Part shown: piece by piece, positions 1 to 64,000 of the stretch | Layout of the letters: every line of letters begins with the position of its first letter | Position numbering within the stretch: the stretch's first letter is position 1 | From: Halichondria panicea | Taxonomy: Eukaryota > Porifera > Demospongiae > Suberitida > Halichondriidae | Reading direction: 5' to 3' | NCBI RefSeq assembly: GCF_963675165.1 | Contig: NC_087386.1 | Span: 3,164,169 to 3,228,168 of the forward strand | Length of the DNA stretch: 64,000 nucleotides | Translations under genes and position numbers: made by a program | The notes under the pieces: generated by a model | What the model saw: the letters and a program-made list of their open reading frames with translations, nothing else | Told to the model about the DNA's origin: nothing | The model's database searches: none

Positions 1-505
1 CCAAGAGAGCTTTCTTTCGTGACTACCGGACCATATGGGTGCACATAAAGACAGGAAAAACTAGATACACAGATACTGATATGAGTGTTGTAGAATTATT
101 ATATACATGAACCTTTTGCCTGAAAATCCCTTAATCTCTATGCATAGCAACGTCAACAATTGCTCTGTTAAATCAAGCAAGGAGGACTACTACGTCTTTA
201 AGTGATCATTATCCAAAACGTATTTGTCCTAATTGATTTGTTAGCAGGCCTCGTAGTAACAATTGTGACACTTCCGAACCAAATTAATAATTATACATGT
301 ACTGTACGTGAGAGTGGCCAAAATGAATGCGAGCAATTAAGGGTGAATCTTCTGCTATTAGTAAACCATCACACATCCACGTAAAAAAGTCACTGGACAG
401 CAAATTAATTAATTGAGACCCATGCACCATGTGTCACTTCTTCAATGTGCTTACACTACCATTAAGTTAGACACCACATTATCAATTGCTATACTGCATA
501 CGTAC

Positions 506-10923
<10,418 letters not shown>

Positions 10924-12367
10924 AGGAAAACTCTGTGTGCATCTAATCTGTCTTGGGCCACATGGATATGGGTAGAGATCGACAGCTAGGCTCCCGGGTC
11001 AGGATTGTGATAGGGTACAAGCTAGGGGGTTTTAAGAGTAAATATTTCTGACCCCCCTGTAATATTGAGGGAGCTGTTAACAGCTTGTTCACTATGGTCA
11101 ATAGGCTTTGCATGCAAGCAAACAAATTAGTGACAGTTTGTTTGCAGCTAATGCTAGCATTTAGTGTTCAAAGTGGTTCGGGTATTATGAGACAGGGGGG
11201 GTATTATGAGACACCATTGCAATTAAACGCTAATTGGTCTCTAACATATCTGCTGATATTAAAATTGTGATTATTTTGCCTGTAAAAACAGCTAGTGACT
11301 TTTTACTGGTACCAACTTCATTAAATTCTGTACTTAAACAAACTATTGTGGTATCTCTGTCAACACAAGCCCAAATTTCTTTTGGAAAAAATATAAATGC
11401 AGACAGAGCAGCTGAAGCACTCCTGTTTTAATCAGCTGTCTCATAAAGGCGTTTCATTGGGATATGTGATGGCAAGCCAGCAAGCCTAAAATCCAACATT
11501 AATCGTTATAATTATTGACGCCTGTGATAATATGGAAGATAGAGTAAGATGTGCATGACTTACGATTTCTTATACATGCAAGTTTGAGCCCATGCCATTT
11601 ACAATCAATCAATCAATCAATCAATAAGATTTATCCAACACACAGGAATGGGTAGAACAGTAAACCTCCCTACACAAACAAATAAATTATTAAAATGTAG
11701 GGTGGGTAACTAACTGATTGTGTTCAGGTAACGTACATGTAAGAGTAACTTTAAACATGTTATAGGAGGTACTATTGACTATAGGTAACACGTTCCATAG
11801 AAAGCAGCAAAAAAGAATATCTAAAGCAGTTAATTAACTCTTGATTGCCTACACAGGAGTGCTTGATTGTGCGATCTAGTTCTTTGTGCAGGGAGATGTC
11901 TCGTAGTAGTCATCAAAGCTGATGCAGTCTAGGTGGTTTATTACCTTGTAGGTGTCTGCGGTATAGCACGCTGTGCAGTGAAAGTATTATTTAAAAGTGA
12001 GTGAGTTGCTTACATTTTGCCCTAATGCAACAAGTAAAAAGTTACCATTGCCAAATGAGCTCAGGCTATATAATTATGATAAGGTATAGACCCTAGTGAT
12101 AAAGTTAACGTAGTGCAGAGTGGTGTTTATGCTCTTCATTATGAAATTCGGTGTGTTGTAGATCTAATGCCGTTGGTTTATCTTTCATTTTGATAATATA
12201 AACTGGCAATGCAGGTGTACAACAGTGTATGTGGTGTATAAACTGTGACTCAGTGAGGTGAGGATCTACTGCACCAGGACAAGCATAAAGGTATAGCACG
12301 CTGTGCAGTGAAAGTCATATTCAAAAGTGAGTGAGTTGCAATTATTTCATGATTGTGACAGTTTAGG
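10924..12367. other. Intergenic region between divergent SKIC2 and the beta-helix receptor gene
   Basis: No gene is recognised. It contains a simple (CAAT)n run at 11602-11625 and a pair of nearly identical segments of about 48 bp (11962-12010 and 12290-12337, reading ggtatagcacgctgtgcagt...) just upstream of the receptor ORF. An open stretch at 11234-11431 (plus, 65 codons) has no recognisable motif and I do not call it. The region must hold both divergent promoters, but no core elements stand out. Confidence 0.5.
11962..12337 (+). repeat. Direct repeat pair upstream of the receptor-like gene
   Basis: The segment ggtatagcacgctgtgcagt, continuing with gaaagt, a short variable AT-rich stretch and aaaagtgagtgagttgc, occurs at 11962-12010 and again at 12290-12337. 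The second copy ends about 30 bases before the ATG at 12368. A duplicated proximal promoter or 5' UTR segment is an inference from position only. Confidence 0.6.
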
Positions 12368-15300
12368 ATGATCAGTGTACATGTGGGACAGTTGTTTACT
12401 TGGATGATTCTGGTATTGGCTAATCGTCTATGTGCAACCAACACTTCATTGATTGATGAGTATTACATTCAACCTGATCTGGGAATATCATCTAGTAGTT
12501 ACACCTTGAACCATGTTGTTGGGCTAATGGGAAACCAGTCAACTACTCCGTCTTCATTGACTCTTCATTTCTACCCCGGCAATCATTATCTGAATTCAAA
12601 TTTTTCGCTATTTTATATCGATAATATAACTTTTCAACAGATTGAATCAAGTGAAGATGTACTCATTCATTGTAAGGGTGATGTTGCTTTTCGATTCTTT
12701 AGCATCTCTCTTCTACAAATAACAGGCCTATCATTTGTTTCATGTGGATCTCAAACAGACCACAATTATTATTTGCCTGGTATTTGGATACAATACACGG
12801 TTGCATTTCTTTCAAATATTTCAATCATCAATAGTTCTGCTCCTGCTTTTGAGACTTTTCAAAGTACTATCACCTTCAATAGTGTCACATATTCTAACAA
12901 CGCTCCTCGAGCACCATACAATGTGTTCACTGCTTTGTGGTCCACTGTGATATTTTATGGAGAAAGCGTCTTCAAAAAGAACTCCCAAACTGCTTGTTTC
13001 TTGAGTTTCAGTAATATGACAATTATGGGAAAATTAACATTTTACTCAAACAATGTTGTAAATAGATTTTTCGTTTTACTTATTGGTAGTCAGATGCTGA
13101 TTTTAAGTTCTGGACAAATCCATTTTAACAACAATTTTGCAAATTTGTTATTTGTAGCAGTGTCTAACAGTTTTGTGATAGCTCGTCAAGGATCTATACA
13201 CATGGCTAATAATGAAGGTGCTAATCACAGCCCTACCAAAGTGGCTTTCAACTCAAGTAATCTGTGTCTTATTGATGGTGGAAGTTTTAACTATTTCGGC
13301 AACAGTGGTACGGTCTTCATGATTAACTCTATAATCTCAGTGCACCAAGGAACATTAAACTTTACAAACAACCATGAAAGCTTTAACGATGCTTCTACTA
13401 TTCTGGTGGTTATTACGTGTTCCTTTTATCTTAATGGGGAGATGACCTTTTTTAACAACTCTGGTACTAACACTGGCCTTATCTTTGTACTTTCATCAGC
13501 TAATATGTATGGTAATGTCAGTATAGTGAACAATGAAGCAGATTTGATGGTTGGTTTGGGCATAAACAACTCCACATTGTATATGGAGGGTGCATTGGTC
13601 ATCAGGAACAATACATTGTCAAAGAGTTCAGTTTTATCAGTGTCAAGCAGTCATGTCTATTTAAACTGCACAGTTGACATTTTCCAGAATACTGCACACA
13701 AAGTGGATGGCTTATTTCCTTTTATCATTGCAGTGACATTTAGTGACATTTACTTCTTCCAACGGTTTGAAGCATTTGGTAATTCTGGTCCATATTCATG
13801 TTTTGGGTTAATAAATAGCAATTTCACATCCTATGGAAAATGGTTTTGGAAGAGCAACAATTGCTTAGACTCTTCATATTACTCATTCTCTTCTACCTGT
13901 ATTTTCTTTGGAAATGTGACGTTTTCTAATAATTTTGCAAAAACCGTAAGTGGTGGTGCTATAACGCTTGTTTCCAGTACAATGAAATTGCAAGGTAATA
14001 GCACTTTCATTAAAAACAGATCACCTACTGCTGATGGTGGTGCAATATCTATAATTCGCAGCAAACTCATTTTCAGTGGAAACATAACTTTCAAAGAAAA
14101 CACCGCACTTAGAGGTGGTGCAATCAACCTGTATCACCAGTCTATCCTGATCCTTCAACCAGACCTAGTAAGTCTTGTTTTTGAAAAGAATCAAGCACAA
14201 AAAGGAGGTGCAATCCATGTTGACGATTTGATCAGTTATATAAATTGTACAAACCAGAGAACAATTCAAAAATTTTACTCAGAAAGGCCAATGTGCTTTT
14301 TTGAAGCCCATGGAATTCAAAACAAAATAAAGTTTAAAGATAACCTTGCTTTCTTGAGAGGCAGTGCACTATTTGGTGGTATGCTCGACCGGTGTGTTTT
14401 AGTTTTGAATGTGGTCAACAACAATTCCACTCCATTGGAAGCTTTCTTGGATATATCTGACATTGAATTGAACAATTCCATAATACCTAAAATTTCTTCG
14501 GAATCATTTCGACTTTGCTTATGCCAAAATGGACAGCCAAACTGCAGTATCAGAGAATCGTCTCTTAGAGCAAGACGAGGTGAAACATTTGTTGTAAGTG
14601 TAACTGCTTTTGACCAGCTGAATGCTAGTGTTGAAGCTGTCATTAGAAGCTATCTACAATCAGACTATATTGATAGACATCAGCGTCAGCGTCTTGGAGA
14701 TGGAGGATCACAGCAGACTATCAATAACATGTGTACCAATGTGAGTTATCGCGTTTGGTCTTCATCACAGTCTGAAACAGTGATCTTGTACGTTGAAGGT
14801 CCTTGCAAAGATGAAGGGAATGGATCACACTCGATACAGATAAATTTTACAGACTGTCCACTTGGATTCGATTTAAAATTTGACATTTGTAGCTGTGACC
14901 AAAGGCTTGTTCAATACACCAATACCTGTGACATTGATAGTGAAACTATTGAGCGAAGCACAAACTTCTGGATAGGAGCTAGCTATACAGACAATGGATC
15001 TTACAGTGGTCTCATTTTATATCCAAACTGCCCGTTCACTTACTGCAAGTGGCCTTCCAGAGGAGTTGACCTTACTTCACCAGAAACCCAATGCAATTAC
15101 AACAGATCTGGCATTCTATGTGGCAGGTGTAAAGGAAATGCCAGTTTACTACTTGGCACTTCAAAGTGCTCAAAGTGCTCGGATTATTATTTGTTTTTGC
15201 TGATTCCATTTTCTGTGGCTGGAATATTGCTTGTGGTATGTTTGTTTCTCCTTCGACTCACAGTGGCTGAAGGTTTTCTTCATGGACTAATATTTTATGT

Positions 15301-16393
15301 CAATATCGTCACATCAAACCATTCGTTGTTTGTTCCCAATGGTACATTCAAAGGCTTCTCCATATTTTTAGCCTGGCTAAATCTCGATTTGGGGATTGAG
15401 ACCTGTTTCTACGATGGTATGGACCAGCTTTCTATGGTATGGCTACAATTTGTGTTTCCATTTTACCTTTTGGCTATCGTCTTTCTCATCATCATCGTTA
15501 GCCACTACTCTATCAGAATTTCAAGATTGCTTGGTAAAAATCCCGTAGCTGTCCTCGCGACAGTCATTTTCTTGTCTTACACCAAAATTGTGAGAAATAT
15601 CCTAGTTATATATTCTTACGCTACAGTCGAATATCCTAATCAGCTGTTAATTAGAGTTTGGCTTTTCGATGGCAATGTCAACTATCTTCAGGGGCAACAC
15701 ATAGGATTGTTTGCTTTTGCAGTGCTCATTACCACATTCTTACTTCTGCCTTTTACTTTACTTCTTATTTCCGCACAACTGATGATGAAAAGCCAGAGGA
15801 TCTCATCTTTGCCTGCTTTTTTGAAAGTTAAACCTTTTATCGATGCATACCACGCCCCATACAAACCTAGTCAAAGATATTGGACAGGCCTTTTTCTATT
15901 TTTGCGTTGCATAATCCTCTTGACATTTGCCCTAAATGCTCTTGGTGACTCGAGCATCAATCTTCTTGTCATAACCACTGTCTGTTTAGGGGTGTGTACA
16001 TTGTCATGGATTGTTGGTGGTGTATACACTAATGCCCATCTTGAAGTAATTGAAGCTATTTTGATTCTAAATCTTGGAGTATTTGCAGCTGCTACATATC
16101 ATGTGCAACTGACTGGAGGGAACCAGGCTGCTGTAGCTAATGTTTCTATTACAGTGGCTTTACTTGTTTTCCTCTGGATTGTTATCTCTAGGATAGCTAA
16201 TCGCTTTGAGCTGAAGAGCAAACTGAGCAACTTTCTGAAGCGTGCTGAAGATGAAACAGACAATTTACAAATGGCTACAGACATCATTGAAAGGCCTGAA
16301 AGAGCAATCTCATTTCAAACCATCCCTGCTCCAACGGAGAGGCATGTGAACATTTTTGAGAACAATGAGCTTCGAGAATCGCTACTGGCTTAA
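12368..16393 (+). CDS. Intronless 1341-aa beta-helix ectodomain plus multi-TM membrane protein (receptor-like)
   Basis: A single open exon. An N-terminal signal-like segment (residues 1-25) leads to about 700 Asn/Ser/Phe-rich residues in which short strand-like blocks alternate with 'NN' turns. Four 'GGAI' motifs (about 525-620) resemble PMP/right-handed beta-helix repeats. Many N-x-S/T sequons support an extracellular location. A Cys-rich linker (about 890-940, with GILCGRCKGNASLLLG and CSKCS) precedes roughly 8-9 hydrophobic segments at about 940-962, 970-990, 1021-1047, 1058-1085, 1108-1138, 1171-1192, 1198-1218, 1226-1247 and 1256-1277. A loop with DAYHAPYKPSQRYWTGL and a tail of about 60 residues follow. 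From memory, this layout recurs in large uncharacterised families in sponges, cnidarians and ciliates; the TM part may relate to TRP-like membrane proteins. Function unknown. The lack of introns contrasts with most neighbouring genes. Confidence 0.9.
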   Translation: MISVHVGQLFTWMILVLANRLCATNTSLIDEYYIQPDLGISSSSYTLNHVVGLMGNQSTTPSSLTLHFYPGNHYLNSNFSLFYIDNITFQQIESSEDVLIHCKGDVAFRFFSISLLQITGLSFVSCGSQTDHNYYLPGIWIQYTVAFLSNISIINSSAPAFETFQSTITFNSVTYSNNAPRAPYNVFTALWSTVIFYGESVFKKNSQTACFLSFSNMTIMGKLTFYSNNVVNRFFVLLIGSQMLILSSGQIHFNNNFANLLFVAVSNSFVIARQGSIHMANNEGANHSPTKVAFNSSNLCLIDGGSFNYFGNSGTVFMINSIISVHQGTLNFTNNHESFNDASTILVVITCSFYLNGEMTFFNNSGTNTGLIFVLSSANMYGNVSIVNNEADLMVGLGINNSTLYMEGALVIRNNTLSKSSVLSVSSSHVYLNCTVDIFQNTAHKVDGLFPFIIAVTFSDIYFFQRFEAFGNSGPYSCFGLINSNFTSYGKWFWKSNNCLDSSYYSFSSTCIFFGNVTFSNNFAKTVSGGAITLVSSTMKLQGNSTFIKNRSPTADGGAISIIRSKLIFSGNITFKENTALRGGAINLYHQSILILQPDLVSLVFEKNQAQKGGAIHVDDLISYINCTNQRTIQKFYSERPMCFFEAHGIQNKIKFKDNLAFLRGSALFGGMLDRCVLVLNVVNNNSTPLEAFLDISDIELNNSIIPKISSESFRLCLCQNGQPNCSIRESSLRARRGETFVVSVTAFDQLNASVEAVIRSYLQSDYIDRHQRQRLGDGGSQQTINNMCTNVSYRVWSSSQSETVILYVEGPCKDEGNGSHSIQINFTDCPLGFDLKFDICSCDQRLVQYTNTCDIDSETIERSTNFWIGASYTDNGSYSGLILYPNCPFTYCKWPSRGVDLTSPETQCNYNRSGILCGRCKGNASLLLGTSKCSKCSDYYLFLLIPFSVAGILLVVCLFLLRLTVAEGFLHGLIFYVNIVTSNHSLFVPNGTFKGFSIFLAWLNLDLGIETCFYDGMDQLSMVWLQFVFPFYLLAIVFLIIIVSHYSIRISRLLGKNPVAVLATVIFLSYTKIVRNILVIYSYATVEYPNQLLIRVWLFDGNVNYLQGQHIGLFAFAVLITTFLLLPFTLLLISAQLMMKSQRISSLPAFLKVKPFIDAYHAPYKPSQRYWTGLFLFLRCIILLTFALNALGDSSINLLVITTVCLGVCTLSWIVGGVYTNAHLEVIEAILILNLGVFAAATYHVQLTGGNQAAVANVSITVALLVFLWIVISRIANRFELKSKLSNFLKRAEDETDNLQMATDIIERPERAISFQTIPAPTERHVNIFENNELRESLLA

Positions 16394-17798
16394 ATCGATT
16401 CACCTCGTACTAGACTATCATCTCACAAACCACTGTCTGTATAAATATTATTGTATATACATTAAGCGAGCCTTGTTATTAATTTACTTGAAGTTTATAT
16501 AGCACTGTACGTAGAGGTTGGTAGATTATGCGCTAGCATAATTTTAAGGTACATTTTTTTGGTGAGAATTAAGCTGGCATAATAGGCACATTTATAACAA
16601 TTATGAGAATAATAGGCAGGTTTAACAGAAATACAGGTCAGTACGAGTCATAGTAGCAGCAGTAGCACTGGTAGCACTGGTAGCAGCAGCACTGGTAGCA
16701 CTAGAGTAAAGTATACCAGTCGGACACCGATATCTTCAAAACTACAAAAGATACAGATACGAGTCAAAGACCATTTTAAAGCTAATTTCCTATTCTCCTG
16801 TAGCTATACTGCGCTAATATTAGCGTTTATAGCTAAAATATTGCTGACTAAGCACTTTACAACCCTCACAAAGAAACAAGTGTAGCTCCGCTTTGCAGGG
16901 TCGCCTGATTCTGGGAATTGCGCCACTCTGTACTGCACTCTATCTAGATTGTACTCAGCTTGTGTCAGTTAGCTCTAGCTGTGTAGTTTGGCAAAAACGG
17001 GGATCGGTACGTTCTGACGAAAATCGAAAAATTCGGTATTTTTTTCAAGTTATCACTGCTTGAACTGGAAGCGACTTGGCCTATCCAAGTTTTCGCTGGA
17101 TAATAGGCCCATGGCCATCTGTTTAATAGTGTGTGTAATTAGTTTGAATCAGTCTTGTTTTATTTATGCGTTACACGCCCTTTTACCTGATGCACTTTGA
17201 TGTCTGACGGAATTCGGCGACTTACTGCAACAATCGTCGGACAAAAACAAGGTAAGCTTAAGTTCGGACAGTGCTGATTATTATTCTTAACTAGCTAGCT
17301 GCAGACAGCTCAAACTCCTATCTAGCCTCGAGACCAGGCCGATTAAAATACGTATTTTAATCGGCCTGGATTCGAGGCTAACTCCTATCAGGCTCTGCAC
17401 TAGTCTCGCGAGCAGACGTGGGAGGGAGCGACACTAGCTCTGCCTACTACATGTAGTATTTTTCAACTTCGTTCTATTAAAAAAAAATCGGCCTGGGACC
17501 GTACGGTACCTACTAGATCTATGTAGCCTCAATTCCAGGCCGCTCTTCAGGCTAGTGAAGGATGCTAACTTCTATGCTGCTATTATACCTCTGCTATTAT
17601 ACACCCAGCTACTATGACATCATTAAGAAGGTATGTATATTACTATATAGATGACGTACAATGTACATGGAGAAACAACCAATCAGTCGCCCTCAGTCCC
17701 CTTCCTGATCCTCGCGCACTTGCATATGCGGAGGAATTTGACTTCTAATAATAATAATAACTAGATATTAAACTCTAGGTGTAGTGTGTGTACTTGTT
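16394..17798. other. Intergenic repeats between the receptor-like gene and the Delta-like gene
   Basis: No gene seen. Holds a dispersed repeat at 16514-16660 that also occurs at 40960-41230 (shared blocks gttggtagattatg and caggtcagtacgagt), an (AGCAGCACTGGT)-type low-complexity run at 16655-16705, and a near-perfect palindrome at 17325-17386. At 17500-17545 are further pieces of the 'cctcga..ccaggccg' family. Confidence 0.6.
17325..17386. mobile_element. Minimal palindromic element 'agcctcgagaccaggccgat'
   Basis: Two arms of about 28 bp meet at aaaatacgtatttt and form a nearly perfect hairpin. The arm begins agcctcgagaccaggccgat. It is related to the ends of TE1 (21899-23470), to the palindrome at 39938-39989 and to the fragment at 63207-63255. 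It looks like a transposon collapsed to its inverted termini. Confidence 0.7.
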
Positions 17799-19250
17799 AT
17801 GGCTATCCTATTGCAGGGATCACTTTTTATCCTACTAATGGTGAGCTCAGTGAAAGATATAAGATAAAAACAAGATGATTGTGCAATGCTTTGCTTTGTA
17901 TAGCTGCAGTTCTGTGTGCATGGAGACTATGTTATCATTGTGAGGATTTTCAACTACAATAACCCTACCAACACTGGTGTTTTCCGTGGTGCTAGTGACT
18001 GCTGTGATGGTGTTCGCGAAAACGATATGTGCAGTATTATTCATCGAAGATGTGACAACAGATTCACATTCTGTGTGAAGACACTCAGTGATTCAGAGGA
18101 TGGAACCAGTTCTTGCATAAGTGAGTTTCTGATGACCCCAGAGATCAACTTCAATGATGCTCCCATCGCCTTTACTGGGTCCACCTGGCTGGGATTAGAC
18201 AACCCCTTCAGACTGAATGGCATCACCACAGCATGGCAGGTACACGTAATCAATGTAATGTAATACAGGCCATTTTTATCACCTTATTATTGCAGGGTGC
18301 CCAGGTCTACGTAGAAGTCTATGACCGGGATGCAAATACAGATGGTAGTATATCTTACCAACTAGTTGATCAGTGGAGGCTGTCTGTAGAGCACCTCAAT
18401 GTTACTGCTGGTGCTGCCTTTGGTCCACCGCTCAACTACCCTGGAATACATGGCTATAGTAATCTCAACGTAATTTTCAGAGTAGAGTGCGCAGAAAGCT
18501 ACTATGGAGTGTTGTGTGAGAATCTCAATGAGTGTTTGTCCGAGTCTATAGACTGTAATCAAGGCAACTGTGTGGACGGTGAGGGATTGGAAACCTGTGT
18601 GTGTAACCCTGGATACACTGGACAGTTTTGTGAAACAGAGATCAATGAGTGTGAAGTTTTGAACATTGACTGCAACGAGAATGAACAGTGTATGGATGAG
18701 TTGAACTCTTACTCCTGTGTCTGCAATACTGGCTACACCGGTGCTGATTGTGAGACTAACATTGATGATTGTGAAAGTAGGAACTGCAGTGGAAATGGTG
18801 TGTGTGTGGATGGTGTTAACTCATTCCGTTGTGGATGTATGTCTGGCTTCACTGGAGAGATGTGCAGTGTGGAGATACAAGGTAAATACTTTGAATTCTC
18901 CAGCAAGGGGGAGGATTGTTATAATTAATTTTATGCTGAATGCTCTGCATGCTTCAGCTGCTATAGCTGGTGAAGTGGTGGGAGGACTGGTAGGCATTGT
19001 GCTGATTGCAGTCCTAGTCATTGTCATAGTGATTATCGTCAAGAATAAGCAAGAGTCTTCTAAATACGCCAGTAGGTTTATATCTGTGTGTGTGTGTTTG
19101 TGTGTGTGTGCTGTACAATATCTTGCTTTCTCTGCAGTTAGTGGAGGAACAGCTGAGATTGACATACCATGTAATAACAACATGGTGTACGGTGTGTGTG
19201 AGATGGCCCAGCCTCAACCTATATACGAGAGTGTGGAAGAGAACAACTAG
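17799..19250 (+). CDS. Delta-like type I membrane protein (MNNL-like domain, truncated DSL, three EGF repeats)
   Basis: Exons 17799-17840, 17904-18239, 18296-18881, 18958-19071 and 19138-19250 give 396 residues. Residues 1-22 look like a signal peptide. Residues 24-190 match the Notch-ligand N-terminal (MNNL) domain: DCC near the start, paired Cys, NPFRLNG, and DQWRLSVEHLNV, comparable to the QRHLTV region of Delta. FRVECAESYYGVLC (187-200) is the beginning of a DSL domain, but the four later DSL cysteines are absent and EGF1 follows directly (206-238). EGF2 (242-278) and EGF3 (281-316) look calcium-binding. The TM segment is at about 326-349, with a tail of about 45 residues and no recognised motif. 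Role: candidate Notch ligand or decoy. Exon 2 could instead start at 17910 in the same frame. Retention of the intron after 18881 would end the protein before the TM segment. Confidence 0.88.
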
Positions 19251-19513
19251 AAACTCATGATAAATGTGAATGTTAGCTATGCAACTGTTGTCGAGCATGC
19301 ATGAAGCTGCAGACTAGTGATATCTATAATGATGTCAACATGCATGAGGCAATGACTTTGATATAATTATCTTTACACATTTCCGATGATCTTGTTTTCA
19401 CTGGCGCAATCAATTGCCTCTGGATATTAATTTGATGTCAGGTACAAGTGTGTACTTGTGACTTGTGTCTGTAGCAGACTAATAGATCTAAGGAGATGTG
19501 TTTCTCGTTGGCA

Positions 19514-19879
19514 GAATTGGATACAAGAGCATACAACAGCACCCACGTGCGATCCCCCTAAAATCATTCCAAGTGCAACTCTCAGCTGAAGAAACCAACT
19601 CAATCATGAAGCAGTTCAAAAAGAAGCAGGTCTGTGCAGGCTTTTCTTGCCTTGTGTGATGTTCACTAGTCTAGTTTATATGTGCATGCATCTGAGCACA
19701 CAGCAATAGAGCTAAGTCACAAGCAGTGCTTCAATGTCCTTTCGGACTTTCCATGATGGGATTGGATACAAGATGAAACTGACTCTACTCTAAACAGCCC
19801 CAGCTTACCTTCGTCTTCAACAGTAACTAATAGTGGCAAAGATGTACAAAAAGCTTTAATGATGTACTTTTCTCAGCAA
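19514..19879 (+). pseudogene. Two coding-like fragments of unknown identity
   Basis: An open stretch at about 19514-19630 ends in ...MKQFKKKQ before a GT. A second at about 19723-19879 reads QCFNVLSDFP, then an in-frame TGA, then WDWIQDETDSTLNSPSLPSS... and stops after MMYFSQQ. The codon pattern and flanking splice-like sites suggest remains of a gene or of transposon coding sequence. I do not recognise the family. It may belong with the trihelix gene next door, or be chance. Confidence 0.25.
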
Positions 19880-20029
19880 TAGAGTTACCATGGCAAACTT
19901 AAAATAAATATTTATTAAATGTACAGTAATTAATCAATGACTGACTGCTGTATGAATATGATTGTGTAATACTATGGTTTCTTGTCGACTATAATGAGTT
20001 ATGTTGGTATAGGTTGTTAAACTTGCTAG

Positions 20030-20950
20030 CTAAAATGTAGTGTCGTTGACAAAGTTGTACGATGACGGGTAGTTTTGTGGTGGTGGGTCTCGCTGCTGCA
20101 TGACTAATTGCATCATTCTGTATTCATGCTCCTGGTCTGCCTTCCTTCGTTTTTCATCCAATTCCATTTCTTTCGTCCACCTTTCTTCTTCTCTTTTATC
20201 ATTCTTCTCTTCTGAGTCCTTATGATATTTAAGAAATAAACTCACTGTTTTTTCCATCATCTTCTCCGACTTGCTTTCTTTTTTTGCCCTTTTTTTTGGT
20301 GGCTCAGCTGCTTAATGAATGTGTGCATGTGTGTTAAATAATAACCAAAAACAATAGTTTGTTTATTTAATGTGACGATTATTAACGTTATACTTGTTTC
20401 ATTCTCAGGAGTTTTTTGGCCGGAGTGCCCTGGCCCTGGTGAATCTGACTTCCATCTGCACAAAATGATTGTAGGGTAAGGTACGTATACAATTTTTTTC
20501 AAACAATGAAATTTACCGTTTGCTTCTTCAGGGTCAGGGTCGGAGTCAGTGTCTAGGGCGGCTTCAGTGACCAAGTTTCCTGAATCTAAGAGAGTGACGG
20601 GTGTGGAAGCTGGCCTATGCCCAAGAATGCAGTCCAACTCTTTGTAAAATTTGCACTGTTTCCTTCCATTGCCAGTTTTGTTATTGTGATCTTTGACTTC
20701 TTTGTAGCTTGTTTTAAGGTTTTTAACTTTAGAACGGCACTGTTTCCAATTCCTGGTGTGTCCTTGTTTTTGCAATTTTTTTGCAATTTTTTCATACACT
20801 GATTTGTTACGCACAGCACCATCTAGCTCCTCCTGAATCCTGCTGTCACTCCAAATAGCAAGTAGAGCCCTGACTTCAAGGTCACTCAAATTAAAGCACT
20901 GAGCAGACCGACAAGACGTCTTTTTCAGATATGGGAGCAGCTCAGCATGC
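20030..20950 (-). CDS. Myb/SANT-like trihelix DNA-binding protein, possibly Harbinger-transposon related
   Basis: Three exons are modelled on the minus strand: about 20950-20517, 20444-20394 and 20307-20030. The first carries a trihelix domain: DLEVRALLAIWSDSRIQEEL, KSVYEKIAKKLQKQGHTRNW, KQCRSKVKNLKTSYKEVKD. An acidic stretch (DTDSDPDPEE) follows, then a short Pro/Gly linker, a basic PPKKRAKKESKSEK segment and a charged C-terminal helix (MMEKTVSLFLKYHKDSEEK...). This layout recurs in Myb-like proteins encoded beside PIF/Harbinger transposases and in their domesticated relatives. No transposase was found here. The N-terminal start is unresolved: a stop lies just upstream and no in-frame ATG precedes the domain, so an upstream exon is likely. 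The acceptor of exon 2 was chosen because only that site (after gtcag) keeps frame with exon 3. Confidence 0.7.
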
Positions 20951-21185
20951 AAAATGGTCAACTATATCGACAGTCCATGTAGCCATTATAATTCAACAGG
21001 AAATTGTTATTTGGTGGTTTTATCTGCTTCCTTCAAAGCGGTTTGAGCGTTTACACACGTCTCTTATTTCTCAATCGTCTTGGAAACCGGCTTCAAACCA
21101 CATCAGCGCAAGCGATTTGCAAGTCGATCTAGCGCGTTTGACAGGAAGCGCTTTCAAAGCGAAGCTAAGTGTAAACGGGGCTCTA

Positions 21186-21488
21186 TACAGTAGAACCTCG
21201 ATTATCCGGCCCTCGATTATCCGGAACCTCGATTATCCGGCTTGGCAGTTTTCTTGTTATCAGATCAGAAAATGGGCGTGTCCCTCAAACGCGCATGCGC
21301 GTTGCAGCTGTTACCATGGAGACATGCCTGCTTATCTTCTGCGCATGCGCAGACAACCATGTGGCACTGCTGTTTATCAATAAAGTGGGTGGATCAAGGC
21401 GTGGTTTATCTATTCGATTATCCGGCATATTCACTTATCCAGCCTGCTTCTGGAACCAAGGTGTCCGGATAATCGAGGTTCTACTGTA
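21186..21488. mobile_element. MITE with 'TACAGTAGAACCTCGATTAT' inverted termini
   Basis: Begins TACAGTAGAACCTCGATTAT and ends ATAATCGAGGTTCTACTGTA, an exact inverted match over the first 20 bases. The left end carries two further 'ctcgattatccgg' units in tandem. The total length is about 300 bp with no ORF of note. A degenerate relative lies at 5472-5731. Confidence 0.85.
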
Positions 21489-22029
21489 CCCCTTTCCTTA
21501 CCATTCGTGAAAGTCTGGAACAGGAGCGTCTTTAGGTCGATCAATTAGTGTGGATCCGGCCTCACCACGCCTCCATGTCATTCTATTAGTCTAGATCCGG
21601 CTAGCAATTCTAGCTGGGACTCCCAGTTCTAGCTCCTTTTGTTTAGCGTGTCAGAGACTGGGAGAAGATGATTGTCACTCCCTGGCTCCTTTGGATGTAC
21701 AGCTGTCCAGATCCCTAGAACATACCCTCCATTCTGACGAGTTATCAGTGCATAGGGTGCTTACTAGATTCTTGCCAGCCAGTACAGTTCAAGCTACACA
21801 CAGCACCGCTCAACTATTCTCTACCCCATTATCTAGCTAAATCTGGTCCAACTAGACAGCAGACACAGCTAGTTAATTCAGTAAAGCCAGGGGTAGCTTA
21901 GCCTCGATCCCAGGCCGATCCGTCTCTAATTGAACGCTAGGTCGCCTCCTCGGCCTGGTATTGATTGTATCTGGGCGTGACTTCGTTATTATTATTAAGT
22001 CCATGTGAAATGAAAATTGAATAAAATTA

Positions 22030-22569
22030 ATGATGGCTTCTAAGTTTGTTCTTTGTAGGTTATGTTGCAGCACTGGTGCCATACAAAACAGAAGATATAA
22101 ACATTTGTTCAGCAGTAAGGCTCTCAAAGAAGATATTCCAGGGAGGCTCAGTCTTGCATTGGATCTGCCTGTTAGTGATTCAGATGGCCTGTCAAAGATT
22201 GTCTGTCTTTCTTGTATCAAGAAGATAGAGTCCATAGAGGTGTTCAGGCTCCTGGCCAGACGTAGCTACCAGAAACAAGTGTCCAAAGAGCAGCTCCCTA
22301 GTAGTCCAGTAAGATCAGCCCCTAAGAAAAGGACTAAGGACACGAGTGGTTCCGACGCATCTCCTTTTACTGTGAGCTCGCGTCCATCAGCAAAGAGGAG
22401 TACCATCGGGGTTCGAGGAAAAAGGCTTGCTTTTACTCCTGCACAAAGTAGGAAATTTTTAATGTGATAGTGTTGTAAATAAAATTATTTTTTTAGCTCA
22501 CATTGATGGTCCACATAATGCCAGTGCCTCGACATCATCTGCAATCGCTGTGGAGCTAGAGGGTAGGTC
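22030..22569 (+). CDS. ZAD-like C4 zinc-finger protein fragment encoded inside TE1
   Basis: Exon 22030-22448 begins MMASKFVLCRLCCSTGAIQN and carries two Cys pairs (CRLC near residue 10, CLSC near 62), followed by a helix and a basic Ser/Thr/Lys-rich tail. This spacing resembles the zinc-finger-associated (ZAD) domain, a protein-interaction module. A likely second exon 22496-22566 (after tttttag; phase agrees) adds an Ala/Ser-rich stretch before another GT. No C2H2 fingers follow, so the protein is incomplete or the 3' part has been lost where the opposite-strand helicase relic begins. Role in the transposon is unknown; DNA or protein binding is inferred. Confidence 0.6.
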
Positions 22570-22584
22570 AGAAACTATCCAGTT

Positions 22585-23230
22585 TGCAGCCAACATTGGA
22601 GCACCAGGAGGGGCAAATGCTCTAAGCTCACCTAGGTGTGCATAGGCAGGACGAAAGTCAGAGCTCCTACAGAACATACATAATAATCACAACGGGAGTT
22701 ATTAATAACTTACCACTTGTAAACACAGTGTGCTTCGTCCACAGCTATTGCCACTAAAGAGGAATTGAGTGGAGGCTCTAGTAATAGCATCCTCCAACGA
22801 TAGTCTTCAACAACAGCCTCTGGGGCAGTGAACAGCAGACGGTACTTTCCATCCGACACATCTTTGTTAGTGGCAACAAGACTTCTGTCGATTCCCTTAT
22901 TACTACTGAGGATGGGAAACACCTCTAGTGTTCAGACTCCTGACCTGGTCAATCATGAGAGACACAAGGGGAGAGATGACAAGACTACACTTCTGGCGAC
23001 AAGAGGACCCTTAGTCCTACCAAGCTTGTAGTCCATCAAGAAGGGTAGCAATTGATAGCACAGAGACTTGCCATACCCAGTTGGGAACCACACAAAAACG
23101 TCCCTTCCTTCTGACAGGAGCTTGAGAGCACGGACCTGCTGTTCCTTGAGGATCAGTCCTTCTTGCTTCACACAAGACAGTACATATGCTAATGCTTCTT
23201 GGATATCAAAGACGTTGAAATTGCCATAGT
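22585..23230 (-). pseudogene. RecQ-like DNA helicase relic inside TE1
   Basis: Minus-strand reading frames show helicase motifs in order: LKEQQVRALKLLSEGRDVFV (motif 0), then FPTGYGKSLCYQLLP (Walker A), VISPLVSLMIDQVRSL (Ia, in another frame), RLLFTAPEAVVEDYRWRMLL, VDEAHCVYKW (DEAH) and, after a probable intron, SDFRPAYAHLGELRAFAPPG. At least two frame changes (near 23000 and 22925) break the reading. Everything beyond the first RecA domain is absent. RecQ-like genes of this type recur as multicopy mobile-element passengers in some invertebrate genomes; that point is from memory. Confidence 0.85.
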
Positions 23231-23473
23231 AGTATAGCTAGCTAGCTTTACGGAGCTATTCATGAGATTACAATTACTTTTACGGAGTAGGTGCTCATAC
23301 ATACACCATTAGTGTTAAGTCGCTCAGGAATTCGCTCTTTTTTAGCGAATACCTGAGCGAGGTGGAGCCAATAAGAGCACGCCCAGATACACGCCCAGAT
23401 ACAATCAATACCAGGCCAAGGAGGCGACCTAGCGTTCAATTAGAGACGGATCGGCCTGGGATCGAGGCTAGGG

Positions 23474-24238
23474 GTTAGACTCGCAAGCCACTCCCTTTTC
23501 TCTGATTGGACGGGGGCGGGAGAAAAGGGACTGGTGACTCTGGGACACATTTTGTGTCTCTACCAGAATTTGGGTAGAGATTATTCATTGATTTTTCCAC
23601 GTGATCCAAAAATTGCGTGAGGTTAAGTAGAATTGCGTAGCCTGCAAAAGTGATCGCGGGCTTCTTAGCAACAGTTTAAGAATGGATGCTAGTGCTAGAA
23701 AAGAGAAGATGATGGAGTAATAACATCATCAGGCATTCAGCTAGGATATAGTCATCTAAGACACCAGCAGAGATTAGCTTGTTTTAGTTTTACGTGATGA
23801 GAACTGGCAGCCGAAAGTCATTGGTTGCCTAAAGCTTTTAATAACCTGTACAATACAAGACAGATAATGGCAGACGGCAGCAGTTGAATTGAGAGTAGTC
23901 AGACTTGTACAAGCTGTCTTAAATCCCTGCCACTCCTCGGTTCAAAGGACTGCCAAGATTTCTACGTTCATCAGCTGTTCCATGCTAATCCACAAGTTGT
24001 GGCACAACAGACACTGGTACAAGGATCTATAAAATCAAAAGGCTGGCTAGATAGATCTGTATACTTGTCTTCTGTGTGTCTTTAGCTTTTGACGCATCAG
24101 AATAAATTGGATAATCTGCACGTGACATTAATATTTAATAGCATTCCTGATTTACACAAGCTGTAGCCCACAGTCACCAGTCCCTTTTCTCCCGCCCCCG
24201 TCCAATCAGAGAAAAGGGAGTGGCTTGCGAGTCTAGCT
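23474..24238. mobile_element. TE2: inverted-repeat element beside TE1
   Basis: The left end TAGACTCGCAAGCCACTCCC continues for about 60 bp (to 23540, ...gggactggtgactc) and is reverse-complemented at 24173-24236. The interior of about 640 bp is AT-rich and has no ORF with recognisable motifs. A shorter relative with similar termini lies at 39891-40190. TE2 abuts TE1, and the two together interrupt R1 copy A. Confidence 0.8.
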
Positions 24239-24774
24239 AGGGGTAGCTGTACTTCTACGGTTGTTCAGTACCCACGGTAACAATTCATCTGGGCTGGGCT
24301 AACTAGTTGAGCCACGCCTCCCAATTCTCAAGGCTAGGTACATGTCTCTGTCTAGCTGCTTCTTCAGCTTCTTGCTCAGTTTTGTGGCTTAGAGAAAGGC
24401 CAGCTACTCAGGGGGAAGAGTCGAGATGAAAGTCTGGCAGCCAGGTGACGTCCAAACGGTCAGTTATTCTTTCCACCAACTTTTTAATCTAGTCTAGTCC
24501 TGCTTGCACTGCTACTACTACTGCTACTCTTCCTACTACTACTGCTGCTACTCTTCCTAGCTAGTCAAAGGTTTCTTTTTTTTTTTTATAATTACATATG
24601 CACAAAGAGACATCAAAGCTTACATCAAAGGACACAGATTTTTAGCCTACTTGACTGATAAGGCCGTTACCTAGACTACAGTTTGTTTGTCAGGGAGGAG
24701 CTCACATACAACTTCATCTAATTCATCATAACGATTCGTTACCGTTGTTGTAATTTCTACAACAGATTGCCAAG

Positions 24775-25433
24775 GATCAGCTGTACGCGCCTCCTCGGGG
24801 TTAGGCTTGCCATAAGCTCGCCTTGCTACCGGGGTAGCTAAATTGAACTGTAAGGTAAGCACGCCGATTTTTTTTTAGAACAAAGTTTGTGGCCTAAAGT
24901 TATTTTAGATACAACTCGGCTGGGAACAAGGCTCCTGATTGCTTGCTATTGAACTGATCAGAGCTAGAGAGGCGCTAGGCTAGTACTATAGTGCAGCTGT
25001 GGGTTGGATCTGGGTCTACTCTCTGTTCAGCTAAAGGTTATCAAACTGAGTTTGCAAATCAACATCTGCTTTATTCTATCTCTGTTTGGAAGTGTATAGA
25101 GGGTGTGTCCATAGGTAGATCTAGTTTAGCTGTGTATGGTTTACCTATATGTACGTATACATTAACGCACATCAATGTCAGGCCCTACCCCCGAGGTACG
25201 GGCAGTATAGGGGCATTAGTAGGGGGTTATAGGACCATTATCGCTCAAATCCCCCAGAGGCTTTTGCATCAATGTTTTGTCATGTCCAAAATCCCTGGTG
25301 TACTCCCACCAATACAAGGGATTGATAGGGGGTTACGCACGAAGAACCCACCCCATTGGGCATACATTAATAATCCCCACTCTGCCTTTATAAATTGTGC
25401 AGAGGTGGGGCTTGACATTGATAGGTGCATAAC
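24775..25433. other. Non-coding stretch after R1 copy A
   Basis: No gene recognised. Open stretches here (for example 24991-25443 plus) have no domain, biased composition or splice context. The minus strand at 24775-24862 extends the R1 coding-like tail upstream (ATPVARRAYGKPNPEEARTA...), but no family is recognised. Confidence 0.4.
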
Positions 25434-25879
25434 TACCGTATAGCGGGTAATTTTCGTCAGTGCACATTTTCGTATGAACAACCCCATTTAATATAATCTT
25501 GCGATCTGAGAAAAGTTCAATTTGAGCTAGAGGCAAATTCATGACCTTGAGTGTAAAGTGATGAATTTAGTCTTACAAGTACGCAAAATATAGGCTTACA
25601 TGGAGTAGGGAATCTTTGGATGGCGTTTTCAATTTCATAGCAACCAACTTAAAACGATTGTGCTCGGTCAGCATAGCATTGCATAGGCATTTCTCTGCTG
25701 TCAGTGCTCTATCAGTATGTATAGAGTTCTTAACTTTTTTAGATCAAGCCAAGTGGTCCCCTTTCTCAAATTATTATTTCATTGAACCTATTGTGGTAGA
25801 ATAATTTCGTATAAAGCTCTTCAATACGAAATAATTTATATGAAAATGTCCACCATAAAAAAAAACCTCCTATACGGTA
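25434..25879. mobile_element. MITE, 'TACCGTATAGCG' family, long variant
   Basis: Starts taccgtatagcgggtaattt and ends ctatacggta. The 445-bp interior is longer and different from the 205-bp copies, so it may be a distinct subfamily or may carry an insertion. No coding capacity. Confidence 0.65.
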
Positions 25880-26608
25880 TCTAGTTGATGTAATTACAGT
25901 ACCAACTCAGGCTGAAACTAGGTCCTAAAAAAGCGTCAATAGTTGGTGTTAATTTTTTATGGCGCTTTTAAAAAGGCATGCCAAATCACCTTTACTTTTT
26001 GGGCCTGTCATAATTTTTATGCATGAATTTGATACATAGCTGTGCTATAATTGCACCGTACTGTAAAGCGGGTAATTTTCCGGCCGTCAAAACATTCGTG
26101 GTTGACCAATATTAATTTTAGTCAGTTTATTGATATAATTTTTGTGGTTGCTGCTTGCATTGTGGATAAAAGTGGTCATTCATTCGTGGTTGACCAATAT
26201 TAATTTTTTAATATTTCAGTGACTATGTCCGTCGAGTCAGTAGTATACACATCTGTAGGCCTGATGGGAGTACTGGGTAGTTTTCATACAAATTGGTATA
26301 ATTATCTCCTTAGCATCTAGGCTATACAATTATAATGGAGTCATGTGGCCAATATTTAAAGTTTGATGTTACTTATGCGACAACATGGGGTGTGGTCTAT
26401 GTTGTGCTTTTACGGTGACTGTCTAGATGCAGTTGCAACATTAAGATACCAAAAATCAAGCAGTACATCCACCTGCGTACTAAAAGATTGCACTAGACAC
26501 TGTAGCGCATGAAAGCGCCACATAATTTTAGTGCCTGCTCGGATGGAACCCAATATTTGGGGTTCTAATAATTTTTTATGGCGCTGTAATTACACCAACT
26601 GCGGTATA
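25880..26608. mobile_element. Probable inverted-repeat element upstream of DIS3L2
   Basis: Left end tctagttgatgtaattacag, followed by a tttttatggcgc block; right end ttatggcgctgtaattacac, then caactgcggta, in inverted orientation. A related left end occurs at 44203-44290. A partial 'agcgggtaattttccggcc' fragment at 26058-26200 is nested inside. It ends about 90 bases before the DIS3L2 ATG, so the promoter region may be partly transposon-derived. Confidence 0.55.
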
Positions 26609-26700
26609 CATAGTCGCCAGAGTCTGCATGCTAAGCATTGCAAGCACTATACTTTTGGTGGCGTAAGGTTTTACTGACATGGTCACTGACTTGTTACAGG

Positions 26701-29700
26701 ATGGCAAAGCGACCTCACCAACCTCAGAAGAAAACAACCGTATTCAACAAGATTATGGATCCGGTTAGTATAAATCATGTTTCATATAAAAAAGTTGCAT
26801 TTGACTAATTCAATCACAGCCATTCGAACCTTATTGGGTTAAAGATCAAGTCCAGACTGGTCTTAAGAGGAGCGAACTAGTGCAGGTACACAATGTCCAA
26901 GTGGTACTGTAATGATAGATCCAAGCGTATACAACCAAGTACGTGGCATTTAACCTCTATCTCTAGATACCGTGCATTAAGTTTTTAATGCGAGGTTCTT
27001 TTGATTGTGAATTGCTAGTTTTCGCGTAGATAACAAACAAAAGACACACAAAGAGTTAACTTGCACATGCAATAGTTAGAAACGCAATAGAGCTACTGTA
27101 TAGACTACGCAATGATTAACTACGCATTAAAAACCCGATGGTAGGTTTCTTATTTAGCAGTCTTTAAGTGACAAATTTAATTACCATATTATACTAGAAT
27201 GTTTTGCAAGCATTACACGTAAGCATGATCACCTCGCAAAAATAGAATTGCGAAATCCTATACCTGTACTGGTAACACACGATCCTTGCCACAACACAAT
27301 AGGATATTAGCAAACGATCAAATGTTCTGCTGTTGGCTCATTTGCATAGGTTTTCTAGTAATACAGTATCCATGGATGAATAATTATAATGAGTACATAA
27401 AATAAAGTCATTACTTATTTCAGGGATCTGTGAGAATCAATCCGAAGAATTTCGAAGAAGCTTATGTTGATGATCCTGTGAGTTAGCAGTTTTATTATGC
27501 TCAATGGAGCTCAATGGACCTAAAACGTCATGTTTATTCCCTGTGAGAGGGGCTTTGTAGCGGGATATAATTTATAACATTTGACACAATGCTGTCCCCA
27601 TTCAGGATGGTGGACCTGACTTTTTCATCAGTGGTGTGTTGTCCCGAAACCGTGTATTCAATGGTGATCGTGTGGTCATCGAAATAGCACCCAGGGATAA
27701 ATGGATAGTAAGTAAATATTGTGTACCTTCTGTAGTGTGTACATATCACTGGGGTAACTCTTGTTTATGCAGACCTCCACCCCTGGCTGTGGTGCAATGA
27801 CGAAAGGATCTAGTCCAGAGAAAACAATACCCCCAGACCATGCAACTGGTGGAGAAAGTGTAGTTGATGGAAAACCTCCAGTCCCTAGAACTGGTGGGGA
27901 CAGTCTGGTAGACAGACTTTACGCACCCATGCCAGTGAAGGAAATGGCCACTGAATCGCACAGAGGGCGGTCTACAGTAGAGACAGTTCCGAACAATGTC
28001 CGCAGGCCAGCTAAGGTGGTTTAGTTAAGCATTGCAGTGATGTTCTCAGAATTGTCAAGTGGTGGCTATTTCCAAATCCTCAATCTCGCAAATTTTCCTC
28101 CGTTTCATTAGGCCTAAGAGGTGGACATTTTTTGTCTATAGTGAGTGGTGATTTTTATTTAAAAGTTGTTAGTACCAACCACCACTGAACAGTGCGGGCA
28201 CATCCCTGGCATTGAGTATAATTGTTGAATATAAGTGACGTAAGAGGTATATAACTAGTACATTCACACTACTATTTTGATCAGGTCGTGTTTGTTGTTG
28301 AGAAAGTACATAGCAGAGCCAGTGCTGGTTATCTCAAGGCCTTTGACAAGGTAAACACTAGCCGCTATAAATTATAATATGCTAACAGTTACGATTGCCT
28401 ACACATAATTATAATTGCGTACACATTTAGTGGCAATGTCATTGTTACTCCCAACAGACGAGAAAGTTAGCTATGTTCGCTCCAAGAGACAACAGGGTAC
28501 CCAGAACTTTTGTTCCTCTTGATGACTGCCCTAAAGGTCAGTACAAGTTATAGAGACTAAGAATTATTTAAATTATAACTTGTGCACGTTTTTTCAGATT
28601 TTTGCGCGAACATGAAGAAGTATGAGAACAATCTGTTTATCTGCCGTATTGACAGCTGGCCTGAGCAATCTCCACTACCTTACGGGTAATACGTCAAACC
28701 ATTCACATGCATGTTATTATACTATGCAGGAACAACTGCCAGGACTATACGTTGTGCAAAGCCTAACAACATTTCTATGTTACCAGATAGACACCGCTTG
28801 TTGTGCATGCGAGTCTACTCTGTGTAATCTTATCATTGTTAACAGTGATACATGTACGTAGGTACCATGTATAGTTCTCTCTGCCCTCTAGCAAGCTGAT
28901 GCGCAGTCTTGGTGAGGCTGGTGTGGTTGAGAGGGAGAGTGAGGCCTTCCTGATAGAGAATGATGTGGATTATAGTGAATTTTCGGAGGAGGTACTTGCT
29001 TGTCTCCCCAAGCAACTGCCCTGGAGCGTGCCTCAGGTGAGGGGGGGGTTGTTGTTTAGTGTTTGGTGGCGAAGTGTGGTTACAATCATTGTTAAGTTTG
29101 GTCTCACTTCTAGTTTATTTAGCAAACAAGTTTTCTGGTGTACTTTTATTCCAGGAGGAGGTTGGCAAGCGGAGAGACTTCAGACAAGAGTGTGTGGTGA
29201 CCATTGACCCTGACACAGCCAGAGTAAGCTATAGCTATATATCATGTGCACGTACATGTACTGTGTTTATTCAGGATCTTGATGATGCACTGCATGTGAA
29301 ACACCTGGAGAATGGTACTGCATTTTTGTTTGTGCATACTCTTGTATGAGTACATACGTACATACATACTTTCAGGGGGGAAGGGGGGAAGGGGGATATC
29401 CCCCCTCTGGCTCCAACCCCCCCCCCTAAAATGTCAGGTGCTAGTTGTATGACTGAGTATCCAGCTAAATACTAACAGGGTATTGAAATAACAGTTGACC
29501 TTTTTTTTTTTTTAGCAAAATTGTCTCGTTACTTTTCAAAGCATGCATGCCCCCTCTACTTCAAAATCCTGTATGACACCCTGACTTGTGTACATGTGCT
29601 TTATTTTGTTTGTTTTAGAGCAGTATAACCACTCAGTGTTATATGAGCTTGTTTGTATGAATCCACAGGCACACTGGAAGTTGGTGTCCACATTGCTGAC

Positions 29701-32700
29701 GTCTCACACTTTGTCACGCCTGGGACAGCACTTGATAAGATTGCTGGTCAACGAGCCACTAGTGTTTACCTTGTGCAAAAAGTACGTGAGACAATTGCCC
29801 CGAGTTTGTACAGTTGTACAAGGTATGATTAAAATTATTGCTCATGTAAATTTCCAGTTCTGTATTTGTGTTAGTTAACAGGTCACTGCGGTAAGATTAA
29901 GTCACATCCAAACTATAATACGTATACTGTAGAGCGCGAAATTTTCGAGGCACTTATATTTTCGTGGAATGGCCTCTAAAAGCATTTCATTGCACAATGT
30001 TCGTGGAATGACTGCTTACCGGAAGCCACGCCTTTAATCTTTGCACGTTATAGCAGATAAAGAACAATTTTCGTGGACTTAATTTTCGTATAGGATTGCT
30101 AACCCACGAAGCCCCTCGAAAATTTCGCGCTATACGGTATGGTCCAATCACTACTGTGGTTAGGCGAGATGTTAAGAACACACCATGCTGTATATCAACT
30201 TTTTGATTGCTTTACCGGTAACCTACTTATCACCTAGGTGATTCCTATGCTGCCAAGACTGTTGTGTGAGAAGCTGTGCAGTCTGAACCCCAATGAAGTA
30301 AGTGCTTAAATGTTTGAATCCCTGCGTTATACTGAATCATTATCATGTACATGTATATAGGACAGGCTAACATTTTCTGTTGTATGGACCTTATCCAATA
30401 CAGGACAGGTGAGCCATTTAATATAAATATTTGTGCTTATATAAATCTTGTTTAATACGTACGTGTAGTTCATCTCTGAGTGGTTTGGGAAGTCAATTAT
30501 TCGCTCTTGTGCCAAGCTCAGCTATGACCATGCTCAGGTAACCTTTGATAAGTAGTATATACAGCAAGTGTTTTTATTATGTTGACGTAACGCGGCCTTA
30601 ATTATTACTGAAGATTTTGTTCCGGATATTCATTTGTCTCTAGCAGGTCAACTACTCAGCTCTAAGATTTGATTTCAGCTGTTGATACGTAGTTGACCTG
30701 AACTAGGTAATAATTACATTATAACTCTTATTATTGTAGTTGATGATTGACGGAGAGAAGAGTCATGACACCTTCCCAGAAGTTTATGGTACGTGAGCGC
30801 TCGTCGACTGTGCTAATTGTGCCAGTTTTTAGTTTATGCACGTATTCAATGCTTGATGCATCATGCGCTGTGTCTATAACATACGTATCTTTCCTAGGAG
30901 GTTTCACTACTGAGAAAGTCGCTGAATCTGTATGTAGTCTGAATAAGGTGTGTATACCGTGTTTGTCAATTGAAATCGAATGTGCTTGTATAATGTGAAG
31001 GGTTAGGTATGTATGTGTTTGTAAATGTAGAGTCTCTACATATGGGGTATTGTTTTTGCAATATGCACTCTAGTAATCTGGCTAGATATGAATATTGACG
31101 GATGTTTGTGTTTGTGTGTGTGCAGTTGGCAGAAGCATTGAGAACCCAGCGTCAGTCTAAAGGCACTCTCAGACTTAATCAGGTATAATCCATGCATTAG
31201 AACAACACACACGTCGCATGCACAGTTACTGATGCATGTGTGCAAGATGTGTCACTGTCACAAACGTAGAATTATCGGCACCATAATACTGTAATTTTCT
31301 CCCAGGTGAAGCTCAAGTACAGTATTGATCCAGTTACTGGTCTGCCCAGTGGCTGTCAACCATACAGGCACAAGGAGAGCAACAGGTGCACTCATTCATA
31401 TACAAGTACACTGTATGTATAGGTCTGCCTACGTGTGGGACTATGTTTAGTTTGCATTTAGATAACAGTGTATAAAACACATAGAGCCGATTTCTAAATC
31501 TATATTTTTTTCTATACGTGTAGAATGATTGAAGAGTTCATGTTGATGGCAAACATGGCAGTGGCTCGCAAATGTTTCCTTGGCAACCCAGAGGTGGCTC
31601 TACTGAGGAGACACCCTCCTCCTAAAGCAAAAGCAACCGAGATATTGGTGAGGACGTGATAATCATAGTAATGCCGGTACATGTACCATGAAAATTGTGT
31701 AAATAATGTACATAATTGATATTTATAAAGGGGGCTCGACTGAAGTGCTGTGTATGAAAAAGTGAACAGCTAATAATTATTTCCTCTCATGATCTTTGCA
31801 GACAGCAAGACTTCAAGAACTGGGCATTGAGTTGGACACAACAACTGCTGGGTCCATTCAGGTCTGCTTTGTGTGTAACTTCTGCAATTAATGTATAATG
31901 AATTTATGTATTGGAATGTACAATTCTTGTTTGTTGATTTTGTTTTTTTCTTCACTCAGAAATGCCTGGACAGCTTCTGTGGACGTTCCTCAGACCCTCT
32001 CGCCTGTGAGACAGAGAAACTGATAATAGTCTCACAGTGCTCCAAGATTATGGATGTAAGTTGATCTTCGAATGTCCAGGCTGTTCCAGATCAACTCGGT
32101 TGTAACTTCCCCGTCACGATGCTCATTATGTGCATATGCATTGTATCAGGAGTTCTTAAGAGGAGTATCCAACTCCCACACACATTTCATTCTACTTCTT
32201 CGCCTAAATACTACTAGCCTCCTTCACAGGCCTTGGATTGAAGGCCTGTTACTGACTTTTGCGCATGGGAAAAATTAGTTGCTTCAATAACTCTGTGCTG
32301 CACTCTGCAAATATAAAATCCTCTGAGGCGTTCCCATAAAATTTCCCATTTAAAACTGAAATTTTCATCTGACAAAATATCAATAATTATATAGACAATT
32401 AAAGTCAGTGTACATATAAGTCAGTGTATATGTACACAGAGCTATATAGCTTATAATTATATTATAGCTAGAGACATAGAAAGTCTTATCTACAATGAAG
32501 GTTTATTGAAGCATTTCACTCTGCAGCTCTTTTGTTTCTGATACCCTTTCTTTTACAAGGCTAGTGTCAGCTTTCACTCTGTTCAACCACAAACATTTCT
32601 TCTGAGAGCTCTCGAGCTTTTCACCACTATAATTCCCGGTATACGGTAATTAACTTAACTTAACTACACCTCTTCACTCGTGCAGTTGCAAACACTCAGC

Positions 32701-35700
32701 TCCACCCTCTTAGTTTTTCTGCATTGCAGTACTGAGTGTGGAGCTGAGTGTTAGGGGTTGGGCTGCAACCCCAGCAACCCCACCCCTAGATCTGCCCCTG
32801 TAATCGCATTAAAGTTTGTGGTGTACTGTAAGACAACCTCAATTTAAAGCGACCCTCCAAATATGTGACACCCTAGAGCTCAGGAAATTTTCTTACCTAT
32901 AAAAGTAACGACAGCTTCAATGACAATAATTTTTTAATGCCGCGTCCTAAATAGAGGTAAAGGAGAGCCACACCCTATCCTCGATTATAGCCCACTGGAA
33001 ACATGTTTTTATGCATCCTGAAACCGAGGCAAGCAGACTACTGTAGGTGGAGTTACTGTAAGAGACCTCTAATTAAGATGACACTTATTAATAATTACGA
33101 AGCCAGAGGTTGCTTCTTTGGGTGGTTGAAACATTATGTTGAATACCTATAGTGTTGCATATTTAGAGGGTCGCATCTTAACTAGAGGTAGCTCTACTCA
33201 GTCTACTTGCCTCGATTCTTAGCTGCTTAAAAACGTGTATTTTCCAATGGGCTATATAGAATCGAGGCTAGGGTGTGACATTAAAAAAAATTGTCAACGC
33301 AGCTGTGGCTACTTTTATAGGTAAGAAATTGCCTAAGCTCGAGGGTGTCGCATATTTGGAGGATCGCCGTAATTAGAGATCTTACGATACCTCCAATTAC
33401 ATGCGACGCGACACCAGGACTTCAACATAATTGTTCAACCTAAAAAAATGACCTCTGGAATCGAAAAGTGTTACCTTAAATTGAGGTCTTACGGTAATCA
33501 TTTCTACACTACAGTACTTGTGTATACAAGATATACGTGACACATCCAATCTTGTTATTTGCTCTTAGCTTGCTAACTACTTCTGTGCTGGATTTACTGA
33601 GGCGGATAAATATTCCCACTATGCCCTCAATGTGCCCTTCTACACTCACTTCACCTCCCCCATCAGGCGATATGCTGACATCATTGTCCATCGTCAGCTG
33701 GCTGCTACTCTTGGTACCAAATGCATGAATGTCAATAAGTATTTCTTCTTCATTATTGCTAATAAACCTTTTAGAATCAAAGATACTATATACTTGCACT
33801 CACTTAGTGTCTCCATATTGTTGTATTGAATCCTTGTGTAATTATTCTGTTTAGGCGAGGGCCCTCCATATCATCGGAGCTGTGACGACGTCCAGGAACA
33901 AGCCATGACCTGTAACAAAAAGAAAAAATCTGCCAAACAAGTTGAGGTACGTAATTTTGTTCTAGAGTGCAGTGCTACCAATAACATCAAAAGTTGTACT
34001 ATATTCATACCTGTACAATTTCTATAATGTGATCACCGTGCATGCAGTCTTCTATAAATACATCTGCTCATTTCCCTGTAGGAGCTCAGTTCAGAGCTGT
34101 TCCTCTCAATCATGATAAAGGCGAGTTGGGTCTTGCTTGTCCTTGAGTGAATCAATTCAGTGCTTCACTCACATAATTAATTTTGTCATACTATCTAGGA
34201 GTGTGGTCCATTTGAGACAAAAGGAATGGTGACGGCAATACTTGACAAGTCATTTGATGTGTATATCAGGGACTTTGGAGTTGTAAAGCGAGTATACTGT
34301 GAGGTATGTGTACATTGTGTAGTTTGGTTTTTCTCGAACCCTTCGTCCTAATGTGAATTCACCCTTGACGCTAATATCTCCCTAAAACCCCCACTTGTAA
34401 TGGTGTTCTTATATATAATGGTATGAGCCACTCTGGACGAGGTGTTTTTAGTAACCCCTTTTGCATTCTTTGAGGCTATGTTTCCATATACATGTAGCCT
34501 TCTGCTGCTAGCTTAATGTACACTGGACTACTGCACTGGGTAGAACTAGGTATAGCAGATAAATAAAATGGAATAAATAAAGCAAAAAAGCGATAATAAC
34601 AATTATTCATTAACAAGAAAAGATGTCTGTACCTTCTGGAAATTCATGGAAACTTGTGCGCATGCCTGTATTAGCCATGTGCCTGTATTAGCCATGTGCC
34701 TGTATTAGCCATGTGCCTGTATTAGCCATGCACGTGCATGTACATGTGTGTTAATGTTCGTTTGTGGCAATGTTTGTTATGCCCCGTAAATTGAATTATG
34801 TGTCCATCCCTTTTATGATCGATCAAATTCATGTGTTTGCCGTACATTATTGCATGCATAACTTGCTGGTTATAATTATAATCACAATTGCATCGATGTG
34901 CACCTGTGGTGTTTTCTAGTGATTCAGAAATACAGTTGGCATTCGATGGGTGTAGGTCTATGATAGACTGCAATCATGAAGTTTTCATCTGCATGTACAT
35001 GCACTCGACAGGCATTAGCTTGTAGCTTGTACAGCTAAAAGACCCTACAATAGTGTTATTGTTTAGTTTTTTTTTTGAGGAATGTGAACAAATTTATTCA
35101 TTGCCATGCACTTAGAAATTGCCGCTAAAGAAGTTCACCTTCTCTAGTCGTGGGAAGGAGCATAGTTCTCAGCTCGTTCTTGAATGGCAGGATTCTGAGC
35201 ACACTTGCACGGAGGTCAGTTGGTACTCGAGACAGAAGTGTAGTGTATATACATAAATTATATAGTTATCATGTGCAGTTTACTAATAATATTTTGTTAG
35301 AACCATCAACAATGTAATAAGCTAAGGATGGAATCTTTGTAATGATTTAGTACTTACATGTATGTCTTAAAAGTTCATTGATGAGACCCATTGTGGCTCA
35401 TAAACTGGCAACTGGTGACTTTATTGGTTTACTTAATTTTCATTCAGGTTCTCAAGGTATTCACTGTGGTGAAAACTTCTGTTCAGAGTGGAAAATCATC
35501 CTTACAATATGAGGTACTTACTCAGTGTATTATATACATCCAACTCGTAAATCAAACCGTTAGTGGCATGCATATACACACTAACAGCGTACCGTAGAAA
35601 CTGGATTATTAGCGCTTACTCGATTATAAGCGTATCTTTATTTTAAGAACATGCTCAACTGAAAGTTGTTTGTACTCGAATTGAAGCGCTTTTCCAATCA

Positions 35701-36229
35701 TGCGAAGGATTATTAGTGAACATTTATATTTAATTTCGTTTATCTATGACCTAGCTAGCTAGCTTGTACAGTGCATGGTAGGCTGGTGATATCTATCTCT
35801 CTGGGCATGCTGTTACCTTGTCTGATCATGCTGAGAGAATGTGGATTTGGTCCTATTATACTATGCTAGTGATTCATTTATTTATCAAGAGTAGCTCTAG
35901 GACCAAATCCAACTCACCTGTGCGCATCGATAGCCATTTCAGCAAAAGGAATACGTTGCGTTCATTTCAGAATTCCTTGACCTTTGACTTTGTACAGACT
36001 GACCCAAAATAGGCAGTTCTTTGTTTAACCGATTGCGTTGTGTGTCTCCTACCGCACGCGGGCATTAGGAATAACCGCGAGTGCGGCAAACAAAGCTTCC
36101 GCGCGCGGTTAATTATGGTGGTAGGCAGAGGTGGGTGACCCTTCTCGGCCACCATAGTGTTAATGATATCAGGCATCATAATTATTATTATTCATTCTAC
36201 AGGTGATGATATATCCTATAGTGACCTGA
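26701..36229 (+). CDS. DIS3L2: DIS3-like exonuclease 2 (DIS3L2), complete, 29 exons
   Basis: A cytoplasmic, exosome-independent 3'-to-5' exoribonuclease; in mammals it degrades oligouridylated RNA. Exons: 26701-26763, 26820-26885, 27424-27477, 27606-27707, 27773-28015, 28285-28350, 28458-28536, 28598-28685, 28892-29036, 29155-29223, 29275-29314, 29669-29781, 30238-30297, 30361-30408, 30469-30537, 30740-30788, 30898-30947, 31126-31182, 31306-31385, 31524-31647, 31802-31861, 31960-32055, 33569-33713, 33855-33946, 34082-34120, 34199-34303, 35116-35214, 35448-35513, 36203-36229. They give 797 residues with every phase closing. There is no PIN domain, which fits DIS3L2 rather than DIS3. Cold-shock domains lie at about 45-280; the RNB domain starts near 305 with [14 protein letters not shown] (Asp320, 326, 328, 329 metal ligands); [20 protein letters not shown] follows later; an S1-like C-terminus ends the protein. 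The intron after 34120 uses a GC donor. The 1.5-kb intron 32056-33568 is filled by repeats. Confidence 0.96.
29925..30139. mobile_element. MITE, 'TACCGTATAGCG' family, in a DIS3L2 intron
   Basis: Begins tactgtagagcgcgaaattt and ends aaatttcgcgctatacggta, near-perfect inverted ends, with internal 'ttttcgtgga' blocks. It is a variant subfamily (gcgcgaaattttcgaggc) shared with 50540-50727. It lies in the intron between the exons at 29669 and 30238. Confidence 0.8.
32824..33496. mobile_element. Inverted-repeat element in the longest DIS3L2 intron
   Basis: Left end tactgtaagacaacctcaat, right end attgaggtcttacggta, inverted. Subterminal 'gacaccctagagctc' and 'gctcgagggtgtcgcat' blocks are also inverted relative to each other. 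No ORF of note. It accounts for about half of the 1.5-kb intron. Confidence 0.7.
34664..34731. repeat. Tandem repeat, 17-bp unit x 4
   Basis: Four consecutive copies of gcctgtattagccatgt, the last ending in c. It lies in the DIS3L2 intron between the exons at 34199 and 35116. Confidence 0.95.
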
Positions 36230-36265
36230 TCAAGTAACCAATGTGAGTGGGATAGTGTCGATCAT

Positions 36266-36271
36266 AATAAA
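36266..36271 (+). promoter_or_regulatory. Probable polyadenylation signal of DIS3L2
   Basis: AATAAA lies 37 bases after the DIS3L2 stop, followed by a T/GT-rich stretch (gactttgtcatttgta). It would give a very short 3' UTR, usual for compact genomes. Confidence 0.55.
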
Positions 36272-36659
36272 TATTGACTTTGTCATTTGTATTAAATTTT
36301 TATGTGTTAAAATTTATCATGTATATATTTGTTTGCACAACTAGTACTGCTGTTCTTTAATCATTTAAGTTGGCTTATGGAAGCTGTAAATATTGTTGTA
36401 TTGAACATTCTAAGCATAATGATGCATGGCCGTTAAGCAGGTACCGTAACACCAGAACATTTTGCGAGTGAAAACCCTTTGCAAATGAGCCAAATCAGCA
36501 AACAAATTACATTTTGCGGTCTAATTTTTATGTTCTTGCAAGGAATGTGATGTCATACAGGTATACCGTAGCCACGGGAGCCGAGGTAGATGTGTACAAT
36601 TAAGCTATGCCCATGTGTGTGTGTGTGTTCTAGCTATAACTGCAATGCTTGCAATGTGA

Positions 36660-38185
36660 ATACAATACAACCGCATTTTTATTGACTCACTTCACTGACG
36701 CCATACACTATATACCCTTCTCGTGTCAGATACGAATGCCACGCATGTCAGCTAGGGCAATGATTATATTATCCTGTACTAGTGAATAAAACAGCTATCA
36801 AACTAAACTATAATATAATGACTATATTTAAACCCTACCAATCATGGGATGCCGTTTGGAGCCTTGGGCATATCACCTAACAACTGACATACTGACTGCA
36901 ATAATAATTATAGACATTAATTTTTTTCACAAAATCGACATGTATACTGTGTATACATTTGATGTACCTAGAATCTTTTGCAAGGATTTATGCGAATTTT
37001 GCAAGTGTTGATCACTTCTCAAAAATAAAATAGTACACACAATCTTTGCCAGAACACAATAGTTTGTTAGATCGCAAAGGGTAAATTTTCTGCTGATTTG
37101 GCTCGATCATTCGAAGGTTTTCTACCCGCAAAATAGTAATATGGTAATAGATATCGAATGTTTGTCATAGATCGATGTATGCATGCTAAAATGAATGTCG
37201 ATGTAGAGATCTGTAATAGTTCTACTGTACATTACTAGTACTAGTACTAATTGTACATATCCATGTCGTTGAGACATAATTATAGTGATGTAGTCCTGCT
37301 TATCTGCATCTCTTTGCTGCTTTGTTATAGTGTTAGCTTTTCCAATCACACTCTCTGCTGCTTCCCTTCCAGCGTAATATGTATCGTGAAGGTAGCAGAT
37401 TTTGTGGAGACGACTTCTCATAATTTTTTATGTGAGGCTATTAGTAGTGCAAGAAATGCATCGTCAAATTAATGTCCCCCAAATTTAGTGCCGACAAGCC
37501 AATATCACTGTATTGTACTCTCATTGCAAGCGTTGCAATTGTGTAACAGCAATAGAATACACACGTGCACACGTACAATGGGCAGCTTTACAGTCTCCCG
37601 CGGTTACACCCCGAGACATAATTATTTGTTATTCATAATTATGCTGATTGGACTCACTTCACAGACGCCATGCACTATACGCTCCTCATGCTTCCAGTGC
37701 ATGCTAGGGCAATGATTGGACTGGAAGCCCAATGAATAAACTATCAGAACTAAGATGACTATATTTAAACCCTACCAATCATGGGATACCATTTGGAGCC
37801 TTGGGCATGTAGAATTTTCACCTAACAACTGACATACTGACTGCAACATAATTTGTTCACAAACTCGACATGTACATACTAAAGTTTTCAAAGTTTGTCA
37901 CAGATCGATGCATGCATGCTAAATGTCAATGTAGAAATCTGTAATAGTTCTACTATACATGACTAATACTTGTATATATCGTTGAGACTTAATTAGTGAT
38001 GCAGTCCTAATAATAGTTCGCTATAATTATCTAGACATCACTAGTTATAGTAGAAAGCACAGAGTACTCCAAGCAATACGATAAGAATGCTTATCTCCAT
38101 TTTTGCTGCTTTGTTAGTTCTTTCGATTACACTCTCTGCTGCTTCCCTTCCAGCGTAATATGCACCGGTAAGGTAACCAGAGAAA
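36660..38185. repeat. Direct duplication of the 3' end of an amine oxidase gene and its downstream flank
   Basis: Unit a (about 36682-37395) and unit b (about 37649-38185) share long blocks: gcagtc/ttactgactgcaa, taaaccctaccaatcatggg, ttggagccttgggcat, cacctaacaactgacatact, then the coding-like tctctgctgcttcccttcca. Unit b joins the intact 3' end of the oxidase at 38041-39555. Unit a carries only the orphan C-terminal piece (minus strand, YYAGREAAESVIGKAN, about 37325-37395). Confidence 0.8.
37325..37395 (-). pseudogene. Orphan C-terminal fragment of a polyamine oxidase-like gene
   Basis: The minus strand encodes YYAGREAAESVIGKAN, matching the last conserved FAD-binding segment of the oxidase copies at 38041 and 42347. 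No upstream oxidase sequence remains. It arose with the local duplication described at 36660-38185 and is not expected to be functional. Confidence 0.75.
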
Positions 38186-39555
38186 TTAGAGGACGTTGCA
38201 GATCCACTGAAGTAAAGGTTTTTCACTGGAGCCGCTAGGAGTTCATGATCTCCAGGTCTAATATCGGTCGAGTAGTAAATGTAGGAGCCCCTGAAGAGGG
38301 GATCGTTTAGCCAGTCAGTTACATAAGACTCGTTAATTGTTATATTGCTGGTTGGGTAGAGAGTATTGAGAATATTTTTAACCTCGACAATTGTGACTGC
38401 TTTATCTTGACGAAGTACTCTGTCAGCCTCAGCTCCTGTGATTTGTACAACCAATATGTTGGGTTGCTCTGGGTAATAGAAGTGGTAATTTAGGAAAATT
38501 GGGTAGTAAGCTCTTCTGCTGCTAGCAATGTAGCCTATCTGCTCTGTTGGATCCCAAAAAGCTTCTGTGAATCGCATGATAAGATGAACGTAGTGACTCA
38601 TTTTGAATCGTTAAATCACCTCTTTCTTTGGTGTTAGTAGCTCTGGAATGAACTGAATTGATTCCTGCTGAAGCACCCCCACACTCACAGTTGATATGGC
38701 ATACTTGGCACAATAGTTTGTCACTCCATTCAAATTTGCAGTCACACAAACACAGTCACCACGGCTTGTATCGACTGCTGTTACTTCAGCATTGAAAACT
38801 ACTCGAGTTTGATTGCTCATCAATTTAGCGTCATTAGCCATGCCTTCAATAATGCTTTCATAACCATTTGGATCAGTCACAAAATAATCGCTTCCTGTAC
38901 GATCAGCACCAGAGACAAAGGCTGTGTAAGTCGGATTATTTTCATGTAAGCAAAGAGATAAGTTTTCTGGTTCTTCTCCTGCATAATAATCGCTGTTGAA
39001 CCACTCAATCCAATCATCAATGTCGCTTTCAGGTGTCCATCCGCCCTGGCTCAGTCCACTGCGAAAATTAACATTGGCACAACCTCCAGATTCACTAAGC
39101 TGCTTTGCAATTATATCTGTTACATTTAAAGCTGCATAAAATTCCTGATTGCGAAATTGTGCTTCGTCTGGTTGATTGCCTAGTGAGTCATAGTTTGTCA
39201 GGGAGTCATAATCAAGGTACAAACCTCGCAAATCACTGTACCTGTGTGCTATTTTCCAGAGAGGATTTAAATCAGGCTGAGTTTTATCAACTCCTTGAAT
39301 CCAAGCACACCCCTTTGAAATTGTCACTCCACCCATTTCAACACTACATACTCTTCCACCAATTTTTTCGCTGCCTTCCAAGATGAGTATATTGTTTATG
39401 CCACCTTCTTGCAGTCGCTCTGCAGCAGAAATCCCAGCCATTCCTGCACCAATGATAATCACATCTGCATTCAGATCAGAATCGGAGGGACAGGCCTGGC
39501 TGGAGCTCAGCCTCATTAAAACAAACAAGCCAAGCAATTTTAGAAGATAGCTCAT
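38041..39555 (-). pseudogene. Secreted FAD-dependent polyamine oxidase-like gene, copy 1, with one in-frame stop
   Basis: An intronless frame of 504 codons starts at the ATG at 39555, which is followed by a hydrophobic signal segment. ADVIIIGAGMAGISAAERLQ is the FAD dinucleotide-binding motif, followed by LILEGSEKIGGRV (GG motif). A central amine-oxidase domain and a C-terminal FAD segment (NLYFSGSATSSNFSGYLTGA, YYAGREAAESVIE) are intact. Codon 315 is TAA (38611-38613), between KKEVI and RFKMSHYVHLIMRF, where copy 2 reads Gly. The tail ends in a hydrophobic stretch (ISILIVLLGVLCAFYYN) that may be a membrane anchor or GPI signal. The family oxidises polyamines to aldehyde plus H2O2. Nonsense mutation, polymorphism or assembly error are all possible. 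Everything else looks under constraint. Confidence 0.85.
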
Positions 39556-39714
39556 GTTTGCCTGCTCTAGATTCAAGGTATAATAACTATAGAATGAGCA
39601 TAATAGCTAGGAGCACATGATATATAGCCCAGGGAGGTTGTAATCATTAATTTTAGTATTCATTGGATGAGGGCCAGACACTCGGTCGTTGTAAAAACTT
39701 CAGCCCATGCCACT

Positions 39715-40694
39715 TAATAATACCCACCAGAAAATTCTACCCGATACTTCAAAAAGGACACTGAATTAGAAGTTACAGAATTAGACCCCCCAAAAAATCA
39801 AAACCATGCACACACAAAAACATACCCTCGAGAAGATCATTGAGATCTATACCTGTGCACAAAATCATACCCTCCAAACGTCACACCCCCCCCTAGTCTT
39901 GCAAGCCACGCCCCTTCACTGAAAGAAGGGTCTGGAGTAGCCTCGAGACCAGGCCGATTAATTTTAATCGGCGTGGTCTCGAGGCTAGGTCTGGAGTTGT
40001 TCCTGTGGAATTTAATTTAGATTAGCTATCAGCATGCCAATATGTGGGTGTGATTGTGTGTGTGGTTTTAAGATATGAGTGGGTGGACAATGACGTTTCA
40101 GAAATCTGCAATCTGATTGGTAGCACCAACACTGGCACAGATAACAACTCCTTCTTTCTGTGAAGGGGCATGGCTTGCAAGACTAGGGGGTAGCAGGGTT
40201 TAATCTAGGGGGGGGGCTGGGGTGAACCTTCCCCCCCAAAATGCTCATCTTCCCCCCAAAATGTTCATATAATAATGACATCATCACATGAGTACTGTCT
40301 ATGATGTGGAATATGTAACTAGATCTACTATGATGCACTAGCATGTAATAGGGGGTGTGGTCAACAAATGTGGGAGTGGCCAAACATTTTGCGGCATGCG
40401 TAAACCTTCCCCCCAAAACTTTTAATCCTAGATGAAACCCTGAGTGGTAAACGTTTTGGAGGTTATGATTTTGGTATTGTTTCTGATATGATTTTCTGGG
40501 GGGTCTGTTTTCGTGTGTGCGCAGGTATGATTTCCTCGAGGGTAATGATTTTTGTGCATGGGTGTATTTTCTCTGTTTAACTTTTGGGTATGATTTTCTG
40601 GAGTATACTTTTGTGGGGGACTGATTCTGCAAATTCAGCAAATTCAGTGTCCTTTTTACAGTGTCAGCATATTTAGGGTAGCATTTTCTGGTGG
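39715..40694. mobile_element. Nested inverted-repeat elements upstream of oxidase copy 1
   Basis: The outer termini are taataatacccaccagaaaa (about 39715) and its inverted match ttttctggtgggtattatt (ending about 40694), with 'aaaaaggacactgaatt' inverted just inside. Within lies a smaller element, 39891-40190, ending in ctagtcttgcaagcc on both sides and related to TE2. Inside that is the hairpin 39938-39989 (gtagcctcgagaccaggccg, reversed). The layers imply at least three successive insertions. Confidence 0.75.
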
Positions 40695-40959
40695 GTATTA
40701 TTGTCACTGATTATATTCCATAGGCTAAGGGCAAGCCAACTTAATTACATGCTTCACGGATGCAAGCAGGTATCTTTTTGTGAAAATAAAAACTACCCAC
40801 TCCATAGTCTTATAAGGCTTATTTGTTACCACAACTTACAAGTGTGGTTTGGGAAGCCTAACATTCTTTTTTTTACTGGCATGCCTGGTCCATAAATAGT
40901 TTGTGAAAATGTGGCTTGGCCTAAATTTGGGCATAGATTTTAACTCTTGGGGGTATATA

Positions 40960-41230
40960 GGGTTGGTAGATTATGCTAGCATAATTTTGAGCATAATAGG
41001 TAGGCAGTTTTAAGGACATTTTTAGCTGCAGTTTCAGTAAAAAAATTTGCCGCGGCCGTTAAAACGTGCGGTCGTCAAGGTAGTAATTGCACGTCGTGAT
41101 TGCACGTCGTTAATGACAACGTGCAATTACTGATACGCGATTAATCACTGTACGAATCACAGTGAATAATAGACAACATGCAATTATGAGAATAATAGGC
41201 AGAATACAGGTCAGTACGAGTTATAGTATT
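40960..41230. repeat. Dispersed repeat related to 16514-16660
   Basis: Shared blocks include ttggtagattatgctagcat and caattatgagaataataggc, then caggtcagtacgagt. The segment 41085-41170 is rich in 'caattacgtgcaatt / tgcacgtcgt' words that recur at 44580-45030. No coding content. Confidence 0.6.
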
Positions 41231-41699
41231 AAGAAGTACTGGTGGTGAATTATCTCCTTGCAATTCTATTATAGTGTTAATATAGATAGAGTCACGTGGC
41301 AATTAATTATAGTTTTATGTTACTTGTGTGGATGGCATGGGGACTATGTTGTGCTTTGGAGGAATAATATGGGAATAATAGCCGATTTGAAAAGAATAAT
41401 TGAAAAGAATAATAGGCAATTTAATAGGCTGTTTACTTGAGCATACATAAGGTAATAATATACTTGAGCATAATCTACCAACCTCTAATTGGGGGTGTTC
41501 ATGTTGTAACACTCTATACTCAGTATACCAAGTGGCTGATATCAGGGTGAGTTTTGTGCAGTAAACATTTAGCTAGTAATCCGTGCCAAATCAAATGGCC
41601 GGTAAATATTGAGGTGGCCGTACTTCAGAGAGCCGGAATAACGAGAGTCTACTGTAATTCATCACGAACACAGTTTAAATAAGCAAATAAATTATTATG

Positions 41700-42135
41700 T
41701 ACATGGTTCACTTATTAAATGAAAGCACCGCGGGTGCTGATGCCTCAGTGGAGATGATGCCAAAGCTACATAACACAAAGCTACTATAACACAGTGACAC
41801 ATTATAATTATCATGATGAACATTTTTAATTTTGCTGCCAAATAAAAGAGTGGGTAATGCATATGATCGACCATGATTGTTGCGAACTACTAAGTGGAGT
41901 AGCAACACTTGGTGAACAAGTTTTGCTACGCACTCTTCTGAAAAGGCTGCAATGGCATTCCAAGTAAGCAAAACTAGGCTAGAACGAAGCATTATTTTGC
42001 AAATCCACGGATTAAAATATGACTAGAAGCCTATAGAAACTCTTACTTGCACTTCATTGATCCTGGAGCAGCTGGCAGTCAACACACAAACACACTACCG
42101 TATACCTTGCTTGCGCATGCGCACCGAGGCATAAA
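41700..42135. repeat. Dispersed repeat R2, copy 1
   Basis: Starts near gaaagcaccgcgggtgctga, then tgcctcagtgga, and ends near cttgcgcatgcgcaccgagg, cat. It aligns with 51210-51640 in the same orientation (shared blocks aagttttgctacgcactctt and cattattttgcaaat). A 5' fragment recurs at 58620-58670. Preceding it, 41580-41657 resembles a reversed copy of the sequence at 7285-7345. Confidence 0.75.
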
Positions 42136-42346
42136 AATTATTGTCATTTACAAGTCAGCGTGCATGTATATATAATTGTTATGTCTTGAATAGTATCTGC
42201 AAAAATTGTCTGATCTCTCCCGTTATTTGGCATCCTCTAGCATGCAATTTCTCGCATTGCAAATGTGTTTCTTCAGGGAATTTAATTTAAGACACAATTA
42301 TAATTATAACCAGTTTCTCAGTAGTTCATGCATGCATGTTATCAAC

Positions 42347-43849
42347 TCAAGTGAGCATGTCCCAAAGTATTCTAAGCAGGACAATGAATATGTTTGTGTG
42401 TTCATTTATTGCTTTGCTGGGTTTGAGTTGCCCAATCACCTTTGCCGCCGTTTCTCTACCAGCAAAGTATGCACCACCAGCGAAATTTACAGATGTAGCG
42501 CTGCCATTCAAGTACAGGTTTCCAATCGGGTCTCCTAAACGCTCAAAGTCACCAAATCTTAGATCACTTGAGTAGTCAATGAATGATCCTCTAAATACCG
42601 GATCAGATAACCAGTCCCCTATAGCTGAATTCACAACAGTGACGTTGGCAGTAGGGTACATCGTACTCAGAATTTGCTCAATTTCAGAAATAGTGACAGC
42701 TTTATCTTGAGTGAGAATTCTTCTTGCGTTTTCTCCTGTTACTATTGCCTCCAAAACCTTTGGATGTTCTTCGAAGGTCAGGTGGTGATCCAGAAAGACG
42801 GGATAGAGCCCTTTAATGTTGGAAATATAACCAACCTGCTGTGTTGAATCCCAGAATACTTCGCTAAACTCCATAACAATAATTATGAATGTAAATTGAC
42901 ATACCAAATCTTCCAATAACTTCTTGTTTCCATTCTGGTAGCTCGGGAATGAACTGAATTTCTTTAGCCTGAAGCACTCCCACGCTCACAGTTGGAATGG
43001 CGTATCTACCGCAGTACTGTTTGGCCTCTCCATTCAAATTTGCAGTCACACAAACACAATCATTACTGCTCCAATCAATTGTTGTAACTACAGCACCAAG
43101 GAGTAGTCTTGCTTCTTTTGTTTGTTTCACTTCACTTCATCAGCCATGCATTGAATAATCTTTTCGTACCCATTTGGATCAGTCACATAAAAATCAGTTG
43201 CTTCACTTCCAGGTGAAGTAAAATTCGTGTATGTTGGGTCGAGCAGAGACAAGCAGAGAGCCACATTATCTGGTGTTGTTCCTTGACTATAGTCGCTCTT
43301 GTACCACTCAATCCACTTATCAATGGGTGTTTCCGTGGTCCATCCGTTCACATTTAATCCATATCGCAGGGTAACACCGTCACACTCTCCAGATTTTTCT
43401 AGTCGAGTTACCAAATCATAAGATGATTTTAAAGCATTAACATAGTCATTCCAACGAAACAGTGATTCATTTGGTTGATTGCTTTGTGTGTCATAGTTCG
43501 TCAGAGAGTTATAATCAGGATAGAAACCTCGCAGACCACCGTACTTCTGTGCTAATTCCCAAAGAGGGTGTAGATCAGGATCAGCTGGGTCTATTCCTTG
43601 AATCCAACCAGGCCCAAGTGAAACGGTCACTCCGCCAATTTGAGTACTCTTCATTCTTCCACCAACTCTGTTGCTGCCTTCCAATATGATAATGTTGTTT
43701 ATGCCGTGCTCTTGTAGACGCTGTGCCGCAGAAATTCCTGCCATTCCTGCACCAATGATGATCACATCTGCATGTGCATCAGAGTGACAGCTTAGACTGG
43801 AGCTCAGCCTGATCAGCAGTGTAAAGAAGAGTAATTGAAGAGAAATCAT
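42347..43849 (-). pseudogene. Secreted FAD-dependent polyamine oxidase-like gene, copy 2, with two frameshifts
   Basis: Intronless, starting at the ATG at 43849 with a signal peptide. ADVIIIGAGMAGISAAQRLQ and GGRMK mark the FAD site. The reading frame is lost near 43127, where a five-base unit is duplicated in tandem (gaagtgaagtgaaac on the coding strand), and again near 42875, where four extra bases lie between SIYIH and MEFSEVFWD. Outside these points it aligns with copy 1 to the C-terminal FAD segment (NLYLNGSATSVNFAGGAYFA) and a hydrophobic tail. Two independent indels suggest a pseudogene, but the otherwise preserved sequence means sequencing error cannot be excluded. Confidence 0.85.
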
Positions 43850-44049
43850 GTTTGTTCTAGCATAGATAGTAATTATAGTAGACTAGTCCTCAACTTAGAC
43901 TACATGTACTATCTATGGTTCTATAGTCATCTAGAGTCTAGTTGGGCAGAGCCAAACCTGCATGGCAGTAGGAGAACACCCTTTTCCACATTAATTAAGA
44001 TTAATTTATTATGGCTGAACCAGTATAAACTCTGGCTGATAATTAATTA

Positions 44050-45970
44050 AGGACATGTAGACATGTTCTACGAATAAGAAAATCATAATGGACAACCCTT
44101 AGGGGAAGTTAGAGTTCTTCAAAATCGATATTAATTTTGTGTGATTTTAAACTGTGCTCTTGAAACCAGGACAATACATTCAAATTTTGCACATTCTGAG
44201 TACCGTAGTTGATGTAATTACAGCGCCACCATATAAACTTAAGTGTCAACTCAGGCTGAACGCAATTATTCAGGTCTTTAAAAAAGCGCCAACGGATAGC
44301 GCTTATAGCCTCCTTCACAAGGCCTCAGGCCTCTCTTCGAGGAAGAGCGGCCTGGAATCGAGGCTAATAAAAAGGCTGTGATGACTAATTAATAAGGCAG
44401 TCAGCTTTTAGTAATACTGTTGTCCTATAATAATTATTATGCACATGCGTTGCATAATCGTATGTCATGATGCGGTATCAGTGACTGGAGAGTGTACAGT
44501 ATGCTGTTGCTGTATCAAGAGTATTATCTACTCTTGTGTATAATGATCTAATTGTATGATGATCAGTGACTGGAGAGTGTACAATTAATTCGGTATCACA
44601 TCTGGTCCAAGTAATTGCAGCGTGTCGTCATTTACAGAGTGCAATTATTTGTGAGTAATTGCACGTCGTCAATGACAACATGTAGTGTTTTCGAATAACA
44701 GCCGCGGCTGAAAATGTGCAGATAACTTCTTCATAATTATAGGTATTGTTATACTCGTGCAATAAGGGATTAATAGTGTTCAATACATAACAAGCACTGG
44801 TACACTCGGCTACGCCTTGCCGTTGCTCGTGCTATTAATCCTATAAAATTGTTGCATTCTTAGTCTACTAACTGTCTAGATGCAGCTGCATGTAACATAC
44901 AGAGTGTAATCGTATGATTGACTGGAAAGTGTACAGTAATTAATTCCGTATCACATCCGATCCAAGTAATTGCACGTCGTCATTGACAGAGTTTACTTGT
45001 CGATTAATTGCAGGTTGTCATTGACAGACAAAAGTGTAGACAATCAAACTACAGCTAGTTTAGTGTCTCTTAGTATAGCCTTGCCATTGCTTGTTACTCG
45101 TGCCCATTTGTATTTTAACCATAATAAAGTCTAACTGTCTAGATGCAACTGTGAGACCAAAAGTCAAACAGTAGCCACTTGCGTACTATGCTAAGAGATT
45201 GCACTAGACACTAAACTAGCTGTAACCAGAGAGCTATAGCACAGCATACTCGGATATATATATACATGTATAGTTGAGCGTGGCCCGACCTTCTGTTAAA
45301 AAAGGAGGTTGGGGTTCTAAAAATGCGCCACTGCATGCAAAGGGGAATTTTTTTCTGGCTGTAATTCGATTTAATTACATGTACTTAGTCTATTGGATGC
45401 GCATTACTTTACACGTACTCTACGTATTAATGTCATTATTCCCTAAAATTATACAAATTAAAGCGCCAGAAAAATTTCCAGGAACGAGGCTAATGTAGAT
45501 AAAACTGCAACCCATTTTACTCGAGCTTTTGTTCTTTGTCGACAATCGATAAAATACAACACGGTATTAATTGGAAGAAGAAATAGAAGTAAAGTTAATG
45601 TCCATCATTTTCTTATTCTCTGCCTCCCATAATCTCTACATGTAGCTCGATCATTTATATTGAGAGCTAGACAATAATAAGAAAAATATAAGCCTGGGGA
45701 CAAGGCTAACCCTTTACATGTAAAAGTAGCATTATAATTACACAGATATTCATGTACCTGTTTGCAATGGCATAACAACATCAATTATAAATAAAACAGC
45801 ACCGTATACTGTCGGTATTAAATAAAACTCAGTGAAAATCTAGAGTTGCAGCTAGCTAATCATGAGTCTGCACAGTGACACATCTTTATACATGAAAAAT
45901 CATACAATAAATATGTTTAAAAAGCACGCATACACGCACAACACTGTTACGAACTATAAATTGTGTCGTA
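44050..45970. other. Intergenic repeats between the oxidase cluster and the ABC transporter gene
   Basis: No gene recognised. Contains a partial inverted-repeat end at 44203-44290 (taccgtagttgatgtaatta), a fragment ending gcggcctggaatcgaggcta (44348-44367), and dispersed 'gtaattgcacgtcgtcaatg' words between 44580 and 45030 that also occur near 41085. The block gattgcactagacact (45190) recurs at 26487. Confidence 0.5.
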
Positions 45971-48900
45971 CTAGTCTGACTGTAGCTCCCCGGCATTTAG
46001 TTGACGTACCACCAGTTGCTTATATATTCCATGCATAGCTATCAGTTCATCGTGAGTTCCTTGCTCAGCCACTGTACCGTTATCTATCACAATCACCTGT
46101 GAATGGGATGCACACAGCATCGGTAACGCCAGGAGTACATTATCATACATATGGCACGTCGACAAAATCAATGACATTACATGTATGTCATAATTACGTA
46201 ATTGTTCGCATAGGAATTTTTGATTGTATTACGTGAATGATAAGTAGTCATGCATGTAAAATGATAAGCTGTGAAAGTTGGCTAAAAATACGTAGTATTT
46301 TGGGAGAAAAATGGGTGCACAATATACAAGAACATCAAACCAATGTGTGCAAGGAATCTCATAATCAAGTGACTCTCATGAATCACAATGCAGCATACCT
46401 GAGAGGCATTCCTAACGGTGGACAGTCTGTGGGCGATGACGATTACAGTCCTGCCTTTCATTGCTCTATCAATGGCCTCTTGAACCAGATGCTCACTCTC
46501 AGCATCAAGGGCACTCGTTGCCTACCAAATACGATGTTGTAATGAGGTACTGTAGAAACTGGATTATTAACGTACGCGCTAATGAGGTCAATAGAGCTCC
46601 TATGCGCTTACATGTATATTACTTGTAATGTTCGAGCCCCACCCAGTAACGGATGTCTCTGACTCACTAAGCAAGCAGGCAATTCATACTCTTATCATAC
46701 TCATAAATTGTATTTATCATATTGACAGAACCAAAGGGTCAAGTCCACCTTATCTTAGACTACATGTATACCCATTCTTTCAGCATCATCAGACAAGGTA
46801 ACAGCATGTGTCTTTCCCGGTGGATATTACCAGCTATGTACATGTAACTACCATGAAGTGTACAAGATACTGTAGTATACATGTAGCTGAATCAATTCTT
46901 AATTCCTTCGCATTTAGTGGAAATTTTCGCGGTTTTTGAGGGCAGAGCAGTTAACACGAACATTAAAACTGAGACCACGCACCGGTATTTTACACATTTG
47001 CACATGCACAGCTTGTAGGTGGGGTGTGGCTTCCTGGCGAAAATTATGGTAATTGAATTAAATTCGAGTACAAAAACCTGTAGTTGAGCATGCGTGATAC
47101 ACTTATAAATTGAGTAAGTGCTAATAATCCAGTTTCTACGGTACTGTAGTGGCCGTGCATGGTCTGAGGTTCCTACACATTTCGAGGCTAGGCCACAGAC
47201 TTGTTCTAAGACTAATTATTGCATGATTCTTGAAACACAATCTTGAACTTCATTATATTTGGAGCATCCTAGATACATGTAGGTATTGGGGTATTCTTTT
47301 GTCAAAACATGTGATTGGGATATCAAGTCCACTTAGATCGAGTGTTCTCAAGATGGAAAGACAAGGGATTAATTTATCCCGTTACTTACCTCATCCAATA
47401 ACAAAATGTCCGGGTTCAGTAGCAGTGCCCTTGCTATTGCAATACGTTGCTTCTGTCCTCCTGACAATCTCACCCCTCTCTCCCCCACCATTGTGTCATA
47501 CCCTTCCTAAAATAATAATAATTTAATTATGACATGGTAAGCACTAGCTGGACTGGGGACTTTAATGAGAGAGCAGTTCTTAAAAGGCCTTGATGATCAA
47601 TAATTAGCTTGTCATATGCCTCAAATCCAGGTAGCTTGAAAGAAGCGGCCTGGATTCGATACAAAGGCTTGTAATTACATGTACTTGTAGATGCATTTGC
47701 AGAACAGCATACTTTGGCAAAACAAAAACAAACAGACTGTGCCTCAGTAAGCTGTCAGAATAGCCATAGGGAGCCAACATACATGTATTCATCAATACCT
47801 ACACAAAATTACCTCAAAAGTTGTAATAAAGTCATGTGCATTTGCTTGTCTGGCAGCATCCTCAATCTGTTAACAATTAAAAATGACAAATCAACACAGA
47901 ATGTTCCTTTGTGATAGTTACGTGTAGAGGGTTCAAGCAGAAGCCATGAGTGTCAACTAGAGCTCGTATTTGAAGCCAAGATTGAAGCAATATGAATTCC
48001 TAAAGCATGTACACAAGTTTAGCTAGCCTCAGTTCACTCAATTAAAAGCTGTCACTTAGGTAGTTAACCCATGCAGGACTGTACCTCTTTCTGAGTGGCA
48101 TTGCTCCTCCCATAGCAGATGTTGTCACTGATGGAGCAGGCAAACAGAACAGGTTCTTGACTCACCAGCCCAATGTGCTTGCGAAACCAAGATGGATCCA
48201 AATCCCGGATGTCCCTACCACCTATAGATGCACAAAGAAGAGATATTTTTGTAAAATCATAGAACATACATGTACATGTACATACAACATGTGGGTTACA
48301 TTCAAGTGATGCCCTTGCTACAATACCGTATAGCGAGTAATTTTCATGGACAAAAATTTCGTTACTTACGTGGACAAGCTGACCTCCACGAACATTTTCC
48401 CCACAAAAACATAGGCATTGGGTACCAGAACGCATGCAATGCAGGAAATGAAGTCAAACGAATTTTTTTACTGATGAAAATCTCCGCATTCATGGGTAAG
48501 CAAATTTTAACCCCACAAAAATTACCTCTATACGATACACGTACATGTACATGTACATAGTACACACAGCACGTCATTTTGTACATGATTTGAATAATAT
48601 GTTAGCCCAGCCTATACCTAATAAAATCCGTCCACCGCTCAGATTATAGAAGTACTCGATGAGTTTGACGATGGTTGACTTGCCACCACCAGATGGTCCA
48701 ACCAAAGCCACCACCTGACCGGGCTTCACATCAAAACTTAAGTCCTGTAAGCGGAAAGAAAAATTGACTGTACTACCAAAAGTAACACATGTACAGTGAA
48801 CTCTTAACTGCACACCTACCCTTATTTAACAATCATACTCACTTTCAAGATATGTTCCTCAGGTCGAGAAGGATAACAGAAATTTACTCTTTCAAAACTT

Positions 48901-51900
48901 ATCTCTGAAATGATGTACATAATTATTATTATGGATAAAATGAACACAGAACACATTTTAGTTTAAAAAATATTGGTGTATTAATATTAGCATACACTTT
49001 CATGTGATTTTGTCTCACCTCCCTCAAAAGGGTCCAAAATAGTGGTGCCGTCAGGTACACTACACACACGATCTAACAGCTGGAAGATTCGAACAGATGC
49101 TCCCACAGCCTACATTGTACATAAGAACGGAAAAGCCATTGCATTTTTAGTGTAAAAAAATCAATACTTAGGCAGCAATGCAGATTTCCAATCTAAATTA
49201 CATGTATGTACAAGTATAGCTGTACACATCCCATGGCTCCCACCCAGTGCTCACTTGCATGAACTCGCCATAAAGGTTAGACAGAAAAGCGAAGGACATG
49301 GCCAGATTTAAGGTGTAGAGCATGAGAGAGATGAGAGTGCCTGGGTCTATCTCTCTGTTCCACACTAGGTAGCCTCCGTACCATAGCACCAGGCTAGATG
49401 CACCCTGCATGACAGTGATTTAATATTACAGCTGTATCACAGGTTCAAAGATGGCCATCAGGTATGTGAAACGAGATTTCAATACAACCAGTTCCAACTT
49501 TAGAGTCTAAGGCCTTACTTGCTACGGTGTACTACTACTTATTATAGTGCTGTGACATTAATACAACGAAATATCCATATAATGTCATATATAGTATTAC
49601 TGAAAAATAAACACCACACACACATTTTCATTTACCTACAATGACAGTACTAGTACAACTGTACTGAAACTTACATACATACAAAAGCTGACAGAGCCCA
49701 TGAAGGTACCAATCATGAAGGCCAGTCTTCTTCCCAGGTTGTAGCTCTTGTCTATGTCATCACTATAAAGGTCCACCATTTTGGTCTCATTAGAGAATGA
49801 TCGCACAGTGACCATGTTGCTAAGAGACTCCTCAGCTGTGCTGCTGGCATGGGCTAACTTGTCCTGGAATTTCTTTTTAATCTTCTTCACGAAACGACCT
49901 GTTTATACACAGACCCTCTTACTCAGACACGTATATAAACATTGTTAGCCAATTACTATACTGTATACGACATTTGAGTGATTGGCTAATTTATGGTAAA
50001 GGGGGAAGCTCGTACTTCAGCCTCTCACATAGTTTCTAGTACATTGTATATCTATGGGATACATGTACATGTACCTCCATACGTATAAAACACAAAACAA
50101 TAATCATGAACGACAAATTAATGTTTGGTATGACTTGAAAACACTCACCATATTGAACTGCAGCTACAGCAATGATTGGCACCACTGACAACAAAACGGC
50201 AGTCAGCTTAGCATTGATGTAAAACATGAGGCCCAGAGAAATGAGCATTTGCAGCGTGTACCGAGCCAACATGGAGAGGTTCTCAGTCACTGCACTCTGT
50301 ACCACTTGTGTGTCCGCTGCCAGTCGGTTTGTTAGCTCACCAGTTCTGGAGAAAACAATATATACATGCAGTAACATAATGTACGTCTTATTGTACATGT
50401 AATACATGTATGCAATCTGTACACAGAAAACAAATTTAGGTCCATACCTGCTTTTGTCAAAGAATCCCATTTCTTGTGTCATGATTACCTTGAAAAGCTG
50501 TGAATGCGAACATCTTATGAAAGTCTCCTAATGTTGATCTACCATATAATGCGACATTTTCGAGGGGCTTAATTATGAATCGCTGTTTTCGTGAGTTAGC
50601 AATCCTACAAGATTAAAGGCGTGGTTTCCAGTAAGCAGTCAATCCACGAAATTTACTTTGCTTTTAGAGGTCAAGGCCATTCATTCCATGAAATTTAAGT
50701 GCCTCGAAAAGTTCACACTATACGGTATTTCTATAATGAATGTTTCTTTTACTGGTACATGTACATGTACATAGCTGCAAGCAGTCTGCACCATAATAAT
50801 GCTAAGGAGTGAATAGCAACCCACCTTTGTCCTGAGTCGTGCTACGAATCTCTCTCCGGATATGTTGAACAGTATCGCCCTGAAGGTGACAGCGATGCAC
50901 CCCACGGCAAAGATGGCTACCAGATACACAACTTCAATGTTCATACGTTCTGGGTGAGAGAAGTGCCAGACATCAACACTGATCGTTTATAACATGTATG
51001 TACTACATATAACTACGTAATAGCTAGCAAATACAGTCAGTGTGTGTGTCATGTAGAAATTTACCTATGGTGTAGTAAACACAAGAGTCACTCGGAGGAG
51101 GAGGATAAATACCAGTGCTGTTTAGTGGAATATAATAATTACGGTAACAAAATAAATATACAGTGACACAGTGGTACCAGTTGTAATGCGGACTGCTCTT
51201 CATAATGAAAGCACTTCAGGTGCTGATGCCTCGGTGAATTTGTCAAAGCTACTGTACATAACATAAAGCTACTAGCTACACACAGATCATATCACTGATG
51301 ATGAACATTTTGGCTATTACCGGTGCTTATCTGTAACTTAACTCAAGAGTGGGAAATGATCTCTTGCAGCTACCAATAGCTAGCGTTCCAGTACAGAACT
51401 AACTACTAAGTAGAGTAGCAACACTCTGTGGACAAGTTTTGCTACGCACTCTTCTCAAAAGGTTGCAATCAAACTAGGGATAACTCGATAACCAAGCATT
51501 ATTTTGCAAATTCACGAATAACATGACTATAATTTAGCCTATCGTTGATCCTTGGAACAGCTGTAGCAGTCTACACAAACATAAACACAAACACAATACC
51601 GTATACCTCACTTGCGCATGCGCCCCGAGGCATTACTAGGCCATACTTATTGCTGTGATTAAGTCAGACTCTCCAGAATTCATTACATGCATGTACTTAC
51701 TAATGAAGACACTCACCAGTTCGATAGTCCTGGAACTGAGTAAGAGATCACACGTCCAAACAACAGAGGAGCAACAGACACAGAAGCAGTTGCTATTATC
51801 AGGCACACACACCCCACTAAGAGTAATGGAATTTCCTGCAAAGATTACATTGATACAACAACGTCATTAACTTCCCAAGTATTGTAAATACGCTTGATAT

Positions 51901-52619
51901 CTGCTCACAGGCAATTTTAGAGTTGAATTACAAAGTAACCACTAGTAAACCATGCAAGAACAAAAAGTTACCGGTTTGGCTAGGAGAATGATTCGTTTAA
52001 AGCTGGCATTATTTGCAACAGCATCATCACTTTTCTCGTCATCTTGACCCACAGGTTCATTGACTAAGAGTCGAATACGTCTCACATGCAGCATACGCTT
52101 GACACACCACCAGCTCATGAAGCCAAGCACCAAATCCACAGCCGGGAACACAATCCCAGCTATGCTCAGTATAATGTACGGCACACTCATACGTAGGTCA
52201 GGATTAATGTTATTATTCCATCGACCACTTATCACTTCAAGTAAGACCATAACTCCTTTGACAACAGCGTAGATTAGAGTACTTACAATGACTACCATCA
52301 TTAAAACGAGGCATACTTGGGAAGCTCGACGACTGGATTTCTTCTGAAAAGTATGGCTTCGAATGAGGCTGCTCTCGAGATAAAACAGACATCCCACTAC
52401 AACAATCCCTCGGACAGCAGCTAAGCAGGCCAAATCGAATGTCGAATGAGTGAACAGGAATTTTTCCACACTGTCCTCCAAGTACAGTGAGTCACCTCCA
52501 GCAAGCCACAGTGCTATGCATACCAGTGACTCCATAGCAACTAACACAGTTGCAACGGTAGTAAAACGTATCAGGGGCAGATGGGACAAAGTCGTTTTGG
52601 TTCCACCTTCAACATCCAT
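45971..52619 (-). CDS. ABCB-type half transporter with N-terminal TMD0-like region (TAPL/ABCB9- or ABCB10-like), 16 exons
   Basis: Exons: 51972-52619, 51717-51835, 51065-51117, 50825-50949, 50448-50497, 50149-50345, 49675-49898, 49255-49404, 49019-49109, 48843-48904, 48618-48744, 48085-48221, 47813-47866, 47390-47506, 46399-46521, 45971-46096. All phases close, giving 800 residues. Residues 1-200 hold about four hydrophobic helices, like the TMD0 of TAP/TAPL. A six-helix ABC membrane domain follows ([12 protein letters not shown] and [17 protein letters not shown] are its cytoplasmic signatures). Nucleotide-binding domain: Walker [10 protein letters not shown] 589-597, Q-loop SQEP, signature LSGGQ 693-697, Walker B ILLLDE 713-718, D-loop SALD, H-loop His749. 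All catalytic residues are present, so it should be an active homodimer or heterodimer subunit. TMD0 and the C-terminus ([17 protein letters not shown]) favour a TAPL-like lysosomal peptide exporter. Parts of the nucleotide-binding domain resemble mitochondrial ABCB10, but no mitochondrial presequence is evident. Confidence 0.92.
46551..47147. mobile_element. Inverted-repeat element in an ABC transporter intron
   Basis: Left end tactgtagaaactggattat, right end ataatccagtttctacggta, inverted over about 20 bases. The 600-bp interior includes 'cagacaaggtaacagcatg', which matches in reverse a segment at 35800-35830. A related left end (taccgtagaaactggattat) begins at about 35591 in DIS3L2, so a second, divergent copy lies there. 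Confidence 0.8.
48324..48537. mobile_element. MITE, 'TACCGTATAGCG' family, in an ABC transporter intron
   Basis: Begins taccgtatagcgagtaattt and ends aaattacctctatacgata. The interior carries 'ttacgtggacaagctgacct' in the position of the 'cgtggtcagacctcc' block of the copy at 6455. It is followed by a (gtacat)n run at 48540-48558. Confidence 0.75.
50540..50727. mobile_element. MITE, 'TACCGTATAGCG' family (variant subfamily), in an ABC transporter intron
   Basis: Starts taccatataatgcgacattt, tcgagg, and ends cctcgaaaagttcacactat, acggta. It shares 'gattaaaggcgtggttt' and 'aggcgtgg..ccagtaagcag' with 29925-30139 in reverse orientation. Confidence 0.7.
51210..51640. repeat. Dispersed repeat R2, copy 2, in an ABC transporter intron
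   Basis: Aligns over about 430 bp with 41700-42135: starts gaaagcacttcaggtgctga and ends cttgcgcatgcgccccgagg, cat. It lies between the exons at 51065 and 51717. Confidence 0.75.
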
Positions 52620-54474
52620 TTTGAAGAATAGACCTATATGCAGACCTAGTTAAGTATAGACGTCTATGTCTGATAATCTCTGGGGGGCCAGCTCCAACTC
52701 CAGAAAATTTATGCTGAGCCAGCTGACGTCATTAACATGGCAACTTGGCCTGTTTTGTTTATTTGCACTCTGACCTTTATTAATTAAATTTTGTGTTTGT
52801 GTTTGGCAAGTTTTATAAAGTTAAGTGCAGTGCGTACCGTAGCCTCTGGATATCTTGTCAAGTCTGCTCTACCCTCAAATAAGGTATATATAATATTCAG
52901 TGAATTAGATGTAGCGGTCACAATCACAGATTCCTGCCTGCTTTTATATACAGACAGATTTCACTATAAAACCACCGAAGTGTAGTCTGCCTTGAGTTAC
53001 AAACTCCATTAGTTCCTTAGTGGTATTGTACGTACATGTACACAAGCTGGCCGCATCGAACCCTAAATATCAGAATACAAAAGGGATGGAATCGAGGCTG
53101 TCTACACCAGATTGTACTACAAAATGTGAATTGCTCATCGCAAATATTTAAATACGTATGTTCAATAACCTAACCCTACCTGTAGTCCTAGAATATAATT
53201 ATTATGCGTTTTGGCCAATGAAAATATTATGCGTTATTTCCTCGATTAAACGTTGTTATTTAATGAGGATTATACAGGCCCCGAATAAAAGTCAATTATT
53301 GTGCGATACAATTTTGTATTGCTGACATGATAGCCACTCGCATAAATAGCACTAAACAATGAGTTAGAGTAAGAACTTTGATTGGAGGTAAGCTAAATCT
53401 TAGTTCGGAGAGGTTCGCACTTACCAATAACTGTACACAGGCAACCCGAGAGAGTTTGTATCAGGTACCTTCTTAATTCTTTCACTCAAAAAATTTTGAC
53501 CTTTGACCTCAAGTTTGTATAATTATAATAGTGTTGGTGAGCTTGTGTATAAGAGTGAGACATTGGGTAGAGACATCTCTCCACACACCTGGCTGACCAG
53601 CTCGGTCCAAACTGAACACATGTATAAGCATGATCAAAAGGTCAATAATTATAGATTGATGACAAAAGTAGGTATTAATTGCCTGAAGCAAAAGCTTTCT
53701 CTGATGAAAAAAAACTAGGCAACGTTTTTGAAGGCTATTAATGCTTGCCAGCACTGCTACAGTTAATATAAAACGACATAATTTCCTTATCCCTGCTTCC
53801 AGCTTACTAAGTTACTAGTAACTACTTTAATTTTTCATTGGTGGCAGTTATAAACATTAGGGGTACAGTTGAGAGCTACTTAGCCTCGTTCCCGAGCCTG
53901 GTAAATGTGTATACCTGCATGGGTGATAGTGCGTATGCACTTCAAATTTCCCATAATCTGGTTAACCGTACTAAAACATAAAGTCCATACCATAAACTAG
54001 AATCAAAACTAGAATCAGCAGGTAGCACAGTACAAAAACTCCGAGAGACTTTGAAGTGCTACGTTCATAGTACGATTTCCCAGGTTCTGGGTAATTTGAA
54101 GTGCAACAAGCATCCAGCCCCAGAGTTACCATAGAGAAAAGTTAGGCCGGGAACAAGGCTAAAAACTACGTGTATCCCACTAAAACTGTAGATTTCTATC
54201 GCAAAATTGTAATTAGTGACCCTTTGGCCCTGACAGACCTCCTCTGGCTAGTTGTACACTGTTTAAAGTCCTTGTAAGTACATTTAAAGTGACGTGAAAA
54301 GGATGTGTATAGCACCATTATACAATTAGCCTTGGATTCACCTAAATTTATCCTTGCTAGAATTGCTCTCTATTCAAAAAGAACTTAATGTGGCCTAAGC
54401 TAAGAAATGTAACTAAGACATTTATTTGGTGATCACTTGCCACTATATTTTATATTTTGGTTGCAGACAAAACC
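52620..54474. other. Intergenic region between divergent ABC transporter and BRK1 genes
   Basis: No coding gene recognised. It contains an inverted-repeat element at 53880-54162 (ttagcctcgttcccgagcct on the left, ggccgggaacaaggctaa on the right). The 5' UTR exon of BRK1 must lie here, since an acceptor (ttggttgcag) precedes its coding exon, but I could not place its donor. Confidence 0.5.
53880..54162. mobile_element. Inverted-repeat element, 'TTAGCCTCGTTCCC' termini
   Basis: The ends ttagcctcgttcccgagcct and ggccgggaacaaggctaa are inverted over about 18 bases with one or two mismatches. A second inverted pair inside (gcacttcaaatttcccataa and ggtaatttgaagtgc) extends the stem. No ORF. Confidence 0.75.
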
Positions 54475-54678
54475 ATGACATCAATGCAAGGTCAGATTCA
54501 GCAAGACTGGAATAACCGAGAATTTGTTGAAATCATAACATCAAGTATCAAGAAAATTGCAGAATTTTTGAATGCTTTCGACCTGTCAGCTCGTTCACGT
54601 TTAGCTGCTTTGAATCAAAAGCTTACTGCTCTGGAAAGACAAGTTGACTATATCGAAGCAAGAGTTAGCAAGACATAG
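54475..54678 (+). CDS. BRK1: BRICK1 (BRK1/HSPC300), WAVE regulatory complex subunit
   Basis: Sixty-seven residues in one coding exon. The sequence [20 protein letters not shown] continues into [20 protein letters not shown] and [17 protein letters not shown], collinear with animal BRK1 (about 75 residues). The protein is a single long alpha helix that joins the trimeric coiled-coil bundle with SCAR/WAVE and ABI, in the complex that activates Arp2/3 downstream of Rac. The start was set at 54475 because a splice acceptor (ttttggttgcag) ends at 54466, and the upstream ATG at 54457 would lie inside the intron. A 5' UTR exon is therefore expected upstream. The human C-terminal tail (about 5 residues after the last conserved Lys) is shorter here. 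Confidence 0.95.
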
Positions 54679-55897
54679 CCTAGTACAAATCAAAACAGAA
54701 AACTTTATCAGTTACATGTTAAATATTGCATTTTAGCCTGAATTTTGTGTTTTGCACTTGATCATGTGATGGAGTGATATAATTAGTGGAGTCAACGTTA
54801 ATCGTGAGTGGTGCTATGGAATGGTAGCTAGTATTCTGCAGCGCATACCGTACAAAATTATTGGGAGCATTACACAGTGAAAGGGCATATGTGCACAGTG
54901 TACATACATGTTACCAGGAGTGCTGCATGAATATTCACGTACACCTGATGTTAGTTACTTATTAATTATTACTTTGTTATAGTTATATACGCATTTATAC
55001 ACTATCTGGAACTAGTGAATATCTGTTCCCACACACTCGGCACACAGCTGAGGGCATACTCTTTTGATCTATACAGTACAGGTCACGAGTTAATTTGGTT
55101 TAAGGTTATCACAATTTCGAACAAACTTTATACAGCTGTTCATGAACACCAAACCATTGATTGTTTTACTTCATGCGTAGTGTACTAAACATCTGCTATG
55201 GTAACATCATGATGAAGAGCTAGTTCCTAAGAAAGAAGACGATTTTGGAAGTCCAACTTCAGCAGCATAGGTTCTATATAATTATAGTGGGTGACAAACA
55301 ACGGCATTACCCTGCATGTGACATTGCATATTAGGGGCTGAATGTTAAAACATAATCATTGCATGAATCGACTTAGTTGTGGATATATAGGCCCTGGAAA
55401 ACCTTGCAGTATAATTAAGAAGAAATGTGAGCAGCAATGAAATAACTATCTACCTATACCATTAAGGCGTCAATAAACGGTGACCGAGCAGCTACATCAG
55501 CAAAATACTTGTCGGGGAGGGGGGGGGGGGGGTATTTTGAGAAAGCATTTTGTTTATAATTATGGACTAGGCGATTCATATAATTACATGTACAAAAGCG
55601 ATGTGTGCTCTCTGTGACATTTTTGATGGCCGCAGTAGTGCCACTTATACACACCTCGGGTTAACAAGGCCAGCCTGTAGTCTACCGGCCTCTAGTGAGA
55701 GGTATGTTCTTGAAGAAACAAAACTGGGATGCTATACTATAAGGCTGCCATCCTTATTATAATTAGAGCACCACCCCTTGTCATGTTTTACTATATAAAT
55801 CGATCGGATTTATCACAGTTATTCATTTGTACCATGCTCTAGAGTCATTTTCATCATTTGTCAGTAAACATTACACATAATTATAATATAGACTGAC
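54679..55897. other. Intergenic region between convergent BRK1 and NIT2 genes
   Basis: Must hold both 3' UTRs. No gene recognised. A poly-G run lies at 55516-55533. No repeated element was matched to another part of the window. Confidence 0.5.
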
Positions 55898-57548
55898 TTA
55901 ATTATGACACACCTTACATACACCGGCAGTAATTACTTTAACAGGAGAATATACGTCATATCGTTTTTGAATCATTAGGGGTAGTCCTTCTCTGATTTCA
56001 TCAAGCCTTTTCAAGTCCACCTCACCGTACACTATACTTTCTTTTTCTTTTGTAGAGGCGATAACATCACCTCTGTAATAAATAGGTTATTGATTAGACA
56101 CAACAAGCTACATGCAAGCACATACCCTGGATTTGAGATCATAGAGTGCCCGTATGCAGTGTAACACGCCCCAGGAGAGTCATCTCTAGCAGGACTGATG
56201 GCCGTAACATACAGCTGGTTCTGCAAGGCACTGAAGCGAAGTAGGCTATAAGTAACTAAATGACAGGCTGTACTATATAGACCTCACATTGCTCTAATCA
56301 GTACTTCCCAATCCGGTGGTCCAGTTATCATGCTGAAAGCTGCTGGGTAGCATATCAACTTGCAGCCTGGATTGTGAATACATACATTACGTAGATACGT
56401 GTGTGGCTATAAACTTTAATTATATAGTACCTTTTTGTGCGTAGAGAGATGCTAGCTCAGGGAATCTAATGTCACGACAGATACCAATTCCAATCTTACA
56501 CCACTCTGTTGAAGAAGAGCGTAGATGAAAAAACAGAAAAAAAATTGCGTTTGAAGTATGCCTGTGTCAAATGTGAAAAGTTCACTTCCTCCAGTGAGGG
56601 TAACAGACTCCTTGAACTTTATCTTCCCAGGAATGTCAATATCAAATAGGTGCATCTGTGTACACAACCAGCATAATTTTGAATTGTAACAGGAATGTAT
56701 TTCTTGCATCTCAATCCATTAACAATTTTATCAAGCAGTTATTACAGTGTACTTACTTTCCTGTACTTTCCTAGAAAATCTCCCTGAGGTCCAAACACAG
56801 CACACGTATTGTAAAAATTGTCTCCATCCTTCTCTGGAATAGATCCTGCATATAATTATGAGTTCAAGTTAATTTAATAAGATTGTGTCTGGAAAAAACC
56901 CAGTGGATGATTAAACTGTGAAGAAAATTGCTGGTCCGCCCTTGAAAAAAAGTGGTCCTTGAAATCTATACACTGCATGGTATATTATGGTGTGGAGAGA
57001 ACCCAGGTTGCCATATAAATAGCTCTAAAGAACATTACAAGTGCTACAAAAATTATTAAGTGGACAGGAGGGACCATATTTCTCTGGATCGACCAAAATT
57101 TAGAACGAAAAAATTGGTCCCTGACCATTTTTTCAAATTATGCGCAACATGCATTATTTAGTGACTGACCACCAATTAGGTAGATCCTACACTCTCTAGC
57201 AAGTTTGGAGAGACAATCACTGGTAATACCACCTGGGATGGTCTCAGCATAGTCAGGGAAACAGCCCGTGTCGTACGGAGAGTTGAAGCACTCCTATATA
57301 CAACATATAAATTAGACACAGATCGTAATAAAATAATAGGGGAAATCTATGATACTAATTATGTCTAGATCAAAGGACAAAGGACACAGCAGTAAAAAAA
57401 ATAGCTTGGCACTCACAGGGAGAGAAATGACTCTTGCGTTATTTTCAGCAGCTTCCCTGATCAGGCTCTCCGCCTTGTGAAGGTTTGCATTCTTGTCTTT
57501 TCCAACTGTTAGCTGTATTAAAGCTATCTTAAACTTCCCAGCTGCCAT
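55898..57548 (-). CDS. NIT2: Omega-amidase NIT2 (nitrilase superfamily), complete, 8 exons
   Basis: NIT2 hydrolyses alpha-ketoglutaramate and alpha-ketosuccinamate to ketoacid plus ammonia, closing the glutamine transaminase cycle. Exons: 57417-57548, 57170-57293, 56757-56845, 56562-56655, 56431-56505, 56288-56366, 56126-56230, 55898-56072. Phases close to give 290 residues (human 276). The catalytic triad is visible: Glu45 ([11 protein letters not shown]), Lys115 ([16 protein letters not shown]) and Cys156 ([13 protein letters not shown]). TASPARD-like [20 protein letters not shown] and a final beta-strand region ([20 protein letters not shown]) follow. The intron after 56562 has a GC donor (GACACAG|gcatac). 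The C-terminus runs about 15 residues past the human end, with two Cys. The start at 57548 is the only good ATG; 4 bases further upstream the dispersed repeat R1 begins. Confidence 0.95.
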
Positions 57549-57552
57549 TGAA

Positions 57553-58463
57553 CTTGGCAATCTGTTGTAGAAATTACAACAATGGGTAAGGAATCGTTAT
57601 GATGAATTAGATGAAGTTGTATGTGAGCTCCTCCCTGACAAACAAACTGTAGTCTAGGTAACCGCCTTATCAGTCAAGTAGGCTAAAAATCTGTGTCCTT
57701 TGATGTAAGCTTTGATGTCTCTTTGTGCATATGTAAAAAAAAAAAAAGAAACCTTTGACTAGCTAGGAAGAGTAGCAGCAGTAGTAGTAGCAGTGCAAGC
57801 AGGACTAGACTAGATTAAAAAGTTGGTGGAAAGAATAACTGACCGTTTGGACGTCACCTGGCTGCCAGACTTTCATCTGGACTCTTCCCCCTGAGTAGCT
57901 GGCCTTTCTCTAAGCCACAAAACTGAGCAAGAAGCTGAAGAAGCAGCTAGACAGAGACATGTACCTAGCCTTGAGAATTGGGAGGCGTGGCTCAACTAGT
58001 TAGCCCAGCCCAGAGGAATTGTTACCGTGGGTACTGAACAACCGTAGAAGTAGGGCTACCCCTGGCTTTACTGAATTAACTAGCTGTGTCTGCTGTCTAG
58101 TTGGACCAGATTTAGCTAGATAATGGGGTAGAGAATAGTTGAGCGGTGCTGTGTGTAGCTTGAACTGTACTGGCTGGCAAGAATCTAGTAAGCACCCTAT
58201 GCACTGATAACTCGTCAGAATGGAGGGTATGTTCTAGGGATCTGGACAGCTGTACATCCAAAGGAGCCAGGGAGTGCCAATCATCTTCTCCCAGTCTCTG
58301 ACACGCTAAACAAAAGGAGCTAGAACTGGGAGTCCCAGCTAGAATTGCTAGCCGGATCTAGACTAATAGAATGACATGGAGGAGTGGTGAGGCCGGATCC
58401 ACACTAATTGATCGACCTAAAGACGCTCCTGTTCCAGATTTCACGAATGGCAAGGAAAGGGTT
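57553..58463 (-). repeat. Dispersed repeat R1, copy B (full length, reversed)
   Basis: An intact copy of about 911 bp, in reverse orientation to copies A and C and very similar to copy C over its whole length. One end (cttggcaatctgttgtagaa) lies 4 bases upstream of the NIT2 ATG. The other (tggcaaggaaaggg) ends at about 58463. It therefore supplies the whole proximal 5' flank of NIT2. Confidence 0.9.
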
Positions 58464-58739
58464 ATAGTCACTGGAACTACTAAGCTGAACCAGAGCTGTA
58501 GCTTCTGTTCTGTGTATCTATACTTTCAAAATCAGCAAAGGTCCTTGTAGATTCTATATTCTCTAGTACTAATACCTTCTACCTTCAGCCATTTTTTTTT
58601 TGCCATGGTAAAAAATGATAAGCACCGCAGGTGCTGATGCCTCGGTGGAGGTGCCAAAGATAATTACTGTATAAAGCAATTATGATGATATTTTATGCAG
58701 TTCGGCCGAGGAAGCCGGTACACTGATAGGCTAGGCAGC

Positions 58740-60057
58740 CTGGCGTCATAAAATTTTGGGACCCCCCGAGCCTAGAATGTTAACATTTTAGGCCCCCCAG
58801 GGGGCCAATCTGTTAAAATTCTAGGCCTCCCACTGTGAGATTAGGCCCCCCTCTTTTCTGCACGATAGAACCATAGATAAACGAATAGAAATCTTTATCT
58901 ATGATAGAACGAAGTCAAAGAATTATGGTAAGGTTAGCTCTATTAGTTACAAAGCATCAAAGAGACTGCATGAATGCAAAGACTCTGTATCTTTGCATTA
59001 TTATTCTATCATGGAATTCAAAGTGAACCTTTCAAGTTACTCATGCTTATACCTATAAGAGTTAAATGCTTTGATGCAGCTCTGCAATGTTGGATCTGCC
59101 TGTAAGACAATCAATGTTGTGCATAGCTATCGCCATATTTGCAACTTTTTTGTGCTTACTTTCTCAGCCAAATTTCAAGACAAAACATAGCGGTGTTATC
59201 CCCAAGCGGCTGGTTGCCAAAGGAGGCAAAATTTTGTGAATTCACAATAATTATAAAGTATAAAGCACACAATTTTCAGTGCAAAGACAACAATACATAT
59301 CTTTCTCCATGTTTTCCTACATAGAAGATGTAAATTGTTGTGGGGATGCTCCAATAGCGTCACTGGCTCAGCTCTCAAGTAATGTGGAATCATAGATATA
59401 GAAGTCAAGAGAGAAACTGTTGTATCTATGGTGGAATCACAGTACATGTACATGTAATAAGAATGCAAGCAAGTGAGCCCCGCCCACTTATTAGTAGTAC
59501 AAGGGCGCTTCTCTCATATGCCCTTGCTATATAAACTAAGTTTCTTGTGTAAAGCTGTTTTTGTTCATTGTTTGAAGATTATAGCATGCAGTAGTTTCAG
59601 GCTTGATAAGCCTTTTGGAGCTTAGTAACCCAGCTCAAAAGCAGCAACCTTAAAATCCGGGATATCTGAGGTGAATAGCAGTTTCCTTTCGGGACAAGGG
59701 TAATCTTGGACAGTCCTGACCAATTCGGGACAGTTGGCACCTATGTGCTTCGTGCTGCATGAGGTCATAGAATGACATGGTGCAGTGTGATGGCTGTGAG
59801 ACCAGTGGTACTACTGTACATGCATGAAATGTGTGTGTGAGGAGAGCTGCATTCAGTAACTGGCACTGCATGCATAGACTGTGAAGACCATAGAAGATTT
59901 TATTGGTGTATTTTGAGAATGCACTGTCACATAATGTTACCGCTGTTGCGCTGTTAATGGGGGGCCTAAAATTTTAAGAGGGGGCCTAAAATGTTAAAAT
60001 TCTAGGCCCGGGGGGGCCCATTCTCATGAGGGGCCAAAAATTTTATGACACCGGTGT
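58740..60057. mobile_element. TIR element of about 1.3 kb with 'GCGTCATAAAATTTTGGG' termini
   Basis: The left end (ggcgtcataaaattttggga, then cccccgagcctagaatgtta) is matched in inverted orientation at 59955-60055 (taacattttaggccccc... and aaaattttatgacaccggtg). The inverted arms are about 100 bp and G/C-homopolymer rich. The interior has no ORF with a recognised domain, so it is probably non-autonomous. Confidence 0.75.
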
Positions 60058-60059
60058 CA

Positions 60060-60745
60060 TCGGATAGAACCTCCGGGCGACAGTTTCTCGAAGGTGGCGG
60101 CGGCTTAACCTCAAATGTGGCGGAGGCTGTTTCCTTCTTCTATCTATGGTGGCGGCTGGTGTTTTTTGGTGGCGGCATGAGAGTGTAGAGCTTTATCTAC
60201 GGTGGCGGCGGCTTAACCTCGAGGTTACGTCGGTGTTTACTTGGTGGAGGCGGCTTAGCCTCGAATATATTAATGTGGATATGTGAATAAGATAATGTTG
60301 GACCACTTGACCTTTAACTAATTAAAGTTATCTTGGCAGACTACTTCTCAAGCTTGTTTTTAGTGTCTGGGAGGGATTGTGGAGTGGTCAAGACCAGTCC
60401 AGACAGTTGCTCTAGCACTGACCTGATATCAGGCTGCTCATGGTCTCGAGGCTAGCTAGCATTTCTCTACCGTATAGCTGGTAATTTTCGTGGGGCAAAA
60501 TATTTGTGGTTGGAGGTCTGACCACGAATATTTTACCCACAAATGAAGCGACCTTGCCTATACCTTTACCTACAATCCAAGCAGCAACCACGAAAATATT
60601 ATCCACAAAATGTCTCAATATTGCTGAACCACGAATATTTTGTCCCCCGAAAATTACCTGCTATACGGTATTAGCTAAGGTCAAGTGGTTCTAACGTCAT
60701 CTATATTCACGGCTGGCCTTTACATTTTCGAGGCTAAGCCGCCGC
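60060..60745. repeat. GGC-rich repeat region flanking a MITE
   Basis: Repeated ggtggcggcggcttaacctc units occupy 60090-60260, and a reversed unit (cgaggctaagccgccgccac) lies at 60731-60755, so the region is bounded by loosely inverted copies. The MITE at 60468-60670 is nested in it. Confidence 0.55.
60468..60670. mobile_element. MITE, 'TACCGTATAGCG' family, full-length, reversed
   Basis: Reverse-complement relative of 6455-6664 over the whole 205 bp, with exact blocks such as caaccacgaaaatattatcc. Termini: taccgtatagctggtaattt and aaattacctgctatacggta. Confidence 0.85.
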
Positions 60746-60787
60746 CACCAACCACATTGCTGCACGTACACCTGCTTGTCTAAGACT

Positions 60788-61905
60788 AGCACTGAATATA
60801 TTTTCTGGGTTTCCGTTTACGAACCACAGCTCTCGGGAAAGTCAGAAAAGTTTCTCAGCAAGTTCCAGTCGATTAAAGTAACCTCAGAATTGTAAACTTG
60901 AGTATATATCAACATACTGGCTGATATCTGTATGCATCTAGACCAGCACTGAATATATTATTTTTCAGGGTTCCCGTTAACGAACCACACAGCTCTCGGA
61001 AAGTCAGAAAAGTTTCTCAGCAAGTTCTAGTCGATTAAATTAACTTCACAATGGAAACTTGAACATACTGGCTGAATCTGCTTGCATGTCTAGACCAGCA
61101 CAGAATTATTATTTTTCAGGGTTCCCGTTAATGAACCATGCACAGCTCTCGGAAAGTCAGAAAAGTTGCTCAGCAAGTTCCAGTCGATTAAAGTAACCTC
61201 AGAAGAGTATATAATCAACATACTGGCTGATATCTGCATGCATGCATGTCTAGACCAGCACTGAATATATTAGTTTTCAGAGTTCTCGTTAACGAATCAC
61301 TGCTCTCGGAAAGTCAGAAAAGTTTCTCAGCAAGTTCCAGTCGATTAAAGTAACCTCAAAAGAGTATAATTATTATATCAACATACTGGCTGATATCTGC
61401 ATGCATGTCTAGACCAGCACTGAATATGTTATTTTTCAGGGTTCGATCCCGTTAACGAACCACAGCTCTCGGAAAATCAGAAAAGTTTCTCAGCAAGTTC
61501 CAGTCGATTAAAGTAACCTCAGAATGAGTATTATATCAACATACTGCATGGCTGATATCTGCATGCATGTCTAGACCAGCACTGAATATGTTATTTTTCT
61601 GGATTCCTGTTAACGAACCACTGCTCTTGGAAAGTCAGAAAAGTTGCTTAGCAAGTTCCAGTCGATTGAAGTAACCTCAGAATTGTAAACTTGAGTATAT
61701 ATCAACATACTGGCTGATATCTGCATGCATGTCTAGACCAGCACTGAATATGTTATTTTTCTGGGTTCCCGTTAATGAACCACTGCTCTCGGAAAGTCAG
61801 AAAAGTTGCTCAGCAAGTTCCAGTCGATTAAAGTAACTTGAGTATATCAACATAACTTATTGGCTGATATACTTAATTGCTTGTATATATAGACCAGGAT
61901 TGAAG
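60788..61905. repeat. Satellite-like tandem array, about 158-bp unit x 8
   Basis: Unit starts (agcactgaatat or variant) fall at about 60788, 60951, 61091, 61252, 61411, 61573, 61735 and 61893, so spacing is about 145-163. Each unit contains gttcccgttaacgaaccac, ctctcggaaagtcagaaaag, cagcaagttccagtcgatta and catactggctgatatctgca. The inner gttaacgaac word is a short palindrome. The last unit is degenerate and abuts R1 copy C. No coding potential. Confidence 0.92.
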
Positions 61906-61983
61906 ATAATTATTCCAGTTCCCGTTCTATATAATCATGGCTCTCAAAAAGTCAGAAAAGTGGCTTGGCGTGTTTCAGTATAG

Positions 61984-62901
61984 CCCTTTCCTTGCCATTC
62001 GTGAAATCTGGAACAGGAGCGTCTTTAGGTCGATCAATTAGTGTGGATCCGGCCTCACCACGCCTCCAAGTCATTCTATTAGTCTAGATCCGGCTAGCAA
62101 TTCTAGCTGGGACTCCCAGTTCTAGCTCCTTTTGTTTAGCGTGTCAGAGACTGGGAGAAGATGATTGGCACTCCCTGGCTCCTTTGGATGTACAGCTGTC
62201 CAGATCCCTAGAACATACCCTCCATTCTGACGAGTTATCAGTGCATAGGGTGCTTACTAGATTCTTGCCAGCCAGTACAGTTCAAGCTACACACAGCACC
62301 GCTCAACTATTCTCTACCCCATTATCTAGCTAAATCTGGTCCAACTAGACAGCAGACACAGCTAGTTAATTCAGTAAAGCCAGGGGTAGCCCTACTTCTA
62401 CGGTTGTTCAGTACCCACGGTAACAATTCCTCTGGGCTGGGCTAACTAGTTGAGCCACGCCTCCCAATTCTCAAGGCTAGGTACATGTCTCTGTCTAGCT
62501 GCTTCTTCAGCTTCTTGCTCAGTTTTGTGGCTTAGAGAAAGGCCAGCTACTCAGGGGGAAGAGTCCAGATGAAAGTCTGGCAGCCAGGTGACGTCCAAAC
62601 GGTCAGTTATTCTTTCCACCAACTTTTTAATCTAGTCTAGTCCTGCTTGCACTGCTACTACTGCTGCTGCCTACTGCTGCTACTCTTCCTAGCTAGTCAA
62701 AGGTTTCTTTTTTTTTTTTTACATATGCACAAAGAGACATCAAAGCTTACATCAAAGGACACAGATTTTTAGCCTACTTGACTGATAAGGCGGTTACCTA
62801 GACTACAGTTTGTTTGTCAGGGAGGAGCTCACATACAACTTCATCTAATTCATCATAACGATTCCTTACCCATTGTTGTAATTTCTACAACAGATTGCCA
62901 A
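61984..62901 (+). repeat. Dispersed repeat R1, copy C (full length)
   Basis: Intact copy of about 918 bp starting ccctttccttgccattcgtg and ending caacagattgccaag. It is the reference for the uninterrupted sequence around the TE1/TE2 insertion in copy A (here gccaggggtagccctacttc). Confidence 0.9.
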
Positions 62902-63206
62902 GGAAAGAGATAGAGCCAAATAACCTCTGGACAATAAATTGGGGAGTATAAGTAGGAGTTAGGTGACTGGCTGAATTAAAAATGATAATGTTATAAATTC
63001 ATACTAAATCTAGCTCCGGTGTACAGACATAATTAATTCAGTCATTGTGCATGTAGCTATAGCTAGAGTCTACTGCAGACATGTGCAAGTAGCTAGCTAT
63101 TATATCAAGTCTATACTGCAGACAATGGAGAGTCTACTACTTAAAACTAGGCTGGCTAGCTTTCTACTTATTTAGTAGAGTGATCAGGCAAGAGCATATC
63201 TCATTT

Positions 63207-63255
63207 TAGCCTCGATCCCAGGCCGATCCGTCTCCAATTGAACGCTAGGTCGCCT
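63207..63255. mobile_element. Solo terminus of TE1
   Basis: tagcctcgatcccaggccga followed by tccgtct and an attgaacgctaggtcgcct block matches the first 49 bases of TE1 (21899-21947) with one mismatch, then diverges. No opposite end is present in the window. Confidence 0.8.
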
Positions 63256-64000
63256 AGAGTAAACCACTGAAGATCAGCCACCATGATAAATCGGCCGCTC
63301 GTACGCCAACACAGCACTTGCAAATTGATTTATTTTTGCTACTATATAGAGCTCTTGATGTGATGTTCCTATGAGCCAAACGAGACTTGCAACCAACGTT
63401 GTGTTCCGGAGTTAGAGTTAACTTTCCAGCGCTGCCGAAAGTACATATATTCAGCCAATTGCATGTATTTCCGGCACAACGATCTTCTCTAGAGTATGGA
63501 GGCACGATCCAGCTAAGATTAACTTCTAGTAGTAGCTAACTATGTCTACTAGCTGCATGCAAAATATGAAACTATGTGAAACTCTGTGGTGCAGCTGTTC
63601 CGCTACTAGCCACGCTTTTTTCTCACAAATCTACCGATTGAAATTCGGCCACGCCCCATTGCAGGTTATAACATCATTAGCCTCGACTCCAACCGCCCCA
63701 ACTATTATAAACAGCAATCCTCAAAGATTATATGGTAACACAGACAAAATAGACAAAATAGACTACAAAAAGAACATAAAAACAATAAACAATATTATTA
63801 TTACTACTGGCTACACGACATACAAAACCATGTTTTTTGAGTATCATTAAAAACAGCGTTCGGAATGTTTTCGCAATCCTGGTGGTACCATTTACTGCAA
63901 CTGTCACATGACGCCATATCCCCAAACCTCGATGTGACTTCCACATCAGAATATCGGCAACTACAGTATACAGGAACCTGCGTTTTTGTGACTATTGTCT
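63256..64000. other. Unassigned right edge of the window
   Basis: No gene recognised on either strand. The open stretches at 63254-63505 (minus) and 63542-63850 (plus) lack motifs and normal composition for a protein. An exon of a gene outside the window cannot be excluded. Confidence 0.4.

What the first reader, a model, noticed from the sequence alone, without database searches (positions are those of the whole stretch)
21889..24248. TIR transposon carrying a ZAD-like zinc finger and a RecQ-like helicase, inserted into another repeat
TE1 has 80-bp inverted ends and brings together a C4 zinc-finger ORF and a RecQ-family helicase relic, in convergent orientation, with no recognised transposase. 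R1 copies B and C give the empty site, and a 10-base direct repeat (aggggtagct) flanks the whole TE1+TE2 block. A helicase as transposon cargo suggests a replicative or repair-coupled transposition mode. This is the best candidate here for an undescribed mobile system, although this copy is decayed.
Basis: partly seen in the sequence, partly recalled or inferred. Interest (0 to 1): 0.75.

Follow-up and report, generated by a model that had tools for sequence, protein, structure and literature searches.

The report
Decayed AcademH-like transposon with RecQ helicase
The finding is a real but broken cut-and-paste jumping gene in an animal-type genome; its helicase, its 9-base footprint and its layout fit an already described group of helicase-carrying transposons (AcademH) better than an unknown mobile system.

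Summary
TE1 (21899-23470) has 81-bp inverted ends with one mismatch. It holds the 5' part of a zf-AD (ZAD) zinc-finger gene and, on the other strand, roughly the N-terminal third of a RecQ helicase gene with a 47-bp intron. TE2 is a separate element nested in TE1's right target-site duplication. The "10-base repeat" resolves into two 9-bp duplications: GGGGTAGCT for TE1, GCTAGGGGT for TE2. Two further elements, 50 and 58 bp long, share TE1's terminal motif and have exact 9-bp duplications.

Best explanation: an internally deleted, non-autonomous copy of a cut-and-paste transposon whose parent carried two convergent genes, ZAD-X (probably the transposase) and RecQ. Helicase plus 9-10-bp duplication is how AcademH is described (passage of PMC10045372), so "undescribed system" and "helicase as cargo" are not supported. 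The transposase is missing, the source genome is not held and the AcademH paper is not held, so membership is likely but unproven; a Mutator-like parent is the main rival. Novelty is low to moderate. The oddest point is the 50-58-bp "ends-only" elements.

The parts
21483..21897 (+). R1 repeat copy A, left part (repeat into which TE1 inserted)
   Evidence: 98.6% identical to 58468-58055 (-) and 98.8% to 61981-62390 (+)
21890..21898 (+). TE1 target-site duplication, left copy (GGGGTAGCT)
   Evidence: matches the right flank at 9 bases after subtracting TE2
21899..23470 (.). TE1, internally deleted TIR transposon, 1572 bp
   Evidence: TIRs and duplication
21899..21979 (+). TE1 left TIR, begins TAGCCTCGATCCCAGGCCGAT
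   Evidence: 80 of 81 complementary to the right TIR
22033..22447 (+). ZAD-like C4 zinc-finger gene, predicted exon 1 (open; a second ATG lies at 22030)
   Evidence: Pfam zf-AD E 5.1e-7; splice sites
22448..22496 (+). predicted intron of the ZAD gene (GT...TTTTTTTAG)
   Evidence: reading stays open across it
22497..22562 (+). ZAD gene, predicted exon 2, ending at a donor-like GTAGGT at 22563
   Evidence: sequence reading; prediction only
22563..22588 (.). junction where the ZAD gene meets the broken-off end of the RecQ gene (inferred internal-deletion breakpoint)
   Evidence: RecQ homology stops at residue 99-100 of the 107-residue spliced piece
22562..22666 (-). RecQ relic, exon with the stretch after motif II (SDFRPAYAHLGELR)
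   Evidence: splicing raises the recQ_fam match from 32.2 to 57.8 bits
22667..22713 (-). predicted 47-bp intron in the RecQ relic (GTAAGT...TGTAG)
22714..22931 (-). RecQ relic, exon with motif II (DEAHC)
   Evidence: recQ_fam profile 92-142 of 470
22956..23237 (-). RecQ relic, N-terminal piece with motif I (FPTGYGKS); the frame changes around motif Ia just downstream
   Evidence: recQ_fam profile 13-51 of 470; Pfam DEAD 6.1e-6; frames
23390..23470 (-). TE1 right TIR
23471..23475 (+). TE1 right target-site duplication, first 5 bases (remainder at 24245-24248)
23467..23475 (+). TE2 target-site duplication, left copy (GCTAGGGGT)
23476..24235 (.). TE2, 760-bp non-autonomous TIR element, 82-bp TIRs (77 of 82), nested in TE1's right duplication
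24236..24244 (+). TE2 target-site duplication, right copy (GCTAGGGGT)
24245..24248 (+). TE1 right target-site duplication, last 4 bases (AGCT)
24236..24776 (+). R1 repeat copy A, right part
   Evidence: 95.0% and 93.5% identical to copies C and B
17323..17380 (.). 58-bp palindromic ends-only element with TE1-like termini, 9-bp duplication ACTCCTATC
39938..39987 (.). 50-bp palindromic ends-only element with TE1-like termini, 9-bp duplication GGTCTGGAG
63207..63255 (+). third TE1-type terminus (49 bp, 98%); the sequence beyond it differs and the other end was not found within the window

Best explanation
TE1 is an internally deleted, non-autonomous copy of a cut-and-paste DNA transposon of the AcademH kind. 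The parent element, inferred, carried two intron-containing genes that start inside the two inverted ends and converge: one with an N-terminal ZAD-type zinc finger (probably the transposase's DNA-binding or dimerisation domain, with its catalytic part in the deleted middle) and one for a RecQ-type helicase. The transposase, supplied in trans, would bind the TAGCCTCG... ends, excise the element and join it to target strands staggered by 9 bases, leaving the 9-bp duplication. The helicase would act as an accessory, opening the ends, unwinding the flanks or clearing the strand-transfer product. Shown here: ends, 9-bp duplications at four elements (TE1, TE2 and the two ends-only elements), the nested order (R1, then TE1, then TE2), the two gene fragments and their truncation at one place. 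Predicted from sequence: the introns. Inferred: the missing transposase, that ZAD is its N-terminus, the helicase's role, and AcademH membership.
For: 9-bp duplication: among 59 terminus pairs (TAGCCTCG with at most one mismatch, TAG fixed, 30-6000 bp apart) 3 have exact 9-bp flanks, 0 at lengths 4-8 and 10-12, 1 at 2 and 3 at 3; 200 random-position trials give a mean of 0.005 pairs (largest 1) at 9 bp with at most one mismatch. TE1 itself fits once TE2 is subtracted. Terminus motif over-represented: 16 matches against 0.21 expected. RecQ: by molecule name 37 of 38 PDB sequences hit by the first piece are RecQ-family (the other is DDX52) and 36 of 36 hit by the spliced piece, three rows in each being titled only 'ATP-dependent DNA helicase' and counted as RecQ from recall; recQ_fam 8.3e-16. 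The ZAD ATG lies 50-53 bp inside the left TIR; on the right the frame opens about 150 bp inside the TIR and RecQ homology starts about 240 bp inside it; both genes stop at one junction. AcademH: helicase with 9-10-bp duplications, AcademX: nuclease with 3-4 bp (passage of PMC10045372); 'RecQ Helicase in Academ' (passage of PMC3627910).
Against: No transposase sequence is present, so the catalytic family is not shown. The AcademH paper itself (Kojima 2020) is not held, so terminal motifs, gene order, presence of ZAD and occurrence in this host could not be compared. Only one element in the window carries ZAD or RecQ. ZAD gives no match to PDB sequences at E up to 1. TIRs of 81-82 bp with a 9-bp duplication would also suit a Mutator-like element.
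Confidence: 0.7

Rival explanations
1. TE1 is a Mutator-like (MULE) non-autonomous element; the RecQ fragment is either an acquired accessory or a captured host fragment (Pack-MULE style).
For: 9-bp duplication and long TIRs fit MuDR (IS256/MuDR: 4-10 bp according to PMC10045372). TE2 has the same duplication length with similar TAG[A/C]CTCG ends and no ZAD/RecQ match.
Against: Captured host fragments would not be expected to place two DNA-processing genes that each start just inside their own TIR and converge on one junction. In the passages read, RecQ helicases are reported for Academ and Kolobok, not MuDR.
Confidence: 0.17
2. TE1 is a KolobokH-type element (RecQ helicase downstream of a Kolobok transposase, or on the complementary strand as in a red-alga Kolobok).
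For: RecQ helicase; complementary-strand arrangement in Kolobok-1_CCri (passage in PMC9587614).
Against: Kolobok makes TTAA duplications and has 5'-RR...YY-3' ends; here the duplications are 9 bp and not TTAA, and the ends are TA...TA.
Confidence: 0.03
3. The element belongs to an undescribed superfamily with its own ZAD-transposase and a RecQ partner.
For: The transposase is unseen; none of the passages read mentions ZAD in a RecQ transposon, and the one paper listed by the ZAD search is on Drosophila germ cells (listing only).
Against: The two testable traits, helicase and 9-bp duplication, are those given for AcademH.
Confidence: 0.08

Closest known systems
AcademH lineage of the Academ superfamily (Kojima 2020, Mob DNA 11:15; paper not held, known here through passages of papers that cite it)
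   Same: Encodes a helicase, makes 9 or 10 bp target-site duplications, found in animals and fungi (passage and cited title in PMC10045372); a RecQ helicase in Academ is also stated in PMC3627910.
   Different: This copy has lost the transposase region and most of the helicase; ZAD N-terminus, the TAGCCTCG termini and the host could not be compared.
KolobokH
   Same: DNA transposon with RecQ helicase.
   Different: TTAA 4-bp duplication and RR/YY termini; found only in fungi according to the passage (plus a rhodophyte Kolobok with RecQ on the other strand).
Mutator-like elements (MuDR/MULE)
   Same: Duplication length in range, long TIRs; two convergent genes in maize MuDR (recalled).
   Different: RecQ not reported for MuDR in the passages read; no MULE transposase match seen.

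Membership tests
AcademH | 9-10-bp target-site duplication | tested here: met
   9 bp at TE1, TE2, 17323-17380 and 39938-39987
AcademH | encodes a helicase | tested here: met
   N-terminal part of a RecQ helicase, recQ_fam 8.3e-16 on the spliced piece; truncated and frame-broken
AcademH | Academ-type transposase | not testable with these tools
   region absent from TE1; source genome not held
AcademH | terminal sequence and gene order of described AcademH families | not testable with these tools
   paper not held
KolobokH | TTAA target-site duplication | tested here: not met
   9-bp duplications that are not TTAA
KolobokH | RecQ helicase | tested here: met
Mutator-like (MULE) | duplication of about 9 bp | tested here: met
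Mutator-like (MULE) | MULE transposase | tested here: inconclusive
   no such hit among the 4 translated pieces of TE1, but the middle is missing
Helitron | no TIR, no target-site duplication (recalled definition) | tested here: not met
   81-bp TIRs and 9-bp duplication

The most novel reading that the evidence does not exclude
The parent is an unrecognised lineage in which a ZAD-type zinc finger serves as the DNA-binding/dimerisation head of the transposase and a RecQ helicase works as its partner. This machinery can mobilise minimal palindromes of 50-58 bp consisting of two ends back to back, a size at which ordinary looping of double-stranded DNA to pair the ends would be very costly, so the helicase may act on hairpin or extruded substrates.
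Probability: 0.1. Interest if true: 0.6.

Novelty: new member of a known kind. Interest (0 to 1): 0.32.

Why it matters
It indicates that the helicase is most likely a standing gene of a described transposon lineage and not chance cargo. It resolves a nested insertion into two clean 9-bp events, and it gives defined termini (TAGCCTCGANNCCAGGCCGAT) with which the autonomous element and its transposase can be pulled from the source genome. If ZAD proves to be the N-terminus of an Academ-type transposase, that would add a transposon source for ZAD-type zinc fingers in animals. The 50-58-bp ends-only elements would make a good test of the minimal substrate of such a transposase.

Tried and rejected
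Own-genome search: no genome held. ZAD protein against viral contigs: 5 pattern matches, none confirmed. Termini in viral contigs: 0 hits for each of three patterns. Degenerate 21-base terminus in genome contigs: 3 hits, all records titled as bacterial. Of these L002 has 27 bp identical to 17354-17380, but it lies at the end of a Bacteroidetes contig inside an open frame, and no second end of the element was found on that contig: chimera or chance, not used. Single-sequence structure prediction of an 89-residue ZAD piece failed (mean pLDDT 39.6) and was not taken further. ZAD against PDB sequences: no match at E up to 1. ZAD and the unspliced RecQ pieces against NCBIfam: ZAD 0 families, the third RecQ piece 0 families; 2 of 4 pieces had no Pfam hit.

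A general scan of 117 inverted 12-mer seeds 150-8000 bp apart for exact 7-11-bp flanking repeats returned only TE2; it could not see TE1 (split repeat) or elements under 150 bp. A looser partner search from 26 termini found partners for 6 of them (both ends of TE2, 17323-17380 and 39938-39987) and one weak partner (45492/41289, 7 of 12, one mismatch in the repeat) that I dropped as chance; the other 19, TE1's two ends and the 63207 end among them, had none within 6 kb (TE1's because TE2 splits the repeat).

Considered and rejected: KolobokH (wrong duplication), Helitron (has TIRs and a duplication), chance inverted repeat (81 bp, 99%). Statements about what is in print rest on the ten searches. 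Most papers were seen as listings only (one search listed 25 of 49); passages were read in PMC9587614, PMC3627910, PMC12730594, PMC10045372, PMC10799480, PMC10294476, PMC12210899 and PMC8290104. The tRNA scan (none) and tandem repeats added nothing.

Full report
Observation. The window looks eukaryotic: intron-bearing frames, an animal haem peroxidase (Pfam E 3.4e-171) and a flavin amine oxidase (2.3e-21). No genome is held for it. The inverted ends of TE1 are 21899-21979 and 23390-23470, 80 of 81 complementary; those of TE2 are 23476-23557 and 24154-24235, 77 of 82. TE1 and TE2 sit in copy A of a repeat (R1) that has two unoccupied copies in the window: B at 58468-57553 (minus) and C at 61981-62904; the three are 95.4-98.6% identical pairwise.

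Target sites. It is better read as two nested 9-base duplications. TE2 is flanked by GCTAGGGGT on both sides. This target consists of the last four bases of TE1 and the first five bases of TE1's right flank. Subtracting TE2 and one copy of its duplication restores TE1's right flank as GGGGTAGCT, identical to its left flank; of lengths 5-12 only 9 matches. Since TE1 ends in A and A also precedes the left copy, a 10-bp duplication with ends one base unequal is also possible. Order of events: R1 copy, then TE1, then TE2. The unoccupied sites in B and C read GGGGTAGCC followed by C, where copy A has GGGGTAGCT followed by G.

A family of ends. I scanned for TAGCCTCG with at most one mismatch outside TAG: 26 left-type and 28 right-type sites, 59 pairs 30-6000 bp apart. 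Exact flank repeats by length: 9 bp in 3 pairs, 0 at 4-8 and 10-12, 1 at 2 and 3 at 3. In 200 trials with random positions the mean was 0.005 pairs (largest 1) at 9 bp with at most one mismatch. The three pairs are TE2 and two palindromes of 58 bp (17323-17380) and 50 bp (39938-39987), which fold on themselves almost completely. With TE1, four elements show a 9-bp duplication. The longer motif TAGCCTCGANNCCAGGCC occurs 16 times with up to 3 mismatches against 0.21 expected in shuffles. A third TE1-type end lies at 63207-63255 (49 bp, 98%); its partner was not found in the window. TE2's ends (TAGACTCGCAAG) share only the outermost bases with TE1's, so TE2 is a related or merely similar family. 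Most single termini in the window have no detectable partner (19 of 26 tried, TE1's own two included).

Genes in TE1. Left: an open frame from ATG 22030/22033 with Pfam zf-AD at 30.3 bits (cut-off 28, E 5.1e-7), a likely intron 22448-22496, and a second exon to a donor-like site at 22563. Right, minus strand: pieces matching recQ_fam at profile positions 13-51 and 92-142 of 470; a third piece alone matches nothing. A predicted 47-bp GTAAGT...TAG intron (22713-22667) joins DEAHC to SDFRPAYAHLGELR; with it removed, the match rises from 32.2 to 57.8 bits, profile 92-167, E 8.3e-16. These are fragment scores, far below the model's full-length cut-off of 219.8. Solved-structure matches are RecQ-family by name in 37 of 38 cases for the first piece (the other is DDX52) and 36 of 36 for the spliced piece; three rows in each list are titled only 'ATP-dependent DNA helicase' and are counted as RecQ from recall. 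The frame changes around motif Ia, so this helicase copy is broken. RecQ homology stops at about 22588, some 25 bp from the end of ZAD exon 2: both genes are cut at one place. This is the signature of an internal deletion of a larger two-gene element. The ZAD ATG lies 50-53 bp inside the left TIR; the RecQ frame opens about 150 bp, and its homology starts about 240 bp, inside the right TIR. ZAD and RecQ peptides find nothing else in the window (best E 0.3).

What it is. Passages read: PMC10045372 says that AcademH generates 9 or 10 bp and AcademX 3 or 4 bp duplications, and links this to the helicase and nuclease they encode. PMC3627910 mentions RecQ helicase in Academ. PMC9587614 describes KolobokH with RecQ, and Kolobok's TTAA duplications and RR...YY ends. 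TE1 has RecQ and 9 bp: AcademH fits, KolobokH does not. The AcademH paper is not held, so its termini, its gene order and whether its transposase has a ZAD head were not compared. A MULE parent remains possible because MuDR duplications cover this size.

How it works (inferred beyond the ends and duplications). A transposase made by an intact relative binds the ends, excises the element and inserts it at 9-bp staggered cuts; gap repair gives the duplication. The helicase probably helps to open or clear DNA at the ends. Nothing here calls for replicative transposition, though nothing here excludes it.

Verdict. Real, decayed and mostly explained: a non-autonomous AcademH-like element. Confidence 0.7. 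Novelty: new member of a known kind. The leftover oddity is the pair of ends-only elements of 50 and 58 bp with perfect duplications; whether they inserted at that size or shrank afterwards cannot be told from one copy each.

Noticed in passing
window 17323-17380 and 39938-39987: Ends-only palindromic elements of 58 and 50 bp with TE1-like termini and exact 9-bp duplications; unusually small for a cut-and-paste element.
   Followed up: partly
window 21186-21488: 303-bp element with 24-bp perfect inverted ends (TACAGTAGAACCTCGATTATCCGG), like a pogo/Tigger MITE (name recalled), abutting R1 copy A; a 71%-identical stretch lies at 5547-5728.
   Followed up: no
window 20260-20961 (-): 234-aa frame with a Myb/SANT-like DNA-binding domain, Pfam 5.5e-19, possibly from a Harbinger-type element (recalled association).
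   Followed up: no
window 44349-44366 (-) and 17524-17541 (+): Single termini of what looks like a second sub-family (TAGCCTC[G/A]ATTCCAGGCCGCTCTTC) without a paired end within 6 kb.
   Followed up: partly
L002 4567-4593: A Bacteroidetes MAG contig end carries 27 bp identical to the window's 17354-17380; assembly chimera or chance.
   Followed up: partly
window 60256-60736: 481-bp stretch with inverted TAGCCTCGAA ends whose flanks are themselves inverted (GTGGAGGCGGCT/AGCCGCCGCCAC), so its true ends lie further out.
   Followed up: no
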